Shown here in pieces: positions 1-64,000 of a stretch of 64,000 nt of DNA. Source of the stretch: Qipengyuania qiaonensis (GTDB lineage: Bacteria > Pseudomonadota > Alphaproteobacteria > Sphingomonadales > Sphingomonadaceae); contig NZ_JAIGNO010000006.1 in the NCBI RefSeq assembly GCF_019711515.1, positions 62,001 to 126,000 of the forward strand, read 5' to 3'. The notes below the pieces were generated by a model that was given only the letters and a program-made list of their open reading frames with translations, was not told where the DNA came from and searched no databases. The position numbers and the translations under genes were made by a program. Each line of letters opens with the position of its first letter. Within the stretch, counting starts at the first letter, position 1.

Positions 1-414
1 GACGCCGCCGCACCCGGCGACACCGGCGCAAACCAGGGCGACCATGCTGCGTCGGATAGCTATACAGTCTCGGCAGCCGTCATGACCGCCGCAAAGACTA
101 GTACGATCATTTCCGACCCGATCAACGGAACCACAAACCCGAAGATGATCCCCGGTGCGACGGTACAGTACTGTATCGCTGTATCGAATGCTGCGGGCGG
201 CGCCGCCGCAACCAATGTCACGATCTCGGACATTCTGCCTACTGGCGTCACGTATCTGAGCGCGTTCGGCATTTTCACGAATGGCAACGCTTCGTGCGCC
301 AGCGGCACAAGTGGTGGCACCTACACCGCAGGCACGCGCACGATTGCTGCGCCGCTCAGCGACATCGCGGCAAGCCAGACACGATCTGTCTACTTCCGCG
401 TCACGATCGACTGA
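1..414 (+). CDS. DUF11-containing exported protein, C-terminal fragment
   Basis: The reading frame is open from the first base of the window, so this is the 3' end of a larger gene; at least 137 residues are visible. The visible part is a single DUF11-like Ig-fold module: VQYCIAVSNAAGG, then VTISDILPTGVTYLS, ending in a strand-rich YFRVTID tail at the stop. Proteins with such modules are usually extracellular or surface-attached. The module opens with the phrase IISDPINGTTNPKMIPGA, which recurs almost unchanged near the C-terminus of the protein encoded at 5526-7643. The next gene starts 18 bp downstream on the same strand, which suggests one operon. The N-terminal domains lie outside the window, so the overall role is unknown. 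Confidence 0.75.
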   Translation, partial: DAAAPGDTGANQGDHAASDSYTVSAAVMTAAKTSTIISDPINGTTNPKMIPGATVQYCIAVSNAAGGAAATNVTISDILPTGVTYLSAFGIFTNGNASCASGTSGGTYTAGTRTIAAPLSDIAASQTRSVYFRVTID

Positions 415-432
415 TCGCAGTCGGAACTGGCA

Positions 433-3400
433 ATGGTGCGTCGGCACCCCTCTTTGCGCGAATGGGCAGTAGCACTCTTGTTGGTGCTGCTGCCATTCGT
501 CATGGGCGGGACAGCATCGGCGCAAACAATCACCAATATTGCGGAGGCCACGTGGATTGCGGAAGGCGAACAATTTCGCTCGAGGTCGAACCCCGTTGTA
601 ACACAAGTAGTTGAAAACCCACCTACAATTACCACATTCCGCCCGGGTACCGGTGGCGGTACGCAGTTCACCTACACACCCACAAAATGCGGTGGTCGGT
701 CGATCTTGGGCAATAACCGCGAGAACGCCCCGATCGGATCGTCAACGTCCCAGACAGACCTCCTGCAGACAAGCGTCCAGCCAACAACTGTCGTGAATGC
801 AGGCGAAACCCTGATCTTTCAGATCAGCGCGCGTTCGGCAAATCTGGACGCGTCGGCAGTCGACCCACTTTCTATCGTCATCGATACATCGGCGGGCGAT
901 CATGAAGATCTGGTCGTGTTCGAAACGGGCCCGAACACCGGTGTGTTCGTCGGTTCGATCCCGACGGTCAGGATGCCACCCATGCCGGTGGCAGGCGATT
1001 GCCGCCTAAGCCTAGCCAACGGAAATGTCATTGGAATTTCAGCGATGCAGCCCGATGGCAATGCCGTGCTGGTGCACGCCGATGTCGAGGTCCTGGCCGA
1101 TCCTTTCGGCGTCGTCTTCGACAGCGAAACAGGCGACCCCGTATCGGGCGCGACGGTCACGCTGGTCGACGCCGCTACCGGTCAGCCGGCGACTGTCTTT
1201 GCCGCCGACGGTGTGACCCCGTGGCCGTCCACGGTTATCTCCGGACAATCGATCACGGATGGAGCCGGCAACATCTATCTTGTCGGACAGGGTGAATATT
1301 GGTTCCCGCTCACCGCTCTGGGCACCTATCGCCTGGCTATACAGCCGCCATCACCGTACACTCACCCTTCGGTGGTTACGCCGGCGCAACTGGCATCGAT
1401 CGCCCACCCCGATGGCAGACCGTTCATTATCAATAGCGGTTCCTATGGCGGCACCTTCCAGTTGATCGACACGACGCCGGTGGAGATCGATATTCCGCTA
1501 GATCGGCCCAGCCTTGCCGTCAGCGTGATCAAGACCGCTTCGCGCGCGTCAGCCCAGCCGGGTGATGCGGTATTCTACTCGATTACCGTGCAAAATCAGG
1601 ATGCTGGGCGTATCAAGCGCAATGTCGTAGTCACGGACAGCCCATCGCGCTGGCTGCGCTTGCGAACCGACACCGTGCGGATCGACGGCGCCAACGATCC
1701 GTCGGCCCTGACGACGTCTGCCGATGGCAGGCTGCTGACCTTCAATCTTGGCGATATCGTCGCCGGGGCGAGCAGACGCGTGACCTATGCCATGGTGGTG
1801 CGCGCTGACGCTCCGCCGGGAGAGGCCATCAATCGCGCCGACGCGACCGACTCGCTCGGGCGCATCACGACTGCGAGCGCCGTGGTCGACATCGAACGCG
1901 AATCGATTGCCGACCGGATGACGATCGTTGGGCGCATAACGGCAGGCGATTGCAGCATCGAGAAGCCGGGTGTCGGGATCCCCGGTGTCCGGGTGATGAT
2001 GGAAGACGGCAGCTTCGCGATTACCGATGCAGATGGGCGTTATCACTTCGAAGGCGTGGTACCGGGCACGCATGTCGTGCAGGCTTCGCGGATGACCCTG
2101 CCCGAGGGCGGCGAGTTCATCGATTGCCACCGTTCGACCCGCAGCGCCGGCAGTCCGATCTCGCGTTTCGTCATCGGCCAGGGTGGATCGCTCGCCGTCG
2201 CCGATTTCCATGCGACAGTTCCGCAAGAGTTCGTCGACAGCCTGATCGTCGAACAGCCGGGCGAACCGACCGAACAGAATCGCAACGAAGAACCGATCGA
2301 AGATTTTGCGCCGACGCCCGAATTCGACTGGCTGGCTCTCGGCGACGGGCCCGACGGCTGGCTCGCTCCAGAAATCGGCCACAACCCCCGTGCACCCGCA
2401 ATCCGCGTCGCGATCAGGCACCGCAAAGGGCAGAAGATCGAACTTCGCGCCGATGGTAAGGCGGTCGACCAGCTGGTTTTCGACGGTACTCGCAATGCGG
2501 AGACCGGCGAATATGCCGTGAGCTTGTGGCGCGGCGTGCCTTTGGAAAACGAGCGCACAACGCTGAGCGCCGATTTCATCGATGCCAACGGTGCCATCCT
2601 CGATACCATCACCCGCGAAGTGCATTTCACGACCACCCCCGCCAAGGTGGAACTGATCGAAAATCGATCCAACCTGGTCGCCGACGGCAAGACCAGGCCG
2701 GTCGTCGCGATCCGGGTACTCGACCGCAACAACCGTCCGCTGCGCGAAGGCGTATCGGGCGAATTCACGCTGAATTCGCCGTATCAGAGCGCGGAACAGC
2801 TCGACCGCCAGCAACTCGACCAGCTGACCGGGATCGGCACAACGGCGGCGCGCTGGGTGATCGAAGGCGATAATGGAATTGCCTTGATCGAATTGGCCCC
2901 GACGATGGTCAGCGGCTCTTTGCGGCTCGATTTCCGTTTCGACGATGGCGAAATTTCGCGCGAACAAGAACTCGAGGCATGGATCGTTCCCGGCGATATC
3001 GAATGGACGGTGGTCGGCCTTGCAGAAGGTTCGGTCGGCGCGCGGACCGTTGCCGACAATATGGAACGCGCGGGCCGGTTCGACAGCGATCTTGGCGACG
3101 AGGCGCGGGTTGCGCTCTACGCCAAGGGCCGCGTGCTCGGGAAGTACCTCGTCACCCTTGCATATGACAGCGCCAAACAGGCCGAAGACCAGCGCGTGCT
3201 CGGCACGCTCGATCCCGATGCCTACTATACTGTGTTCGGCGACGCTTCGAGCCGACGCTTCGACGCAGCATCGCGTGACAAGCTGTATGTCCGTATCGAG
3301 ACCGCGACCTTCTATGCGCTGTATGGCGATTTCGAGACCGGTTTCGATCAGACCCGCCTCGCCCGTTACAATCGCACCGCAACCGGGGTGAAAGCCGAAG

Positions 3401-5529
3401 CGCGGTTCGGCCAGATCCGCGCGCAGGGCTTCGCTGCCGAAATCGCCACTCGCTTCCGCCGCGACGAGATCCAGGGTCAAGGCATCACTGGCCCCTATCG
3501 CCTGTCGAGCCGCGATTTGATCGCCAACAGCGAGAAAGTGATGCTGGAAGTACGTGACAGGTTCCGTTCGGAACTGATTGTTTCGACAAAGGAACTGGTC
3601 CGCTTCATGGACTACGATGTCGACATGCTGTCGGGCACGATCACCTTCAAGGAGCCCATCCTGAGCCGCGATTTCGATCTCAATCCGCAGTTCATCGTGG
3701 TGGAGTACGAGGTCGACGGCCTATCCGATGGCGAACTCAATGCCGGGCTGCGCACCGACTGGAGCAGCAAAGACGATACGGTCCGCATCGGCGTTACGGC
3801 GATAACGGACAAGGGCGATGGATCGCGAACCGATATGGGTGCAGTCGACGCACGCGTCCGTATCGGAGCCAGCACCGAAGTGCGCGCTGAAGTGGCCGCA
3901 AGCCGTCGCGATGGCGAAACGTCCACCGGCTGGCTGGTCGAGGCGCAGCACCAGACCGGATCGCTCGACGTTATCGCCTATGCCCGTTCGCTCGATGCGG
4001 ATTATGGCGTCGGCCAGCAAAACGGCGCTGAGCTCGGTCGGCGTAAACTTGGTACCGATGCGCGGGTCAGGCTGAACGAGAATCTCTCGATCCTCGGAAG
4101 CCTGTGGCAGGATGACAGCCTCGCCGATACCGGTCGACGCCGCGCCGCGCAGGTGCAACTCGGCTATACTGCTCAAGCCACCGACCTACGCCTCGGCATC
4201 GCTCATTTCACCGACCGTCTGGCGGATGGCACACGCAACGAGTCGACCGTGATAGAAGGCGGGGTCACCCAGCGCCTGTTCGACAACCGGCTCGAACTCA
4301 GCGCGTCGACGAGTATTGCGCTCGACAATGCTGAATCGGTCGATCTGCCCGCCCGCCACCGTTTCGGTGCGCGCTATGCGCTGACGGAAGATGTTCGGGT
4401 CGTCGGTCTCTACGAAATTGCGGACGGTGCCGAAATCGAAGCGCGCACGATCAAGGGCGGCTTCGAGGTCACACCTTGGAACGGAGGGAAAGCGGTCACT
4501 TCGCTCGGCCAGCAGGATATCGGCGAATACGGCAATCGCAGCTTCGCCGCTCTGGGGCTTTCGCAATCTTTGCAAGTCACCCAGTCCCTGACAATCGACG
4601 CCACGCTGGACGGAAATCGTACGTTGGGCGGCAGCAGCCCGGTGGAGAATATCGTCAATCCCGCACAACCGGTCGCGAGCGGCGGCCAGTTCGGCCAAGA
4701 TGGGGCGCTGTTCGAAGACTTTACCGCCGCAACCCTTGGTATGGCCTGGCGCAAAGACCGTTGGAGCGCCACTGCCCGAGCCGAATATCGCGACGGCGAA
4801 TTCGCCGACCGCAAGGGCTTTACACTCGGCGCGATCCGCCAGTTGGGGGAAGGCAGCATTGTTGGATCCGGCTTCACCTGGACGGAAGCGGAAGCCGATA
4901 ACGGTGCGACCACCGAAATCATGGACGCCGCCATCGCCATAGCGCATCGCCCAGCGGAATCCGCCTTCGCTTTCCTCGGCAAGCTCGAATTCCGCAGCGA
5001 CGCGGTGACCGATGCCATCGCCGGCGAGGCCGGAACGGCAGGCAACACGGCTTTGCTGGTCGACGGCGATGCGAAGTCGAGCCGACTGATCGCCAGCCTG
5101 TCGACCAACTGGTCGCCGCAGGGCGAAGATCGAAATGGCCAGATGGTCCGTCGCCACGAGCTCGGCCTGTTCCTCGGCGCGCGCCATAACTTCGACCAGT
5201 TCGAAGGGTACGACTATGCGGGCACCACGCTGCTCGCAGGGCTGGATGCGAAGTTCGGCATTGGCGAGCGCTTCGAAATCGGCGCGCGCGGTACGGTACG
5301 CACGGGCATCGAAGACGGCCTGACCAGCTATTCGATCGGCCCCAATGTCGGCTTCGTTCCCGCAGACAATGCGCTGATCACGGTAGGTTACAACTTCGCC
5401 GGGTTCCGCGACGAGGATTTCTCTGCCGCGCGCGAAACGGACGATGGTCTTTACGCCTCGATCCGCATCAAGTTCGATGCAGACAGCTTCTCGTTCCTTG
5501 GACTGGGCAGGCGGGCAGAAACGTCATGA
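433..5529 (+). CDS. Large outer-membrane protein with DUF11/SdrD-B/Big_1-like domains and C-terminal beta-barrel
   Basis: This encodes 1698 residues. Residues 1-31 are a clear signal peptide (LLLVLLPFVMGGTASAQ). A DUF11-type module lies at about 362-480 and a carboxypeptidase-regulatory/SdrD-B-like domain at about 499-590 (GIPGVRVMMEDG, TDADGRYHFEG). A Big_1/invasin-like domain begins near 736 (NLVADGKTRPVVAIRVLD). From about 860 to the end the sequence alternates polar and aromatic strands, as expected of an outer-membrane barrel, with conserved-looking stretches such as LYGDFETGFDQT and LSGTITFKEPILSRDF. The stop overlaps the next gene by four bases (ATGA), so the two are probably translationally coupled. 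Inference: it may be an outer-membrane anchor or secretion partner for the DUF11 proteins on both sides. Domain boundaries are by eye. Confidence 0.85.
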   Translation: MVRRHPSLREWAVALLLVLLPFVMGGTASAQTITNIAEATWIAEGEQFRSRSNPVVTQVVENPPTITTFRPGTGGGTQFTYTPTKCGGRSILGNNRENAPIGSSTSQTDLLQTSVQPTTVVNAGETLIFQISARSANLDASAVDPLSIVIDTSAGDHEDLVVFETGPNTGVFVGSIPTVRMPPMPVAGDCRLSLANGNVIGISAMQPDGNAVLVHADVEVLADPFGVVFDSETGDPVSGATVTLVDAATGQPATVFAADGVTPWPSTVISGQSITDGAGNIYLVGQGEYWFPLTALGTYRLAIQPPSPYTHPSVVTPAQLASIAHPDGRPFIINSGSYGGTFQLIDTTPVEIDIPLDRPSLAVSVIKTASRASAQPGDAVFYSITVQNQDAGRIKRNVVVTDSPSRWLRLRTDTVRIDGANDPSALTTSADGRLLTFNLGDIVAGASRRVTYAMVVRADAPPGEAINRADATDSLGRITTASAVVDIERESIADRMTIVGRITAGDCSIEKPGVGIPGVRVMMEDGSFAITDADGRYHFEGVVPGTHVVQASRMTLPEGGEFIDCHRSTRSAGSPISRFVIGQGGSLAVADFHATVPQEFVDSLIVEQPGEPTEQNRNEEPIEDFAPTPEFDWLALGDGPDGWLAPEIGHNPRAPAIRVAIRHRKGQKIELRADGKAVDQLVFDGTRNAETGEYAVSLWRGVPLENERTTLSADFIDANGAILDTITREVHFTTTPAKVELIENRSNLVADGKTRPVVAIRVLDRNNRPLREGVSGEFTLNSPYQSAEQLDRQQLDQLTGIGTTAARWVIEGDNGIALIELAPTMVSGSLRLDFRFDDGEISREQELEAWIVPGDIEWTVVGLAEGSVGARTVADNMERAGRFDSDLGDEARVALYAKGRVLGKYLVTLAYDSAKQAEDQRVLGTLDPDAYYTVFGDASSRRFDAASRDKLYVRIETATFYALYGDFETGFDQTRLARYNRTATGVKAEARFGQIRAQGFAAEIATRFRRDEIQGQGITGPYRLSSRDLIANSEKVMLEVRDRFRSELIVSTKELVRFMDYDVDMLSGTITFKEPILSRDFDLNPQFIVVEYEVDGLSDGELNAGLRTDWSSKDDTVRIGVTAITDKGDGSRTDMGAVDARVRIGASTEVRAEVAASRRDGETSTGWLVEAQHQTGSLDVIAYARSLDADYGVGQQNGAELGRRKLGTDARVRLNENLSILGSLWQDDSLADTGRRRAAQVQLGYTAQATDLRLGIAHFTDRLADGTRNESTVIEGGVTQRLFDNRLELSASTSIALDNAESVDLPARHRFGARYALTEDVRVVGLYEIADGAEIEARTIKGGFEVTPWNGGKAVTSLGQQDIGEYGNRSFAALGLSQSLQVTQSLTIDATLDGNRTLGGSSPVENIVNPAQPVASGGQFGQDGALFEDFTAATLGMAWRKDRWSATARAEYRDGEFADRKGFTLGAIRQLGEGSIVGSGFTWTEAEADNGATTEIMDAAIAIAHRPAESAFAFLGKLEFRSDAVTDAIAGEAGTAGNTALLVDGDAKSSRLIASLSTNWSPQGEDRNGQMVRRHELGLFLGARHNFDQFEGYDYAGTTLLAGLDAKFGIGERFEIGARGTVRTGIEDGLTSYSIGPNVGFVPADNALITVGYNFAGFRDEDFSAARETDDGLYASIRIKFDADSFSFLGLGRRAETS

Positions 5530-7643
5530 GCTATCGATATCTCAACGGCCTTTTGACCATGTTTGCCTATCCCGGTCACATGACCCGCGGGATGTTTTCA
5601 GGAGGCGGCGAGCATGCGATTGCTTATGTGCTGCGCTTGCTGTTGTGCATCTTTGCAGCGGCGATCGCTTTGCCTGCCAATGCTCAGTCGACATCGACAT
5701 TCTCGAACTCCAATACGGGTACGATCAATAGCTCGACCACCTGTACCGCCCCGCTGGTGCGGAACTTCACCGTCGGCAGCAATTTTACTCTGGCCGACGT
5801 GAATATCGGCATCTTGGCCACGCATACTTGGCGCGGCGACCTGCAGTTTACCCTCCAATCGCCAACGGGAACGAGAGTTCAGCTCACCAACGGTGATACC
5901 CAGAACACCAGCGGCGATAATTTCAACGTTCTGCTGGACGATGCGGCATCGCAGCTGGTCAACACCGACAGTTCGACCGGCGATCATGCGACATCGGCGC
6001 CGCCCTACCAAAACACTTTCCGACCACGCAGCGCGCTATCGGCTTTCAATGGCGAGGCTTCCGCCGGAACCTGGCGGCTGGAGATCTGCGACTTGTTTCC
6101 GTCCGCAGACGACGGACAGTTCAGGCGAGCGGATCTTTATCTGACATCCGCGCCCGCGAACTATGCCGACCTTTCGCTTGCGAAACTGGTTGTCGGCGGC
6201 GCGCCCGCAAATGGCGGAACGGTTACCTACCGCCTGACAGTCAGCAACGCATCGGTCTCTCCGTCCTCCGCGTCGGGCATTACGGTCCGAGATACTTTTC
6301 CGAGCCAATTCACCTACTCCTCCGCTTCCGGGGCGGGAACCTTCAACTCGGGAACCAGGGTCTGGACGGTTCCGACACTCGCACCGGGTGCAAGCGCAAC
6401 GATCGATATCACGGGCACGATCGCGGCAAGCGCTGGTACTTCGATCACGAACACGGCCGAAATCATCTCGAGCAGCATTGTCGATAGCGATTCAACACCG
6501 AATAACGGCGCTACCACCGAAGACGACTATTCGTCCGCGACATTTACCGTCACTGCCGGACGCCCGGCAGGCATCATACCTGCAGTCAACTGCCCGAACG
6601 GATCCACCCTGTTCGACTGGGACGCGCCATCGGTAAGCTGGACGGCGGGATCGACCAGCAACAGCTACGCGCTCGGCACTTTCGGCAATATCGCATTCAA
6701 TCTCACGAATGACGGTGCATATCTCAACAATGCCACCTTCGGTGGGCAGTCGCCCGCGCTTCAGAGCGCGTTTACGGGTGGGCTCACGCCTGCGCAGCGA
6801 AGCCTTGCCGTGGTAGCCGACCAGGCGAGCCGTAGCGGCGTCGCCACGATCACGATCACGCTGCCCCGGGCATTCGACGGCGTGCAGTTTACGATTTTCG
6901 ACGTCGATCATGCCGCCAACCAGTTCAGCGACAGGGTCGTGGTGACGGGAACCAATGGCGGAACTTCGGTGACACCGACGCTGAGCAACGGCAATGTAAA
7001 CTACGTCACGGGCAATACGGCCATCGGCGACGGTGCGTCCGACAACGATTCTTCGGCGGGTAATCTGGTCGTCACCTTCACGAGCAGGGTCGACACCATC
7101 GTCATTACCTATGGAAATCACAGCACGGCGCCAAGCAATCCCGGCCAGCAGGGCATTGCGCTGCACGATATCAGTTTCTGCCGCCCCCACACCACGCTCA
7201 ACGTCACCAAGGTCAGCTCCATCATATCCGACCCGGTGAATGGCACGTCCAATCCCAAAGCGATCCCCGGCGCGACGATCGAATATCTCATTACAGTGAA
7301 CAATACCGGTAGCGATCAGACCGACAGCGACACCGTAATCGTAACCGACAACGCACCGGCGAATGCAAAGATGTGCCTTGCCAATCTGGGCGGCGCAGGG
7401 AGCGGGCCCGTGCTTTTCGGAGCGGGCAGCCCGGTCTCGGGATTGAGCTACAGCTATGTCGCTTTGGGCAATGCGAGTGACGATCTGCAGTTTTCCACCA
7501 ACGGAGGAACGACGTGGAACTACACGCCCACGGCTGATGCCGATGGATGCGACGGAGCGGTGTCCAACTTCCGGGTCAACCCTAAAGGCGCATTCACCGC
7601 CGGACGGACTTTCACACTGAGAGTCAGGTTCATCGTCAAGTAG
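5526..7643 (+). CDS. Secreted P-domain (proprotein convertase) and DUF11 protein
   Basis: This encodes up to 705 residues. A signal peptide ends near residue 53 (LLLCIFAAAIALPANAQ), behind an unusually long N-region. After it comes a P/Homo B-type domain (LADVNIGILATHTWRGDLQF, GEASAGTWRLEICDL), a beta-sandwich known from subtilisin-like proteases but here with no protease domain. A DUF11 module follows (GGTVTYRLTVSNAS), then a jelly-roll-like middle, then a terminal DUF11 module (SSIISDPVNGTSNPKAIPGA). That last phrase matches the fragment at 1-414. The start shown overlaps the preceding stop. An AGGAGG at 5599-5604 hints at an internal start just before the signal peptide, but no ATG in the right frame follows it. 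It is probably secreted or held at the surface by the upstream barrel protein. Confidence 0.82.
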   Translation: MSYRYLNGLLTMFAYPGHMTRGMFSGGGEHAIAYVLRLLLCIFAAAIALPANAQSTSTFSNSNTGTINSSTTCTAPLVRNFTVGSNFTLADVNIGILATHTWRGDLQFTLQSPTGTRVQLTNGDTQNTSGDNFNVLLDDAASQLVNTDSSTGDHATSAPPYQNTFRPRSALSAFNGEASAGTWRLEICDLFPSADDGQFRRADLYLTSAPANYADLSLAKLVVGGAPANGGTVTYRLTVSNASVSPSSASGITVRDTFPSQFTYSSASGAGTFNSGTRVWTVPTLAPGASATIDITGTIAASAGTSITNTAEIISSSIVDSDSTPNNGATTEDDYSSATFTVTAGRPAGIIPAVNCPNGSTLFDWDAPSVSWTAGSTSNSYALGTFGNIAFNLTNDGAYLNNATFGGQSPALQSAFTGGLTPAQRSLAVVADQASRSGVATITITLPRAFDGVQFTIFDVDHAANQFSDRVVVTGTNGGTSVTPTLSNGNVNYVTGNTAIGDGASDNDSSAGNLVVTFTSRVDTIVITYGNHSTAPSNPGQQGIALHDISFCRPHTTLNVTKVSSIISDPVNGTSNPKAIPGATIEYLITVNNTGSDQTDSDTVIVTDNAPANAKMCLANLGGAGSGPVLFGAGSPVSGLSYSYVALGNASDDLQFSTNGGTTWNYTPTADADGCDGAVSNFRVNPKGAFTAGRTFTLRVRFIVK

Positions 7644-7816
7644 CGATTAGTCGACCGAGTGAGAAACCGTATAGGTTATTCATGGACCTGACATCGAACT
7701 GTGGCGATCGAAATTCCTTGGTGCCAGATCGGTCTTGGCGACGCTCTGTCACATTCCTATTTCCTACATGAACCATTCTGGTTAGCCATCGTGATCTCGC
7801 AAACCGGAGATACGAT

Positions 7817-8230
7817 ATGTCGCTACTCGAGCCACTCATCGGCCCTATCGCCTCAATCATCGACAAAATCATCCCCAACAAGGAAGCGCGCACGAAGGCC
7901 AAGCTCGAACTGCTCGCTTTGGAGGGAACGCACGAGCTCAAGCAGATCGAGGCCCGGCTCTCGGCTATCGTCGCCGAAGCGCGCAGCGGCGATCCCTGGA
8001 CCAGCCGTGCGCGACCGAGCTTCCTCTACGTCATGTACGCTCTGATTCTGTTTAGCGTGCCGATGGGCGTCATCGCCGCGTTCGATCCCGTTACCGCGCG
8101 CGCCATCGGTGAAGGTATGACACGCTACCTCGCCGCCCTGCCCGATCCGCTCTACGCGCTCTTCGGCACCGGCTATCTCGGCTATACCGCCGCCCGCCAG
8201 TGGGGCAAGGCCAAGGGAACCGACGCTTGA
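7817..8230 (+). CDS. Holin of the gene-transfer-agent 3TM type
   Basis: This encodes 137 residues with a charged amphipathic N-terminal half (KEARTKAKLELLALEGTHEL) followed by WTSRARPSFLYVMYALILF and further hydrophobic segments ending in a basic tail. The length and the RPSFLY block match the GTA_holin_3TM family, the putative release holins of alphaproteobacterial gene transfer agents. No capsid, portal, terminase or endolysin gene is nearby, so it stands alone here. In Rhodobacter capsulatus the lysis genes are also away from the main GTA cluster. It could instead be a relic. The start has a plausible GGAG about 8 bases upstream. Confidence 0.78.
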   Translation: MSLLEPLIGPIASIIDKIIPNKEARTKAKLELLALEGTHELKQIEARLSAIVAEARSGDPWTSRARPSFLYVMYALILFSVPMGVIAAFDPVTARAIGEGMTRYLAALPDPLYALFGTGYLGYTAARQWGKAKGTDA

Positions 8231-8261
8231 GCTTGATCGGATTGCCGCTAAACCGGCGATC

Positions 8262-8696
8262 ATGACCGCCACCGTTTTCGTTCTCAACGGCCCCAACCTC
8301 AACCTGCTCGGCACGCGCGAGCCGGATATCTATGGTGCGAATACGCTGGCCGATATCGAGGCGATGCTGGAGGACAAGGCCAAGCGTCTCGGCCTTGCGA
8401 TCGATTTCCGTCAGACCAATCACGAAGGCGTACTGGTGGATTGGCTGCACGAAGCAGACGCTGCCGGGGCCAAAGCCGTGCTGCTGAATGCCGCCGCCTA
8501 TACCCATACATCCATCGCCCTGCTCGACGCGATCAAGGCGATCGGTGTACCGGTGATAGAAGTGCACCTTTCCGATCCAGTGACACGCGAGGAATTCCGC
8601 CATACCTCCTATGTCGGTATGGCGGCTATCGACGAAGTAAAAGGCATGGGCGGACCCGGCTATGCCGTAGCGTTGGAGAAGGCGGCCGCCCTGTAA
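8262..8696 (+). CDS. aroQ: Type II 3-dehydroquinate dehydratase
   Basis: This encodes 144 residues, the usual size for the dodecameric type II enzyme, which converts 3-dehydroquinate to 3-dehydroshikimate in the shikimate pathway in the cytoplasm. Signature segments are [18 protein letters not shown] at the N-terminus (catalytic Tyr loop), [31 protein letters not shown] and [16 protein letters not shown] with the catalytic His. It lies just upstream of accB-accC. The aroQ-accB-accC order is common in proteobacteria. Confidence 0.96.
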
Positions 8697-8769
8697 AACG
8701 CCCCCTCGCCCCTTGCCCTCAGCGCATCCGCAGAGCATAGGGCGGGCCAAACAACACATAAGGGGTTCC

Positions 8770-9264
8770 ATGGCCGAACGTAAAGGCACTGCCGGCAAAT
8801 CCGGCATGAACGTCGACACCGCACTCGTGCGCGAACTCGCCGAGATGCTGGGCGATACCGGGCTCACCGAAATCGAGGTCGAGGACGGTGACCGCAAGAT
8901 CCGCGTCTCGCGTGGTGGGGTTGCGCTGGCTGGGGTGCCGGCACCGATGGCCATGCCCGCCGCTGCGCCGACTGCACCTGTCTCGGCGCCGCCGGCTGCC
9001 GCAGGGGCAGCACCAGCCGGAGCAGATGTAGCCGGCGCGATCAAATCGCCGATGGTCGGCACCGTCTATCTCGCCCCCGAACCGGGAGCGGCGGATTTCG
9101 TCCAGGTCGGTGACAGCGTCAAGGAGGGCCAGACCCTCGTGATTGTCGAGGCCATGAAGGTGATGAACCCGATCACCGCCGACAAGGCCGGGACGGTCAA
9201 GGCCATCCACGTCGAGAACGCCCAGCCGGTCGAATTCGACCAGCCGCTCGTCAGCATCGGCTGA
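8770..9264 (+). CDS. accB: Biotin carboxyl carrier protein of acetyl-CoA carboxylase
   Basis: This encodes 164 residues. The C-terminal biotinyl domain carries [10 protein letters not shown] with the biotinylated lysine. A flexible Ala/Pro linker (about residues 60-85) connects it to an N-terminal helical region. The protein carries the carboxyl group from biotin carboxylase to the carboxyltransferase in the first step of fatty acid synthesis. The ATG at 8770 is chosen because an AGGGG lies just upstream (8761-8765) and the product starts MAERKGT; an open frame continues further 5' without support. The stop is 8 bp before accC, so the two are co-transcribed. Confidence 0.95.
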
Positions 9265-9272
9265 GGTCGCCC

Positions 9273-10622
9273 GTGACTATTTCCCGTATCCTTATCGCCA
9301 ATCGCGGCGAAATCGCGCTGCGCATCCATCGTGCGGCCCATGAGATGGGTATCGAGACCGTCGCAGTGCACTCCACTGCCGATGCCGATGCCATGCATGT
9401 CCGCCTGGCCGATCACGCGGTCTGCATCGGTCCGCCGCCTGCCACCGACAGCTATCTCAACATCGCCAACATCATCTCCGCGGCCGAAGTCAGCCACTCG
9501 GACGCGATTCATCCAGGCTATGGTTTTCTGTCCGAGAACGCCAAGTTCGCCGAAATCGTCGAAGCGCACGATATCGCCTGGATCGGCCCCAAGCCCGAAC
9601 ACATCCGCACCATGGGCGACAAGGTCGAGGCGAAGAAAACCGCCGGTGCATTGGGTCTGCCGCTTGTTCCCGGCTCGGAAGGCGCCGTGGAAACCGTTGA
9701 GGAAGCGCGCGAGATCGCAGCGGAGATCGGCTACCCGGTCATTATCAAAGCCGCGAGCGGCGGCGGTGGCCGCGGCATGAAGGTTTGCGAAAGCGAGGAC
9801 CAGCTCGAAAGCCTGATGAAACAGGCGGGCAGCGAGGCGAAGGCCGCCTTCGGCGATGCCACGGTCTATATCGAGAAGTATCTCGGCGACCCGCGCCATA
9901 TCGAATTCCAGGTCTTCGGCGACGGCAATGGCAATGGCATCCATCTGGGCGAGCGCGATTGCTCGTTGCAACGACGCCACCAGAAAGTGCTCGAGGAAGC
10001 GCCCTCCCCGGTGCTGTCCACCGAAGAGCGCGACCGCATGGGCGAAATCTGCGCGCAGGCCATGCGCGACATGGGCTATCGCGGTGCCGGCACGATCGAA
10101 TTCCTGTGGGAGAACGGTGAGTTCTACTTCATCGAGATGAACACCCGCCTGCAGGTCGAACACCCGGTGACCGAGATGATTACGGGCATCGATCTGGTGC
10201 GCGAACAGATCCGTATCGCTTCGGGCAAGGACCTGTCGTGCACGCAGGATCAGGTCCAGTTCAAAGGGCATGCCATCGAGTGCCGCATCAATGCCGAAGA
10301 CCCGTTCACCTTCGCCCCCAGCCCCGGCAAGGTCAGCTATTATCATGCGGCAGGCGGCATGCATGTCCGCGTCGATAGCGGGCTTTATGCGGGCTATTCG
10401 GTCCCGCCCTATTACGACAGCATGATCGCCAAGCTGATCGTCTATGGCCGCGACCGCGAACGCTGCATGATGCGCCTCAAGCGCGCCCTGGAGGAAATGG
10501 TGGTCGAAGGCGTGAAGACCAGCATCCCCCTGCACCAGGAACTCCTGCAGCAGGACGACGTGAAGAGCGGGCAATATTCGATCAAATGGCTTGAAGAGTG
10601 GTTGAAGACTCGCGAAGGATAG
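9273..10622 (+). CDS. accC: Acetyl-CoA carboxylase, biotin carboxylase subunit
   Basis: This encodes 449 residues, the normal length for AccC. It begins with the N-terminal ATP-grasp preface ISRILIANRGEIALR. The glycine-rich ATP loop is KAASGGGGRGMKV, followed by EKYLGDPRHIEFQV, the active-site block FIEMNTRLQVEHPVTE and the C-terminal barrel-sandwich. It carboxylates biotin on AccB using ATP and bicarbonate. It starts with GTG 8 bp after the accB stop. Confidence 0.97.
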   Translation: MTISRILIANRGEIALRIHRAAHEMGIETVAVHSTADADAMHVRLADHAVCIGPPPATDSYLNIANIISAAEVSHSDAIHPGYGFLSENAKFAEIVEAHDIAWIGPKPEHIRTMGDKVEAKKTAGALGLPLVPGSEGAVETVEEAREIAAEIGYPVIIKAASGGGGRGMKVCESEDQLESLMKQAGSEAKAAFGDATVYIEKYLGDPRHIEFQVFGDGNGNGIHLGERDCSLQRRHQKVLEEAPSPVLSTEERDRMGEICAQAMRDMGYRGAGTIEFLWENGEFYFIEMNTRLQVEHPVTEMITGIDLVREQIRIASGKDLSCTQDQVQFKGHAIECRINAEDPFTFAPSPGKVSYYHAAGGMHVRVDSGLYAGYSVPPYYDSMIAKLIVYGRDRERCMMRLKRALEEMVVEGVKTSIPLHQELLQQDDVKSGQYSIKWLEEWLKTREG

Positions 10623-10691
10623 CGGCGGGTTGCGACCTTAATTTCGGACACTTTATGATGGATTGCGATATCAGGAGAGCAGGCGAGGAAG

Positions 10692-11240
10692 CTAGGGTGT
10701 CGATTGAAACTTCAATCCAGTTGCGCCTGTACCAACCGCGATAATTTTGAAATTGTCATGCGCTCCTTTTGGAGATCGGACCACCCCACCATCAAATACA
10801 TAGTTGCCGACTTGTACTGGCAGGGGGCGCACGCGTTCAGTCCACACGCCATCCAATTGTCCGGCCGCCCAGACGCGCTCTTTCGATGTACTTTGAGGAG
10901 CCATAAGTCCTATTAGTCGTTCGAGAAAAAATCGCCTGCTGGGCGTTTTTACATACTGTTCGCTGGTCGGGCCGTTAATGACTAACTCACTTAATGCACC
11001 GTCACTGTTCACGTAGTATGTCGCAAATCGTTCTCCTGAAGGAAGATTATATTGAACTTCTGTCAGGCCACTATGTGATGGTGCCAGAGCGCTTCCGGAT
11101 GAGCGCACGTTCTCATGAATGGCAAAATGGTCTTTTGCAGTTTGGACGACAACTTCAGCAATTTGCACATCAGTCGTCTCAGCGCCAACACAAGCGGGAG
11201 TCGCCAAAAAGAAACTGATCGCGAGAAACCTTGAAAACAT
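10692..11240 (-). CDS. Small exported protein of unknown function
   Basis: This encodes 182 residues with a signal peptide (MFSRFLAISFFLATPACVGA). The Cys in TPAC is not a good lipobox, so signal peptidase I cleavage after VGA is more likely. The rest is a compact domain with alternating strands (ERFATYYVNSDGALSELVIN; VGNYVFDGGVVRSPKG). I do not recognise the family. The gene is visibly more AT-rich than accC before it, and no operon partner is adjacent. It is most likely periplasmic. Acquisition by transfer is possible but not shown. Confidence 0.6.
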   Translation of the reverse strand: MFSRFLAISFFLATPACVGAETTDVQIAEVVVQTAKDHFAIHENVRSSGSALAPSHSGLTEVQYNLPSGERFATYYVNSDGALSELVINGPTSEQYVKTPSRRFFLERLIGLMAPQSTSKERVWAAGQLDGVWTERVRPLPVQVGNYVFDGGVVRSPKGAHDNFKIIAVGTGATGLKFQSTP

Positions 11241-11391
11241 GGCGACTCCTATCCGCAGTTGCTTCGCTCAAGTAATCGGAAAGCCAAAGGCGACGGAGTT
11301 GGAGGCCAAAGACACGAAGCCCCCCTGGCCGCTTCTCCTAGTGATGTTTGAAAACCCGCAAGTCCGCAAACAAGCTCAATTCCCGACAACT

Positions 11392-11826
11392 CTAATCGAA
11401 ACTGAACCCCGCCGCTTTCGCCTCTGCGATCACTTCTTCTCCGGTCTGGCGCGGGTGGTTACCTTCGATGCGGCACCACTCGGCGCGCTCGTCGACGAAA
11501 ATCTCTTTCTCGACTCCATACGCTGCGGCGGCGTCGAACAACCCGGCGGAAAAGCTGCGATTGCCCGTCGGCAGGAACCGGTACCAGAGGTTGCTGCCGC
11601 ATTGCGAACAGAAGGCACGTTCGGCCCATTCGCTCGATCGGTATGTGCTGATCGCCTCATCGCCTGAGACATCGGCACTGTCGCCCGTCTGCGCGCTGTA
11701 GAACGAGCCAGCCCAACGGCGACACATGTCGCATTGGCAGATTTCTATCTCGTGTTTGGGGCTTTCGATCGCGATCTTCACCGCTCCGCACAGGCAGTGG
11801 CCTTCGATCCGTTCCGCCCCGCTCAC
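11392..11826 (-). CDS. GFA-family zinc protein (glutathione-dependent formaldehyde-activating-like)
   Basis: This encodes 144 residues with the paired zinc-binding cysteines of the GFA/CENP-V fold: HCLCGAV at the N-terminus, CQCDMCRRWAG in the middle and FCSQCGSNLWY after it. The family includes glutathione S-hydroxymethyl-adduct enzymes and many uncharacterised members, so the substrate is uncertain. Its start overlaps the stop of the upstream Lrp-type regulator gene by four bases (ATGA). The regulator may therefore control it. Confidence 0.88.
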   Translation of the reverse strand: MSGAERIEGHCLCGAVKIAIESPKHEIEICQCDMCRRWAGSFYSAQTGDSADVSGDEAISTYRSSEWAERAFCSQCGSNLWYRFLPTGNRSFSAGLFDAAAAYGVEKEIFVDERAEWCRIEGNHPRQTGEEVIAEAKAAGFSFD

Positions 11827-12284
11827 AACGGCACGCCGGGTTCGTGCTTGCTGGTCCGGATCGTAAGCGACGTTTTCACGCTTTCCACATTGGGCGCCGG
11901 CGTCAGCTTGCTGGTCAGGAATTCCTGAAAGCTCTGCAAATCCTTGCTGACGATCTTGATGATGAAATCGATCTCGCCGTTGAGCATGTGCACTTCACGC
12001 ACTTCGGGCAGGTCGTGCATCGCGGCTTCGAATTCGCGCAGCGCGTCTTCCGCCTGGCTTTTCAGGCTGACCATGGCGAAAACCGTTATCGAAAAGCCCA
12101 GTTTCGAAGGGTCGAGTTCGGCGTGATAGCCCCTGATCACACCTTCTTCTTCGAGCGAGCGCACGCGGCGCAGGCATGGCGGGGCGGTCAACCCTACGCG
12201 GTGGGCAAGTTCGACATTGGTGATTCTCCCTTCATTCTGGAGTTCACCCAGCAATCGCCGGTCGATATCGTCGAGATTGGCCAT
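11823..12284 (-). CDS. Lrp/AsnC-family transcriptional regulator
   Basis: This encodes 153 residues: an N-terminal helix-turn-helix (DDIDRRLLGELQNEGRITN; AHRVGLTAPPCLRRVRSL) followed by an RAM ligand-binding domain (FAMVSLKSQAEDALREFE; EVHMLNGEIDFIIKIV). The start at MANLDDID is preferred over the longer frame because Lrp proteins begin with this helix. It overlaps the downstream GFA gene by four bases. A GGCTAA-N5-TTAGCC dyad lies about 85 bp upstream and may be an operator. The effector is unknown; amino acids are typical for the family. Confidence 0.9.
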   Translation of the reverse strand: MANLDDIDRRLLGELQNEGRITNVELAHRVGLTAPPCLRRVRSLEEEGVIRGYHAELDPSKLGFSITVFAMVSLKSQAEDALREFEAAMHDLPEVREVHMLNGEIDFIIKIVSKDLQSFQEFLTSKLTPAPNVESVKTSLTIRTSKHEPGVPL

Positions 12285-12367
12285 ATGAGTTTCCCTGCTA
12301 CCCTGGCGCCATCGGCGGGGCATCGCGAAATTTCCACGAAATGTTGACAACGCGATGCAGCCGTCTT

Positions 12368-12384
12368 GGCTAACATTATTAGCC
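12368..12384. promoter_or_regulatory. Inverted repeat in the lrp-like/sensor kinase intergenic region
   Basis: GGCTAA and TTAGCC are separated by five bases, a perfect 6-bp dyad between the divergent Lrp-type regulator and the sensor kinase gene. A TTGACA hexamer sits at 12344-12349. The dyad could be an autoregulatory Lrp-type operator; its assignment is a guess. Confidence 0.35.
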
Positions 12385-12511
12385 TTGCCAGCAATTGTGT
12401 CGCTTTGCAACGCGCAGGAAACCTTCCGTTCAGCGTAAGTTTTACACGGTTGGAAACTAGGATGTGCGATGGTTTACGTCTCGCAAACCATTGCCTGTCA
12501 CCGGAGAACCG

Positions 12512-14299
12512 ATGCATTTCGACGACCGCCTTGCCACAGTGCTGCGCCATCGCGCCGCTGGCGTGCGCGCGGCGAAGACGCAGTTCCGGCAATTGCTGGA
12601 CCTTCTTGGCGAGCGTCCGCAGGCGGGCGATCCCGCACTCAAGGCGGCAGCCTATCTGCGGCTGATCGCCCTCGCCGAATTGATACCCATCGGCGAACGC
12701 GCGGCGATCGTGGGCGATAGCGGGTGGCGCTTTCGCAATCCGGAACTGGTGCGCTGGTTCGGCGAGGCCCATCCCGCGATTGCCGGATCCGCTCTCTCTC
12801 GGGCGCAATTGATGAGCGAGGAATGGGTCGAGCTGATACCGCGCCTGCCGATCCGTGCGCGCGGCTTCCTGAGGCACCGGAACGATCTGCCGGATGGCGC
12901 GGTACGCGTGCTCGATCAACTGGGCGTATCCGACCGCGCATTGCCACTGCCGGAGCCCCAGCCCGCTCCCGAGACAATCGCCGGCGAGCCGGCCGAAGCC
13001 GCCAGCCTCGGGAACCTCGAGCCGCTCGTTTTGCGCGAAACGGACGAAAATTCCCGGGATGTGGCAAAACCCGAAACGTCAGTGCCCGGTGCCAAGCCGG
13101 CACCTGTCGCCGCCCCGCCCCAGGCGTCGGAAGCGCCCGACAAGTCGGACGGTATTCGTGCCCTGGTCGAACGGATCGAGAGCTTTCGCAAGTCGCGCGG
13201 CCCGGACCCGCAAGGCGGCGATGCGCCCACGCTGCCGCTTGCGGGCCTCGATGAAACAATGCCGCGCAAGCAACTGGACGCGTTCAGTTTCGGAACGAAT
13301 TCGGAAGGCCGGATCGACTGGGCGGAGCCCGAAACTGCCCCGATGGTGATCGGGATCGACCTCTCGCAGCGGTTCGACGCGGACAAGGCCGGAGATGATT
13401 TCGCCGCGGCCTTCGTCAACCGCCAGCCGGTGCGCGACGTCGCCATCGCCTTGCGCGGCGCGGATGCCATAGAAGGCGACTGGATCGTCGATGCAGCACC
13501 GCGTTTCACCCGCGGGGACGGGCGCTTCTACGGCTATGTCGGCCGCTTCCGCCGTGCGGTTGCCCCGGTCGACGATCGCGCCCGGCGTGGTGCGGATCGT
13601 CTGCGCCAGTTGCTTCACGAATTGCGCACGCCGGTCAACGCCATGCAGGGCTATGCCGAAGTGATCCAGCAGCAGGTCTTCGGCCCCACACCGCACGAAT
13701 ATCGCGCACTTGCCGCTTCCATTGCGGGCGATTCAGCGCGCATCCTTGCCGGCTTCGATGAACTCGACCGTCTGGCGCGGCTCGAAACGGGAGATCTCGA
13801 TCTCGAGGCAGGCGAAAGCGATTTCGCCGCCATCGCCCGCACGCAGCTCGGCCAGCTTCAAACGGTGCTCGGCCCACGCGTGGCACGCTTCGATGCCGAA
13901 CTGACCGATAAACCTGCCCCGCTCGCTCTTGCCCGGAACGAGGCCGAAATGCTCGGCTGGCGGGTCCTTGCAACACTGGCAGGTGCGACGGGTGCGGGGG
14001 AAAACATTGTCCTGTCGCTCACGCTCGACGGGGACCAGCTTGTGCTTCGTGCGCAACTGCCCGCCAAACTGGCCCGGACGGACAACGTCTTCGCGTCCGA
14101 AATCCGGGCCGGCGGAAGTACCCTGAGCTCGGGCATATTCGGTGCCGGTTTCTCGCTTCGCCTCGCCCGTGCAGAAGCGCATGCGGCAGGCGGCGAACTG
14201 GCGCGGGACGAGGATTTCCTCGTCCTCTCCCTGCCGCTCTTGACCGCCAACGATGCCCTGCCTAGCCCTGCCGATGCGCCCGATCGTGCGGCTGGCTAG
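12512..14299 (+). CDS. Cytoplasmic sensor histidine kinase-like protein with degenerate ATPase domain
   Basis: This encodes 595 residues. The ATG at 12512 is chosen because GGAGAA lies five bases upstream; an earlier in-frame ATG at 12464 lacks one. No membrane segment is visible. The N-terminal third is helical, followed by a low-complexity Pro/Ala/Glu stretch (about 150-230). The phosphoacceptor HELRTPVNAMQGYAEVIQ carries His at about residue 369. In the C-terminal ATPase region a G2-like FGAGFSLRLARAEAHAAGG is present. The usual N-box and DxGxG box are not recognisable (RNEAEMLGWRVLATLAG instead). No response regulator is adjacent. It may be a divergent phosphotransfer protein or a kinase with weak ATP binding. 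Confidence 0.8.
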   Translation: MHFDDRLATVLRHRAAGVRAAKTQFRQLLDLLGERPQAGDPALKAAAYLRLIALAELIPIGERAAIVGDSGWRFRNPELVRWFGEAHPAIAGSALSRAQLMSEEWVELIPRLPIRARGFLRHRNDLPDGAVRVLDQLGVSDRALPLPEPQPAPETIAGEPAEAASLGNLEPLVLRETDENSRDVAKPETSVPGAKPAPVAAPPQASEAPDKSDGIRALVERIESFRKSRGPDPQGGDAPTLPLAGLDETMPRKQLDAFSFGTNSEGRIDWAEPETAPMVIGIDLSQRFDADKAGDDFAAAFVNRQPVRDVAIALRGADAIEGDWIVDAAPRFTRGDGRFYGYVGRFRRAVAPVDDRARRGADRLRQLLHELRTPVNAMQGYAEVIQQQVFGPTPHEYRALAASIAGDSARILAGFDELDRLARLETGDLDLEAGESDFAAIARTQLGQLQTVLGPRVARFDAELTDKPAPLALARNEAEMLGWRVLATLAGATGAGENIVLSLTLDGDQLVLRAQLPAKLARTDNVFASEIRAGGSTLSSGIFGAGFSLRLARAEAHAAGGELARDEDFLVLSLPLLTANDALPSPADAPDRAAG

Positions 14300-14341
14300 G
14301 AAACGCATACCATCTCCCACGCCAACCTCCTTACACCGCCC

Positions 14342-15313
14342 ATGGCATCGCAACGGGCGCGCTTTGCCGAAGGGTTCGGCCAGCGCGCTCTGCTGACCGT
14401 CGATACCGAAGAGGAATTCGACTGGAATGCGACTTTCCGGGCCGACAATTACGGGCTCGACCATGTGCGCGCGCTGGGCAATTTTCAGCAATTCTGCGAA
14501 GGTATCGGCGTCTCGCCGGTCTATCTTGTGGATTGGCCGATCGCGACCGATCCGCTGGCCCGGGACATCATCGGCGATGCGGTGCGCCGCGGAACCGCCG
14601 AAATCGGCGTGCAACTGCATCCCTGGGTGAACCCGCCGCTACGCGAAGAAATCACCGATAAATACAGCTTTGCCGGCAATCTGCCGCAGGCTCTGGAGGC
14701 GGAGAAATATCGCCGGCTGCGCGATGCGATCGAGGAAGGTTTCGGCGTTGTCCCGCGGATCTACCGCGCGGGACGTTACGGGCTCGGTCCGCAAACCGCC
14801 GGAATGCTGATGGACACCGGCATTGCCGTCGACTCATCGGTTCGTGCGCGATACGATTACTCGTCGGGCCACGGTCCGGACTATAGCAAACATCCCGTAT
14901 CGCCATACTGGACGGACGCCGATCGCCGGCTGCTCGAGCTTCCGCTTACTACCGTTTACTGGGGCCTTCTACGCCGTCAGGGCGAACAGCTGTTCCCGCT
15001 TGCGTCGAAGCTGCCGCTGCTTGGCGGGCTTCTGTCGCGGTTGTCTTTGCTAGAACGGATCAGCCTGACGCCCGAAGGCGTCACTCTCGACGAAGCCCTG
15101 CGCGGCATCGACATCGCGATCGACGACGACCTGCCGGTGTTCGTGCTGAGCTTTCACAGCCCGTCGCTTGCCGTAGGCCATACTCCCTATGTCCGCACCG
15201 CAGACGATCTGGACGATCTCTACGACTGGCTGCGCGGAGTATATTCCTACCTCAACATGCGCGGGATCGAACCGACGACGGTCGCGGAAATTGTCGACGC
15301 GGTGCAGGTCTAG
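14342..15313 (+). CDS. Polysaccharide deacetylase family protein (WalW-like)
   Basis: This encodes 323 residues with the NodB-type metal motifs: LLTVDTEEEFDWN with the catalytic Asp near the N-terminus and GVQLHPWVNPP carrying the His of the second motif. It ends with HSPSLAVGHTPYVR, a typical late His motif. No signal peptide is seen, so it acts in the cytoplasm or on lipid-linked sugars facing it. Such enzymes remove N-acetyl groups from glycans. It is 42 bp downstream of the sensor kinase gene and may be co-transcribed with it. The substrate is unknown. Confidence 0.85.
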   Translation: MASQRARFAEGFGQRALLTVDTEEEFDWNATFRADNYGLDHVRALGNFQQFCEGIGVSPVYLVDWPIATDPLARDIIGDAVRRGTAEIGVQLHPWVNPPLREEITDKYSFAGNLPQALEAEKYRRLRDAIEEGFGVVPRIYRAGRYGLGPQTAGMLMDTGIAVDSSVRARYDYSSGHGPDYSKHPVSPYWTDADRRLLELPLTTVYWGLLRRQGEQLFPLASKLPLLGGLLSRLSLLERISLTPEGVTLDEALRGIDIAIDDDLPVFVLSFHSPSLAVGHTPYVRTADDLDDLYDWLRGVYSYLNMRGIEPTTVAEIVDAVQV

Positions 15314-15314
15314 G

Positions 15315-15343
15315 TTGCAAGCTGCCCGTGCCGGGGCTAGTCG
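15315..15343 (+). promoter_or_regulatory. Putative promoter of tRNA-Ile2
   Basis: TTGCAA (15315-15320) and TAGTCG (15338-15343) are separated by 17 bp and lie just upstream of the tRNA, starting right after the deacetylase stop codon. The -10 match is weak. Confidence 0.35.
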
Positions 15344-15365
15344 CGCAATTCCACACTGGTGGCTG

Positions 15366-15442
15366 GGGCCTGTAGCTCAGTTGGTTAGAGCTGGCCGCTC
15401 ATAACGGCTAGGTCGCGGGTTCGAGTCCTGCCGGGCCCACCA
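15366..15442 (+). tRNA. tRNA with CAT anticodon, probably tRNA-Ile2 (lysidine-modified)
   Basis: All four arms fold: a seven-pair acceptor (GGGCCTG with CGGGCCC, one G-T), D-stem GCTC/GAGC, anticodon loop CTCATAA, T-loop TTCGAGT and an encoded CCA at 15440-15442. The CAT anticodon could read AUG or, after lysidine modification by TilS, AUA. The acceptor starts like tRNA-Ile(GAT), with C4-G69 and C5-G68 pairs, and the variable loop is AGGTC as in known Ile2 tRNAs. Ile2 is therefore preferred over elongator Met. Confidence 0.9.
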
Positions 15443-15707
15443 TCCAGCCCCTTGCCCTCTCCCGTAATCCGGCCGAAAGGCCGCAGTGCAGCCTTGTCGC
15501 CGGTGCGGTCCGCTTCGCATGCCAAAAGCGCTGTCCCGGCGATGCACGCTTGACCCGCTATATCTGCAACTCTAATGGGGCCGCGTGTCGCACACCGTGC
15601 GGCACCTTGCCTCGAAGCATGTATATCCGGACCGCCCGAGCACCTGCTGCCCGGGCCGGGAGGTCACTCCCCATGGTTCCGAGTACCATCCTTCGAGAAA
15701 TATCGGT

Positions 15708-15784
15708 CGGGGAGTGGCGCAGCCTGGTAGCGCACTTGTTTTGGGTACAAGGGGTCGCTGGTTCGAATCCAGTCTCCCCGACCA
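15708..15784 (+). tRNA. tRNA-Pro (TGG)
   Basis: This is a 77-base cloverleaf with acceptor CGGGGAG paired to CTCCCCG, D-stem GCGC/GCGC, anticodon stem CTTGT/ACAAG around loop TTTGGGT (anticodon TGG), T-loop TTCGAAT and an encoded CCA. The 265 bases between the two tRNAs (15443-15707) show no convincing gene. They hold only a weak TTGACC box at 15550-15555 and some GC-rich dyads. Confidence 0.95.
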
Positions 15785-15834
15785 GTATTTCACGAGGCGG
15801 ATAGCTCGCGAGCGAAGCGCGGGAGGTGCGCCGT

Positions 15835-17169
15835 TTGAATAGCCCGACTGCCACGGCCTCCCCCGCCATCGACACACGCCTGATCTGGGCCATTGCGTTG
15901 CCCGCCATGGTGACGAACGTGGCCACTGCGCTGATCGGCGTGGGCGATATGTGGATCGTCGGGCAGTTGGGCGACGCGCCGACGCAAGGCGCGGTCGATA
16001 TCGGTGCCAAGCTTTTCGCGGCGCTGTTCACCGTTATGAACTTCCTCAAAACCGGCACCACCGGATTGGTCGCGCAGGCGGGCACGCGGTCGGGAGCGCG
16101 CGCGCAGGCGGACGTGCTGATCAAGGGGCTGGTGGTCGGCCTGGCCATCGCCGCCATGTTGCTGCTGGCGAAACCGGTGCTCATGCCCCTGCTGCTCGAC
16201 GCGCTGGGTGCCGAGGCGCGGGTGCGCACGGCTGCCCTTGTCTACGCCGATATCCGCTACTGGAGCGCGCCTGCGGTTATGGCCAACTTCGCGCTTGTGG
16301 GGTTTCTGGTGGGGCGCCGGCGGATGCGCGAGGTGCTGGCCATCGAGATCCTGTACAACCTCCTCAATGTAGCGCTCGGCCTCTGGCTGGCGCTGGGTCT
16401 GAACTGGGGCATTGCGGGCATCGGCTGGTCGAGCTTCATTGCCGAATTCGTCAAGCTGGCGATTGCCGGCACGATCATCTGGCGCATTGCCGGAAGCGAT
16501 ATCCAGGATGCCGTGCGAAATGGCACGAATATCTCGCTGTCGGCGCTGAAGCCGTTCCTGGCCGTCAACCGCGATCTCTTCCTGCGCACGGTCGTCCTGA
16601 TGATCGCGATCGCCGCCCTGACGCGATTGGGTGCGGAGCGCGGCCCCGTCGTGCTGGCGGCAAACGGGATCGTCTACCAGCTCTTCGTGCTGGCCGCCTT
16701 GCTGCTGGACGGGTTCGAAAATGCCGCGCAGGTCCTCAATGGCGAGCGCGCGGGCGAAGACGACCGGGCAGGCTTCACCGCTTTCGTGCGGGCGATCCTG
16801 TGGCGCTGCCTTGGCATGGCTATCGTTCTGGCGCTGGTACTGGCAGCATTCGGCGGCGCAATCACCGACAACTTCGCCGCAACACCCGCGGTAGCGGCAG
16901 AGGCGCGCAAGCTGTGGCCCTGGCTCATCGCGATTCCCCTGGCCGGGTTCGCCGGCTTCGTGCTCGACGGCGTATTCGTGGGCGCGAGCTGGACGCGCGC
17001 GCTCCTCGGCACGATGGCCGCAGCGACCGCAGGCTACGCCCTATTGCTGTGGTTGACCTGGCCATTGGGCAATGACGGTCTGTGGGGAAGCTTTATCGTC
17101 TTCCTGATCGTGCGGGCCGTATTGCAGTTGGCGATGATGCCGCGCCTGCTGCGCCGCCATTTTCCCTAG
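15835..17169 (+). CDS. MATE-family multidrug/metabolite efflux transporter
   Basis: This encodes 444 residues with about twelve hydrophobic segments in two repeated halves. It opens with [20 protein letters not shown] and [12 protein letters not shown], the typical MATE start (membrane insertion of two pseudo-symmetric bundles). The TTG at 15835 is chosen because GGGAGG (15821-15826) lies eight bases upstream; a GTG at 15826 sits on top of that ribosome site. MATE proteins export cationic compounds using Na+ or H+ gradients. The substrate cannot be told here. It follows tRNA-Pro on the same strand. Confidence 0.9.
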
Positions 17170-17273
17170 CCGACCGCGCGCTTGCCCCTGGGCTCCGGTG
17201 CGACTATCTGCGCCGCAGACCTGTCCGGGCCGCCGCGCCCGCCCATCCATTCGATACCGAAGGACCCCGCCAG

Positions 17274-18947
17274 ATGGCCGCCCAGTACGCTTTCGTCATG
17301 AAAGACATGACCAAGACTTTCCCCGGTGCGCAGAAACCGGTGCTCAGCAATATTAACCTGCAATTCTACCAGGGCGCGAAGATCGGCATCGTCGGGCCCA
17401 ACGGTGCGGGCAAGTCGACGCTGATCAAGATCATGGCCGGTATCGACACCGATTTCACCGGCGAGGCATGGCCGGGCGAGAACATCACGGTCGGCTATCT
17501 GGAACAGGAGCCCGAGCTCGACGACAGCAAGACGGTGCTGGAAAACGTCAGGGACGGCGCGCGCGAAACGGCCGACATGGTCGAACGCTTCAACCAGATC
17601 GGCATGGAAATGGGCGAAGAGGATGCCGATTTCGATGCGCTCAGCACCGAGATGTCGGAACTGCAGGACCGGATCGACGCGGTCGATGGCTGGACGCTCG
17701 ACAATCAGCTCGAAGTGGCGATGGAAGCGCTCCGCTGCCCGCCGGGCGACTGGCCCGTCACCGATCTGTCGGGCGGCGAGAAGCGCCGCGTCGCCCTCAC
17801 CCGCCTGCTGATCCAGAAGCCGTCCATTCTGCTCCTCGACGAACCGACCAACCACCTCGATGCCGAAAGCGTCCAGTGGCTCGAAAACCATCTCAAGGAA
17901 TATGCCGGTGCGGTGCTGATGATCACCCACGATCGCTACTTCCTCGACAATGTCGTCGGCTGGATTCTCGAACTCGACCGCGGCAGCTACTATCCGTACG
18001 AAGGCAATTACTCGACCTATCTGGAAAAGAAGGCCAAGCGGCTCGAACAGGAAAGCCGCGAGGAAAGCGGTCGGTCGAAAGCGCTGTCGCGCGAACTCGA
18101 ATGGATCCGGCAGACCCCGGCCGCGCGCCAGACCAAGTCGAAGGCACGTATTCGCAAGTTCGAGGAACTGCAGGAAAGCCAGCAGGATCGCAAACCCGGC
18201 AAGGCGCAGATCGTCATCCAGGTGCCCGAACGCCTCGGCGGCAAGGTCATCGAAGCCAAGGGCATCTCCAAGGCCTATGGCGACAAGCTGCTGTTCGAAG
18301 ACCTGTCCTTCATGCTGCCCCCCGGCGGCATCGTCGGCGTGATCGGGCCCAACGGCGCGGGTAAGTCGACGCTGTTCAAGATCCTGACCGGCAAGGAAAC
18401 CCCCGACAGCGGGACGGTGGAAATCGGCTCGACCGTCCATCTCGGCTATGTCGACCAGAGCCGCGACCATCTGAACCCCAAGAACAACGTCTGGGAGGAA
18501 ATCTCCGACGGGCTCGATTACATGAAGGTCAACGGCCACGACACCAGCACGCGCGCCTATGTCGGCGCGTTCAACTTCAAGGGCCCCGACCAGCAGAAGA
18601 ATGTCGGCAAGCTGTCCGGCGGCGAACGCAACCGCGTGCACATGGCCAAGATGCTGAAAGAAGGCGGCAACGTGCTGCTGCTGGACGAACCGACCAACGA
18701 TCTCGACGTGGAAACTTTGGGCGCGCTCGAGGAGGCGATCGAAAACTTCGCCGGCTGCGCCGTGGTCATCTCGCACGACCGCTTCTTCCTCGACCGCCTG
18801 GCCACGCACATCCTGGCCTTCGAAGGCGACAGCCACGTCGAATGGTTCGAGGGCAACTTCGAAGCTTACGAGGAAGACAAGCGGCGGCGCCTAGGCGATG
18901 CGGCGGATCGGCCGACGCGGTTGGCGTATAAGAAGCTGACTAGGTAG
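17274..18947 (+). CDS. ettA: Energy-dependent translational throttle protein EttA (ABC-F)
   Basis: This encodes 557 residues, matching EttA (about 555). Two ABC ATPase domains are present: Walker A GPNGAGKSTLIKIMAG with signature LSGGEKRRVAL, and GPNGAGKSTLFKILTG with signature LSGGERNRVHM. LLDEPTNHLD and LLDEPTNDLD are the Walker B regions, and the linker with the P-site tRNA interaction motif lies between. There are no membrane segments. EttA binds the ribosomal E site and restricts entry into the elongation cycle when ADP is high. The ATG at 17274 gives the conserved MAAQYAFVMKDMTKTFPG start; the open frame upstream is not coding. Confidence 0.95.
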   Translation: MAAQYAFVMKDMTKTFPGAQKPVLSNINLQFYQGAKIGIVGPNGAGKSTLIKIMAGIDTDFTGEAWPGENITVGYLEQEPELDDSKTVLENVRDGARETADMVERFNQIGMEMGEEDADFDALSTEMSELQDRIDAVDGWTLDNQLEVAMEALRCPPGDWPVTDLSGGEKRRVALTRLLIQKPSILLLDEPTNHLDAESVQWLENHLKEYAGAVLMITHDRYFLDNVVGWILELDRGSYYPYEGNYSTYLEKKAKRLEQESREESGRSKALSRELEWIRQTPAARQTKSKARIRKFEELQESQQDRKPGKAQIVIQVPERLGGKVIEAKGISKAYGDKLLFEDLSFMLPPGGIVGVIGPNGAGKSTLFKILTGKETPDSGTVEIGSTVHLGYVDQSRDHLNPKNNVWEEISDGLDYMKVNGHDTSTRAYVGAFNFKGPDQQKNVGKLSGGERNRVHMAKMLKEGGNVLLLDEPTNDLDVETLGALEEAIENFAGCAVVISHDRFFLDRLATHILAFEGDSHVEWFEGNFEAYEEDKRRRLGDAADRPTRLAYKKLTR

Positions 18948-18984
18948 TGTAGGCAGCCGACGCAGATCCGTTTATCTTCCCCTT

Positions 18985-19012
18985 CGTCATTCCCGCGAAG
19001 GCGGGAACCCAG
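18985..19012. repeat. REP-like palindromic repeat, copy A
   Basis: A 28-base unit contains a perfect 7-bp hairpin, TTCCCGC-GAAG-GCGGGAA. It is an inverted copy of the core of the 19016-19063 repeat (25 of 28 positions match). Together they form a head-to-head pair, as bacterial interspersed mosaic elements do. The stretch from 18948 to 19207 holds no gene, only these repeats. Confidence 0.8.
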
Positions 19013-19015
19013 TGT

Positions 19016-19063
19016 GGCCGTGGTACTTGGTTGCTCTGGGTCCCCGCCTGCGCGGGGATGACG
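19016..19063. repeat. Left 48-bp inverted repeat flanking the GIY-YIG gene
   Basis: The reverse complement of these 48 bases matches 19555-19602 at 45 positions. The inner part contains a hairpin, TCCCCGC-CTGC-GCGGGGA. The pair encloses a single gene, which is the layout of a small mobile unit. Confidence 0.85.
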
Positions 19064-19117
19064 CTGGTGCGCGGGAATGACGTTGGGGCGCAGGGACGAC
19101 GTTGGGGAGTGGGGATG
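19061..19117. repeat. Three imperfect 19-bp tandem repeats
   Basis: Units begin at 19061, 19080 and 19099, each opening ACG(C/T)TGG and ending GGGAATG, GGGACG or GGGGATG. They appear to be decayed partial copies of the GGGAATGACG edge of the neighbouring palindromic repeat. Confidence 0.65.
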
Positions 19118-19207
19118 GCGGGAACGGGTAAGGCCGTTCCGCACAAATTGAGACCGCAATGGTGTGAAGGGGCTGACGGGCCGGCCGTCCGTGCCTAGGC
19201 TTTGTGG

Positions 19208-19519
19208 ATGTCGTTCGAACGTATTCCCTGCGTCTACATCCTCGCCTCGCAGCGAAATGGAACGCTCTACATCGGCGTGACGTCCGATTTGGTCGCCCGC
19301 ATCCAGCAGCACCGCTCCGGGGCCGCCGATGGCTTCACGAAGAAGCATGGCGTCAAGCGGCTCGTCTGGTTCGAAGTGCATGAGGAAATGGAGCCGGCCA
19401 TCCTGCGCGAGAAGCGGCTCAAGAAGTGGAATCGCGCGTGGAAGCTGCGGCTGATCGAGGAGGCCAATCCGCAATGGCGCGACCTGGCGGAGGATTTCGG
19501 GTTCGAACCGCTTGGGTGA
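19208..19519 (+). CDS. Single-domain GIY-YIG nuclease family protein
   Basis: This encodes 103 residues covering just the GIY-YIG fold: CVYILASQRNGTLYIGVT holds the two tyrosine motifs, ARIQQHRSG the catalytic Arg/His region, and E (EVHEEMEPAILREKRLK) the metal-binding Glu helix. There is no DNA-binding extension, as in the UPF0213/YhbQ-like group, whose biological role is poorly known. The ATG at 19208 is chosen; a TTG two codons earlier is also possible. The gene is enclosed by 48-bp inverted repeats at 19016-19063 and 19555-19602. A role in spreading or cutting those repeats is possible but not shown. Confidence 0.85.
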   Translation: MSFERIPCVYILASQRNGTLYIGVTSDLVARIQQHRSGAADGFTKKHGVKRLVWFEVHEEMEPAILREKRLKKWNRAWKLRLIEEANPQWRDLAEDFGFEPLG

Positions 19520-19554
19520 GCGCTCCTCCCCTTCCCGTCATTCTCGCGTAGCAG

Positions 19555-19602
19555 CGTCATCCCCGCGTAGGCGGGGACCCAGAGCAACCAAGCACCTCGG
19601 CC
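19555..19602. repeat. Right 48-bp inverted repeat flanking the GIY-YIG gene
   Basis: This is the inverted partner of 19016-19063 (45/48). It starts CGTCATCCCCGCG and contains the hairpin CCCCGC-GTAG-GCGGGG with an A/T extension. A shorter partial copy (GTCATTCTCGCG) precedes it at 19537-19548. Confidence 0.85.
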
Positions 19603-19697
19603 ATTGAGCCGTCCAATACCCGACCCACCACTTTCCTACACGCACGTCGCGCGTTAGCCTTCGCCGGTTATTTGATCGCCGTGAATCCCACTCCCAT

Positions 19698-19732
19698 AAA
19701 GCCCCGCCAGCCGTGCGGGGCTTTGGCGTTTT
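19698..19732 (+). terminator. Rho-independent terminator-like hairpin in a gene-free stretch
   Basis: The stem AAAGCCCCGC pairs perfectly with GCGGGGCTTT (19715-19724) and is followed by a short T-rich run. No gene end lies directly upstream: the 19603-19958 stretch is otherwise empty to the eye. The hairpin may end an unrecognised small RNA or act on transcripts from the GIY-YIG unit. Confidence 0.6.
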
Positions 19733-19958
19733 GGGGCACCTATAAGCGCTCTGGCGAAAGGGCCCCCCGAATGTGTTTCATCAACTTGCATTCTCTGCAA
19801 CCGACCGATCCTCGCCGAACCGTGTCGCTGTCCGCTCCGCTTCGTTTGACATACCCCACCTCGGTTTGACAGACTCGGATGCAACGCGCCCGGTCCGCGG
19901 GCGCATTCCCATGCGGTGCCTCCCTCGCGCCGCGAACACGAAATCGACAAGGATATCC

Positions 19959-20396
19959 ATGACCACTCCCAGCAGCGGCGACACCGTCACCATCGATTAC
20001 GTCCTCAAGCGCACCGACGGCCAGGAAGTCGGCAACACCCAGCAGGCCGGGCCGCAGGACATCACCATCGGCAGCGGGCAGATCTTCCCGCAGATCGAGG
20101 AAGCGCTCACGGGCATGAGCGTCGGCGACGAGCAGACCGTGGCCATCCCATGCGACAAGGCCTTCGGTCCGCGCAACGAGCAGATGATCATCGACATTCC
20201 GCGCGCGAATCTGCCGCCCGAGCCCGCCCCGCAGCCGGGCATGGCCTTGCAGGCGCAGTCGCCAGACGGCCAGCCGATGACGCTCTACGTCCTCGAAGTC
20301 GGCGAAGAAACGATCAAGGCGGATGGCAATCACCCGCTTGCCGGCGAGGACATAACTTTCGACATCACCCTGCGCGAGATCAAGCAGGCGGCCTGA
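19959..20396 (+). CDS. FKBP-type peptidyl-prolyl isomerase (SlyD-like)
   Basis: This encodes 145 residues. The FKBP half-barrel is DTVTIDYVLKRTDGQEVGNT, the flap region IGSGQIFPQIEEALTGMSVGD, and an inserted IF (chaperone) domain follows around residues 65-120 (EQMIIDIPRANLPPEPAPQP). This is the SlyD/FkpB arrangement, here without the metal-binding His-rich tail. It is cytoplasmic and assists folding by proline isomerisation. The ATG at 19959 is chosen because AAGG is seven bases upstream; the frame is open further 5' but non-coding in character. Confidence 0.92.
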   Translation: MTTPSSGDTVTIDYVLKRTDGQEVGNTQQAGPQDITIGSGQIFPQIEEALTGMSVGDEQTVAIPCDKAFGPRNEQMIIDIPRANLPPEPAPQPGMALQAQSPDGQPMTLYVLEVGEETIKADGNHPLAGEDITFDITLREIKQAA

Positions 20397-20462
20397 TGTC
20401 CCGGCAACGGGCGGCACCGCTGGTCGGCACGAATTGCCGGACGCGCCGGTGACCGCCCGCCG

Positions 20463-21032
20463 CTAGGGCGTGATCCACTGCCCCTCGTCGCGCGTCAGCA
20501 GCGCCCGGCGATGGCCGGTATGCGCCAGACTGAACCAATCGGCCACGTCCACCTCGATCAGCAGGAGGGCAAAGTTGGCGCGCGCTGGAACCACCTGATC
20601 GTCGTCGGGCTCCACCCCCTCGAACTCTCTGGGCAGGCCCGAGGTCGGTGTGGTCGAATCCGTACCCGGCCCCTCGCCCAGATAGCACCGGCGGGCAAAA
20701 TTGGGGCTGTCGGCCCAGGCCGCATCGACCGCAGCGCCGACGCGTTCGATCCGCGCCCTGCCGCGCAGCCGCAACTGTATCTTGGCCGGCTTGTCGTAAG
20801 CCAGCACCGCGATCCGCGGATCGGCCTCGATCACGGCGACCTTGGGACTGCGCGCATCGGTATGGAACCGCAGGACCCAGCCTTCGGCGTCGAACCCCCG
20901 CAGCACCATGATCCGCGCGTCGGCATCCGCAGTCGCGATCACGGGCGTGTGCATCGGGGCGTTCCGGTCGCGTGCCGCCGCCTCGAGCCGTGTGGCGATA
21001 TCGGCGCGGACTTCGTCGAGTCTGTCGTACAT
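20463..21032 (-). CDS. Pyridoxamine 5'-phosphate oxidase-like FMN-binding protein
   Basis: This encodes 189 residues with a split-barrel FMN-binding fold: RIMVLRGFDAEGWVLRFHTD and SPKVAVIEADPRIAVLAYDK, then IQLRLRGRARIER, and a C-terminal DWFSLAHTGHRRALL. This pattern fits the Alr4036-like pyridoxamine oxidase relatives rather than true PdxH. The substrate is unknown. A perfect 10-bp inverted repeat (21078-21107) lies just upstream of the start and may regulate it. Confidence 0.85.
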   Translation of the reverse strand: MYDRLDEVRADIATRLEAAARDRNAPMHTPVIATADADARIMVLRGFDAEGWVLRFHTDARSPKVAVIEADPRIAVLAYDKPAKIQLRLRGRARIERVGAAVDAAWADSPNFARRCYLGEGPGTDSTTPTSGLPREFEGVEPDDDQVVPARANFALLLIEVDVADWFSLAHTGHRRALLTRDEGQWITP

Positions 21033-21077
21033 GGCATTTTCAATGAACGCATGGCGCTATGGTGCCAAGCCCATCGA

Positions 21078-21107
21078 TGTTCATGTTGAAAGTGTCAAAC
21101 ATGAACA
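21078..21107. promoter_or_regulatory. Perfect 10-bp-arm inverted repeat upstream of the PNPOx-like gene
   Basis: TGTTCATGTT and AACATGAACA are separated by ten bases, 45 bp upstream of the PNPOx-like start. On the minus strand a TTGACA hexamer overlaps the dyad. The layout fits a repressor operator. No regulator is encoded next to it. Confidence 0.55.
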
Positions 21108-21218
21108 GAAGGCCGCCAGGTCGGTTCAGACTGCCGTCAGGCCATGTTGATACATAATGCGACATTGACAACAGCCGCGGGTGGTGGAGCGGCGCAGGAT
21201 CTGTGAAGGATACGCTCC

Positions 21219-22118
21219 ATGAAACTGACCAGACTGATGAAGGGAACTGCGCTGGGCGCCCTGGCCGCGGCGATGTCGATCACCGCCCTGCCCGCCGAAG
21301 CGGAAGCGCAATCGCGCGACCGGCAGGAACGCGCCCAGCGCGATCGCGGCGATCGCGGCGAAGCTCGCCAGCAACGTCGCGCGCAAGGTAATGAGCGACG
21401 CGAGAACCGCCGCGAGGCGCGTCAGGACCGTCGTGGAGATCAGCGCGAGGCGCGTCAGGACCGCCGTGGCGACCAGCGCGAAGCACGCCAGATACGGCGC
21501 GACGTCCGGCAGGACGCGCGCCAGGATCGCCGCGAATGGCGTGGCGACAACCGCGCGGATCTGCGCGAGGCGCGCCGCTCCATCCGGGAAAACCGGCAGG
21601 ACATCCGCCAGGATCCTCGGGCCCAGCGCCGCGACTGGCGACAGGATCGCCGCGAGAATGTCCGCGAAGCCCGCCGGGATCAGCGCGACTTGCGACGGGA
21701 TCGCCGCGAGGACCGTCGCGACTGGCGGCAGGATCGGCGCGAAGACATTCGCCATGCGAACCGTCGGGCCCGCTATTACGACGGCCGGCGCTGGCACGAC
21801 TACGATCGTTGGGATCAGCGTCGCTGGCGAGCCAACAACCGTTACGACTGGCGGCACTATCGTAACAGCAACCGGAACATCTATCGGCTGGGCCGCTACT
21901 ATGCGCCCTATCGCGACTACAGCTACCGGCGCCTGAGCATCGGCTTCCGACTGGGCAGCGTGTTCTTCGGCAGCCGTTACTGGATCAACGATCCCTGGCG
22001 CTACCGTCTGCCGGCCGTCTACGGTCCCTATCGCTGGGTCCGCTATTACGATGACGTGCTGCTGGTCGACATCTACAGCGGCGAAGTGGTCGACGTGATC
22101 CACGACTTCTTCTGGTAA
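21219..22118 (+). CDS. RcnB-like envelope protein with Arg/Asp-rich repeat region
   Basis: This encodes 299 residues. A signal peptide ends near AEAEAQS. Residues about 30-185 are extremely rich in Arg, Asp, Gln and Glu, with tandem copies of an 11-residue unit (REARQDRRGDQ) encoded by 33-bp DNA repeats at 21411-21476. The C-terminal 110 residues (RRWHDYDRWDQ; INDPWRYRLPAVYG; VLLVDIYSGEVVDVIHDFFW) resemble the RcnB periplasmic fold. It is periplasmic; binding of nucleic acid, anionic lipid or metal through the charged region is speculative. A strong terminator follows at 22165. Confidence 0.82.
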   Translation: MKLTRLMKGTALGALAAAMSITALPAEAEAQSRDRQERAQRDRGDRGEARQQRRAQGNERRENRREARQDRRGDQREARQDRRGDQREARQIRRDVRQDARQDRREWRGDNRADLREARRSIRENRQDIRQDPRAQRRDWRQDRRENVREARRDQRDLRRDRREDRRDWRQDRREDIRHANRRARYYDGRRWHDYDRWDQRRWRANNRYDWRHYRNSNRNIYRLGRYYAPYRDYSYRRLSIGFRLGSVFFGSRYWINDPWRYRLPAVYGPYRWVRYYDDVLLVDIYSGEVVDVIHDFFW

Positions 22119-22164
22119 CGGCCCACCGCCGATCGGCTTGAGAGTGGTCCGGTTGGCAATCGAC

Positions 22165-22194
22165 ACCCCCGCCGAACGATCGGCGGGGGTTTTT
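22165..22194 (+). terminator. Rho-independent terminator after the RcnB-like gene
   Basis: ACCCCCGCCG and CGGCGGGGGT form a perfect 10-bp stem with a six-base loop, followed by TTTT. It lies 46 bp after the RcnB-like stop and just before the convergent cytochrome b561 stop, and may serve both. Confidence 0.88.
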
Positions 22195-22202
22195 CATGGT
22201 CG

Positions 22203-22757
22203 TCAGCCCGGCACCTTGCCGAACGGCAACATCCGGAAGATGCCGCCATTCTTGTCGAAGAACGTATGTTTGAGCGCGCCGAGAATGTGCAGGCCGATCA
22301 GGTAGATGAAAATCGTCCCACCAAGCGCGTGCAGATCGAAGATCGAACCGCCCAGATCTTCATTCTCCCCTGTCGGAAGCGGCGGGATGGTGAACAGGCC
22401 GAAGAAGTCGATGTCCCGTCCGGTCATCGAATTTGCCAGCCAGCCGCCCAGCGGCAGTCCGATGAGAAGAACGTAGAATATGACATGCACGGTGCGCGCA
22501 AGCGCGGCCTCCCAACCGGCCAGGTTGGACGGCAATGGCGGGACCTTGTGCGTGAAACGCCATAGCAACCGGCCGACGGTCAGCACCAGAATGGCAATGC
22601 CCCAGGCTTTGTGATATCCCATTACCTCGCCCCGCAACGGTCCTTCCAGGTCTTGCGCACGCTCGACGATCTGCCAGTTCATGATGACGAGTACGGCGAT
22701 CAGCCAGTGAAAGATCATCGCTCCCGTGGAATAGCGGCGTGCACTTGTATCGCTCAT
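22203..22757 (-). CDS. Cytochrome b561-type membrane protein
   Basis: This encodes 184 residues with four transmembrane helices. Paired heme-ligand histidines appear in GAMIFHWLIAVLVIMNW, MGYHKAWGIAI, ARTVHVIFYVLLIGLPLGGW and IYLIGLHILGALKHTFF. It carries electrons across or within the inner membrane, probably from ubiquinol, as in YodB/YceJ-like proteins. The ATG at 22757 (MSDTSARRYS) is chosen because GGAG lies just upstream; the longer frame has no support. Confidence 0.92.
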   Translation of the reverse strand: MSDTSARRYSTGAMIFHWLIAVLVIMNWQIVERAQDLEGPLRGEVMGYHKAWGIAILVLTVGRLLWRFTHKVPPLPSNLAGWEAALARTVHVIFYVLLIGLPLGGWLANSMTGRDIDFFGLFTIPPLPTGENEDLGGSIFDLHALGGTIFIYLIGLHILGALKHTFFDKNGGIFRMLPFGKVPG

Positions 22758-22855
22758 GATTTGCTCCCCGAAGCCTGATTGCGCTAACCTACCGCCAAGC
22801 TGCAAAGTGGCAAGTCGCGGCTTGTCGCAGGCTGCTCGATTGCTACACACCCGAT

Positions 22856-23527
22856 ATGAATACCAAGACTGCCCCCGTTCCCGACCAGGATGCCCTCAAG
22901 CGCATCGGCACGATGGTGCGCCAGCGCCTCGATGCCGATCCGCAGGCCTACAAGATCCCGACCGACAAAGCCGAAATCTATGCCATCGGCGATCTCTTCA
23001 CGCCGGAAGAATGCCAGCGCCTGATGCGGATGATCGATGCCGTCGCGCGGCCGAGCGAGCTGCACGAGACTGCCTATGTCGCAAAGTTTCGCACGTCGTA
23101 TTCGGGCAATTTCGATCCGCACGATCCGTTCGTGAAAGCGATCTCCCGCCGGATCGACGATGCCCTCGGCCTGCCCGACAAGGTGGGCGAGAGCATTCAG
23201 GGTCAGCGTTATCTGCCGGGGCAGGAGTTCAAGCCGCACAACGACTGGTTCTACACCGATCAGGAATACTGGAAGCTCGAACGCAAGCGCGGCGGGCAAC
23301 GCTGCTGGACCGCCATGGCCTTCCTCAACGAGGTGGAAGAAGGCGGGCACACCCATTTCGTCGAGGTCGGCGCCTCGATCGAACCCAAGCCCGGCGTGCT
23401 GCTGGCCTGGAACAACGCCACGCCCGAAGGCTTGCCCAATCTGGACACGCTCCACGCGGGCACGCCGGTGATCAAGGGCCAGAAATACGTGCTGACCAAA
23501 TGGTACCGCACGCGCAAGCATACCTGA
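22856..23527 (+). CDS. 2-oxoglutarate/Fe(II)-dependent oxygenase (prolyl 4-hydroxylase-like)
   Basis: This encodes 223 residues. The double-stranded beta-helix holds the iron triad: FKPHNDWFYTDQEYW gives His and Asp, and GGHTHFVEVG gives the second His. KPGVLLAWNN and the late Lys/Arg fit 2-oxoglutarate binding. It is related to the P4Hc family; the protein or small-molecule substrate is unknown. It is cytoplasmic, with no signal peptide. It is convergent with lysK, with only four bases between the stops. Confidence 0.9.
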   Translation: MNTKTAPVPDQDALKRIGTMVRQRLDADPQAYKIPTDKAEIYAIGDLFTPEECQRLMRMIDAVARPSELHETAYVAKFRTSYSGNFDPHDPFVKAISRRIDDALGLPDKVGESIQGQRYLPGQEFKPHNDWFYTDQEYWKLERKRGGQRCWTAMAFLNEVEEGGHTHFVEVGASIEPKPGVLLAWNNATPEGLPNLDTLHAGTPVIKGQKYVLTKWYRTRKHT

Positions 23528-23531
23528 CCCG

Positions 23532-25160
23532 TCAGGCGCGCGACAGCGCCTCGGCGATCAGCTTGCGGGTGTTCGCCACGCCGTAAAGCGCGATGAAGCT
23601 GCCCATGCGCGGCCCCTGCTCGCTGCCGAGCAATGTCTGGTAGAGCGCCTTGAACCAGTCGCGCAGACTCGCGAACCCGTACTCCTCGCTTTTGCCGATT
23701 TCGTAGACTTCGGTCTGCAGATCCTCGGCGCTCGCATCCTCGGACGCTTCCGCGAGATACGCGTCGAGCGCACGCAGAGCGTCGGCTTCCTCGGCCGTGG
23801 GCGCGCGTTTATCGAGCGTCGGCACGATGTAGTCGCGCGTGTAGGCCACTGCAGTTCCGATCAGCACCTCGAGCTCGGGCGTGATCCGCCCCGCGCCGAT
23901 GTAGCTTTCGAGGTAGTCGCGCAAGGACGCCTCGCTCGCTTCCGCGCCCAGGACGCTGGCGAGGTTCAGCAGCAAGCCATAGGTCACCGGCAGGCTGTCG
24001 CCCGCGCCCGGCGCTTCCGCTCCTTCGAACCCGCCATTGGCGCGGGCAAGGTGCCAGACCGGATTGCCGAGCTGCTTGTCGAGATCCTGTTCGGACAGTC
24101 GTTCGCGGAACTGCCAGTAATCGTCGACCGCGCGCGGGATCACGCCGACGTGCAACTGCTTGGCGCTCTTGGGATTGGGGAAGATGTAGAAGCCGAGGCT
24201 CTCCTCGCTGCCATATTGCAGCCATTCCTCGATCGTGAGGCCGTTGCCCTTGGACTTGGAGATCTTCTCTCCCTTTTCGTCCAGGAACAGCTCGTAGATC
24301 AGGCCCTCCGGCTTGCGACCGCCCAGCACCTGCGCGATCTTGCCGGACTGGATGCCGGTATCGGTCAGATCCTTGCCATACATCTCGTAATCGACGCCCA
24401 GCGCCACCCAGCGCATGGCGAAATCGACCTTCCATTGCAGTTTGGACATGCCGCCCAGCGCGGACTGTTCGACCACGCTGCCGTCCTCGTCGGTAAAGCG
24501 GACCATGCCCGCGTCGGCATCGACCACCTCCACGGGAACCTGCAGCACGCGGCCCGTTACCGGGCTGATCGGCATGATCGGCGAATAGGTCGCCGCACGT
24601 TCCGCCCGCAAAGTGGGCAGCATGATGTCGAGGATCGCCTGGTTATTGCGCAGCACCCCGCGCAAGGCATCGTCGAACGCGCCGCTTTCGTACCGGTCGT
24701 GCGACGCGACGAAATCATAGTCGAAGCCGAAACGGTCCAGAAAGGCGCGCAGCATCGCGTTGTTGTGCGCGGCAAAGCTGTCATGATCCGTGCCGAACGG
24801 ATTGGGAATGCGGCACAGCGGCTTGTGCAAATTCGCTTCGAGCAGTTCCGGGTTCGGCACGTTGTCGGGCACCTTGCGCAACCCGTCCATATCGTCGGAG
24901 AAGGCAACGAGGCGCGTCCTGCCGTCTTCCGGCTTGGCCCCGATCAGCGCCTCGAAGGCGCGCCGTACCAGCGTCGTCCGCAGCACTTCCTGGAATGTGC
25001 CGATATGCGGCAGACCGCTGGGGCCGTACCCGGTTTCGAACAGGATTGGCGACCCATCGGGTTTCACGCCGTCGGGATAGCGTTTGAGCAGCCGCTGCGC
25101 CTCCTGGAACGGCCAGGCCTTGGACACGCGCGCGGCGGCGATCAGATCGGTCATGCTCAT
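23532..25160 (-). CDS. lysK: Class I lysyl-tRNA synthetase
   Basis: This encodes 542 residues. The HIGH-like GPSGLPHIGTFQE near residue 50 and the KMSKS-like KISKSKGNG define the class I (archaeal-type) enzyme, which several alphaproteobacteria use in place of class II LysRS. It attaches lysine to tRNA-Lys. The ATG at 25160 is chosen because AGAGG lies eight bases upstream and the product begins MSMTDLIAAARVSKAW. A second ATG two codons later is possible. It is convergent with the 2OG oxygenase gene. Confidence 0.96.
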   Translation of the reverse strand: MSMTDLIAAARVSKAWPFQEAQRLLKRYPDGVKPDGSPILFETGYGPSGLPHIGTFQEVLRTTLVRRAFEALIGAKPEDGRTRLVAFSDDMDGLRKVPDNVPNPELLEANLHKPLCRIPNPFGTDHDSFAAHNNAMLRAFLDRFGFDYDFVASHDRYESGAFDDALRGVLRNNQAILDIMLPTLRAERAATYSPIMPISPVTGRVLQVPVEVVDADAGMVRFTDEDGSVVEQSALGGMSKLQWKVDFAMRWVALGVDYEMYGKDLTDTGIQSGKIAQVLGGRKPEGLIYELFLDEKGEKISKSKGNGLTIEEWLQYGSEESLGFYIFPNPKSAKQLHVGVIPRAVDDYWQFRERLSEQDLDKQLGNPVWHLARANGGFEGAEAPGAGDSLPVTYGLLLNLASVLGAEASEASLRDYLESYIGAGRITPELEVLIGTAVAYTRDYIVPTLDKRAPTAEEADALRALDAYLAEASEDASAEDLQTEVYEIGKSEEYGFASLRDWFKALYQTLLGSEQGPRMGSFIALYGVANTRKLIAEALSRA

Positions 25161-25295
25161 GGCTGATGCCTCTTGCCGACTCGCCGTGCCGTTGCAAGTG
25201 CGAACGCATGGCCTCTGTTCAGCTTCCGGGCCGCGAAACCGAGACACGGACCGCATGGACCACAGTCCAGGCAAGGAAAACCGGTTGCCCCTCGA

Positions 25296-25378
25296 ACGGC
25301 TTCAAACGGCGCTTCCCTGGCTGACAAAAGGAGTTCCATCGCCGCCTCGATACCTGACGAAATGGGTGTAGGACAGCG
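25296..25378 (+). repeat. Dispersed repeat, right module (copy X)
   Basis: These 83 bases match 27424-27506 without gaps at 72 positions; the first 58 bases match at 55. They lie in the 325-bp gene-free stretch between lysK and the SDR gene. Together with the copy at 27424 they bracket the SDR-AraC module in the same orientation. Confidence 0.85.
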
Positions 25379-25485
25379 GTGGAGATGCAAGTGCGGCGAA
25401 TATCGTTTACGGACCCGCTTAGCAGGTGATTTCCGCTATTTTGATCATCCACTTGCAGCGGACGCCAGAAGCCCGAAAATAGCGG

Positions 25486-26223
25486 CTAATCTTGCGCGGT
25501 TGGACGTACTACGATGCTGCCGATTTCGACGTCGTCTGGTTGATCGATCGCAAAGGCTATTGCTCTCGCGATGGCGTCCGGCGAGATCGCAAGTTCTTCC
25601 TTGCGCTTTTGCAGCGCCGCCTTGATTTCCGCGTCCACGGCATTAGCGTCGGCAAAGCTCGTATCGACGAAACCTGGCGACACCTCGGTAACCCTTATGT
25701 TTGGTCCCGACTCTTGTCGCAAGCCTTCGGTCGCAGTCCGCAGTGCGTTCTTAGTCGCAGCGTAGATGCCCATAGTAGGCACCACTTTTATGCCGGCTGT
25801 TGAGACAACATTGACGAAGTGCCCGGAACTCTGACGGCGAAAGAAGGGAAGCGCGGCCGCGATGCCATATAGCGCGCCCTTCAGGTTAACGTCGATCATG
25901 GCGTCCCAGTCTGATACTCGCAGGGCATCAAACCGAGAGAGCGGCCCAATACCTGCGTTGTTCACCATGACGTCGAGCCGACCGAATTGTTCGCAGGCAA
26001 AACGGACAAGCGCTTCCAAATCTGGCCGATGGGTCACGTTCGTCACTCTGAATGCGGCCGTACCGCCCGCTGCCTCGATCTCGTTCGCAACCGCCGCAAT
26101 CTCGGCTTCGCTTCGCGCAGCGAGGACAACGAGTGCACCTCGTGCGGCCAAGTGGATAGCACTTGCTTTGCCGATGCCGCGCCCCGCCCCCGTCATGACG
26201 ACAACCTTGTTCCGAATGGTCAA
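25486..26223 (-). CDS. SDR-family oxidoreductase
   Basis: This encodes 245 residues of a classical short-chain dehydrogenase: cofactor loop MTGAGRGIGKASAI, NNAG in the central strand, catalytic Ser in VVSTAGIK and YAATKNAL (Tyr-xxx-Lys). The RAARSEAEI region suggests NADP preference. The substrate is unknown. It is divergent from an AraC-type regulator and lies in the AT-richer patch between repeat copies at 25296 and 27378, so the two genes probably form one transferred module. Confidence 0.92.
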   Translation of the reverse strand: MTIRNKVVVMTGAGRGIGKASAIHLAARGALVVLAARSEAEIAAVANEIEAAGGTAAFRVTNVTHRPDLEALVRFACEQFGRLDVMVNNAGIGPLSRFDALRVSDWDAMIDVNLKGALYGIAAALPFFRRQSSGHFVNVVSTAGIKVVPTMGIYAATKNALRTATEGLRQESGPNIRVTEVSPGFVDTSFADANAVDAEIKAALQKRKEELAISPDAIARAIAFAIDQPDDVEIGSIVVRPTAQD

Positions 26224-26246
26224 TTGAAAACTCCAAGCGCCTGATA

Positions 26247-26262
26247 TGTAGACCCACCTACA
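26247..26262. promoter_or_regulatory. Short palindrome between SDR and AraC genes
   Basis: TGTAG and CTACA are separated by six bases, 24 bp upstream of the SDR start and about 60 bp upstream of the divergent AraC gene. It is a possible operator for the adjacent regulator, although AraC proteins more often bind direct repeats. Confidence 0.35.
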
Positions 26263-26323
26263 AATAGCCTCCCGGACGTTCTATGCTTGATCGGCCATCT
26301 CTTTATCGCAATACGCCGGTTTG

Positions 26324-27214
26324 ATGTCCGATCCTCTTTCCGACGTTCTCGTTGCTCTCGGTACGCGAAGCGTTCGGGGTACTCGCCTGGAAGCATCGGG
26401 ATCTTGGTCACTCGCTTTCGACGGACGATCGCGGCTCAAGTTCACGGCAATAATGCGCGGGCAATGCTGGCTCCGCCTTCCCGGCCATGCTCCGGAGGCT
26501 CTGAATGAGGGCGACGTCTTTCTACTAAGTGACACAAGCTATGTCGTAGCAAGCGATCCGATGATCGAACCGGTTGACGGCACGCAGCTATACGCTGCGC
26601 CAGGACAAAACGTCGTGCGTATCGGCAGCGGCTCCGAAACAAGTATGGTGGGCGGCGGCACTGGCTTTGCTGATGGCAGCGCGTCGTTCGTTCTAGGAGC
26701 ACTACCGTCATTTATCCGTATCGATCACACATCGCCGCACGCCGAGGCCGTCGCAAGGACGCTCGCATTCCTGCATGTCGAGATCGGGCACGCCAAGATT
26801 GGTGCATCGCTTGTTGCCGAACGTTTAGCGGAAATCCTCGTTGTCGAAGCAATCCGCGCCTACGTCTCGGTCACTCCCTCGAACAGCGTGAGCTGGATCG
26901 CTGCGCTTGCAGACCCCCGGATCGGCAAGGCACTCAGCGCGATGCACGGAGATGTCGCACGCCGCTGGACGGTTCCTCTGCTGGCAACCGAGGCCGGCAT
27001 GTCTCGGTCGGCTTTCACCGAAAGGTTCGCCCGCCGCGTCGGTAGTCCGCCGCTTAGCCACTTGACGAACTGGCGGATGATCGTGGCGCAGCGAAAACTC
27101 GACGCCGGCTTGAGTGTGGCTGCCGTGGCCAGTGAGGTTGGCTACAACTCGCAGAGCGCGTTCGCTCACGCGTTCAAACGCACATTTGGCCGAACTCCGC
27201 GCGCTAGACAATGA
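26324..27214 (+). CDS. AraC-family transcriptional regulator with cupin domain
   Basis: This encodes 296 residues. The N-terminal half is a cupin-like ligand domain (GQCWLRLPGHAPEALNEGD). The C-terminal half has the two AraC helix-turn-helix units: VPLLATEAGMSRSAFTERFA and VAAVASEVGYNSQSAFAHAF. FKRTFGRTPRARQ ends the protein. The Cupin_6 subgroup is commonly divergent from an oxidoreductase it controls, as here with the SDR gene. ATG 26324 is taken; a TTG lies directly before it. The effector is unknown. Confidence 0.9.
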   Translation: MSDPLSDVLVALGTRSVRGTRLEASGSWSLAFDGRSRLKFTAIMRGQCWLRLPGHAPEALNEGDVFLLSDTSYVVASDPMIEPVDGTQLYAAPGQNVVRIGSGSETSMVGGGTGFADGSASFVLGALPSFIRIDHTSPHAEAVARTLAFLHVEIGHAKIGASLVAERLAEILVVEAIRAYVSVTPSNSVSWIAALADPRIGKALSAMHGDVARRWTVPLLATEAGMSRSAFTERFARRVGSPPLSHLTNWRMIVAQRKLDAGLSVAAVASEVGYNSQSAFAHAFKRTFGRTPRARQ

Positions 27215-27377
27215 TGCTGCTTTGCCATCCTTTAACCGCAGCTGTATCGACGGCGCACTCACCTAGTGTTGTCAGACCTCAACGGATGAAGCATCTATCC
27301 ACTTGAGCAACGCCCGCAGCGGTTCGGGTGTATTCGCGCGAGGTTCATCGCCAGGATCGGACCCTGGCTCGGCGGTG

Positions 27378-27415
27378 GCGATTTGGCTTTACTGCGCCGG
27401 AAGCCGGGAGCAATT
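27378..27415 (+). repeat. Dispersed repeat, left module (copy Y)
   Basis: These 38 bases are identical to 28629-28666. They lie in the 362-bp gene-free stretch after the AraC gene and are followed, after eight bases, by the right module. The pair brackets the ParD-like/aminopeptidase genes as direct repeats. Confidence 0.88.
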
Positions 27416-27423
27416 ACGACTTT

Positions 27424-27506
27424 ACGGCTTCAAACGGCGCTTTCCTGGCTGGCAATAGGAGTTCCATCGCCGCCTCGATACTCTGGGGATTGGCTGTAGG
27501 ACAGCG
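27424..27506 (+). repeat. Dispersed repeat, right module (copy Y)
   Basis: This is the partner of 25296-25378 (72/83 identical). It is the only place in the window where left and right modules occur together, so it is either the full repeat or a recombination junction. Confidence 0.85.
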
Positions 27507-27576
27507 TGAGGTAAGGACGCGTAGCGCGAACAGTCCGTCGAACGCTGGTCTCCTGTCGCATCGGTTGCGGCAGTTC

Positions 27577-28338
27577 CTAGATTTTTTCGTCTTGCCTCAA
27601 TGTCAGAACCTCGAACCCGTCTGCAGTCACTGCAACGGTGTGTTCGAACTGTGCGGACAGCTTTCCGTCCTTTGTTACAACCGTCCAGCCATCGTCTCGC
27701 AGAGACGTGGCACGACGCCCCATATTGACCATCGGCTCGATGGTGAACGTCATACCTTCACGCAATCGCATACCTTTGCCGGGCCGGCCATAGTTCAGGA
27801 TCTGAGGGTCTTCGTGCATTTCGCGACCTATGCCGTGGCCGCAATATTCGCGCACGACCGAGTAGCCGTGTTTCTTCGCGTGCTTGTCGATGGCGAACCC
27901 GATATCGCCAAGATGGGCGCCGGGCCTCACCCGTCGAATTCCTTCCCACATCGCCCCCGATGCGACCTTGACCAATCGCCTGGCCTGCGGCGAGGCATTT
28001 CCAACAATATATGTTTTGCTGGAATCGGCGATAAAACCGTTCTTTTCCAAAGTGATGTCGAGATTGATTATGTCGCCGTCATTTACGATTACGTCCACGG
28101 ACGGCACGCCGTGACACACGACTTCGTTGATCGAGCAATTCAGGACGTACTCGAAGCCGTATTGGCCCTTGCTGGCGGGCCGCGAGGCGAGGTCCGTGCA
28201 GATAAAGCGCTCCACGAGATCATTGATCTGCATTGTCGACATGCCGACAAAATCGAGCTCGTCCAGCATTTCGAATACGGAGGCGAGCAAGCGCCCCGAA
28301 ACGCGCATCAATGCGATGTCTTCCGGTGTTTTGACCAT
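27577..28338 (-). CDS. map: Type I methionine aminopeptidase paired with a ParD-like gene
   Basis: This encodes 253 residues. All five metal ligands and the substrate His of type I MetAP are visible: CHGVP, NLDITLEKNGF and IADSSKTY (two Asp), GHGIGREMHEDP (His), TFTIEPMV (Glu) and AQFEHTVAVT (Glu). The enzyme should be able to remove N-terminal methionine. The ATG at 28338 (MVKTPEDIALMR) is preferred because it aligns with the E. coli enzyme start and lies one base after the ParD-like stop; a 14-codon longer version would overlap that gene. Translational coupling to the ParD-like gene is likely. Whether another map gene exists in this genome cannot be seen here. Confidence 0.92.
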   Translation of the reverse strand: MVKTPEDIALMRVSGRLLASVFEMLDELDFVGMSTMQINDLVERFICTDLASRPASKGQYGFEYVLNCSINEVVCHGVPSVDVIVNDGDIINLDITLEKNGFIADSSKTYIVGNASPQARRLVKVASGAMWEGIRRVRPGAHLGDIGFAIDKHAKKHGYSVVREYCGHGIGREMHEDPQILNYGRPGKGMRLREGMTFTIEPMVNMGRRATSLRDDGWTVVTKDGKLSAQFEHTVAVTADGFEVLTLRQDEKI

Positions 28339-28339
28339 C

Positions 28340-28549
28340 TCAGGCAGCTTCGCGCGTGTGGTTCTCTTCCTTTGCGGCAAGGTCTAGCTGCTGCTTGACG
28401 ATGTCATTGAACGACAATGCCGGATTGGCCTCCGCCAGCCGACCGATCTTCATCCAGAATTCCGCCTGGGCGTTGATCGACCGACACATGACCGCGCTGG
28501 CCGCCCGCACCTGCTCGTGCAATTCCTCGTCGATCTTCACCAAGCCCAT
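28340..28549 (-). CDS. ParD-like antitoxin-family protein
   Basis: This encodes 69 residues beginning MGLVKIDEELHEQVRAASAV, a ribbon-helix-helix-like start. NAQAEFWMKIGRLAEANPAL and FNDIVKQQLDLAAKEE follow. This matches the ParD_like family (PF11903). No ParE or other known toxin is adjacent; the next gene, one base away, is a methionine aminopeptidase. GGATAGGG sits six bases before the ATG. Two direct repeats overlapping a promoter just upstream suggest autoregulation. It may be an antitoxin, or simply a regulator of the downstream gene. Confidence 0.8.
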   Translation of the reverse strand: MGLVKIDEELHEQVRAASAVMCRSINAQAEFWMKIGRLAEANPALSFNDIVKQQLDLAAKEENHTREAA

Positions 28550-28577
28550 AAAATGCCCTATCCGTTGTGTAGTTGGA

Positions 28578-28608
28578 TCATATACGATTCATATATTCGA
28601 TCCGTCAA
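28578..28608 (-). promoter_or_regulatory. Promoter and candidate operator of the ParD-like/map operon
   Basis: On the minus strand TTGACG (28608-28603) is followed after 18 bp by TATATG (28584-28579). Two direct copies of an ATCG-TATATGA motif (28601-28589 and 28588-28578) run between the boxes and over the -10 box. That is where an autorepressor would bind. Confidence 0.6.
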
Positions 28609-28628
28609 TCCGGATTGAGCCGGCCGCC

Positions 28629-28666
28629 GCGATTTGGCTTTACTGCGCCGGAAGCCGGGAGCAATT
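28629..28666 (+). repeat. Dispersed repeat, left module (copy Z)
   Basis: This is a perfect copy of 27378-27415, 1251 bp away in the same orientation. It abuts or enters the 5' end of trkH: read in the trkH frame it would add LALLRRKPGAI to the protein. Confidence 0.88.
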
Positions 28667-28675
28667 GCAGCGGCA

Positions 28676-30004
28676 ATGCTTCGCTTGCGCGACCCGATTC
28701 GGTTAATTCCCCTTCTTTTCCTTGGGTTCATCGCTGTCGGCACTGCCGTGCTCAGCCTTCCCTTCGCCACTGCGGACGGATCCCGCGCTCCGCTGCTCAC
28801 CGCCTTGTTCACCGCCACATCGGCTATCTCGGTCACCGGCCTGATCGTCGAGGATACGCCGGTCTACTGGTCCATATTCGGTCAAACCGTGGTGATGATC
28901 CTGTTTCAGATCGGGGGCTTCGGCATCATGACCGCAGCGACCCTGTTCGGACTGATAGCAGGGCGCGGCTTCGGCCTGCGCGATCGCATGGCAACGCAGG
29001 TGGAGCGCAACCGGCTGGAAACAGGCGATGCGGCATCGGTGCTGAAGCTAGTTTTCAAGATTACCGTATTCGTCGAGCTCGTGGTTGCGCTGATACTGGC
29101 GACGCGTTTCGCGACGACCTATGGAATGGGCCTGCCGGAAGCCGCCTGGCACGGCCTGTTCCATTCCGTAAGTGCCTTCAACAATGCAGGATTTTCGAGC
29201 TTTTCCGATAGTGTGATGGGTTTCCAGACCGATGCGATCGTTCTGGGCCCGATCATGATTTCGGTCATACTCACGGCACTGGGCTTTCCGGTAATGCAGG
29301 ATTTGCGCCGCCATAAATTGCACTGGCGCCAGTGGTCGTTGCACACCAAAATCACGGTTGCGGGAACGCTGGCGCTGCTCCTGTTCGGTCTGGTGGCGAC
29401 ACTGGCGATGGAATGGAGCAACCCCGACACGCTCGGTCCGATGGGGGTCGGCGCCAAACTGCTCAATGCAGCCTTCCATTCGGTCATGCCGCGAACCGCG
29501 GGCTTCAACAGTCTCGATATGGGATCCTTCCACGACGAGACCATCATGGCCAATTATTTCCTGATGTTCGTCGGCGGCGGGAGCGCCGGCACCGCGGGCG
29601 GGATCAAGGTAACGACCTTCTTCGTCCTGTTTGCGATCGTGCTGTCCGAAATACTGGGCCGGCGCGATGCCGGTCTGTTCCAGCGGCGCTTCGGGCGCGC
29701 GATAGAACGTCAGGCGCTGTCGGTAACCGTGCTGGCCGCGTCGCTTGTGTTTGCGGCGACGATCTACATCGCGTCGGTAAGTTCTCTGCCGCTCGACGAC
29801 ATCCTGTTCGAGTGTATTTCGGCCTTTTCTACCGTAGGTCTATCCACCGGCATAACGGCCAAGCTCCCGCCGGATGCTCTGGTGGCACTGTGTCTGCTGA
29901 TGTTCGTAGGTCGCGTGGGGACGATTACCGTGGCGACCGCGCTGGCGCTGGGCGGGCGCGAGCGTCCCTATCGATATCCCGAGGAGAATCCCATTGTCGG
30001 CTAA
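28676..30004 (+). CDS. Potassium uptake protein TrkH/KtrB family
   Basis: This encodes 442 residues with about ten hydrophobic helices arranged as four pore repeats. Selectivity-filter-like segments are ATSAISVTGL, NNAGFSSFSD, RTAGFNSLDM and STVGLSTGIT. It is an inner-membrane K+ translocation subunit driven by a cation gradient. The ATG at 28676 is preferred; a TTG at 28634 inside the 38-bp repeat would lengthen it by 14 residues. It overlaps trkA by 11 bp and works with it. Confidence 0.93.
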   Translation: MLRLRDPIRLIPLLFLGFIAVGTAVLSLPFATADGSRAPLLTALFTATSAISVTGLIVEDTPVYWSIFGQTVVMILFQIGGFGIMTAATLFGLIAGRGFGLRDRMATQVERNRLETGDAASVLKLVFKITVFVELVVALILATRFATTYGMGLPEAAWHGLFHSVSAFNNAGFSSFSDSVMGFQTDAIVLGPIMISVILTALGFPVMQDLRRHKLHWRQWSLHTKITVAGTLALLLFGLVATLAMEWSNPDTLGPMGVGAKLLNAAFHSVMPRTAGFNSLDMGSFHDETIMANYFLMFVGGGSAGTAGGIKVTTFFVLFAIVLSEILGRRDAGLFQRRFGRAIERQALSVTVLAASLVFAATIYIASVSSLPLDDILFECISAFSTVGLSTGITAKLPPDALVALCLLMFVGRVGTITVATALALGGRERPYRYPEENPIVG

Positions 30005-30653
30005 CATGCGCAAACCAGTCCTCGTCGCGGGTCTCGGCCGCTTTGGCGGTGCGGTCGCGCACACGCTCGAACGCATGGGTCACGAGGTGCTGGGGGCCGA
30101 TACCGATCCACGCCTGGTCCAGGATTTCGCCGGCGAGCTGACCAAGGTTGTCGAGGCCGACTGCACCGATATCGGTACGTTGCAGCAACTCGGCGTAGCG
30201 GATTTCGAGGCTGCGGTGGTCGCGATCGGTTCGGATATCGAGGCCAGCGTGCTGACGGTGCTCGCCCTTTCCGACCTGGGCATTACCAATATCTGGGCCA
30301 AGGCGACGAACGACAAGCACGCGCGCATTCTCGAACGCACCGGCGCCACGCATGTGGTTTTTCCCGAACAGCGCATGGGTGAACGTGTCGCCCGCCTGCT
30401 GAATGAGCGGCTGCTCGACTTCATCTCGTTCGGCGACGAATTCGCTATCGCGCGCCTGAAGGCGCCCGATCCGATCGTCGGTCTGCCGCTGATCACCAGC
30501 GAGTGCCGCAAGAAATTCGACGTTACGGTCGTCGGCGTGAAACGCGAGGGAGAGAATTTCATTCACGCCGTTCCGGACACAATCATATTCGCGGACGACG
30601 AACTGGTGGTCTCGGGGCGGATCGCCGATATCGAGAAGTTCTCCGCGATCTAG
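29994..30653 (+). CDS. TrkA/KtrA-type potassium channel regulatory subunit
   Basis: This encodes 219 residues. An N-terminal RCK Rossmann fold (VLVAGLGRFGGAVAHTLERM, ending GADTD with the acidic nucleotide-binding residue) is followed by a C-terminal RCK_C domain (ITSECRKKFDVTVVGVK). It binds NAD(H)/ATP and gates the TrkH/KtrB pore. The TTG at 29994 has GAGGAG seven bases upstream and starts inside the end of the pore gene, indicating coupled translation. An ATG four codons later is the alternative. Confidence 0.93.
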   Translation: MSANMRKPVLVAGLGRFGGAVAHTLERMGHEVLGADTDPRLVQDFAGELTKVVEADCTDIGTLQQLGVADFEAAVVAIGSDIEASVLTVLALSDLGITNIWAKATNDKHARILERTGATHVVFPEQRMGERVARLLNERLLDFISFGDEFAIARLKAPDPIVGLPLITSECRKKFDVTVVGVKREGENFIHAVPDTIIFADDELVVSGRIADIEKFSAI

Positions 30654-30663
30654 GCGTCACGGC

Positions 30664-30701
30664 AAAAGGGGCGCCCGACTACGAGGTAGTGGACGCCCCT
30701 T
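30664..30701 (-). terminator. Terminator downstream of the Pro/Ala-rich membrane protein gene
   Basis: A long hairpin (AAGGGGCG with CGCCCCTT, and an inner ACTAC/GTAGT stem) is followed, on the minus strand, by TTTT. It lies between two convergent gene ends and probably ends the minus-strand transcript, and may also stop trkA. Confidence 0.75.
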
Positions 30702-30734
30702 CCGCTGCGACACCTTTCGAGGGTCGGGAGGGAT

Positions 30735-31685
30735 TTAGGCTGTCGCAGGACGCCAGCCGCGCAACTCCGGCCAGACATTGGTGTATTGGCTCAGATCGAT
30801 GGTCGGCTTGCGATCCGTAAACCGTGTTCCCAGCGACTGCAGGATCAGGCGAGCGCGCTTGGCGCGGGCCTTGTGCGAGGCGAAAGGATTGGCGCGGTCG
30901 GGCTTGGCATCGATCAGCTTGCGCAGCAGGCGATCACGCTCTTCCGGGTTGCGCGGCGGAGCAGCCGGCAGTTCGACCGCCGCACCGTTGCTCGGCACCG
31001 CCGGGCGTTCGGGCTCGATACGCGCGAACTGCGTGGGCTCGGTAACGGGGCTGACAATGGCGTGCTCGCGCTCCTCGACCGGAGTTGCCGAGATGATCGG
31101 CCGCTCGATGGTCTGCGGCTCATCTCCGCGGCGGCGGCGACGCGAACGGAACAGCAGAACCGATGCGAGACCGACACCGCCAAGTGCAAGCAAAGAGAAC
31201 AGCAGCGCGGCGCTCGACGTATCGTTCACCGGGTTCTGGGCAGGTACGGCCTCGGCAGCGCCGGGCTGTGCCACCTCGTCGGTAGCTACCGTCGCCAACG
31301 CATTCTCGTCAGGGAGCGGGGCCGCGTCGGTATCGAGCGCGGAAATGGCGGTTTCGCCACGCTCGGCAGGAGCGGCAGGCGCTTCAGGTGCCGGGGCTGG
31401 AGCTTCTCGCGTCGCAGCGCGCGTGGTCTGGGTCGTCGCAACCGGCTCTGCCTCCTGAACGACCGGCGCTTCGACAACCGGCTCAGGTTCGGGCAATTCT
31501 ACCGTAATCGGAGCCGGGGCCGGTGCAGGCAGCACCACCGGAGCGGGCGACGCGGCGGGTGCCGGCGCAGGCACGTCCAGCACGATGGTCGGCGTTTCCT
31601 GGGCCATAGCGGCGGGTGTGTGGAGCGCGGCCATCGCGGCAATCGCGATGGGGGCGCAGGCGATCATATGGCGTGTCTTAGTCAT
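30735..31685 (-). CDS. Pro/Ala-rich exported single-pass membrane protein, unknown function
   Basis: This encodes 316 residues. A signal peptide (ACAPIAIAAMAALHTPAAMAQ) is followed by about 130 residues of Pro/Ala/Glu/Val-rich low complexity. Then comes one transmembrane helix (AALLFSLLALGGVGLASVLL), a basic stop-transfer RRRRR and a cytoplasmic tail of about 130 residues with RARLILQSLGTRFTDRKPTIDLSQ. The layout suggests a periplasm-spanning stalk that ties the inner membrane to the wall or outer membrane. No family was recognised. An AT-rich promoter region lies upstream (31740-31780). Confidence 0.75.
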   Translation of the reverse strand: MTKTRHMIACAPIAIAAMAALHTPAAMAQETPTIVLDVPAPAPAASPAPVVLPAPAPAPITVELPEPEPVVEAPVVQEAEPVATTQTTRAATREAPAPAPEAPAAPAERGETAISALDTDAAPLPDENALATVATDEVAQPGAAEAVPAQNPVNDTSSAALLFSLLALGGVGLASVLLFRSRRRRRGDEPQTIERPIISATPVEEREHAIVSPVTEPTQFARIEPERPAVPSNGAAVELPAAPPRNPEERDRLLRKLIDAKPDRANPFASHKARAKRARLILQSLGTRFTDRKPTIDLSQYTNVWPELRGWRPATA

Positions 31686-31869
31686 GCCAATTAAACGGGC
31701 GTGTTTTCGCCACAGTTCCGATGAACCGTTGTTCAGAAAACTATATCACATTGTTTTTTATAATATAATTGAATCAATTTCGCGGTTAACCGTAGACCAG
31801 TTGCGGTGAACCGAGCCGCCGACGGCATAGTTCCGCCAGCTTCTGTTTACTTTTCGTTCCTGCCCTTTC

Positions 31870-34623
31870 ATGGTCGTTTCGGTGACTCAGCCCCTCCCCC
31901 TTCCCGCCCTCCATGCCAGCCATGCAGGCACATGGTTGCGCGATGCCAACGGGGGTACGCGCGGATGTTCGAAGGGCGAAGCGGTGATGGCCGCCGCCGA
32001 CACGCCGCAACTGCTGATGAACGCACCGCTGGTCGCCAGCCGGCTCGGCTATCCCGACCTTTCGGGGCTCGATTTGCTGGAACTGTTCGCGTTCGTCCAT
32101 CCGGCGAGGTTCTGCGTGCCGACACCCAAGGGGCTGGCACATGCGCTCTCGCTGGACGAGCCGGCGGACGATGCCGCTGTGCCGTTGCTGCTTCAGCAGG
32201 CAGCGGGCGCGCTCGTTGCAACATGCGAAAGCGCCGACTGGGCCGAACGCGAAGGCGCATGGTCCGCGCTGCAATCGCTTGCGCGGTTGCGTTGGCCATG
32301 GGCGGGCGTGCTTGCGCCGCATATCGCGAGGCCGGACCGGGCCGAGAAATGGCTCTTTAGCCGCCTGCCCGAATGGGAGGAGACGCCCGATCGCCCGCAA
32401 GCCGCGCAAGTTTCGATCGAAGAGCCCGAGATCGAGGCGCAGCTCGATCGACTGACCGGCGAAGGGGCAGAGCGCCGCGAGGGGCAGCGATCCTTTTCCA
32501 GGGGTGCCGGGCACGTCTTCGGCCCGCGCGATCGCCACAAACGCCCGCATGTCCTGCTGGCGCAGGCAGGCACCGGGATCGGCAAGACGCTGGGCTATCT
32601 CGCCCCGGCCTCGCTGTGGGCCGAACGTTCGGGCGGAACGGTCTGGGTCTCAACCTACACGAAGAACCTTCAGCGCCAGTTGCGACGGGAGAGCAACCGC
32701 GCCTGGCCCGCGACCCGTGCCGACGGTTCGCCGCCGGTCGTCGTGCGGAAGGGGCGCGAGAATTACCTCTGCTTGCTCAATCTGGAGGATGCGCTGCAGG
32801 GCGGATTTGCCGGCCGGCCGGCGATCCTGGCGCAGTTGGTCGCGCGGTGGGCGGCCTATACGCAGGATGGCGACATGGTTGGCGGGGATCTGCCCGGCTG
32901 GCTCGGCACACTGTTCCGCAAGCGCGGGATTGCCGCGCTGACCGATCAGCGGGGCGAATGCATCTATGCCGGGTGCCCGCACTACCGGAAATGCTTCATC
33001 GAACGGAGCGCGCGGAACGCCGCGCAGGCCGATCTCGTCATCGCCAATCATACGCTGGTCATGGTCAATGCCGCGCGCGGGCGCGATGTCGCCGGTCGAC
33101 CTACACGAATCGTTTTCGACGAGGGGCACCATGTCTTCGACGCCGCCGACAGCACCTTTTCCGCTGCGCTGACCGGGCAGGAGACGATCGAATTACGGCG
33201 CTGGATCATCGGCCCCGAAAAGAACAGCCGCGGGCGTCGCCGGGGCCTGTCCGCCCGCCTCGCCGATGTCGCCAGCTATGACGACGCGGGTGGAAAAGCA
33301 GTGGAAGCCGCAGTCGCGGCCGCGCACAACCTCCCCTCCGATGGCTGGCTGGGACGATTGGCCGAGGCAGCGCCGATCGGTCCGCTCGAAGAACTGCTCG
33401 CCGCGGTCCGCACGACCACCTTCGCCCGCGACGAGAGCGGGCTGGAGGCGGGTTATGGGATCGAGACCGAATGCGCCCAGCTTCCCGGCGAACTGGTTGA
33501 GGCAGCGGGCACGGCGGCGCAGGCGCTCGCCGCGATCCGCACCCCCCTGCTCAAGCTGGCGGGGCGACTGGAGGCGATCATGGAAGATGCGCCCGACTGG
33601 CTCGACGGTCAGGGCCGCGCGCGGATCGAAGGCGCGCGCCATTCGCTGGCCTGGCGGATCGACCTGATCGCCGCATGGGAGGCGCTGCTTTCGCGCCTCG
33701 GCGGACCGGCCGATCCCGAATTCGTCGACTGGCTGCAAGTCGACCGCAACGATGCGCGCGAATTCGACGTGGGTCTCTATCGCCACTGGCTCGACCCGAT
33801 GAAGCCCTTTGCCAGGGTCGTCCTCGAACCCGCGCATGGCGTAATGCTGACCAGTGCCACCCTCACCGATCGCGACGAGACCGGGCCGGACTGGCCACAT
33901 GCCATCGCCAAGAGCGGCGCGCCGCATCTCGACCTCGCGCCCAGGACGGTGCAGGCCGATAGCCCCTTCGATTACGCCGCCCGCGCCGAAGTGCTGATCG
34001 TCACCGATATCCGCAAAGGCGATATTCCTGCGCTGGCGGGTGCCTATGCGCGGCTGATCGAGGCGAGCGATGGCGGCGTACTCGGCCTGTTCACCGCGAT
34101 CCGCCGGATGCGTGCGGTCTATGGCCGCATCGCGGACCGGCTCGCCCGTACCGGCCTGCCGCTCTATGCCCAGCATGTCGATCCGATCGACACCGGCACG
34201 CTGACCGACATCTTCCGCGACGATCCCCGCGCCAGCCTGCTCGGCACCGATGCCCTGCGCGACGGGGTCGACGTGCCGGGCCGGTCGCTGCGCTGCGTGG
34301 TGATGGAAAGCGTCCCCTGGCCGCGCCCCACCATCCTGCACCGCGCCCGACGCGCCGCCGCGGCCGAGCAGGAAGGCGGCGCGCAGCGATACGACGATCG
34401 CATCATCCGCGCACGACTGGCACAGGCCTTCGGGCGGCTGATCCGCACGCGGGAGGATTCGGGCCATTTCGTCGTCCTGTCGCCCGCCTTCCCTACCCGC
34501 CTGCTATCGGCATTCCCGGAAGGCACTCCCGTCACGAGGCTGACACTCGAAGAGGCTTTACAGCGCGTGGCCAAGGGTGTTGTTAGTCCGGAAACCTCGC
34601 CAGCGGAGACCCAGCCCCAGTGA
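31870..34623 (+). CDS. DinG/XPD-like ATP-dependent DNA helicase
   Basis: This encodes 917 residues. Walker A QAGTGIGKT is at about residue 232 and the DEAH-type box FDEGHHVFDAAD at about 416. Between them a cysteine set (NYLCLLN, ECIYAGCPHYRKC) can hold an iron-sulfur cluster as in DinG/XPD. C-terminal helicase motifs include LLGTDALRDGVDVPGRSLR and QAFGRLIRTREDSG. It is expected to unwind DNA 5' to 3' in repair. The first 100 residues are not conserved helicase sequence. A later start cannot be excluded. Confidence 0.9.
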   Translation: MVVSVTQPLPLPALHASHAGTWLRDANGGTRGCSKGEAVMAAADTPQLLMNAPLVASRLGYPDLSGLDLLELFAFVHPARFCVPTPKGLAHALSLDEPADDAAVPLLLQQAAGALVATCESADWAEREGAWSALQSLARLRWPWAGVLAPHIARPDRAEKWLFSRLPEWEETPDRPQAAQVSIEEPEIEAQLDRLTGEGAERREGQRSFSRGAGHVFGPRDRHKRPHVLLAQAGTGIGKTLGYLAPASLWAERSGGTVWVSTYTKNLQRQLRRESNRAWPATRADGSPPVVVRKGRENYLCLLNLEDALQGGFAGRPAILAQLVARWAAYTQDGDMVGGDLPGWLGTLFRKRGIAALTDQRGECIYAGCPHYRKCFIERSARNAAQADLVIANHTLVMVNAARGRDVAGRPTRIVFDEGHHVFDAADSTFSAALTGQETIELRRWIIGPEKNSRGRRRGLSARLADVASYDDAGGKAVEAAVAAAHNLPSDGWLGRLAEAAPIGPLEELLAAVRTTTFARDESGLEAGYGIETECAQLPGELVEAAGTAAQALAAIRTPLLKLAGRLEAIMEDAPDWLDGQGRARIEGARHSLAWRIDLIAAWEALLSRLGGPADPEFVDWLQVDRNDAREFDVGLYRHWLDPMKPFARVVLEPAHGVMLTSATLTDRDETGPDWPHAIAKSGAPHLDLAPRTVQADSPFDYAARAEVLIVTDIRKGDIPALAGAYARLIEASDGGVLGLFTAIRRMRAVYGRIADRLARTGLPLYAQHVDPIDTGTLTDIFRDDPRASLLGTDALRDGVDVPGRSLRCVVMESVPWPRPTILHRARRAAAAEQEGGAQRYDDRIIRARLAQAFGRLIRTREDSGHFVVLSPAFPTRLLSAFPEGTPVTRLTLEEALQRVAKGVVSPETSPAETQPQ

Positions 34624-34633
34624 TTACGCGCGC

Positions 34634-35161
34634 ATGAAGATCCTCGGCCTGTTGCGTCACGCCAAATCCGACTGGGGGCAGAGGGACAAGCGCGATTTCG
34701 ACCGCGGGCTGAATGCGCGCGGTCGCAAGGGCGCGAAAATTATCGGCGACCACATCCGCGAACATGGCATCGCATGGGACCGCGTTGTCGCGAGCACTGC
34801 CGAACGCGTCAGGCTGACCCTGTCCGAAGGCCTGCCCGAACTCGATGTGCAATGGGACGAGCGGCTCTACCTCGCCGGAACCGACACCATCATGGAAGTC
34901 GTGCGCGAGTTGGGCGGCGATGCCGACACCCTGCTGCTGTCGGGCCACAATCCGGGCTTCGGCGACATGCTGTTCGATCTGGTCGCCCCCAAGAACGAGA
35001 ACGCGCTGTACGACGAGGCAAAGGTCAAATTCCCGACCGCCGCCTTCGCCGTGTTCGAACTCGACATCGAAGACTGGAGCGACCTGCGCGACGGCTGCGG
35101 CACACTGGTCCATTTCGCTAGGCCGAGGGATTTCGATGCGGAGCTGGGGCCGGAGTATTGA
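34634..35161 (+). CDS. sixA: Histidine phosphatase family protein, SixA-like
   Basis: This encodes 175 residues. ILGLLRHAKSDWG carries the Arg-His catalytic motif at the N-terminus, and LLLSGHNPGFGDML the second His. The size and motifs fit SixA, which removes phosphate from histidine phosphotransfer proteins; small-molecule phosphatases share the fold. ATG 34634 is chosen to start at MKILGLLRH, 10 bp after the helicase stop, so co-transcription is likely. Confidence 0.85.
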   Translation: MKILGLLRHAKSDWGQRDKRDFDRGLNARGRKGAKIIGDHIREHGIAWDRVVASTAERVRLTLSEGLPELDVQWDERLYLAGTDTIMEVVRELGGDADTLLLSGHNPGFGDMLFDLVAPKNENALYDEAKVKFPTAAFAVFELDIEDWSDLRDGCGTLVHFARPRDFDAELGPEY

Positions 35162-35308
35162 AACTGCCCGTCCTGGGCGGGGACGGCCACTTACATGATT
35201 CTGACTGTATTTGGGGTGGGTTGCGGAAAAGCCGCCATCGAACATGTAATTGCCAAAGCTGCCGTTTCAGATATTCGGTTAGGATGCGCTTTTCTTGGAG
35301 ATGATTAG

Positions 35309-36697
35309 ATGGAAGCGGGCAAACGTCTGATCTGCCTCGCAGCTATTGTGCTACTTCCGCTTTCTGTCGCTCTGGCAAGTTGCGTCGCGCCTATTGGCGA
35401 GCAAAACCAGTCGAAGCCGCTGACATTGGAACTGACCCGTTTGCCCGATCAGCAGATTGCTGCCGCCTATCGAATTGCGGAGCCGATCCAAGCACTACAC
35501 TTCCCGAGTGAATTGGGTGGGTATCGCGTCGAATCATGGCGTCCAAAGGGCGATGACTTAAGGTGGGTCATTGAGGGCGACGGCGAGCGGGTCGAGCGAG
35601 TGGACGGACGACCCTTTGAGGCTGTCACTTTCATTATTCCAATCGATTATCGTGAATTACCCAAGAGCTATGCGCCGTTCTCGCCCTTCAGCGAAGGCAG
35701 CACCCTAATTCATTCTGGGCAGTTTCAGGCTTGCTTGGCGGCGCCATGCGAGGACCCGGTACCCCTGCCAATCGCCATTGAGGCTAAGGGCGCGACCATT
35801 GGTTTAGAAGGGCGCCGAACGTTAATTCGCGACCAGTTTGTCAGCCAAGATGATGGAACGAACATCTTCGTGGGTACACTCGAGCCGGTTGAGGCCGATG
35901 GCTTCGTAGCGGTGATCGATCCGGGACTGCCGCCCGATCTGCGCCGAAATCTGGATCGATCTCTTCCGCAGGCAATGGAGTATTTCGCTTCTGTCTATGG
36001 GTTTCTCTCCTTCACGCCAGAACTCTACGTATCGATCGACGATGAGCCAGAGAAGCATGGAAAGATCTCAACACAAGGCGGCACTTTGCCGAACCAGGTC
36101 TTCATGCATTTCGACGGCGAGAACGCGCGCGAACGGCTTGCTACGGAAGACCCATTGTGGCTGGAATGGTTCTTCGCACACGAGGCGGCCCATTTGTTTC
36201 AGCAGGACAAGGCGGGCGGTAAAGCTGGTGACGATGTCGCGGCGTGGATACATGAGGGCGGAGCAGACGCGATGGCGGCACTGGCAATGAAGCGGCGCGG
36301 CATGACAGAGCGATCCTATGCACAAAAACGACTAGAGGAAGCTCAAACGGCTTGCGCGCTGGGCCTCGCGACCTCTCCGCTGAACAAGGCTACAGCGGAA
36401 GGAAAGTTCGATCTTCATTACCAATGCGGACTCGTAATTTGGCTCGCTCTTGATCACGACCTACGGCGCAATGGAGATGCTGATGCCGGATTACATGATC
36501 TGAATCGCGCTTTCTTTACGGCAGTGCGTAACGGACAACCGTGGAACGAACCGATCTTTCTTCAAACGGCAGGCCAAGAAGGCGTTTCGCAATGGCTGCT
36601 GACACATATAACTCGCCTCAACGACGTGAGATATGCAACTAGCGCTGTTGCAGAATTGGGCCAGCTCGCGAAGATGAGTTTGCTATCCGACGAATGA
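35309..36697 (+). CDS. Putative lipoprotein zinc metallopeptidase (HExxH), AT-rich gene
   Basis: This encodes 462 residues. The lipoprotein signal peptide ends at VALASC. An HExxH motif is present in FFAHEAAHLFQQD, with a Glu about 25 residues later (WIHEGGADAMAAL), giving a gluzincin-like HExxH...E set. The N-terminal 200 residues are strand-rich (LTLELTRLPDQQIAAAYRI) and resemble the beta domain preceding the catalytic domain in M1/M61-type peptidases. It is likely tethered to the outer membrane facing the periplasm. The gene is visibly more AT-rich than its neighbours and uses codons such as TTA and ATA, which suggests acquisition. The substrate is unknown. Confidence 0.72.
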   Translation: MEAGKRLICLAAIVLLPLSVALASCVAPIGEQNQSKPLTLELTRLPDQQIAAAYRIAEPIQALHFPSELGGYRVESWRPKGDDLRWVIEGDGERVERVDGRPFEAVTFIIPIDYRELPKSYAPFSPFSEGSTLIHSGQFQACLAAPCEDPVPLPIAIEAKGATIGLEGRRTLIRDQFVSQDDGTNIFVGTLEPVEADGFVAVIDPGLPPDLRRNLDRSLPQAMEYFASVYGFLSFTPELYVSIDDEPEKHGKISTQGGTLPNQVFMHFDGENARERLATEDPLWLEWFFAHEAAHLFQQDKAGGKAGDDVAAWIHEGGADAMAALAMKRRGMTERSYAQKRLEEAQTACALGLATSPLNKATAEGKFDLHYQCGLVIWLALDHDLRRNGDADAGLHDLNRAFFTAVRNGQPWNEPIFLQTAGQEGVSQWLLTHITRLNDVRYATSAVAELGQLAKMSLLSDE

Positions 36698-36765
36698 CTG
36701 GTTTTGGGAGTTCACCAGCGGCCATTGAACGACCGAGATTAAGGTCGCAAACAGACACCTCAACA

Positions 36766-37203
36766 CTAACGCAAAACCCGCGGCCCCGCTCCGCCCTCGG
36801 CGGCAATATCCTCGGGATTGTAGAGCTTGCAGGTCTTCAGGCTCAGGCAGCCGCAGCCGATGCAGCCGTCGAGATTGTCGCGTAGCGACTGGAGCTGGGC
36901 GATCCGCCGGTCGAGGCTCTCGCGGATCGCCTCGCTGATCTTCCACCAGTCGAAGCTCGACGGCGTGCGGCCCTGCGGCAGGCTGCGCAGGTGGTCGCCG
37001 ATTTCCTCGAGCGACAGGCCGAGTTTCTGAACGATAAGGATGAAGCTCAACCGCCGGATGTCGCTGCGCAGGAAGCGACGCTGATTTCCGCCCGTGCGAT
37101 GGGACTGAAGCAGCCCCTTGTCTTCGTAAAAGCGGATCGCCGAGGTGGAGAGGCCGGTGCGGCGCGCGAGGTCGCCGATGCTCAGGAGGTCGTTCGGATT
37201 CAT
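36766..37203 (-). CDS. soxR: Redox-sensitive transcriptional activator SoxR
   Basis: This encodes 145 residues. It has a MerR-type winged helix (LSIGDLARRTGLSTSAIRFY), a dimerisation helix, and the [2Fe-2S] ligands CIGCGCLSLKTC (Cys-x2-Cys-x-Cys-x5-Cys), which are diagnostic for SoxR. Oxidation of the cluster by redox-cycling compounds turns on its target promoter. It is divergent from a VOC-family gene whose promoter holds a sox-box-like dyad (37235-37252). There is no soxS here, as is usual outside enterobacteria. Confidence 0.95.
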   Translation of the reverse strand: MNPNDLLSIGDLARRTGLSTSAIRFYEDKGLLQSHRTGGNQRRFLRSDIRRLSFILIVQKLGLSLEEIGDHLRSLPQGRTPSSFDWWKISEAIRESLDRRIAQLQSLRDNLDGCIGCGCLSLKTCKLYNPEDIAAEGGAGPRVLR

Positions 37204-37230
37204 CGATTTCTCTGATAGGGCATTTGAATC

Positions 37231-37261
37231 TTGACCTCAAGTGAAGTTGAAGTTGCATAGC
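37231..37261 (+). promoter_or_regulatory. SoxR-type promoter of the VOC gene
   Basis: TTGACC (37231-37236) and CATAGC (37256-37261) are 19 bp apart, the over-long spacing typical of MerR-family targets. CCTCAAGTGAAGTTGAAG lies between them and resembles the E. coli sox box, especially in its left half. Confidence 0.7.
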
Positions 37262-37330
37262 AAAAAGCATCGCAACTGCGAATGCCTGGACCGTTCCATC
37301 TCCAGGCATCCGTCAACAGGAGATGCACAT

Positions 37331-37702
37331 ATGCCTATCGGACGCCTCGAGCACGCCAATTTATCGGTCACGGATCCCGAGCGGAGCGCCGCGCTGCTGA
37401 AGGATCTTCTCGGCTGGAAGGAGCGCTGGCGCGGCGAATCCATGATGGGCGGCCGGTCGGTCCATGTCGGGGAGGCGCACGACTACATCGCGCTCTACAC
37501 CGGCGACCATGTGAAGGGCGAATACGCCAAGGGTAATCCGCTGAATCACGTGGCCTTTACCGTCGACGACCTCGACGCGGCGGAGAAAGTCGTCGCATTT
37601 CACGGCCTGAAACCCTTCGGTCACGACGATTACGAACCCGGCCGCAGATTCTATTTCTTCGACTGGGACGGAATCGAATTCGAGGTGGTCAGCTATGAAT
37701 GA
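37331..37702 (+). CDS. VOC-family protein (glyoxalase/bleomycin-resistance fold)
   Basis: This encodes 123 residues forming one vicinal-oxygen-chelate unit: RLEHANLSVTDPERSAALL, NPLNHVAFTVDDLDAAEKV, and a C-terminal FYFFDWDGIEFEVVSYE with metal-ligand His and Glu positions. The ATG at 37331 has AGGAGA eight bases upstream. Because its promoter carries a sox box, it probably detoxifies or sequesters a redox-active or electrophilic compound. The substrate is unknown. Confidence 0.88.
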   Translation: MPIGRLEHANLSVTDPERSAALLKDLLGWKERWRGESMMGGRSVHVGEAHDYIALYTGDHVKGEYAKGNPLNHVAFTVDDLDAAEKVVAFHGLKPFGHDDYEPGRRFYFFDWDGIEFEVVSYE

Positions 37703-37719
37703 GCCGATGCCCGAAGAAC

Positions 37720-38043
37720 CTATGTTCGCGCCGCATGCACTCCGCCTGAGGCGCCATGAAACCCGGCCATTGCGGCCAGCGGAACTTCCTCGAACCGGCC
37801 CAGCCAGCGGCGCGCCATTTTCGCCAGTGGCATCGGGTTGAGATAGTGCCGCTTGCAGCGCCCGTCGCGCTCCGAAGCGACCAGTTCGGCCGCTTCGAGC
37901 ACGGCGAGGTGCTTGGCCACCGCCTGCCGCGTCATCGGCAGGTCCTCCGCGAGGTCGGACAGGGTCAGCCCGCCCTCCTCGCTCAGCCGGTCCAGCAGGA
38001 GCCGGCGTGTGGGGTCCGAAAGAGCGGCGAAGGTATCCGTCAT
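37720..38043 (-). CDS. ArsR-family helix-turn-helix regulator
   Basis: This encodes 107 residues: FAALSDPTRRLLLDRLSEE, then the recognition helix MTRQAVAKHLAVLEAAELV and wing SERDGRCKRHYLNP. No paired metal-binding cysteines are seen, so it belongs to the non-metal ArsR branch often linked to SRPBCC or VOC proteins. It converges on the VOC gene with 17 bp between the stops. Its target is unknown. Confidence 0.9.
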   Translation of the reverse strand: MTDTFAALSDPTRRLLLDRLSEEGGLTLSDLAEDLPMTRQAVAKHLAVLEAAELVASERDGRCKRHYLNPMPLAKMARRWLGRFEEVPLAAMAGFHGASGGVHAART

Positions 38044-38111
38044 GGCGACGAGGTTAAGAAGGCGTTGCCGAGTCGCTCAATTCACGTCTGGAAGTTGTCC
38101 ACGACGGGGAT

Positions 38112-38564
38112 TCAACCAGGCAGCGTCCCCGTCTGCCTCAATGCTTCACCCAAAGCAATCCCAGCGCTGGTGGCGAGATTGAGCGATCGCACCTCCGCCC
38201 GCATCGGCAGGCGCACGCTCGCATCCACCGCGGCGCGAACCGCATCGGTCACGCCGGCGCTTTCCTTGCCGAACAACAGCACGTCGTCGGGCCGATAGGC
38301 GAAATCGTAGGAGGATTGCGTCGCCCGCGTTGTGAACAGCACGATCCGCATATCCTTGCGCGCTTCGCGAAAGACGTCGAAATTCGCGTACCGAACGATC
38401 TCGACATGATCGATATAGTCCATGGCGGCGCGGCGCACGCGCCTGTCGTCCCACGGGAAACCCAGCGGCTCGATCAGGTCGATCCCCGCCCCCATGCAGG
38501 CGCCGAGACGCATGACATTGCCGACATTTCCCGCAATTTCGGGCTCGAACAGCGCAATCCGCAT
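38112..38564 (-). CDS. trmL: tRNA (cytidine(34)-2'-O)-methyltransferase
   Basis: This encodes 150 residues of a SPOUT methyltransferase: MRIALFEPEIAGNVGNVMRL, LLFGKESAGV and the knotted SAM site MRAEVRSLNLATSAGIALGE. TrmL methylates the wobble ribose of tRNA-Leu isoacceptors. Its start lies three bases after the ubiA stop, so ubiA-trmL form an operon. Confidence 0.94.
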   Translation of the reverse strand: MRIALFEPEIAGNVGNVMRLGACMGAGIDLIEPLGFPWDDRRVRRAAMDYIDHVEIVRYANFDVFREARKDMRIVLFTTRATQSSYDFAYRPDDVLLFGKESAGVTDAVRAAVDASVRLPMRAEVRSLNLATSAGIALGEALRQTGTLPG

Positions 38565-38567
38565 GAA

Positions 38568-39482
38568 TCAGGCGTTGCCCACGACGAAGCACGCAGCCGC
38601 GACCAGCGCACCGGTCCAGCGATTGGCGCGAAAGCGGTCGAGCGGGTTGGCCGGGTCGTCGCCATCGAGCGTCGCTACCTGCCATAAAAGGTGCCCGGCT
38701 GCGGGAAGAAGCGCCAGCAGCGCGACCCAATCGGCACGGTAGAGCCAGAACGCCAGCGCCCACAGCCCCACGGCTGCGGTATAGAACAGCGCCACGCCCG
38801 CCTGCACATGCCCGCCGAGCCGCAATGCGGATGAGCGTATGCCGACCAGCGCATCGTCCTCGCGATCCTGCATCGCATAGATTGTGTCATAACCGATGAC
38901 CCACAGCGCGGCACCGGCATACATGGCGGCCAGCGCGTCCCAATTGTCGGCGCGAAGCTCGGTCCAGCCGACCAGCAGGCCCCAGGTGAAGACCATGCCG
39001 AGCCATGCCTGCGGCCACCAGGTGATGCGCTTCATGAAGGGATAGGCCGCAACCAGCACGATGCTGCCAAGCGCCACGCCCTGCGCCAGAGGGCGCAATT
39101 GCCACAGCACCAACAGACCGACAGCACACAGCGCGAACAGCCAGCCCCAGGCGAGTTTCTTCGAAATCCGTCCGCTCGCCACGGGCCGGATGGCCGTGCG
39201 GACGACCTTGCGGTCGAGATCGGCATCGACGATATCGTTATAGACGCAGCCGGCCCCGCGCATCGCAATGCTGCCAAGCAGCAGCCATGCGACCAGTTCG
39301 ACCTGCCATCCGGCGCCGGTCAGCCAGACGCCCCAGGCGCAAGGCCAGAACAGCAGCCACCAGCCGATCGGTCGATCGAAGCGCGCCAACTGAGCCAAGT
39401 CGCGCGGCACCTGCGGCAAACGCGCGACAAGGCCGCGATGCTCGCTGTCTGGCACGATCTCTGGCGTGGCGGTATCGCTCAT
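38568..39482 (-). CDS. ubiA: 4-hydroxybenzoate octaprenyltransferase
   Basis: This encodes 304 residues and is a polytopic membrane prenyltransferase. The two aspartate-rich motifs are YNDIVDADLDRKV and AMQDREDDALVG; the phrase RFDRPIGWWLLFWPCAWG is characteristic of UbiA. It attaches the polyprenyl chain to 4-hydroxybenzoate in ubiquinone synthesis. The ATG at 39482 (MSDTATPEIV) is chosen; the longer open frame overlaps the divergent rsmE gene. The two starts are 39 bp apart. Confidence 0.95.
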   Translation of the reverse strand: MSDTATPEIVPDSEHRGLVARLPQVPRDLAQLARFDRPIGWWLLFWPCAWGVWLTGAGWQVELVAWLLLGSIAMRGAGCVYNDIVDADLDRKVVRTAIRPVASGRISKKLAWGWLFALCAVGLLVLWQLRPLAQGVALGSIVLVAAYPFMKRITWWPQAWLGMVFTWGLLVGWTELRADNWDALAAMYAGAALWVIGYDTIYAMQDREDDALVGIRSSALRLGGHVQAGVALFYTAAVGLWALAFWLYRADWVALLALLPAAGHLLWQVATLDGDDPANPLDRFRANRWTGALVAAACFVVGNA

Positions 39483-39521
39483 CGCTTGCTCCCTAACCGC
39501 AGGCGTGCCACCTGCAAAGCC

Positions 39522-40277
39522 ATGCCTGCAACGCCCGCCTGGCCGCCCAAATCCGCACCTCGCCTGTTCATCGAGCAAGAACTGGTGTCGGGCCAGCCCG
39601 TGCAGGTGGAAGGAAATCGGGTGCACTATCTCGTCAAGGTCATGCGTATTTCGCCCGGAGACACGGTAATCCTGTGCGACGACATCACCGGCGAATGGGC
39701 GACCGAAGCGATCGAGGTGGGCAAACGCCATGTCCTGCTCCAACCGCAGCAGCATCTGCGCCCGCGCGAGCCGGTGCCCGATTTCTGGCTGTGCCCTGCC
39801 CTGCTCAAGAAGGACCGGTTCGACCTGGTTCTGGAAAAGGCGACCGAGTTGGGCGTGGCGCGCATTGCGCCGGTGATCACGCGCCGCTGCGTCGCGGACA
39901 AACTCAATGCCGATCGCGCAGACACTATCGTCACCGAGGCGGCCGAACAGTGCGCACGCACGGCTCTACCGGAAATCGCGCCGGTGGTTAAACTCGAGGC
40001 GATGCTAAGGGACTGGCCGCAGGAACGGCACCTGTTCTTCGCCGACGAGGAAGGCGGCGAGCCTGCCGCCGACGCCTTCTGCTACGCCGAAGGCCCTGCA
40101 GCGCTGCTGATCGGCCCGGAAGGCGGTTTCGACGACGCCGAACGCGCCGCGATCCGCGCCCATCCAGCCTCGGTCGCGATCAGCCTCGGCCCGCGTATCC
40201 TGCGCGGCGAAACGGCCGCGATAGCCGGAATCGCCGTCTGGATGGCCGAGGCAGGCGACTGGATCGGCGAAGAATAA
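39522..40277 (+). CDS. rsmE: 16S rRNA (uracil(1498)-N3)-methyltransferase
   Basis: This encodes 251 residues. It has an N-terminal PUA-like domain (RLFIEQELVSGQPVQV) and a C-terminal SPOUT domain with LLIGPEGGFDDAER and SLGPRILRGETAAIAG, the SAM-binding knot of RsmE. The start at MPATPAWPPKS avoids overlap with ubiA. gshA follows 41 bp downstream on the same strand. Confidence 0.95.
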   Translation: MPATPAWPPKSAPRLFIEQELVSGQPVQVEGNRVHYLVKVMRISPGDTVILCDDITGEWATEAIEVGKRHVLLQPQQHLRPREPVPDFWLCPALLKKDRFDLVLEKATELGVARIAPVITRRCVADKLNADRADTIVTEAAEQCARTALPEIAPVVKLEAMLRDWPQERHLFFADEEGGEPAADAFCYAEGPAALLIGPEGGFDDAERAAIRAHPASVAISLGPRILRGETAAIAGIAVWMAEAGDWIGEE

Positions 40278-40318
40278 TTTCCTTTCCACGCAAGGTTCGG
40301 TTTCCTATCGCAACCAGC

Positions 40319-41689
40319 ATGAGCACGCGCGACACATCCGCCAAGGACGATCCCATCATCGAATCGCGCGATCAGCTGGTCGCCCCGATGGCGGCAGGCG
40401 AAAAGCCGAAAGACGCCTGGCGGATCGGTACCGAGCATGAAAAGCTCGTCTATTGCCGCAAGGAACATCGTGCACTGTCCTATGACGAGCCCGGCGGCAT
40501 CCGCGATATCCTGCTGAGTTTGCAGGAGTTCGGCTGGGAACCGGTCGAAGAAGGCGGCAAGGTGATCGCCATGCGCGGCGAGGACGGTACGGTCAGCCTC
40601 GAACCCGCGGGGCAGCTCGAACTGTCCGGCGCACCGCTCGAAAACCTGCACCAGACCTGCGCGGAAACGGGGCGTCACCTGGATCAGGTCAAGCAGGTGG
40701 GCGAACGGTTCGGCGTCGGCTTCCTCGGCCTCGGCATGTGGCCCGACAAGACACGCGAAGAACTGCCGATCATGCCGAAAGGCCGCTACGACATCATGCT
40801 GCGGCACATGCCGCGCGTGGGGAATCTGGGCCTCGACATGATGCTGCGCACCTGCACCATCCAGGTCAATCTCGACTATTCGTCCGAAGCCGACATGGCG
40901 CACAAGTTCCGCACCAGCCTTGCGCTGCAACCGCTGGCCACCGCGCTGTTCGCCAATTCTCCCTTCACGGAAGGGAAACCCAACGGTTACCTGTCCTATC
41001 GCAGCCATATCTGGAGCGATACCGACCCGCACCGCACCGGCATGCTGCCCTTCGTGTTCGAAGACGGCTTCGGCTATGAACGCTGGGTCGACTACATGCT
41101 CGACGTGCCGATGTATTTCGTCTTCCGCGACGGGAAATATATCGACGCGGCGGGCCTCAGCTTCCGCGATTTCCTCGAGGGCAAGCTGTCGGTCCTGCCG
41201 GGCGAAAAACCGACGCAGAGCGACTGGTGGGATCACCTGTCCACCGCTTTTCCCGAGGTTCGGCTGAAGAGCTTCCTGGAAATGCGCGGCGCGGATGGCG
41301 GGCCGTGGAGCCGCATTTGCGCCCTGCCCGCCTTCTGGGTGGGCCTGCTCTACGATCAGACCGCGCTCGACGCGGCATGGGATCTCGTCAAGCACTGGAC
41401 GATGGAAGAGCGCGAGGAACTGCGCAACGCCGTCCCGAAGCTGGCGCTCGACGCGCCCGTTCCCGGCGGGGGCAAGCTGCACGATCTGGCCAAGGACGTT
41501 CTTGCCATCGCCCGCTCCGGCCTCGCTTCACGGGCACGGCTCAACACTTCGGGCGACAACGAGACGGGCTTTCTCGAAACGCTCGATGAGATCGTCGCCA
41601 GCGGCAAGGTTCCCGCGCAGGTCCTGCTCGACCGTTACAAGGGTGAATGGGGCGGCGATATCGGCCGCATCTACAAATACAGTTTTTGA
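40319..41689 (+). CDS. gshA: Glutamate-cysteine ligase, plant/proteobacterial type
   Basis: This encodes 456 residues. WRIGTEHEKLVYCRKEH near the N-terminus contains the glutamate/Mg-binding Glu residues. TCTIQVNLDYSSEADM and YLSYRSHIWSDTDPHRTG are typical of the GCS2 plant-type enzyme found in alphaproteobacteria. It forms gamma-glutamylcysteine, the first step to glutathione. It is followed 18 bp later by an ABM-domain gene. Confidence 0.95.
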   Translation: MSTRDTSAKDDPIIESRDQLVAPMAAGEKPKDAWRIGTEHEKLVYCRKEHRALSYDEPGGIRDILLSLQEFGWEPVEEGGKVIAMRGEDGTVSLEPAGQLELSGAPLENLHQTCAETGRHLDQVKQVGERFGVGFLGLGMWPDKTREELPIMPKGRYDIMLRHMPRVGNLGLDMMLRTCTIQVNLDYSSEADMAHKFRTSLALQPLATALFANSPFTEGKPNGYLSYRSHIWSDTDPHRTGMLPFVFEDGFGYERWVDYMLDVPMYFVFRDGKYIDAAGLSFRDFLEGKLSVLPGEKPTQSDWWDHLSTAFPEVRLKSFLEMRGADGGPWSRICALPAFWVGLLYDQTALDAAWDLVKHWTMEEREELRNAVPKLALDAPVPGGGKLHDLAKDVLAIARSGLASRARLNTSGDNETGFLETLDEIVASGKVPAQVLLDRYKGEWGGDIGRIYKYSF

Positions 41690-41707
41690 GAAGCGGGAGA
41701 AGCGACA

Positions 41708-42010
41708 GTGATCCAGATCAACGGCACCATCACCATGGGCGACGACGTTAACGAGGAAACTTTTGAGGCGGCCGTCAGGATGATGCAGGCCAGCCGCGCC
41801 GAAGACGGCTGTATCGACTACATATTCGCGCGCGATCTCGCCGATCCCAATACTCTGGTAGTGCTCGAACGCTGGCGCGACCGCGACGCGCTGGAGGCGC
41901 ATGGCAACTCCGCCCATATGGCCGAATTCCGCAAGCTCATGGCCGCCAACCCGCCCAAGTCGAGCGAACTGCGCATCTACGAAACCGACGAGGGCCAGCC
42001 GCTCGGCTGA
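41708..42010 (+). CDS. Antibiotic biosynthesis monooxygenase (ABM)-domain protein
   Basis: This encodes 100 residues in the ferredoxin-like ABM fold: VRMMQASRAEDGCIDYIFA, TLVVLERWRDRDALEAH and AHMAEFRKLM. Members are quinol monooxygenases, heme-degrading enzymes or small detoxifying proteins; which one is unclear. A ribosome site (AGAAGCGAC) lies in the short gap after gshA, so it is likely co-transcribed. Its stop directly abuts the convergent stop at 42011. Confidence 0.88.
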   Translation: MIQINGTITMGDDVNEETFEAAVRMMQASRAEDGCIDYIFARDLADPNTLVVLERWRDRDALEAHGNSAHMAEFRKLMAANPPKSSELRIYETDEGQPLG

Positions 42011-43366
42011 TTATTCCGCGGGCTGACCGGCCAGCGCCGATCGCGGCCTTACCCGGTTCCACAATCGTGTCAGCGGGGCCGTGAGCAAGCCGTTCTGAGC
42101 CATCCATGCGTGATAGTCGCGATATTTCCGATCCTCCGCCAGGAGGTGAGCTTCTTCCGTCTTGGCGCGCCAGAAATAGATGCCGTTGACCACCGCCAGG
42201 AAGAAGCAGTTGCGGATCGCGTCGACAGGGGAGCCCGTGGTCACCAGAAACGGCAGCACGGCGCACCACCAAAAGAGGTTCTTCGAGACATAGGCGGGAT
42301 GCCGGGTGAACCGGTACGGCCCATTGGTGAGCACGCCGCGATAGGTCAGGTTCGAAAAGCGCAGGCCGAAAGCGAAGGTCGCCCAGGCATAGATCCCCGT
42401 CAGAAACACCAGCAGCGCGCCCCACAATGCGATCAGCGTATCATGACCCGCCAGCCAATGCAGCCAGCCTGCCGTATTGTGTTCGTAATTGATTGCCTTG
42501 CCGCCACCGAGGATGCCCCAGACCAGAGGCGGATAACAGATGAATGCTGCGATCCAGCCGCCCAGAAATGGATTGCCCGAGCGGATATGCGCATCGAGCG
42601 GCCGCATGGTGACGATATAGCCCACCGTCCCGATCATCACGTCGATCATGAACATCGCCTCGATGATCGTCAGCGCGATCCGTTCGGGCCGGGCGGCGAT
42701 CTCCGCGAAATCGGCCGTGACGATCGTGCGGAAGGCAAAGGGAATGATCGAGATCATGAAGGCGGTGAAGAAAGCCTTGATGATCCAGGCGCGCCAGTGC
42801 TTCGCGACCTCGTCCATGTCCCAGCCCGGGCGCATGAGCAGAAGCGCACCGAAATGCCAGGCCTGATCGCGCGGATTTACCAGCGCGCGGTCGATCCAGA
42901 AAACATAGGGGATGGACAGCGCAACCAGCGGGATCGCAGAGTATCCCAGCACCTGCATCGAGAAGAGGTATTGCCCGTCCCAGTACCAGCGGCACAGGCA
43001 ATAGAGCCCGGCTATGATCGCCCATGTGGCCCACAGCCCGGCAAGCTTGATCCACGTCACGCTGCGATCGGGCCTGCGCGTACGGACAAGCGACCAGTCG
43101 AGCCCGGTCGAAGGCCTCAGATGCACCTTGTCGACCAGAATCGACCAGGCGGCCATCGGCAGCGCTGCCGCCAGCAGACCGAACAGGGCCGAATTCCTGC
43201 CCCCCAGCGTGTCGCGCGGAACGGCCCAGCCCAAGGCTTCGGCGATGTCGGGAAACCAGCGTGCGAAGGCGACCCAGGCAACCAGCCCGGCAAGGCCTAC
43301 CAGACCCACGGTCGAAGAGACATCGCTCTCCGGCCGTGCGGGGGGTGCTTGCTCCGTCGCGCTCAT
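42011..43366 (-). CDS. Polytopic membrane protein with C-terminal isoprenylcysteine/phospholipid methyltransferase-like domain
   Basis: This encodes 451 residues with about ten hydrophobic segments. The last 130 residues hold NLTYRGVLTNGPYRFTRHPA, the RHP motif of the ICMT/PEMT family that binds SAM at the membrane, and a Glu-rich follow-up (AKTEEAHLLAEDRKYRDY). The first 300 residues are an extra membrane domain not seen in simple ICMT proteins. Methylation of a lipid or isoprenoid is inferred; the acceptor is unknown. It lies between the ABM gene and bamB. Confidence 0.8.
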   Translation of the reverse strand: MSATEQAPPARPESDVSSTVGLVGLAGLVAWVAFARWFPDIAEALGWAVPRDTLGGRNSALFGLLAAALPMAAWSILVDKVHLRPSTGLDWSLVRTRRPDRSVTWIKLAGLWATWAIIAGLYCLCRWYWDGQYLFSMQVLGYSAIPLVALSIPYVFWIDRALVNPRDQAWHFGALLLMRPGWDMDEVAKHWRAWIIKAFFTAFMISIIPFAFRTIVTADFAEIAARPERIALTIIEAMFMIDVMIGTVGYIVTMRPLDAHIRSGNPFLGGWIAAFICYPPLVWGILGGGKAINYEHNTAGWLHWLAGHDTLIALWGALLVFLTGIYAWATFAFGLRFSNLTYRGVLTNGPYRFTRHPAYVSKNLFWWCAVLPFLVTTGSPVDAIRNCFFLAVVNGIYFWRAKTEEAHLLAEDRKYRDYHAWMAQNGLLTAPLTRLWNRVRPRSALAGQPAE

Positions 43367-43421
43367 GACCGCCCCTCGTTAGCCCCGATTGGTTAACACG
43401 GCGATCATGCTAGCATGAAAA

Positions 43422-44762
43422 TCAACGAAATGCGGTGATTCGGCCGCTATCGTCGAGCACATACAGCGTGTTGTTGGCCACGATCGGCGCCAGCGAGACC
43501 GGCTGGTCGAGATCGGTGAACTCGCTTGCAGATCCCTCGCCCGTACTGATCCGGTAGACCTGCCCTTCCGAACTGACCGCCCACAGATTGTTCCCCGCCA
43601 GCACGGGTCCGGACCAGAAGATCGGGCCTTCCTTGTCTTCCTCGTCGCGCCAGCGCGGCAGTTGGGTCAGCCAGCGCACCTTGCCGGTGGCCCGGGCGAT
43701 CGCGAGCAGACGGGCATCGTCGGTCAGGGTGAAGATCCATTCGCCTGCAATGGCCGGGGTCGAAATGCCGGCGAGATTGAGCTCCCAGATCCGCTGGCCG
43801 GTGACCAGTTCGTAGGCCGCCATACGGCCACCCTGGCCGAGCGCATAGACACGGCCATTGTCGATGATCGGGTCCGCATCGATATCGGTCAGCGACCCGA
43901 CCTGCGTCGAAATCGACGTCAGCGCCAGAGCGTCCGCCCACAATGTGCGGCCGTTTTCGTAACGGTACGCGTTCAGTTCGCCGGAGCTATAGCCGGCGAT
44001 CACCGTACCTTGTCCCGCTGCCGGAGCGGCCACGCCGAAAACACCGGCCTGGGTCGACGAGCCCGATTCCTGCCACTGAATTTCGCCGTTGGTGGCGTTC
44101 AGCGCGAAAATCTGATTGTCCTGCGTCATCACGAAGACCGAACCGAAGGCGACCGTCGGAGAGCCGCGCAACGGGCCGGACGGCTTGACCTTCCAGATGA
44201 CCGAACCGTCGGTCGCGTTCAGCGCGACGACATCGCCGACGCCATCGGTCATATAGACCTTACCGTTGTCGTAGCTGGCGCCCCCGCCGAAAGCCGATGG
44301 CTTGAGCTCGCTTTCGACGCCGGGATTGTAGCCCCACCGCCGCGCGCCCGTTTGCGCATCGAAGGCCGTAAGCGTTCCGTCGCCGCCGACCGCGAACATC
44401 ATCCCGCCGCCCACGACCGGCGAGGCACCGAGCCGACGACGCTGGCTTGCGCCTTCGACATTGACTGCGAATGCGCGGGTCGGCGCTTCGGCCAGCGCGA
44501 GATGGCCATAGGACTTGGCGGCATTGCCGCCAGCCTGCACCCAGTTCTCGTTCACGCGGGCGGGAGGGAGGACGACCGCGACATCCGCCAGCGCCGGATC
44601 GACCTTCGCGCCGGTTTCGATACGCGACAGGATCGGCTGGCGTTCACCCATGGTCGGGGTCACCTTCTTGTCCCCACCGCCGAAAAGGCCGCCGCTGCAG
44701 GCGCCGAGGCCGGCCGCCAGTACCGCGACGAACGCGGTGCGCGAGAGGTTCTTGCAGTTCAT
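43422..44762 (-). CDS. bamB: Outer membrane assembly lipoprotein BamB
   Basis: This encodes 446 residues. The lipoprotein signal ends at AAGLGAC. It is followed by repeated PQQ-like blades (GGGMMFAVGGDGTLTAFDAQ, VYMTDGVGDVVALNATDG, VFVMTQDNQIFALNATNG, NNTLYVLDDSGRITAFR) forming an eight-bladed propeller. BamB is an accessory of the BAM complex that inserts outer-membrane barrels. The ATG at 44762 (MNCKNLSRTAF) is chosen; the longer open frame runs into the upstream gene. It is co-transcribed with the YfgM-like gene 43 bp upstream. Confidence 0.93.
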   Translation of the reverse strand: MNCKNLSRTAFVAVLAAGLGACSGGLFGGGDKKVTPTMGERQPILSRIETGAKVDPALADVAVVLPPARVNENWVQAGGNAAKSYGHLALAEAPTRAFAVNVEGASQRRRLGASPVVGGGMMFAVGGDGTLTAFDAQTGARRWGYNPGVESELKPSAFGGGASYDNGKVYMTDGVGDVVALNATDGSVIWKVKPSGPLRGSPTVAFGSVFVMTQDNQIFALNATNGEIQWQESGSSTQAGVFGVAAPAAGQGTVIAGYSSGELNAYRYENGRTLWADALALTSISTQVGSLTDIDADPIIDNGRVYALGQGGRMAAYELVTGQRIWELNLAGISTPAIAGEWIFTLTDDARLLAIARATGKVRWLTQLPRWRDEEDKEGPIFWSGPVLAGNNLWAVSSEGQVYRISTGEGSASEFTDLDQPVSLAPIVANNTLYVLDDSGRITAFR

Positions 44763-44805
44763 CTGTTTCCTCGTTCCGTGTCTTTTCGGCAATCCAGCGC
44801 CGTGT

Positions 44806-45621
44806 TTATTCGGTTTCTGCCGCGGCGGTATCACCGTCGGCATCCTCGCGTTCGATCCCTTGCTCTTCGAGCAGCGCATCGACGTCCTCGATCGCATCGA
44901 CGCCCAGCACGCCGGCCATCTGGCGAGCGCGCGAACGGATCGATTCCGGTCCGTCCTCGTCCTTTGCGATCTGCGCGAACAGCGCGCCCGCTTCGGCGCG
45001 TTTACCCTGGTCGAGATAGGCATGGGCGACGAGTTCGCCCGCGCTGGCGAAATACGGCTTGCCGGGCGTCGCGAGCGGTTTGAGCGCCGCGACGATTTCG
45101 GCGCTCTCCATCGTGTCGTAATTGAGCGTGACATCGCGCAGGCGCGCAAGGTCGCGCATGGCCGGGGCGGCACTGTCATTACCCGCAACGCTCTTGAAAA
45201 TGGTCGAGGCTTCCGCCGTGTCGCCGCGCTGTTCGGCAATGCCGGCGCGCATCATCGCTGCTGCGACCGCTGCACCTCCGCCATCCTTTCCGGCGAGTTC
45301 TTCCAGCCGGTCGTAAGCGGAATCCACATTGCCGGACTGAATCTGGTCGAGCGCGCCGACCAGCGCTTCGGAATCGCGCTCCATCGCTGCTTCCTGCCGG
45401 CTTTGCCAATAGAGATAGCCGCCAAAGGCAACCAGCGCGGCAACCAGCAAGCCGAGAAGCGGCTTGCCCCACTTGTCCAGAAATTCCTCCGTATCGCCCT
45501 GGCGCACGGCATCGTCGACTTCGCGAAGCAGCGCTTCCTGCTGGGCGTTTTCCTGCCGGCTACGCTTGTCTTCGCGGGAAAGTTCGTTTTTGGGTGTCAG
45601 GGCCACAGGGCCGGGCTCCAT
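44806..45621 (-). CDS. YfgM-like TPR membrane protein
   Basis: This encodes 271 residues. An acidic cytoplasmic N-terminus (REVDDAVRQGDTEEFLDKWG) leads into one transmembrane helix (PLLGLLVAALVAFGGYLYW), then TPR-like helices (AAMMRAGIAEQRGDTAEAST; AHAYLDQGKRAEAGALFA). This is the layout of YfgM/PpiD-associated proteins that sit at the SecYEG exit and help hand over envelope proteins. The gene order with bamB downstream is the standard one. Confidence 0.88.
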   Translation of the reverse strand: MEPGPVALTPKNELSREDKRSRQENAQQEALLREVDDAVRQGDTEEFLDKWGKPLLGLLVAALVAFGGYLYWQSRQEAAMERDSEALVGALDQIQSGNVDSAYDRLEELAGKDGGGAAVAAAMMRAGIAEQRGDTAEASTIFKSVAGNDSAAPAMRDLARLRDVTLNYDTMESAEIVAALKPLATPGKPYFASAGELVAHAYLDQGKRAEAGALFAQIAKDEDGPESIRSRARQMAGVLGVDAIEDVDALLEEQGIEREDADGDTAAAETE

Positions 45622-45723
45622 CTGAATAGATATCGGTTTGCGCGGCTCTTTAAGGACAGGCGCGCATCAGGGCAATGGTCGCAAAAGCCTGTCCCCGTCC
45701 GGGTGAACGGCGGCTGAAACGTG

Positions 45724-46869
45724 TCAGAGCTCGATTTTCATCGCACTCGAGTAGAGCCGCCGATAGGTCGCGACCATCTTCGCCTCGTCGAACTGCGCCA
45801 CGGCCTTGGCACGGTTGGCTTCGCCGACTTCCTTGCGCAACTCCTTCGAAACGGCGAGTTGGACCAGTGCCATGCGCAATTCGTCCTCGTTTCCCGGTGG
45901 CGCGATAAACTCCTCGTTCCGCTCGGCGACCATGTTGGCGATGTCGCCAACCGCGGGGGCAACTATCGGCAGACCTGCCGCCATCGCTTCCGCCACCGAA
46001 AGCGGGAACTGTTCCGAATCGCTCGACAGGGCGAAGATGTCGAACAGGCCGATCACACGCGCGGGATCGGCCACGGCGCCGGGCAGGTGCACGCGGTGAT
46101 TTATCTGCAGACGATCGGCCTCGGCCAGGATGGCATTGCGCGCCTCCCCTTCTCCGAGGATCACCAACTGCCAGTTTTCCGCGAGTTCGGTGAATACGCG
46201 CACCAGTCGCGGCAGGTTCTTGACGGTACGGAGCCCGGCCAGCGTGCCGACCCAGAATTCGCCCGGACGCTTGATCAGACGCAGCGCATCCGTCTTGGGG
46301 CGCATCGCGAAGGCCTTGGTGTCGATCCCGTTCGGAATGCGTTTCACCCGGCCCAGCGGTTGTTGCCAGTCGACCAGCGCGATTTCCTCGAGCCGCTCCG
46401 ATGGTACGACCAATCCGGACGCCTTGCCCAGCGCAACCCGGCGGTACCAGGTGCGGCTCGTCTTGAGCTTTTTCAGCTCGCTTTCGTCAAAGCCGTCCTC
46501 GTGATGGATCAGCGGCGGAAGGGCATGAAGGTCCTTGAACAGCGTGTGCGCCATGACTGCGTCCATCGCCCCCCAATTATAGGTACAGACGAGGTCGTAA
46601 CCCTTCATCGCCCGGGCAAGCTTTTGCAATCGACCGGGGAGCGGCCGTCCTTTCAGGCTCGGAAACTCGGGTTGCAGCCGTATATCCAGACCCTTGGCTA
46701 TACGATCCGCGGCACCGAGCTGCTCGGGCTCTCCCGATACGATGGTATGCCGCGCCTTCTTTCCGAAGGCGTTGATCAGCTGAACCGTGCGCAATTCCTT
46801 GCCGCCCGGGGCGAAGGTCGACTGCAGATGGAGAATATGCGGCACCGCCCCGCCCCGCGCCCGGCTCAT
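45724..46869 (-). CDS. Glycosyltransferase family 4 (GT-B)
   Basis: This encodes 381 residues. The N-terminal domain starts ILHLQSTFAPGGKELRTVQL. The C-terminal domain has GTLAGLRTVKNLPRLVRVF, VILGEGEARNAILAEA and the GT4 donor-site pattern SSDSEQFPLSVAEAMAAGLP. It transfers a sugar from a nucleotide donor; the acceptor is unknown. The start overlaps the stop of the upstream alpha/beta hydrolase by four bases. Confidence 0.9.
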   Translation of the reverse strand: MSRARGGAVPHILHLQSTFAPGGKELRTVQLINAFGKKARHTIVSGEPEQLGAADRIAKGLDIRLQPEFPSLKGRPLPGRLQKLARAMKGYDLVCTYNWGAMDAVMAHTLFKDLHALPPLIHHEDGFDESELKKLKTSRTWYRRVALGKASGLVVPSERLEEIALVDWQQPLGRVKRIPNGIDTKAFAMRPKTDALRLIKRPGEFWVGTLAGLRTVKNLPRLVRVFTELAENWQLVILGEGEARNAILAEADRLQINHRVHLPGAVADPARVIGLFDIFALSSDSEQFPLSVAEAMAAGLPIVAPAVGDIANMVAERNEEFIAPPGNEDELRMALVQLAVSKELRKEVGEANRAKAVAQFDEAKMVATYRRLYSSAMKIEL

Positions 46870-47732
46870 GCGCAGCGCGCCAGCAGCTCATCGACGACGG
46901 TCCGCGCCTCGGGCTCGTCGAGCGTGGGCGCATGGCCGACCTGCGGCACGGTCGCGGCAATGGCTTCGGGCGCACGGCGGCGCATTTCCTCGAAGGCCTG
47001 CGCGGACAGCAATTGCGACAGCTCCCCGCGCAGCAAGGCGAGCGGTTTGGCAGCCAGCACATCGAATGCCGGCCACAGATCCGGCGGCACCGCCGCTTCG
47101 TCGGCAGCCATGATCGGCTCGGCAATCTTCATGTCGTAATCGAAGGCGATACGGCCGTTATTGCACAGCGTCAGCGTGCGCTTGGCCATGGCTATCCAGT
47201 CCTCGGTTCCGAAACCGGGAAAAGCGGCACCGTGCACTTCCTCCAGCGCGCGGGCGGCGTGCATCCAGGTCGGGAAGCTGCGGCCCTGCCCGATATAGGA
47301 TTTGATCGCATCGAGGCCCGCCGTCTCCAGCACCGGCCCGATATCGTTCAGCAACGCCCCCGCAATGCGGCCGGGCTGCAACGCGGCCAGCGCCAGCGTC
47401 ATCAAACCGCCCATCGACGTGCCGATGGATACGAAGCTGTCGATCTTCTCCGCATCGAGCAGTGCCAGCAGATCGAGCGTGTAAGTGCCGACCTGATAGC
47501 TATCGGACTCTTCGGCATAATCGCTGTCCCCCCGCCCCCGCATGGACGGCACCAGCACGTGCCAGCCCTGTTTTGCGATGTGCGGAGCGAGATCCTCGAA
47601 ATCGCGGGTATTGCGCGTGAGCCCGTGCAGGCAGATGACCGGCGGGCGGTCGCCAGCGCTGCCATATTCGCGAAAATGGAGGGTGAGACCGTCGGCGCTC
47701 TGCCAGTGGCGGTCGGTAAAGCTGTTGTCCAT
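46866..47732 (-). CDS. Alpha/beta hydrolase
   Basis: This encodes 288 residues. PVICLHGLTRNTRDF forms the oxyanion region, SIGTSMGGLMTLALA holds the nucleophile Ser in a G-x-S-x-G-like elbow (GTSMG), and GHAPTLDEPEA holds the late His. The substrate is unknown. The ATG at 47732 (MDNSFTDRHWQ) is chosen; the very long open frame further upstream is antisense to selO. It is translationally coupled to the glycosyltransferase gene and divergent from selO. Confidence 0.92.
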   Translation of the reverse strand: MDNSFTDRHWQSADGLTLHFREYGSAGDRPPVICLHGLTRNTRDFEDLAPHIAKQGWHVLVPSMRGRGDSDYAEESDSYQVGTYTLDLLALLDAEKIDSFVSIGTSMGGLMTLALAALQPGRIAGALLNDIGPVLETAGLDAIKSYIGQGRSFPTWMHAARALEEVHGAAFPGFGTEDWIAMAKRTLTLCNNGRIAFDYDMKIAEPIMAADEAAVPPDLWPAFDVLAAKPLALLRGELSQLLSAQAFEEMRRRAPEAIAATVPQVGHAPTLDEPEARTVVDELLARCA

Positions 47733-47807
47733 GTCTGGCGGCGAAAACCTTGGTGGCTTGGCGTAGGTGCCCTTGTATCGGGCCGGCTTGCCGCCCACTA
47801 TCGCCGC

Positions 47808-49202
47808 ATGCGCGCCGAACCGCAAGCCGTGAGCTATCGCCCCGACACACCGATCGAATCCCTGGCCGACTGGCTGGCCGATCCGGTCGAGCCAGCGGAC
47901 TTTCCCAAGACGCAGCTGCGGTTTCGCAACGATCGGCATGCTGCGAGTGTAGGCCTCGCCGAATTGTCGGACGATGAGTGGCTCAGGCATTTCGGGCGCT
48001 TCGAGCCGCTGGACGGCAATCTTTCCCACCCGCTGGCCCTGCGCTATCACGGCCACCAGTTCCGCGTCTACAATCCGGAGATCGGCGACGGACGAGGGTT
48101 TCTCTACGCGCAGATGCGCGATGGCGCGAACCGTCTGCTCGATCTCGGCACCAAGGGTTCCGGCCAGACCCCGTGGAGCCGCGAGGGCGACGGGCGGCTG
48201 ACACTCAAGGGGGCGGTGCGCGAAATCCTCGCCACCGAAATGCTGGAGGCGCTGGGCGTCTACACCTCCAAGACTTTCAGCGTCGTGGAAACGGGCGAAG
48301 AACTGTGGCGCGGCGACGAGCCCAGCCCGACCCGTTCCGCGGTCATGACGCGCCTCAGCCACGGACACATCCGCATCGGCACGTTCCAACGCCTGCTCGC
48401 CATCGAAGAGAGGGACCATATGGCGGCGCTGGTCGATTATTGCCTCGCGCAGTTCCCCGGACCGCCGCCGCCGGAGGACGCCCCCGATCGCGACGAGCCT
48501 GCAGTCCGGCTGATGCACCTGGTCGTCGAACGCATGGCCGATCTTGCCGCAAGCTGGATGGTGGCGGGCTTCGTGCACGGCGTGCTGAACACCGACAACA
48601 TGAACATCACCGGCGAAAGCTTCGATTACGGTCCGTGGCGCTTTCTGCCCAGATGGGACCCCGCCTTCACGGCCGCCTATTTCGACCACCAGGGCCTTTA
48701 CGCCTTCGGACGCCAGCCCGAAGCGCTGAACTGGAATTGCGGACAGTTCGCCATCGCCTTGCGCTTGCTTGCCGACGCGCCCCCGCTGATTGCCGCGATG
48801 GAACGCTTCGGGCCGCTCTACATGGAGACGATCGGCAAGCGTTGGTGCTGGCGAATGGGGCTGGAAAGCAATGATGCGGAGGCCAATGCTGCGCTGGTTG
48901 CCGCATGCGAGAAAGACATGGTCGAGAGCGGCATTGCGCCCGATGAGTTTTTCTTCTCCCATCGTGGAGGGCGACGTGCCGAAGGCGAACTCGCCGACGC
49001 ACTGCGGAACTTCGAACCGGTCGGCGGCGAACATCCCTACTGGAACGACGAGCGGCCGGAATCGATGCTGATCGACGAGGTCGAAACCATCTGGGCGGCC
49101 ATTGCCGAAAAAGACGACTGGCAACCTCTACAAGAAAAGATCGCCGCTTTGCGGCGAATGGGCGAAGCGCACGGCGAACCACCGTTTCCGGCAGGTCATT
49201 AA
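47808..49202 (+). CDS. selO: Protein adenylyltransferase SelO (YdiU family)
   Basis: This encodes 464 residues, close to the family length. The pseudokinase core has LGTKGSGQTPWSREGDGRL, LKGAVREILATEMLEALG and HGVLNTDNMNITGESFDYGP, the inverted-nucleotide kinase motifs of SelO, which transfers AMP to proteins in redox control. Bacterial SelO usually lacks the selenocysteine seen in eukaryotes; the C-terminus here has none. The ATG at 47808 is taken as the first start after the divergent hydrolase gene. Confidence 0.94.
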   Translation: MRAEPQAVSYRPDTPIESLADWLADPVEPADFPKTQLRFRNDRHAASVGLAELSDDEWLRHFGRFEPLDGNLSHPLALRYHGHQFRVYNPEIGDGRGFLYAQMRDGANRLLDLGTKGSGQTPWSREGDGRLTLKGAVREILATEMLEALGVYTSKTFSVVETGEELWRGDEPSPTRSAVMTRLSHGHIRIGTFQRLLAIEERDHMAALVDYCLAQFPGPPPPEDAPDRDEPAVRLMHLVVERMADLAASWMVAGFVHGVLNTDNMNITGESFDYGPWRFLPRWDPAFTAAYFDHQGLYAFGRQPEALNWNCGQFAIALRLLADAPPLIAAMERFGPLYMETIGKRWCWRMGLESNDAEANAALVAACEKDMVESGIAPDEFFFSHRGGRRAEGELADALRNFEPVGGEHPYWNDERPESMLIDEVETIWAAIAEKDDWQPLQEKIAALRRMGEAHGEPPFPAGH

Positions 49203-49292
49203 TCGGTGCCGGACAAGGACTTGAATTGACGCGGCGCGTCTAACCTCCCACTTAGGGCCCACTTCGCGCCCCAGAGAGGAAATTCTACCGAA

Positions 49293-50705
49293 ATGGCGAC
49301 CGAACTGGTCTCAACCGAGCCCGCGACAGGCAGGGAAATCTGGCGCGGCACATCCGGCGACGTCGATCGGACGGTCGAACGTGCCAGAACGGCAATGCGC
49401 AGCTGGGCACGCGAACCTTTGGCACGCCGGATCGAACTGATGCGCCGGTTCGCCAATCAGGTCCGCAAGCACGCGGAGCCTTTTGCCGAGCTGATCGCGC
49501 GCGAAACCGGCAAACCGCTATGGGAAGCACGCACCGAAGTCGAAGCGGTTATCGGCAAGGTGGAGATTTCGATCACCGCCTATGCCGATCGTACCGGGCA
49601 GAAGAAGCTCGACAGCGCGCTGCAGGGCAAGGCGGCGGTGCGGCACAAACCGCATGGCGTGATGACGGTCCTCGGCCCCTACAACTTTCCCGCACACCTG
49701 CCGAACGGCCATATCGTACCGGCGCTGATCGCGGGCAATGTGGTGATCTTCAAGCCGAGCGAGAAAACGCCCGCCGTCGGCGAATTCCTGACCCGCTGCT
49801 TCCACGAAGCCAAGGTGCCCGAAGACGTGATTCAGTGCATTCATGGCGGGGTCGAGGTCGGACAGGGCCTGGTCGAACACTGGATGGTCGACGGTGTGCT
49901 GTTCACCGGTTCGGCCCGTGCGGGGATAGCGATCAATCGCAAGCTTGCCACCGACCCCGGCAAGATCGTGGCGCTGGAAATGGGCGGCAACAATCCGATC
50001 GTGATGCTGGATACCCCCAAGATCGACGATGCCGCGGCGACCATCGTGCAATCGGCCTTCACGACTGCCGGCCAGCGCTGCACCGCCGCACGGCGGTTGA
50101 TCGTGGTCGATTCCATGTTCGACAAGATCGTGCCGGCGGTGAAGACGCTGGCGGAAAAGCTGATCGTCGATGAACCCTTTGCCGACCCGCAGCCTTTCAT
50201 GGGTTGCGTGATCGACAATGGAACGGCCGACCTTCTGTCCGAAAGTTTCGTCGCCCTGATGAGCCGGGGCGGCAAGCCGATCATGCATATGAAGCGGCCC
50301 GACGAAAACCTGCCCTTCCTCTCCCCCGCGATCCTCGATGCCACCGACATTCATGAGCGGCCCGACATCGAATTGTTCGGCCCCCTGCTTCAGGTGATCC
50401 GCGTCGGCACCTTCGAAGAGGCGATCGAGGAAGCGAACAATACGCGCTACGGCCTGTCGGCCTCGCTCGTCGGTGGGCGGCCCGAAGACTTCGAAACGTT
50501 CTGGAGCGAGATCCGCGCCGGTATCGTCAACTGGAATCGCCCGACCAACGGAGCTTCGTCGGCTGCACCGTTCGGCGGTGTGGGCCTGTCGGGCAATCAT
50601 CGCCCGGCGGCATTCTACGCCGCCGATTATTGCGCCTATCCAGTAGCTAGCAATGAAATGGAACAGCCGCGCGCCAGCATAGGTCTGGGCCTCAAAAGCA
50701 GCTGA
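49293..50705 (+). CDS. astD: Succinylglutamate-semialdehyde dehydrogenase-like aldehyde dehydrogenase
   Basis: This encodes 470 residues. ALDH motifs are VLGPYNFPAHLPNGHIVPAL, LFTGSARAG (NAD loop), VALEMGGNNP (catalytic Glu) and TTAGQRCTAARR (catalytic Cys). The sequence resembles AstD of the arginine succinyltransferase pathway. No other ast gene is nearby, so the physiological substrate could differ. Confidence 0.88.
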   Translation: MATELVSTEPATGREIWRGTSGDVDRTVERARTAMRSWAREPLARRIELMRRFANQVRKHAEPFAELIARETGKPLWEARTEVEAVIGKVEISITAYADRTGQKKLDSALQGKAAVRHKPHGVMTVLGPYNFPAHLPNGHIVPALIAGNVVIFKPSEKTPAVGEFLTRCFHEAKVPEDVIQCIHGGVEVGQGLVEHWMVDGVLFTGSARAGIAINRKLATDPGKIVALEMGGNNPIVMLDTPKIDDAAATIVQSAFTTAGQRCTAARRLIVVDSMFDKIVPAVKTLAEKLIVDEPFADPQPFMGCVIDNGTADLLSESFVALMSRGGKPIMHMKRPDENLPFLSPAILDATDIHERPDIELFGPLLQVIRVGTFEEAIEEANNTRYGLSASLVGGRPEDFETFWSEIRAGIVNWNRPTNGASSAAPFGGVGLSGNHRPAAFYAADYCAYPVASNEMEQPRASIGLGLKSS

Positions 50706-50711
50706 TTGTGA

Positions 50712-51422
50712 TCAGTCGGTTGTAACCAGATCGATCTCGGTTACACCCTGCGCTAGACGCCGGCCGTATACGACATAGGCCGAATTGCCTTTCGTCCCCG
50801 AAAGAATGTTGTCGCCTGCAGCGGTGACGTGTTCGACATTGTAGCCTGCGCCCCGGGCACGGGTATAGTAAAAGGCAAGCACCTCATCGAGGGCGACCGG
50901 CGTGAGGAAGGAGACGACCCTTAGCGCGCAGTTGCCTTCGTCGGTGCCGGCGGCTTCCTGGGTGTTGCCGCGCGGATAGACCGGAAAGGCCGCGGGCAGT
51001 TTGGCGGCCCAGGCCGATGTGTAATTCACCTTCTCGCCGCAATTTTCGCCCCCCGGCGCGACGGCTGCGCGCGCAGCGGCGACCATGGCACTGCTGGGCG
51101 CGGCATTGGCGCCCAGAGTCTTGGCGGTGGGCGGAGAGACCAGATTGCCCCGTCCACCGACCAGTTCGGCGGCGCGAGTGCGCGCGGCATCGATCGCACG
51201 GGGCGACTTGTCGATATTGGGAATCGCCGCATTGCCGGTACCGGACAGTGCGGCATTGGCTTCGTTACGGTCGGCCAGATCGGGATCCGTCATCAGCTCG
51301 TCGTTGAGAGCCTGTTCGGTTGCCGGGTCCATGGCGTCGTCAGCCGCCTTGTCGTCGGCCTTGTCGCCACAGCCGGCCAGAAGGACCACGGGAAGAATTG
51401 AGGCGAGCAGACGACTTTTCAT
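50712..51422 (-). CDS. Lipoprotein of unknown function
   Basis: This encodes 236 residues. The lipobox is in VVLLAGCGDKADD. A middle stretch is Ala/Asp-rich, and a C-terminal domain (AAFPVYPRGNTQEAAGT; LDEVLAFYYTRARGAGYNVEH) looks like a small alpha/beta fold. The ATG at 51422 (MKSRLLASILPV) is chosen because GAAAGG lies just upstream. I do not recognise the family. It is likely anchored in the outer membrane. It converges on the AstD-like gene. Confidence 0.75.
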   Translation of the reverse strand: MKSRLLASILPVVLLAGCGDKADDKAADDAMDPATEQALNDELMTDPDLADRNEANAALSGTGNAAIPNIDKSPRAIDAARTRAAELVGGRGNLVSPPTAKTLGANAAPSSAMVAAARAAVAPGGENCGEKVNYTSAWAAKLPAAFPVYPRGNTQEAAGTDEGNCALRVVSFLTPVALDEVLAFYYTRARGAGYNVEHVTAAGDNILSGTKGNSAYVVYGRRLAQGVTEIDLVTTD

Positions 51423-51638
51423 TGAAAGACCTTTCGGCTTGGTATGCCGCGGGACTAGCGCCGATCGGGCTTCGAACTCCAGCCCGGCGGAATCGCCTGC
51501 ACCATAGCGGGACATGCCTCCTCGCAACAGAAAAAGGACGCCGCCCGCCTCCCGCAGGAGATCGGACGACGCCCTCACGGCTCGGTGGGAACCGTGATTC
51601 CCGGCCGCGGGTGGGCACGGCCGGAACCCTTCAGATCG

Positions 51639-52076
51639 TTACTCGCAGCGGCTGCCGGAACGGTCGATCGTACGACCAAGCAGCGCACCTGCCGCACCGC
51701 CGAGGATCGCACCGAGCGTGCGATCGCCGCGTCCGGCGATTTCGTGGCCAGCCAGCGCACCGACACCCGCGCCGATCACAAGACCGGTGGTGCCGTTGTC
51801 GCGGCGGCAGTAATAGCGTCCGTCCTGGCCGCGCCAGACATCGCGATCCCTGCGCGCGGAGCGGCGGTCATAACGGGAGTCATACCGGTCGTAGCCGCGG
51901 TAGTCGCGATAACGGCGGTCGTAGCGATCGCGATACTGCTGAAACGTCATGTCTCCGGTCGCTGCGACATGGGCCCCGGGGGAGGCATGCATGGCGGGTG
52001 CGGCACTTGCGGGCATCGCCAGCGCCAGACCCGAAGTAGCGAGCGCGATCGAGGCGGATTTGAGAAGTTTCGACAT
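51639..52076 (-). CDS. Glycine-zipper 2TM (17 kDa antigen-like) envelope protein
   Basis: This encodes 145 residues. A signal peptide (IALATSGLALAMPASA) is followed by a Tyr/Arg/Asp-rich linker (YRDRYDRRYRDYRGYDRYD) and two glycine zippers (VIGAGVGALAGHEIAG and AILGGAAGALLGRTI) typical of the 17 kDa/SlyB-like family in the outer membrane. The product starts at MSKLLKSAS; an open frame upstream lacks support. Confidence 0.85.
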   Translation of the reverse strand: MSKLLKSASIALATSGLALAMPASAAPAMHASPGAHVAATGDMTFQQYRDRYDRRYRDYRGYDRYDSRYDRRSARRDRDVWRGQDGRYYCRRDNGTTGLVIGAGVGALAGHEIAGRGDRTLGAILGGAAGALLGRTIDRSGSRCE

Positions 52077-52259
52077 GGCTTCTTCCTTTTCTTTCTCCAG
52101 CGAACGGAGGGTGATTCCGTCGATGTCGTTAAGCTTTACGCCGTTCAATATGAACGATATGCAACGCCGCTGTCAGAATTGAAATTATCGATGAAGCGAG
52201 TTTCCGGCGTCGACGAAATGATGCTTGCAGGCCCTTTTCGAGCCGCCTAGCGCGAGCCG

Positions 52260-53162
52260 ATGAACGCGAATGCCCCACCACAGCATGATCGAACGGGGCT
52301 TGCTGCCGCCTTCGCTGCCTACATCGTCTGGGGCTTCCTGCCGCTGTACCTGATTCTCGTGAAGACGGTCCCGGCGCTGGAATTCGTGGGCTGGCGGATC
52401 ATCTGCACGCTGCCGCTGTGTATCCTGATCGCGCTTGTGCGAAAGCAATGGCCGGACCTGCGTGCAGCCCTTGCGAACCGCCGAACGATGGGTTGGCTGT
52501 CCATCAGTGCGACTCTGATCGGGATGAACTGGGTGGTCTATGTCTGGGCGATCCAGATGGGCGAGGTCTATGCCGCCAGCCTCGGCTACTACATCAATCC
52601 GCTCATCAACGTTCTGCTCGGCACAATCCTGCTTGGCGAACGACTGACGCGACCGCAATGGGCCGCGGTCGGGATTGCCGCAATCGGCGTCTCGCTTCTC
52701 GCCGCAGGTGCCTTGACCACCCTGTGGATCAGCCTCGCCCTGGCACTTACCTTCGGCTGTTACGGGCTGATCCGCAAACAGGTCGATGTCGGCTCGGTCC
52801 CCGGCCTGACCATCGAATCGCTCCTCCTGCTGCTCCCTTCGGCAGGGATAACCTGGTATTTCGCGCAGTCGCAGGGTTCGTCCATTGCGATTTCAACCGA
52901 GCTCACCCTTGCCATCATGCTGGGCGGGGTGCTCACCGCCGTCCCGCTGCTTATGTTCGCCGTTGCCGCGCGCAAGCTGCCTTATTCGACGATGGGCTTT
53001 ATCCAGTTCCTGGCGCCCAGCATCGTTTTCATCCTCGGGCTCACGGCCTTCGACAAACCGCTCCACCCGGTCGAGATCGCCTGCTTCGCCTGCATCTGGG
53101 CGGCAGCGGGAATTTTCGTGTGGGACCTCGTGGCGCGATCTAGGAAGCCAGCCGCCAGCTGA
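52260..53162 (+). CDS. rarD: EamA-family transporter RarD
   Basis: This encodes 300 residues with ten predicted transmembrane segments in two EamA repeats. [37 protein letters not shown] and [18 protein letters not shown] are typical of RarD. It is a drug/metabolite exporter of uncertain substrate. Its end overlaps the convergent pyrC end by 23 bp. Confidence 0.92.
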
Positions 53163-54177
53163 GCGTCTCGCCGGCGTGGAAGGGTACGATGGGCGCTTCG
53201 CCGCCATCGATTTCAGCGGGCACATCCACCGGTATCTTTTCCAGCGTGATCCGTTCTTCGTTGGGAGCCAGCCGGTAGAAGGCAGGGCCGTTGAGGCTGG
53301 CGAAAGCCTCGAAATGCTCCAGCGCGCCTTCATCTTCGAACACCTTGACGTAGCTTTCGAGTGCAACGGGCGCATTGAAGATGCCTGCGCAGCCGCAATC
53401 GCTTTCCTTGTCGTGGCGATGGTGCGGTGCACTGTCGGTGCCGAGGAAGTATTTAGGCGAGCCGCTGGTAGCCGCACCGCGCAGGGCGAGGCGATGCTGC
53501 TCGCGTTTCGCGACCGGCAGGCAGTACATATGCGGCCTGATCCCGCCGACGAGGATATCGTTACGGTTGATATGGAGATGCTGCGGAGTGATCGTCGCAG
53601 CGATATTCGGCCCTGCGCCCTCCACGAAACTCACCGCCTGCATGGTGGTGATGTGTTCGAAGATGACTCGCAGGTTCGGCAGCCGATCGACCAGCGGCTG
53701 GAGCACGCGGTCGATGAACACCGCCTCGCGGTCGAAGATATCGATATCGGGCGTGGTCACTTCGCCGTGGACGCATAGCGGCATACCGATATCCGCCATG
53801 CGTTCGAGCACGCCCATAATGTTCGCGATGTCGGTGACGCCGTGCGCCGAATTGGTCGTCGCGCCCGCCGGATAGAGCTTGGCCGCGGTCAGCACGCCAT
53901 CGTTATGTCCCGCGGCCAGATCGTCGGCATCGCTTTCGTCGGTGAGATAGGCGGTCATCAGCGGCGTGAAGTCGATACCCTCGGGGACCGCTTCGACGAT
54001 CCGCGCGCGATATGCGGCAGCCAGCGCCGTAGTCGTGACCGGCGGGGCGAGGTTCGGCATGACGATCGCTCGCGCGAACTGGCGGGCGGTGTAGGGGACC
54101 ACGGCACGCATCGTATCCCCATCGCGGAAATGGAGATGCCAATCGTCGGGGCGGCGGATTGTCAGCGATTCGACCAT
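53140..54177 (-). CDS. pyrC: Dihydroorotase, type II
   Basis: This encodes 345 residues, matching E. coli PyrC in length. Metal ligands are seen in [16 protein letters not shown] (HxH), [12 protein letters not shown] (the lysine that is carboxylated), [15 protein letters not shown] and [11 protein letters not shown]. It closes the pyrimidine ring to dihydroorotate. The ATG at 54177 fits the E. coli start; a GTG at 54213 gives a 12-residue longer product that nearly meets the divergent ygfZ start. Confidence 0.95.
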
Positions 54178-54215
54178 GCGGTTGCCTATGACGACGAGCG
54201 GCCTATCTGTCACCC

Positions 54216-54959
54216 ATGACCGCCACCTGCCTGACCAGCCGCGCCGTGATCCGCCTGTCGACCGAAGATCCGGAGGAGGACGTTGCAGCCTTCCTCCAGG
54301 GTCTCGTCACCAACGATGTGACCGGCACGCTGCCCGTTTACGCCGGACTGTTGACGCCGCAGGGCAAGACGTTGTTCGATTTCATCGTGTGGCCGGGCGT
54401 CACTGGCGAGTTGCTGATCGATTGCGAGGCGGAGCTGGCGCAGGATCTGGTCAAACGCCTCTCGCTCTATCGGCTGCGGAGGAAGATCGAGATTGCTGTC
54501 GACGCTGCGGTCGGGGTGCACTGGCAGCGCGAAATGGGCGATGGCGGAGCCGCCGATCCGCGGCTGGGCGCATTGGGCCAGCGCTGGCTGGCTCCGGCGA
54601 GCGAGGGGAATGGAGCAGCCGACGCAGCATGGCTGGCCCATCGCCTCGCCCTCGGCGTTGCAGAAGGCAGCGCCGAGCTGGGCGATATCCTGTGGCTCGA
54701 GACGAACGCCGTCGAACTACACGGAGTGAGCTTCTCCAAAGGCTGCTATGTCGGACAGGAAAACACCGCCCGGATGAACTGGCGGAGCAAAGTCAACCGG
54801 CGGCTGGTGGTGGTCCCGCTCGACAAGTCCGACGAAAAACAGCGCCAGGTGGAATATCCAGATCTGGGCCTGGCGGTCGATCATTTGCGGATTGCGGATA
54901 TCGACCCGGAAGTTGCTCCCGAATGGGTGCGCGTGTCGCTCAGCACTTCGGAACGGTAA
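54216..54959 (+). CDS. ygfZ: Folate-binding protein YgfZ
   Basis: This encodes 247 residues of the aminomethyltransferase-like fold. [17 protein letters not shown] carries the conserved K-G-C-Y-V-G-Q-E motif with its active Cys. YgfZ helps repair or assemble certain iron-sulfur enzymes using tetrahydrofolate. It is divergent from pyrC and overlaps the TetR gene end by 20 bp. Confidence 0.94.
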
Positions 54960-55539
54960 TCTCCATCGATCGCACGAGCATGCGCTCCGCCCGGTCGCGG
55001 GCGGCGGTTTCCGGCAGCCCCAGCGACCGCGACAGGGCTGTGCCGATCAGCGCATCGCCCATCGCCATCAGTACCAGCGCCAGCGTTTCCTCATGCACCT
55101 GCATCGGCGCGACGCCATGCGCAGCCTCTTCGGGGGCGATTTCATCGACCAGTTGATGAATGGTTTCGACAATGGGCGTCAGCGCATCTTCGTTGCCGGT
55201 CAGGATCATCCAGCTGGCAAGCGCCCCGGCGCCTTCCTTGTCGAACGCATCGAAGGCGAGATCGACCACCTCGCGCGGTGAACCCAGCCCCGCCCGGCTC
55301 GCCCGGACGGCATCGATGATCGTGTCGCAGACTGTGCCTGCGAGGTGGCCGGCCAGCGCCTTTTGCAGGCCCGCAGCCGATCCGAAATGATGTAGCAGAT
55401 TCGCATGGGTACGCCCGATTCGCCCGCCCACCGCCTTCAGCGTGACTGACTGCGGCCCCGTTTCGATGAGCAGGGAACGCGCCGCCTCGAGCGCGGCAAG
55501 ACGCGATTCCTCCGGAGAAAGTCGTTTTCGGGTGGCCAT
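54940..55539 (-). CDS. TetR-family regulator
   Basis: This encodes 199 residues. The N-terminal helix-turn-helix is SVTLKAVGGRIGRTHANLLH, inside LAALEAARSLLIETG...FGSAAGLQKAL. The C-terminal ligand domain is variable. It is divergent from the PF10118 metal-dependent hydrolase gene, and the shared intergenic region holds a perfect 8-bp-arm palindrome over the promoter. It probably represses that gene and itself. Confidence 0.9.
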   Translation of the reverse strand: MATRKRLSPEESRLAALEAARSLLIETGPQSVTLKAVGGRIGRTHANLLHHFGSAAGLQKALAGHLAGTVCDTIIDAVRASRAGLGSPREVVDLAFDAFDKEGAGALASWMILTGNEDALTPIVETIHQLVDEIAPEEAAHGVAPMQVHEETLALVLMAMGDALIGTALSRSLGLPETAARDRAERMLVRSMEITVPKC

Positions 55540-55596
55540 ATGCGTGGAAAGACTAAAGCATTCATCGACAGTGGGAAAGCCGTTAACCGCCTCTTA

Positions 55597-55627
55597 TTGA
55601 CAGTTATGTAAGTAAGCGCTACTTACA
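55597..55627 (+). promoter_or_regulatory. Promoter with perfect TetR-type operator
   Basis: TTGACA (55597-55602) is followed after 17 bp by TACTTA (55620-55625). The palindrome TGTAAGTA-N5-TACTTACA (55607-55627) covers the spacer and the -10 box of the hydrolase gene, next to the divergent TetR gene. Confidence 0.8.
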
Positions 55628-55657
55628 CGCTTGTCAGTAACCACTGTGGAGCTTTCC

Positions 55658-56536
55658 ATGAACGCCCCCGTTTCCATCGATACCGACACCCGCAAATTCG
55701 CGCCGACTCCCGAAGATCTCACGATCACCGTGCGAGACGAACGCTTCAATCGCGGGACGACACCACGCCGCTGGTGGGCTGGCGAGCCCTTCGGCACTGC
55801 CTGGCACAACGCTTTGTCGGCCACTTTTCCGCGGGGCGAGGCGTTCTTCATCGAATCCGTAAAAGCCTTTCGCGAAGGTGCCGATCCCAAACTCGAAAGC
55901 GAGATTCGCGCTTTCGTTAAACAGGAAATCAACCACACGCGCGAACATATCGCCTTCAACCGGTTGGCCGAAGACCACGGCTACGACATCAAGGCGATCG
56001 ACCAGCGCGTGGCCGAGATGCTGCAACTACTCAAAGGCCGCCCGGAGATCCTCAATCTCGCCGCGACCATGGCGCTCGAGCACTACACCGCCATGATGGC
56101 CGCCGAGTTTCTGGCCAACGAGGCGCATTTCGCGGATGCCGACGCCGAGGTTCGCGACATGTGGCGCTGGCATGCCGCCGAAGAGATCGAGCACAAGGGT
56201 GTCGCTTTCGATACCTGGAACCACGCCACGCGCGACTGGTCTGCATGGAAGCGTTGGAAAGTCCGCAGCCTGATGATGCTGCTCGTCACCGGCCGCTTCT
56301 TCCGCAATCGCTGGCAGGACAGCATGAACCTGCTGGCGCAGGACGGCATTGTCGGCTGGAAGGCACGTTGGGGTCTGTTCCGGTACCTGACCGTGAGCCC
56401 AGGCGTCGTTCGGCGGATTCTCCCGGAATGGCTGGCCTATTTCAAGCCCGGTTTCCATCCCTGGGACCACGACGATCGCAAGCTGATCGAGGTCTATGAA
56501 GGCGACTTTCCCGATGCCCTCATGCCCGCGGAGTAG
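55658..56536 (+). CDS. PF10118-family metal-dependent hydrolase-like protein
   Basis: This encodes 292 residues. Several His/Glu pairs form the metal site: EINHTREHIAFNRL, MALEHYTAMMAAEFL and RWHAAEEIEHKGVAFD. The pattern of a helical bundle with ExxH repeats is characteristic of PF10118, whose reaction is not established and which resembles ferritin-like di-iron proteins. The ATG at 55658 (MNAPVSIDT) is chosen; an upstream ATG at 55631 lies too close to the promoter. It is probably controlled by the divergent TetR regulator. Confidence 0.88.
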   Translation: MNAPVSIDTDTRKFAPTPEDLTITVRDERFNRGTTPRRWWAGEPFGTAWHNALSATFPRGEAFFIESVKAFREGADPKLESEIRAFVKQEINHTREHIAFNRLAEDHGYDIKAIDQRVAEMLQLLKGRPEILNLAATMALEHYTAMMAAEFLANEAHFADADAEVRDMWRWHAAEEIEHKGVAFDTWNHATRDWSAWKRWKVRSLMMLLVTGRFFRNRWQDSMNLLAQDGIVGWKARWGLFRYLTVSPGVVRRILPEWLAYFKPGFHPWDHDDRKLIEVYEGDFPDALMPAE

Positions 56537-56555
56537 AAACGACCCGTGAAACATG

Positions 56556-56588
56556 AAAGCCCCGCGACCGGATCGCGGGGCTTTTCAT
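56556..56588 (+). terminator. Rho-independent terminator between PF10118 and GNAT genes
   Basis: AAAGCCCCGCGA pairs with TCGCGGGGCTTT around a five-base loop, followed by TTCATTT. The genes on both sides end here (stops at 56536 and 56592), so it can act in both directions. Confidence 0.9.
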
Positions 56589-56591
56589 TTG

Positions 56592-57134
56592 TCAGGCCGC
56601 CATCGACGGAACTGCCGTGCATCCGGTCAGAACTAGGCGGTAGAGCGCGCAGGGCGCCTCTGCCCCCCGCCCCCTGCTGTGGCGCGGAACCACCTTGCCC
56701 GTCGGCACGAAGCCGATCTTGCGCAACACCTTGCCCGAAGCCGGGTTGTCGATGAAATGCCCCGCTTCGATGCTCTGGTGGCCAAGCAGCCGCGCGACTT
56801 CGAGCATACCCTGGGCGGCCTCGCTGGCGAAACCACGCCCCCAATGCGCACGTGCGATCCAGTACCCGAGTTCGGTTTTACCGCTCTCGCTTGGATCTAT
56901 CCCGACACAACCGACGATCTCGGATCCTTCCGGTGTCGGAAAGGTAATCAGGAAGCGCGGGTAGAACGGATGCGCATCGCGCATCACGAATTCGTCCGCA
57001 TGTTTGGGGAGATAGGGCCAAGGCGCGCTCGCAAGATTGCGGACGACGCCTTCATCGGCGATTCCGCCGAACAGCGCATCTGCATCTTCGGGCCAGGCAG
57101 GCCGCAACAGCAGCCTTTCGGTGACATGGAACAT
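56592..57134 (-). CDS. GNAT-family N-acetyltransferase
   Basis: This encodes 180 residues of the RimJ/RimL-like GNAT type: TERLLLRPAWPEDADALF at the start, ELGYWIARAHWGRGFASEAA as the acetyl-CoA loop, and EAGHFIDNPASGKVLRKIGF in motif B. It acetylates an amine, possibly a protein N-terminus. The ATG at 57134 (MFHVTERLLL) is chosen. The acceptor is unknown. Confidence 0.9.
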   Translation of the reverse strand: MFHVTERLLLRPAWPEDADALFGGIADEGVVRNLASAPWPYLPKHADEFVMRDAHPFYPRFLITFPTPEGSEIVGCVGIDPSESGKTELGYWIARAHWGRGFASEAAQGMLEVARLLGHQSIEAGHFIDNPASGKVLRKIGFVPTGKVVPRHSRGRGAEAPCALYRLVLTGCTAVPSMAA

Positions 57135-57243
57135 CGGTATTCTCCCCAAATCTCCACGCTCCGGGCTCCTAGGCCGGACGCGTGACAATTGCGTGATGGT
57201 GAAAGAAAATTTCACCGCGAAATTGAAGAGGGAGAAACGACGA

Positions 57244-57288
57244 GAGGGAGACGGCTCCCTTCCTTAACGGAAAGGTCCCATCTCCCTC
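57244..57288. repeat. Inverted repeat between GNAT and rpmA genes
   Basis: GAGGGAGA and TCTCCCTC are 29 bases apart, with smaller dyads inside. It lies downstream of rpmA on the minus strand and may be part of its transcription end, but there is no T-run. The rest of 57135-57357 shows no gene. Confidence 0.4.
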
Positions 57289-57357
57289 TTCGGCTGCCGG
57301 ATCATGGACCCGGCTGGGACCGTCCCGTTTGGACGATCCCGTTATCGGAGCGTCCGG

Positions 57358-57627
57358 TTATTCGGCGGCTTCTGCCATCATGTCGACCGAGACGAATTTA
57401 CGGTCGAGCTTGCCCTTGTGGAATCGCACAATACCGTCGGTAAGCGCGAACAGGGTATGGTCCTTGCCCATGCCGACATTGGCGCCCGGATAGAACTTGG
57501 TACCGCGCTGGCGCACAATGATGTTGCCGGCGACGACGTTTTCGCTACCGAACTTCTTCACGCCAAGACGACGACCGGCCGAATCACGACCGTTACGCGA
57601 CGAACCGCCTGCTTTCTTATGTGCCAT
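57358..57627 (-). CDS. rpmA: 50S ribosomal protein L27
   Basis: This encodes 89 residues: [20 protein letters not shown] at the start, [20 protein letters not shown] in the core and VRFHKGKL late, all standard for L27, whose N-terminus reaches the peptidyl-transferase centre. It lies 12 bp after rplU in the usual rplU-rpmA operon. Confidence 0.97.
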
Positions 57628-57639
57628 CGTTCGCGCTCC

Positions 57640-58116
57640 TTACTTCTTGTCTTCGGTCTTCTTGGCGGCAGCTTTCTTGGGCGCTGCCTTCTTGGCCGGA
57701 GCCTTTTCGGCAGCTTCCTTCTTCGGAGCAGCTTCCTTCTTCGGAGCAGCCTTCTTCTCGGTTGCATCCGCCTTCGGAGCCGCTTCCTTCTTCGGAGCGG
57801 CCTTCTTCTCGGCCTTCGAATCGCCAACCGCGGTAATGCGCAGCAGGGTCATCTGCTGGCGGTGACCGTTCTTGCGGCGATAGTTGTGGCGGCGACGCTT
57901 CTTGAAAACGACGACCTTTTCGCTCTTGGCCTGCGCAATGATCTCCGCCGAAACGGTAACCTTGCCGGCGTCCGAAAGCTTATCGCCTTCGCCAGCCAGC
58001 AGGACGTCGCCCAGCGTGATGGTGTCACCGGCATCGCCTGCCAGCTTCTCAACCGCGATCTTGTCTCCGGCGGCAACCCGGTACTGCTTGCCGCCCGTGC
58101 GCACTACTGCGAACAT
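57640..58116 (-). CDS. rplU: 50S ribosomal protein L21 with long Lys/Ala/Pro-rich C-terminal tail
   Basis: This encodes 158 residues. The first 100 are standard L21 ([36 protein letters not shown]). The last 55 or so are low complexity, built from short [13 protein letters not shown] units, and make the protein longer than the usual 103. Tails of this kind on L21 are known in some alphaproteobacteria. A -35/-10 promoter lies about 95 bp upstream. Confidence 0.96.
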
Positions 58117-58210
58117 GGTACGTATCTCTCGTTCAAATTGCTGTGCCGCATTCTTACGAAATTACGGCGCACCCGTCAGGCCGCCATGGGCAGCCCCGGA
58201 AAGAAGCGTG

Positions 58211-58239
58211 CCGTTAGGCGAAAGGAGGGCCCAAGTCAA
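58211..58239 (-). promoter_or_regulatory. Promoter of rplU-rpmA
   Basis: On the minus strand TTGACT (58239-58234) and TAACGG (58216-58211) are separated by exactly 17 bp. This leaves a leader of roughly 85-90 bases before rplU, long enough for a structured regulatory leader, though none was recognised. Confidence 0.6.
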
Positions 58240-58304
58240 CGCTTGCTGCGAGGAAATTTGCATCCTCGCTGGCGTGCGGCGACGCGCGTGATATGGAGAG
58301 CCCG

Positions 58305-58823
58305 ATGATCGACCGCAAGCATATTGCCCTCCCGTTAGTCGTAATCCTGCTGGCGGGCTGCGCCGGCGCGTCCTCGGGTCGCTACCCTTCGCTGGCCGTG
58401 CGCGATGTGGAACGGGCAGAAGGGACATTCGAACCCGTACCCGGCCCGCAGATCGAGGTCCCCCAGATCGAAATGGACGGAGGCACCGATACCGAATCAG
58501 GCCTGGCCGCGCTGGTGGAAGAGGCGCGCAAAGCCCATGCCGCATTCACCGAAGTCGTCCCCACGGCGGAACGCAGGGTGCAGGCCGCGTCCGGCAACAG
58601 CATCGGCAGCGATAGCTGGGCGGCCGCCCAGATCGCCCTTGCCGATCTCGATTCGGCCCGCAGCAACGCGGCGATCGTTCTGGGCGAGCTCGATACGCTC
58701 TATACCGCAACGGCAGTCCAGGGGGAGGATGCATCGGCGATCGCCGCCGCCCGCGATACGGTCATCGCCCTGGTCAGCGAAGAAGACACCGTGCTCGAAC
58801 GCCTTCGTGCGCAGGTCCGCTAG
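58305..58823 (+). CDS. Small lipoprotein of unknown function
   Basis: This encodes 172 residues with lipobox LLAGC after a short hydrophobic stretch (PLVVILLAGCAG). The mature part is helical, Ala/Glu/Asp-rich (LAALVEEARKAHAAF; AAQIALADLDSARSN), and likely a coiled coil. The ATG at 58305 is preferred because GGAG is six bases upstream; an ATG at 58293 overlaps that site. The function is unknown. It is divergent from rplU. Confidence 0.75.
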   Translation: MIDRKHIALPLVVILLAGCAGASSGRYPSLAVRDVERAEGTFEPVPGPQIEVPQIEMDGGTDTESGLAALVEEARKAHAAFTEVVPTAERRVQAASGNSIGSDSWAAAQIALADLDSARSNAAIVLGELDTLYTATAVQGEDASAIAAARDTVIALVSEEDTVLERLRAQVR

Positions 58824-58835
58824 GGCAGAAGCCGG

Positions 58836-59294
58836 TTATTTCCATCGCGCGAGATCGGCATGGTCCTGCCCGCGGGGCTCGATCCAGTGCCAGCCATCGC
58901 TGCGTCTTTCACGCTTCCAGAACCACGCGGCCGATTTGAGGTGGTCCATCAGGAAATCCGCCGCCTCGAAAGCGTTGCGTCGATGCCGTGCTGCTGCCGC
59001 GACCAGTACGATGGTGTCTCCCGGCGTCATCGTACCAACCCGGTGCCAGACCAGCGCCCCATCGAGCGAAAAGCGTTCGAAAGCCTCTTCGGTCAATTCC
59101 CGCATACCGGGTAGCGTCAACGGCTCGTAATGCGCGAGCTCGAGCGCCTTCACGTCGCCTTCGGGGCGCACCTTGCCGAGAAAGGAGACGATCCCGCCCG
59201 CTTCGCCATGCGCCGCATTGAAAGCCGCCAGCGCCTCGCCGACCGACAGCCCCTGATCGAGCAATCGCACATCGCGCGGCGTCGAGAGGGTCAT
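58836..59294 (-). CDS. moaE: Molybdopterin synthase catalytic subunit
   Basis: This encodes 152 residues: GGIVSFLGKVRPEGDVKALE, LVWHRVGTMTPGDTIVLVA and FLMDHLKSAAWFWKRE with the catalytic Lys pair, all typical of MoaE. It transfers sulfur from MoaD to make molybdopterin. The ATG at 59294 lies one base after the moaD stop. A GTG three codons earlier is the alternative. Confidence 0.94.
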   Translation of the reverse strand: MTLSTPRDVRLLDQGLSVGEALAAFNAAHGEAGGIVSFLGKVRPEGDVKALELAHYEPLTLPGMRELTEEAFERFSLDGALVWHRVGTMTPGDTIVLVAAAARHRRNAFEAADFLMDHLKSAAWFWKRERRSDGWHWIEPRGQDHADLARWK

Positions 59295-59295
59295 C

Positions 59296-59538
59296 CTAGC
59301 CACCGCTCACCGGTGGCAGCAACGCCACCTCGTCCCCATCCTGCGCGTGGAGCGCAGTCTTGTCGGCCAGCACCTTTCCGCCGCAAGCGACGTTCACGCG
59401 CGCTTCGCCAAGCTGCTCGGCAATGTCCGGGCCGACATGGTCGAGCAGCCCCGCCCAGTCGAGCGGAGCTGCGACTTCCCGTTCCGATCCTCCGGCAAGG
59501 TCGCTCAACGGGCCAAGGAAGAGGATGCGCACGCCCAT
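59296..59538 (-). CDS. moaD: Molybdopterin synthase sulfur carrier subunit
   Basis: This encodes 80 residues of the ubiquitin-like fold (VRILFLGPLSDLAGGSE) ending in VALLPPVSGG. The terminal Gly-Gly is where the thiocarboxylate forms. It is directly upstream of moaE. Confidence 0.94.
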   Translation of the reverse strand: MGVRILFLGPLSDLAGGSEREVAAPLDWAGLLDHVGPDIAEQLGEARVNVACGGKVLADKTALHAQDGDEVALLPPVSGG

Positions 59539-59541
59539 CGC

Positions 59542-59841
59542 TCAGGTCTCCAGATACTGTCCGGTAATGCCGGGGGCATGGGCGAGATAAGTGTCCGTCG
59601 CATCGACCGCATCGCCCTCGCCCGCGACCATGTTGATTCGGCGCGGCGTGTGTTTGCGCGCGAGCCCGGCCACGATCGCGCGCCGCCACTCGCGGTGGGT
59701 ATAATCGGCGGCGGGAAGCTGCAACATCACGTCCTCCCCCCTGACCAGCACGTCTTCGACATGCCCCAGCCAATGCTGGTGGAAGACGCCCGCAGCGGCA
59801 AGCGGGTCGTCGGGCAAACCGTCGACCATTATGCGCTTCAT
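59542..59841 (-). CDS. Small conserved-context protein between folB and moaD
   Basis: This encodes 99 residues starting MKRIMVDGLPDDPLAAAGVF. Its stop is three bases before moaD and its start overlaps the folB stop by four bases, so it is translated within the operon. The C-terminal third (NMVAGEGDAVDATDTYLAH; APGITGQYLET) faintly resembles the last strand and helix of short-chain dehydrogenases. That could mean a reduced Rossmann relative, but the nucleotide loop is missing. No function is assigned. Confidence 0.7.
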   Translation of the reverse strand: MKRIMVDGLPDDPLAAAGVFHQHWLGHVEDVLVRGEDVMLQLPAADYTHREWRRAIVAGLARKHTPRRINMVAGEGDAVDATDTYLAHAPGITGQYLET

Positions 59842-60212
59842 TCGCGCCGCTCGCGGTGAAGCGTGATGCCGATCTTCTCGTTCGCCTCGGCAATGGCGAG
59901 TTTGACGATCTTCACGGTGACTGCCTCGACGCGTTTATCCTGGAGGAACAGCGTTTCGCAGACATGATCGGCGACTGCTTCGATCAGCTTGAAATGCACG
60001 CCTTCGGGCAGAGCCTCCGAAGCCGCGAATTTCAGATCCATGTAGTTCTTGGAGTGGTCGAGCGAAGTGTCCGCCTCATAGCGGTGCAACGGCTTCATCC
60101 GCACCTGAATGGTAAAGCGCAGCGGCTGCGGGCGGCCGGTCTCTTCCGAATAGATGCCGGTGAGCACGTCGTGCTCGAATTCGGCCACTTCCAGGATCAG
60201 CGAATCGTTCAT
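59838..60212 (-). CDS. folB: Dihydroneopterin aldolase
   Basis: This encodes 124 residues. VAEFEHDVLTGIYSEETGR at the start, SKNYMDLKFAASEALPEG in the middle and VRI-like VTVKIVKLAIAEANEKIGI at the end match the FolB fold, which cleaves dihydroneopterin in folate synthesis. The ATG at 60212 (MNDSLILEVAEF) is chosen, ten bases after the methyltransferase stop. Confidence 0.92.
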   Translation of the reverse strand: MNDSLILEVAEFEHDVLTGIYSEETGRPQPLRFTIQVRMKPLHRYEADTSLDHSKNYMDLKFAASEALPEGVHFKLIEAVADHVCETLFLQDKRVEAVTVKIVKLAIAEANEKIGITLHRERRE

Positions 60213-60222
60213 TGCGGGCGCT

Positions 60223-61113
60223 TTAGCGCGGATTGGACCAGCGCGCGAAGATCGCGGTCGGGAGCAGGCGGCCGGAACCGTCCTCCTGGACCGAGAGATC
60301 GCCATGCTCGATCCTGCCGGGAAGTCCGTCGAAGACTTCTTGGAGCAGCCCGCCCAGCGCGAGGCTGCTCATCCGCACGGCATAGACGGTGAGGAAGAGA
60401 AAGCGACTGTCGGCATCGAGCAACTGGCGACAATCGGACACGAGGCCGGGCAGGCCCTCTTCCAGCCGCCACACCTCGCCATCCGGCCCGCGCCCGAATT
60501 TGGGCGGGTCGAGAATGATACCGTCATAGCGCCGGCCCCGCCGAACTTCGCGCGCCGTGTATTTCATCGCATCTTCGACCAGCCAGCGGATCGGGCGATC
60601 GTCGAGCCCGGCCAGCGCCGCATTCTCGCGCGCCTGTGCGACCGACTTCTTGCTCGCATCCACATGGGTGACACGCCCGAAGCGGCTGAGCGCCTGCGTG
60701 CCGACGCCGGTATAGCCGAACAGGTTCATGGTCTCGGCATCGGTGACATCGCCGAGCTGTTCGCCCATCCACTTCCACACCGGGGCCATGTCGGGGAAGA
60801 AACCGAGATGGCGGAAGGGGGTGCACTGCGCAATGAAGCGCGCCTCGTCACCCCAGCCCAGTTCCCAGCCCTCGTCGGGAACCTCCTTGGAGTATTGCCA
60901 GCGGCCCCCGCCATCCTCGTCGCTGCCGGGGACGAATTCGCCATGCGCGTCCCATTCGGGCAGCCGGGGGGACCACATAGCCTGCGGTTCAGGGCGGACG
61001 AACCGGTAGGGCCCGTATTGCTCGAATTTGCGACCATTGCCGCTGTCGAGCAGGCGATAGGCATCCCAGCCTTCACCCACCATCAGCACCGGGTCGCGAA
61101 CCAGTTCTGCCAT
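60223..61113 (-). CDS. Class I SAM-dependent rRNA methyltransferase (RlmI/RlmK-like)
   Basis: This encodes 296 residues. The SAM site is MNLFGYTGVGTQALSRFG followed by VTHVDASKKSVAQARENA, and the catalytic segment is IILDPPKFGRGPDGEVW. The layout matches Methyltrans_SAM proteins that methylate 23S rRNA. No PUA domain is seen at the N-terminus. It is coupled to thrC: the thrC stop and this start share one base (TGATG). Confidence 0.9.
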   Translation of the reverse strand: MAELVRDPVLMVGEGWDAYRLLDSGNGRKFEQYGPYRFVRPEPQAMWSPRLPEWDAHGEFVPGSDEDGGGRWQYSKEVPDEGWELGWGDEARFIAQCTPFRHLGFFPDMAPVWKWMGEQLGDVTDAETMNLFGYTGVGTQALSRFGRVTHVDASKKSVAQARENAALAGLDDRPIRWLVEDAMKYTAREVRRGRRYDGIILDPPKFGRGPDGEVWRLEEGLPGLVSDCRQLLDADSRFLFLTVYAVRMSSLALGGLLQEVFDGLPGRIEHGDLSVQEDGSGRLLPTAIFARWSNPR

Positions 61114-62504
61114 CAGGCGGCGTGTCCCAGAATGTGTCCGCGCACCGCTTCGTAGGTTCCGGGTAGCTCGATAAAGGCTTCCTCGCGCGCGAAGAGATCG
61201 CCGACCCGCGCGGGCAAGGCTGGTCGCGAACCCGTGGCGCGTTCGACTGCATCAGGGAATTTTGCCGGGTGCGCCGTTGCCAGCGTAACCACCGGAACAT
61301 CGGCGGGCAGCTGCACATTCCGTGCAGCGTGGAGGCCAATGGCGGTATGCGGATCGACGATCTCTGCGCATTCCTCGCAAGCCCAGCGCATGGCGCGCGC
61401 CATGTCGTCCTCGTCGACACGCATGCTGGTGAAGAGTGCGGCCGCCCCATCGCGCTGCGCATTGGTCAGTTGCATCGCCTTGCTAGTCTCGAAGCCACGC
61501 ATTTGTTCTGCCAAAGCCGCTCCATCGCGGCCACCGACATCGAACAGCAGGCGTTCGAAATTGGAGCTGACCTGGATATCCATGCTCGGTGCGGAAGTCG
61601 GGGTGACCGTTCCGGTCGAATAATCGCCGTTCGATAATGCTCGGTGGAGGATGTCGTTGGTGTTCGTCGCCACAATCAAGCGCTCGATCGGCAGGCCCAT
61701 GCGCGCCGCGACATGGCCCGCGAAGACATCACCGAAATTGCCGGTGGGGACGCTGAAGGCCAGTTTATGCTCAGGCCCACCCAGCTGCAGCGAGGCGGCG
61801 AAGTAGTAAACCACCTGCGCCATTAGCCGTGCCCAGTTGATCGAATTGACCGCGCCGATACGATGCTTCGCCGTGACGCTCTCGTCCGCGAATATCCGCT
61901 TCACCATCGCCTGCGCATCGTCGAACGACCCGTCGATGGCGATATTGTGGACATTGGGCGCACGAACCGTGGTCATCTGGCGGCGCTGGACATCGCTCAC
62001 CCGGCCCTTGGGGTGGAGCATGAATATCTCGACCCGGTCCAGACCCGCCACCGCGTCGATAGCCGCGCTGCCCGTGTCCCCGCTGGTCGCGCCGACGATG
62101 GTCAGGCTGCCATCCTCGCGCGCGAGGAATTCCTCGAACAGCAGACCGAGCATTTGCAGCGCCACGTCCTTGAACGCCAGCGTCGGGCCATGGAACAGCT
62201 CAAGCAGCCATTGCCGCTCGTCGAGCTGAGTCAGCGGCGTCACGGCCGCATGGGCGAAGCGGCCATAGGCTTTATCGGTCAGCTCGCGCAGCCGCTCGGG
62301 CGTCAGGCATTCGCCGACAAAGGGTTGCATGATCCGCGCGGCGAGTTCGGCATACGGCAGACCGCGCATCGCGGCGATCTCGTCCGGAGAAAGCCGCGGC
62401 CATTTTTCGGGCACGTAGAGACCGCCATCGCTGGCGAGGCCGGCCAGCGTGACGCCGGCGAAATCGAGCGCGGGCGCGCTGCCACGGGTAGAGACATATT
62501 GCAT
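61113..62504 (-). CDS. thrC: Threonine synthase
   Basis: This encodes 463 residues. MQYVSTRGSAPALDFAGVTL opens the protein, GPTLAFKDVALQMLG carries the PLP-binding Lys, VGATSGDTGSAAIDAVAG binds phosphate, and FSVPTGNFGDVFAGHVAARM follows. It converts O-phosphohomoserine to threonine. It heads the run methyltransferase - folB - moaD - moaE on the minus strand. Confidence 0.96.
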   Translation of the reverse strand: MQYVSTRGSAPALDFAGVTLAGLASDGGLYVPEKWPRLSPDEIAAMRGLPYAELAARIMQPFVGECLTPERLRELTDKAYGRFAHAAVTPLTQLDERQWLLELFHGPTLAFKDVALQMLGLLFEEFLAREDGSLTIVGATSGDTGSAAIDAVAGLDRVEIFMLHPKGRVSDVQRRQMTTVRAPNVHNIAIDGSFDDAQAMVKRIFADESVTAKHRIGAVNSINWARLMAQVVYYFAASLQLGGPEHKLAFSVPTGNFGDVFAGHVAARMGLPIERLIVATNTNDILHRALSNGDYSTGTVTPTSAPSMDIQVSSNFERLLFDVGGRDGAALAEQMRGFETSKAMQLTNAQRDGAAALFTSMRVDEDDMARAMRWACEECAEIVDPHTAIGLHAARNVQLPADVPVVTLATAHPAKFPDAVERATGSRPALPARVGDLFAREEAFIELPGTYEAVRGHILGHAA

Positions 62505-62552
62505 CGTGTCCGGCGGTTAGCGGCGCGGCGGTTCCCGGGCAAGCAAGCGGGA

Positions 62553-62855
62553 CTAGTCCGCTGCTAGCTTTTGCTTGTCATCCGCCGCTTCCAGCTCGGT
62601 CTTGAGCCGCGCAAGACCCCTGGCTGCGTGTGCCGCATGCGGACCGATCCAGCGATCGTGTATCGCCTGGATCGGCATGGCATCGAGGTGGTTGAACCGT
62701 TCGCGCCCTTTGCGCACCGGCACGACCAGCCCGGCCCTCTCGAGCACACGCAGATGCATCATCACCGTAGTGCGATCCAAATCTTCGAACGCGCCGCAGA
62801 CCTGTTTGGTCGTCAGCGGTCGCGGCCGGAGCGCATCGCAGATCGCGCGCCGCAC
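62553..62855 (-). CDS. ArsR-family regulator paired with SRPBCC gene
   Basis: This encodes at least 100 residues from a GTG at 62855. The recognition helix region is DRTTVMMHLRVLERAGLVV, followed by wing VRKGRERFNHLD. In the same frame upstream the sequence continues as TDTELDAVFKALANP, the first helix of ArsR proteins, back to a stop with no ATG, GTG or TTG on the way. An ATA at 62906-62904 is the only near-start. The true start is therefore uncertain. It is divergent from an SRPBCC gene and shares a perfect operator-like palindrome with it. Confidence 0.82.
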   Translation of the reverse strand: MRRAICDALRPRPLTTKQVCGAFEDLDRTTVMMHLRVLERAGLVVPVRKGRERFNHLDAMPIQAIHDRWIGPHAAHAARGLARLKTELEAADDKQKLAAD

Positions 62856-62899
62856 CGGATTGGCGAGTGCTTTGAAAACGGCGTCGAGTTCGGTATCGG

Positions 62900-62927
62900 T
62901 TGATATGTTATCTTTTTATAACATAAT
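62900..62927 (+). promoter_or_regulatory. Divergent promoter and perfect palindrome between ArsR and SRPBCC genes
   Basis: TATGTTAT-N6-ATAACATA (62904-62925) is a perfect 8-bp-arm dyad. In the SRPBCC direction TTGATA (62900-62905) and CATAAT (62922-62927) flank it 16 bp apart, so a bound repressor would block transcription. Confidence 0.8.
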
Positions 62928-62953
62928 TGAACGCGACTCAAGAGGAGCTGTCC

Positions 62954-63409
62954 ATGGAACTCAGGTTTCGCGTTTTCGCCCATATCTCGAAGCCGGTGCA
63001 CGAGGTGTTCGAGGCGGTGGCCGATCCGGACAAGCTGTCCTGCTATTTCACCACCGGCGGTGCCGTCGGCCGGCTTGAAGAGGGAAAAACGGTCACGTGG
63101 GATTTCCATGATTTCCCCGGCACCTTCCCGGTCCATGTGATCGAGGTCGTCCCCGACGAAAGAATCGTCCTCGAATGGCAGGCGAACGAGCCCGATGCCG
63201 ATTACAATGTCACGGTGACCATGACCTTCAAGCCGGTGGACGGAGAACCCGAACGGACGTTGGTCGAGATTGCCGAAGAGGGCTGGCGGGATACCGAGGC
63301 CGCGCTGAAGGGCAGCTATGGCAACTGCATGGGATGGAGCCAGATGCTTGCCGCTCTCAAAGCGTGGGTCGAATACGACATCAACCTGCGCGACGGGATG
63401 TACAAGTAG
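62954..63409 (+). CDS. SRPBCC-domain (AHSA1-like) protein
   Basis: This encodes 151 residues: FRVFAHISKPVHEVFEAVAD, TWDFHDFPGTFPVHVIEVVP, RIVLEWQANEP and GWSQMLAALKAWVEYDI, the helix-grip fold of the activator-of-Hsp90-like group. Such proteins bind hydrophobic ligands. AGAGGAG lies seven bases before the ATG at 62954. The ArsR gene across the palindrome is its likely repressor; ArsR-SRPBCC pairs are frequent in proteobacteria. Confidence 0.9.
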   Translation: MELRFRVFAHISKPVHEVFEAVADPDKLSCYFTTGGAVGRLEEGKTVTWDFHDFPGTFPVHVIEVVPDERIVLEWQANEPDADYNVTVTMTFKPVDGEPERTLVEIAEEGWRDTEAALKGSYGNCMGWSQMLAALKAWVEYDINLRDGMYK

Positions 63410-63410
63410 C

Positions 63411-63971
63411 TCAGCCGCTCTTCCGGCGCCGCAGCGCCAGAATGTAGATTACCAGCGCCGTCAGCGCGAAAAAGAACCACTGCCCGGCATAGGCAAGGTG
63501 ATTGTTGGGAAGGTCGCGCGGATCGGGTGACGCAAGCATTTGAAGCCCTGCTATCTCATCCACCGCGACGAGCCTGCCGCCCGGAGCTATCGTTCCTCGC
63601 ACCTCGCCCCCACTCCAATCGACAGGAGCAGGATTACGCGAAAAACCGAGGTCGACAATCGCACGGCCTCCATCTGCGAGGGTGCATGTCGCGCGCTGGG
63701 CCACGCCCTTTTCTCCGCGCAGGCTGGTTCCGGCCACGGTGGTGATGCCGTCGACTTGGACGCAGTCGATGTTGCTACGGCGATAGAGGACTTCCTCCAG
63801 CACGGCGGGATCGCGTGGATATTCTACGTTCTCCGATAGCGCCAGCGACCGTTCCGCTCGTGCTATCAGCGCTTCCTTTTCTTCCATCCGGCCGAGTTGC
63901 CAGATGCCAAGTGCGATCATGGTCGCGACTGCCGCCGCGACGAGAATAGTCGGCAGGATCGGAACGCGCAT
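63411..63971 (-). CDS. SURF1-family cytochrome oxidase assembly protein
   Basis: This encodes 186 residues. The N-terminal membrane helix ends with the SURF1 motif IALGIWQLGRMEEKEALI. The C-terminal helix follows NNHLAYAGQWFFFALTALVI. SURF1 assists heme a insertion into cytochrome c oxidase. It is slightly shorter than many relatives. Its start overlaps a TGA that ends the next minus-strand gene, so it belongs to a cox-type operon running off the window. Confidence 0.92.
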   Translation of the reverse strand: MRVPILPTILVAAAVATMIALGIWQLGRMEEKEALIARAERSLALSENVEYPRDPAVLEEVLYRRSNIDCVQVDGITTVAGTSLRGEKGVAQRATCTLADGGRAIVDLGFSRNPAPVDWSGGEVRGTIAPGGRLVAVDEIAGLQMLASPDPRDLPNNHLAYAGQWFFFALTALVIYILALRRRKSG

Positions 63972-64000
63972 CAGATATCCCTGCTTCCCGCCTCGCGAGC
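63971..64000 (-). CDS. 3' end of a minus-strand gene, probably in the cox operon
   Basis: The last nine codons before a TGA that overlaps the SURF1 start (TGATG) read AREAGSRDI. In related bacteria a DUF983 protein or cox3 often precedes SURF1, but these few residues cannot identify it. Confidence 0.4.
   Translation of the reverse strand, partial: AREAGSRDI

Follow-up and report, generated by a model that had tools for sequence, protein, structure and literature searches.

A lone GIY-YIG nuclease gene in DNA of Qipengyuania qiaonensis is enclosed by inverted, CGTC-tagged palindromes, and the unit is probably an Ssn-type nuclease gene surrounded by copies of the palindrome that its product recognises, a CGTC-1 (dRS3-like) REP. 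Coordinates refer to the window, the whole 64,000-nucleotide stretch that was analysed. The gene takes, beside CGTC-tagged palindromes, the place that RAYT genes take beside theirs, an association that is well supported by the flanking palindromes, the matching of gene clade and palindrome, the dispersed gene-less dimers, and the presence or absence of other such units at orthologous sites elsewhere. For the partner enzyme that CGTC REPs have seemed to lack, a lone GIY-YIG gene with clade-linked palindromes makes a strong candidate. The unit and its neighbours comprise the following features.

17274–18947, + strand: EttA (ABC-F) gene, upstream neighbour outside the unit (NCBIfam NF008775, 938.8 bits against a cut-off of 599)
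18985–19063, no strand: inverted (REPIN-like) dimer of copies A and B, tags outward, folding as one hairpin
18985–19013, + strand: palindrome copy A, with CGTC tag, hairpin and CCA tail (7-bp stem, −8.4 kcal/mol)
19015–19082, no strand: left arm of the long inverted repeat (62/68 against 19536–19603)
19035–19063, − strand: palindrome copy B, CGTC-tagged (−9.2 kcal/mol)
19049–19105, + strand: three tandem 19-nt partial copies of the palindrome end (100%, 89% and 79% identity to the first)
19208–19519, + strand: stand-alone Ssn-like GIY-YIG nuclease gene, 103 aa (ATG at 19208, stop at 19517–19519)
19536–19603, no strand: right arm of the long inverted repeat (62/68 against 19015–19082)
19555–19583, + strand: palindrome copy C, CGTC-tagged, 3′ of the gene (pattern match and fold)
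19959–20396, + strand: FKBP-type peptidyl-prolyl isomerase gene, downstream neighbour outside the unit (Pfam FKBP_C, E 3.6e-14)

The initial annotation had reported a 48-bp inverted repeat around a single 103-residue GIY-YIG gene. Positions 19016–19063 are indeed identical to the reverse complement of 19555–19602 at 45 of 48 positions, the match extends to 62 of 68, and the one gene between the arms encodes a GIY-YIG domain (Pfam PF01541, E 6e-17). The 6–7 bp hairpin claimed for each repeat is likewise there, as a predicted 7-bp stem with a 4-nt loop in each of the full copies A, B and C. The anatomy needs one amendment: the inverted arms are real, but the left arm contains just half of the 79-nt dimer (18985–19063), which is predicted to fold into a single long hairpin (−31.6 kcal/mol, z −8.7). 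The extra partial copies take the form of the 19-nt half-copies at 19049–19105 and of a truncated copy, recognised by eye, with which the right arm starts (19536–19554). From copy C the match runs on to 19603, through sequence that repeats the spacer next to copy B in inverted form; because the right arm thus carries the palindrome together with part of the dimer spacer, inverted, its layout suggests that both sides of the unit descend from one element. The CGTC tags of the inner pair (19035–19063 and 19555–19583) point toward the gene, opposite to the majority of the named relatives described below, in which the tag of the nearest copy points outward at 49 and inward at 20 loci upstream, and outward at 43 and inward at 23 downstream. 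A chance origin of the inverted match and hairpins was rejected, since both shuffle controls fell far below the observed values: the best inverted 48-nt match was 35, against 45 observed, in 100 mononucleotide shuffles of 18946–19645 (any 48-nt inverted window), and the 27-nt hairpin pattern matched three times in the window and never in 100 dinucleotide-preserving shuffles.

The window protein is identical to a gonococcal homologue at 62 of 91 residues (68%). In an alignment of 111 relatives, Y21, R31, H35, L52, E68, K72 and N87 are 100% conserved and Y10 is 97% conserved. Its closest characterised relative we take to be the Neisseria ssDNA nuclease Ssn. As described in 2025, this neisserial GIY-YIG nuclease reportedly cuts a repeated sequence (NTS) as ssDNA and affects natural transformation in the meningococcus, and the family is said to include many homologues with sequences of their own. 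The gonococcal homologue, presumably the published Ssn itself, lies among clustered CGTC-1/dRS3-type repeats. The window gene resembles the Ssn family in encoding a small stand-alone protein, homologous to the neisserial one, and in having a candidate cognate repeat nearby; it differs in its host and in the presence of only five repeat copies in its genome, and the evidence on mobile units and on a palindrome for each clade of window-type genes comes from sequence only. By extension from Ssn, the window protein may also recognise and cut ssDNA.

Among proteins of solved structure, the best sequence match was PDB 1zg2, the UPF0213 protein BH0048 (26 bits). A phage or defence gene was considered and rejected, as the best PADLOC match (E 0.00099) and the best PHROG match (E 0.0023) each covered the protein in part; weak matches to it were found in 2 of 50,697 phage records. 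Identity with RAYT (TnpA-REP) was also rejected: the window enzyme has no HUH or tyrosine transposase domain, GIY-YIG being the sole Pfam family found in it, with no NCBIfam transposase match.

All three palindrome copies in the window answer the description of CGTC-1 REPs, with the tag, a short stem, a 4-nt loop and a CCA tail, and an inverted dimer, a form in which these REPs occur, lies at 18985–19063; the stems of 7 bp are one base pair shorter than the 8 bp given for CGTC-1 family 1 in the available text of PMC3733652. In that text, this 2013 survey by Di Nocera reports CGTC REPs from five phyla, mostly from alphaproteobacteria, includes Neisseria dRS3 among them and equates it with CGTC-1 (PMC3733652). 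CGTC repeats are described there as making inverted dimers like GTAG repeats, and both REP superfamilies as mainly intergenic and 3′ of coding regions (PMC3733652). According to the same text, CGTC REPs ‘apparently lack a dedicated transposase’: no tyrosine transposase gene is flanked by CGTC repeats, and there are a few fortuitous associations with other transposases (Di Nocera 2013, PMC3733652). The window unit differs from these REPs, for which the available text reports no transposase partner, in enclosing a GIY-YIG gene; the term ‘GIY-YIG’ is absent from that text, in which ‘nuclease’ starts a word once. No link between GIY-YIG and REP-type palindromes appeared in the titles or abstract openings of the best-ranked literature matches. 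The likeness to RAYTs and GTAG REPs, as far as the available text describes them, lies in the lone nuclease gene flanked by its palindromes, in gene-less inverted dimers elsewhere, as in REPINs, and in the patchy distribution, whereas the window unit has a GIY-YIG hydrolase and a CGTC tag in place of the HUH/tyrosine transposase and GTAG tag of RAYTs. Both flanking cognate-type palindromes and dispersed gene-less copies were found here, a matter of analogy and not of membership; judging by the sequences, the analogy holds for anatomy, specificity and distribution.

Matches to the GIY-YIG gene occur in 37 of 60 genomes of the genus, with zero to nine per genome and 110 in total, of which 93 loci were analysed. 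Inverted repeats across the gene (score of at least 15, within 400 bp) flank 79 of these 93 genes, compared with 1 of 92 shifted windows and 214 of 1835 mixed-locus pairs. The repeat falls below this score at the remaining 14 loci, including that of C28, a paralogue in the window genome. Direct matches are also common (35 of the 93 genus loci and 37 of the 80 named loci described below), because dimers put copies in both orientations.

The 3.39-Mb genome that contains the window has four GIY-YIG paralogues, each with its own palindrome type nearby as judged by eye, and pattern searches place each of these palindromes beside its gene; for C28, both copies were found on one side only. The window palindrome has five copies genome-wide at up to 3 mismatches, three of them at the window gene (reversed control, 0), and with so few copies the system looks quiet in this genome. 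A further dimer was recognised elsewhere in the genome by reading and appeared less regular in a second comparison. At the C27 paralogue the palindrome is of the CCTTCGACAAGCTCAGG type (L004, L010–L024) and has 15 copies in the genome, two of which bracket the gene while ten form five inverted pairs about 16–38 bp apart.

Correspondence between gene and palindrome was examined at 173 loci, of which 141 had an inverted repeat scoring at least 15; 111 of those had a perfect hairpin and were tested, which leaves imperfect hairpins such as the C27 type mostly outside these comparisons. At the similarity cut-off used, the 111 palindromes fell into 13 clusters, the examples mostly carrying a CGTC tag. 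Protein identity correlated with palindrome similarity (Mantel r 0.55; maximum 0.12 in 1000 permutations). The permutation keeps the shared ancestry of close relatives, to which restriction to pairs below 80% identity is a partial answer: within the genus, r was then 0.45 (maximum 0.16 in 2000 permutations). The nearest protein below 80% identity had the same palindrome at 64 of the 111 loci; in 200 permutations the mean count was 17 and the highest 30. In the genus, a common palindrome was found in 1 of 65 paralogue pairs from the same genome, where genome assignment covers loci up to L179, and in 106 of 216 pairs from different genomes with proteins at least 65% identical. At identities of 0.45–0.65 the rates were alike within genomes (1/59) and between them (36/1183), which indicates that the palindrome follows the gene and not the genome. 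Gene clades, on this comparison, carry their own palindromes.

The association also holds outside the genus. Eighty named loci were taken, the best-matching of 482 confirmed stretches, and so represent the closest homologues rather than a random sample; their records are labelled Alpha-, Beta- and Gammaproteobacteria, Planctomycetota, Chloroflexi, Leptolyngbya, Desulfoluna, Elusimicrobia and others, and since many of them are metagenome bins, single labels may be wrong. Of the 80 loci, 77 have the palindrome of the window type (family 1, up to 3 mismatches) no more than 400 bp from the gene, 58 of them on both sides, 11 upstream only and 8 downstream only. Its density is 3.32 per kb near the gene and 0.077 per kb at distances above 800 bp. 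The three misses (L042, L070 and L089) carry a different palindrome with the core CCCGGG-CTTGA-CCCGGG. Alignment detected inverted repeats at 62 of the 80 loci and at 1 of 59 far windows; we rely on the far windows as the control, as the cross-locus one (43 of 80 at a score of at least 15) is not clean for the named loci, which share one palindrome. The initial annotation had asked whether such genes are found just as often away from the repeats: close homologues are adjacent to them at 77 of 80 loci, but the repeats also occur where there is no close gene.

With the C27 paralogue as query, 30 loci were found in 150 genomes of the phylum, and these were divided at 45% identity, a cut-off chosen after the list had been seen. 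Inverted repeats flank 8 of the 10 relatives at 49% identity or more, a set that counts C27 itself and includes other genera, compared with 1 of the 20 loci at 44% or less. These distant loci, one of whose proteins was confirmed as GIY-YIG by Pfam, are mostly UPF0213/YhbQ-like by sight. The single exception, L279, is 43% identical to the window protein (E 1.8e-18) and 34% to the C27 query. The UPF0213/YhbQ type shares the Pfam domain and a similar size with the window protein and differs in that 19 of the 20 distant loci have no flanking inverted repeats, whereas the window gene has them. Judging by these loci, the GIY-YIG domain alone does not bring palindromes.

Co-occurrence of repeat and gene, which the initial annotation had also raised, proved to be an enrichment and not a strict dependence. 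The family-1 pattern is present in 23 of 60 genus genomes: in all five with an assigned family-1 gene (G000, G006, G032, G035 and G039, assigned by us from the flanks) and in 18 of the 55 others (Fisher p 0.006). Near-variant genes (L143, L145, L148 and L152, in G032, G007, G023 and G005) were there counted as another type; counting them in gives 8/8 against 15/52. In the phylum sample, which like the genus sample includes the window genome, the pattern occurs in 7 of 8 genomes with a gene match at E ≤1e-34 and in 31 of 142 others (p 0.0003); this cut-off was picked after the list had been seen, and E 1e-36 gives 5/5 against 33/145. The median number of palindrome copies in that sample is 20 with a close gene and 0 without. 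Strict dependence is contradicted on one side by G159, which has a gene match (E 6.8e-35) and no copy of the family-1 pattern, and on the other by G040, G096 and G112, which have 26, 178 and 68 copies, respectively, without a close gene. In such genomes the repeats either persist after the gene is gone or depend on a different gene. The largest number of copies, 628, was seen in G148, where the gene is matched in two pieces, one with an internal stop (C87:1569–1839).

Comparison of the window site covered relatives whose stretch held both flanks. The gap between ettA and the FKBP gene (18948–19958) is variable, and in relatives it is occupied by other DNA, about 24 to 1400 bp long. In G032 an orthologous gene (82%) lies 3′ of ettA and is preceded by a dimer; G018, the nearest relative by FKBP gene (94%), has unrelated DNA at the site, and in G021 and G035 the gap is near-bare. 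No exact empty site could be defined for the window unit, because relatives that lack it have variable intergenic DNA.

Presence and absence were seen at two other sites. At one, dimers of a different palindrome enclose a unit that is present in G023 and G043, whereas G024 (flanks 94–97% identical to G023), G007 and G041 have other intergenic DNA in its place. The other is the interval from fnrL to a response-regulator gene on Sphingobium plasmids, where seven records have the gene and four Tom records and S. herbicidovorans do not; eight records were aligned, four with the gene and four without. Gene-free TomTYG64 has a single symmetrical palindrome whose sequence is that of the outer halves of both flanking copies, and TomTYG74, also gene-free, has a solo palindrome of this type with two base changes. 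TomTYG72 and TomTYG65 have neither the gene nor that palindrome, and other short inverted repeats occur there. The alleles are compatible in sequence with insertion, with deletion between 8-nt repeats within the palindromes, or with homing. Neither target duplication nor exact insertion or movement was seen at any of the three sites compared. In the TomTYG73 copy, the nuclease gene is broken by a one-base gap (L259:2500–2960).

The proposal of the initial annotation that a GIY-YIG enzyme is the counterpart of a RAYT is upheld as an association, through the 77 of 80 adjacent loci and the clade matching, but not as movement of the unit by the nuclease, and the enzyme-driven mobility of the unit is something that we infer. 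In the mechanism considered here, the enzyme would recognise the hairpin in single-stranded DNA, on the lagging strand or in incoming DNA, and nick it; the nick or break would then be repaired with another copy as template, which would duplicate the palindrome and, in some cases, the gene enclosed by two of them. The gene-bearing unit would be the autonomous form and the gene-less dimers the dependent form, as is thought for RAYTs and REPINs. GIY-YIG enzymes hydrolyse DNA without a covalent intermediate, so the unit would spread in a homing-like or repair-driven way and not by true transposition. We consider it most likely that the hairpin is nicked in ssDNA and that spread follows when repair draws on another copy. 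A wider reading, which we put forward tentatively as a fair minority possibility, is that CGTC REPs and clade-matched GIY-YIG nucleases form a second and enzymatically unrelated solution to the RAYT/REPIN arrangement, with many parallel, orthogonal lineages of nuclease and palindrome that are copied by repair and cross between distant groups together.

Two alternatives keep the nuclease as the specific partner of the palindromes, and we consider each of them rather unlikely. Cutting at palindromes could serve the host by tuning DNA uptake, recombination or repair, the flanks being a dense, host-maintained repeat; the gonococcal homologue embedded in clustered dRS3-type repeats and the role in meningococcal natural transformation that Ssn is said to have both speak for this, but it sits poorly with the patchy presence in the genus (37 of 60 genomes, zero to nine matches each), with different palindromes at four paralogues of one genome, and with broken gene copies and presence/absence between close relatives, which look like mobile passengers. 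The other, somewhat doubtful, alternative is a homing-like gene: the nuclease would cut solo palindromes and the gene would be copied in by repair, making the palindrome a homing site and not a transposon end. GIY-YIG homing endonucleases have the same catalytic fold and lie in or beside a candidate recognition site, whereas the window unit has neither an intron nor an inserted host gene and has full palindromes on both sides. The solo palindromes of gene-free TomTYG64 and, with two base changes, TomTYG74 are what homing would predict at the fnrL site, but they are also expected from deletion between the 8-nt direct repeats ACCCCGGG, and in the filled allele both flanks retain complete palindromes, so that the site survives, unlike in classical homing. 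The best PHROG match is a GIY-YIG homing endonuclease, although weak and partial (E 0.0023).

The remaining alternatives deny the nuclease an active part. A true transposon with palindromic ends, moved in trans by a RAYT or IS transposase with the GIY-YIG gene as cargo, would be in keeping with the inverted dimers that CGTC repeats, like GTAG repeats, form in the available text of PMC3733652; it is improbable given that the same text finds no tyrosine transposase gene flanked by CGTC repeats (Di Nocera 2013, PMC3733652), and that the match of clade and palindrome suggests the specific partner to be the GIY-YIG protein. Least probable is passive accumulation, in which palindromes pile up in short intergenic space or as terminators and the gene is a bystander. 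REPs are mainly intergenic and 3′ of coding regions in the available text (PMC3733652) and the ettA–FKBP gap is a variable region in relatives, but far windows of the same loci have inverted repeats in only 1 of 59 and 1 of 92 cases, palindrome type tracks the gene clade and not the genome, and only 1 of 20 distant small GIY-YIG genes has inverted repeats.

Related arrangements were seen on other replicons. A Sinorhizobium meliloti GIY-YIG gene (L230:1780–3000) is bracketed by dimers of the CTCATCCCTGTG palindrome, pieces of which recur on pSym replicons at up to 27 places per listed record; these dimers are possibly the known RIME-type elements. In the comparison with Rhizobium plasmids, the query’s own record alone covered most of the stretch. 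Some records labelled as plasmids look chromosomal, among them gonococcal ones of 2.17 Mb and an Aeromonas one of 4.9 Mb (L228 = NZ_CP119140.1, H1, H2, H6), and counts of the gene on plasmids may be inflated by such records of chromosome size. Within the genus, G032 has nine matches to this gene family, and genomes of this kind would be natural libraries of nucleases and candidate hairpin targets.
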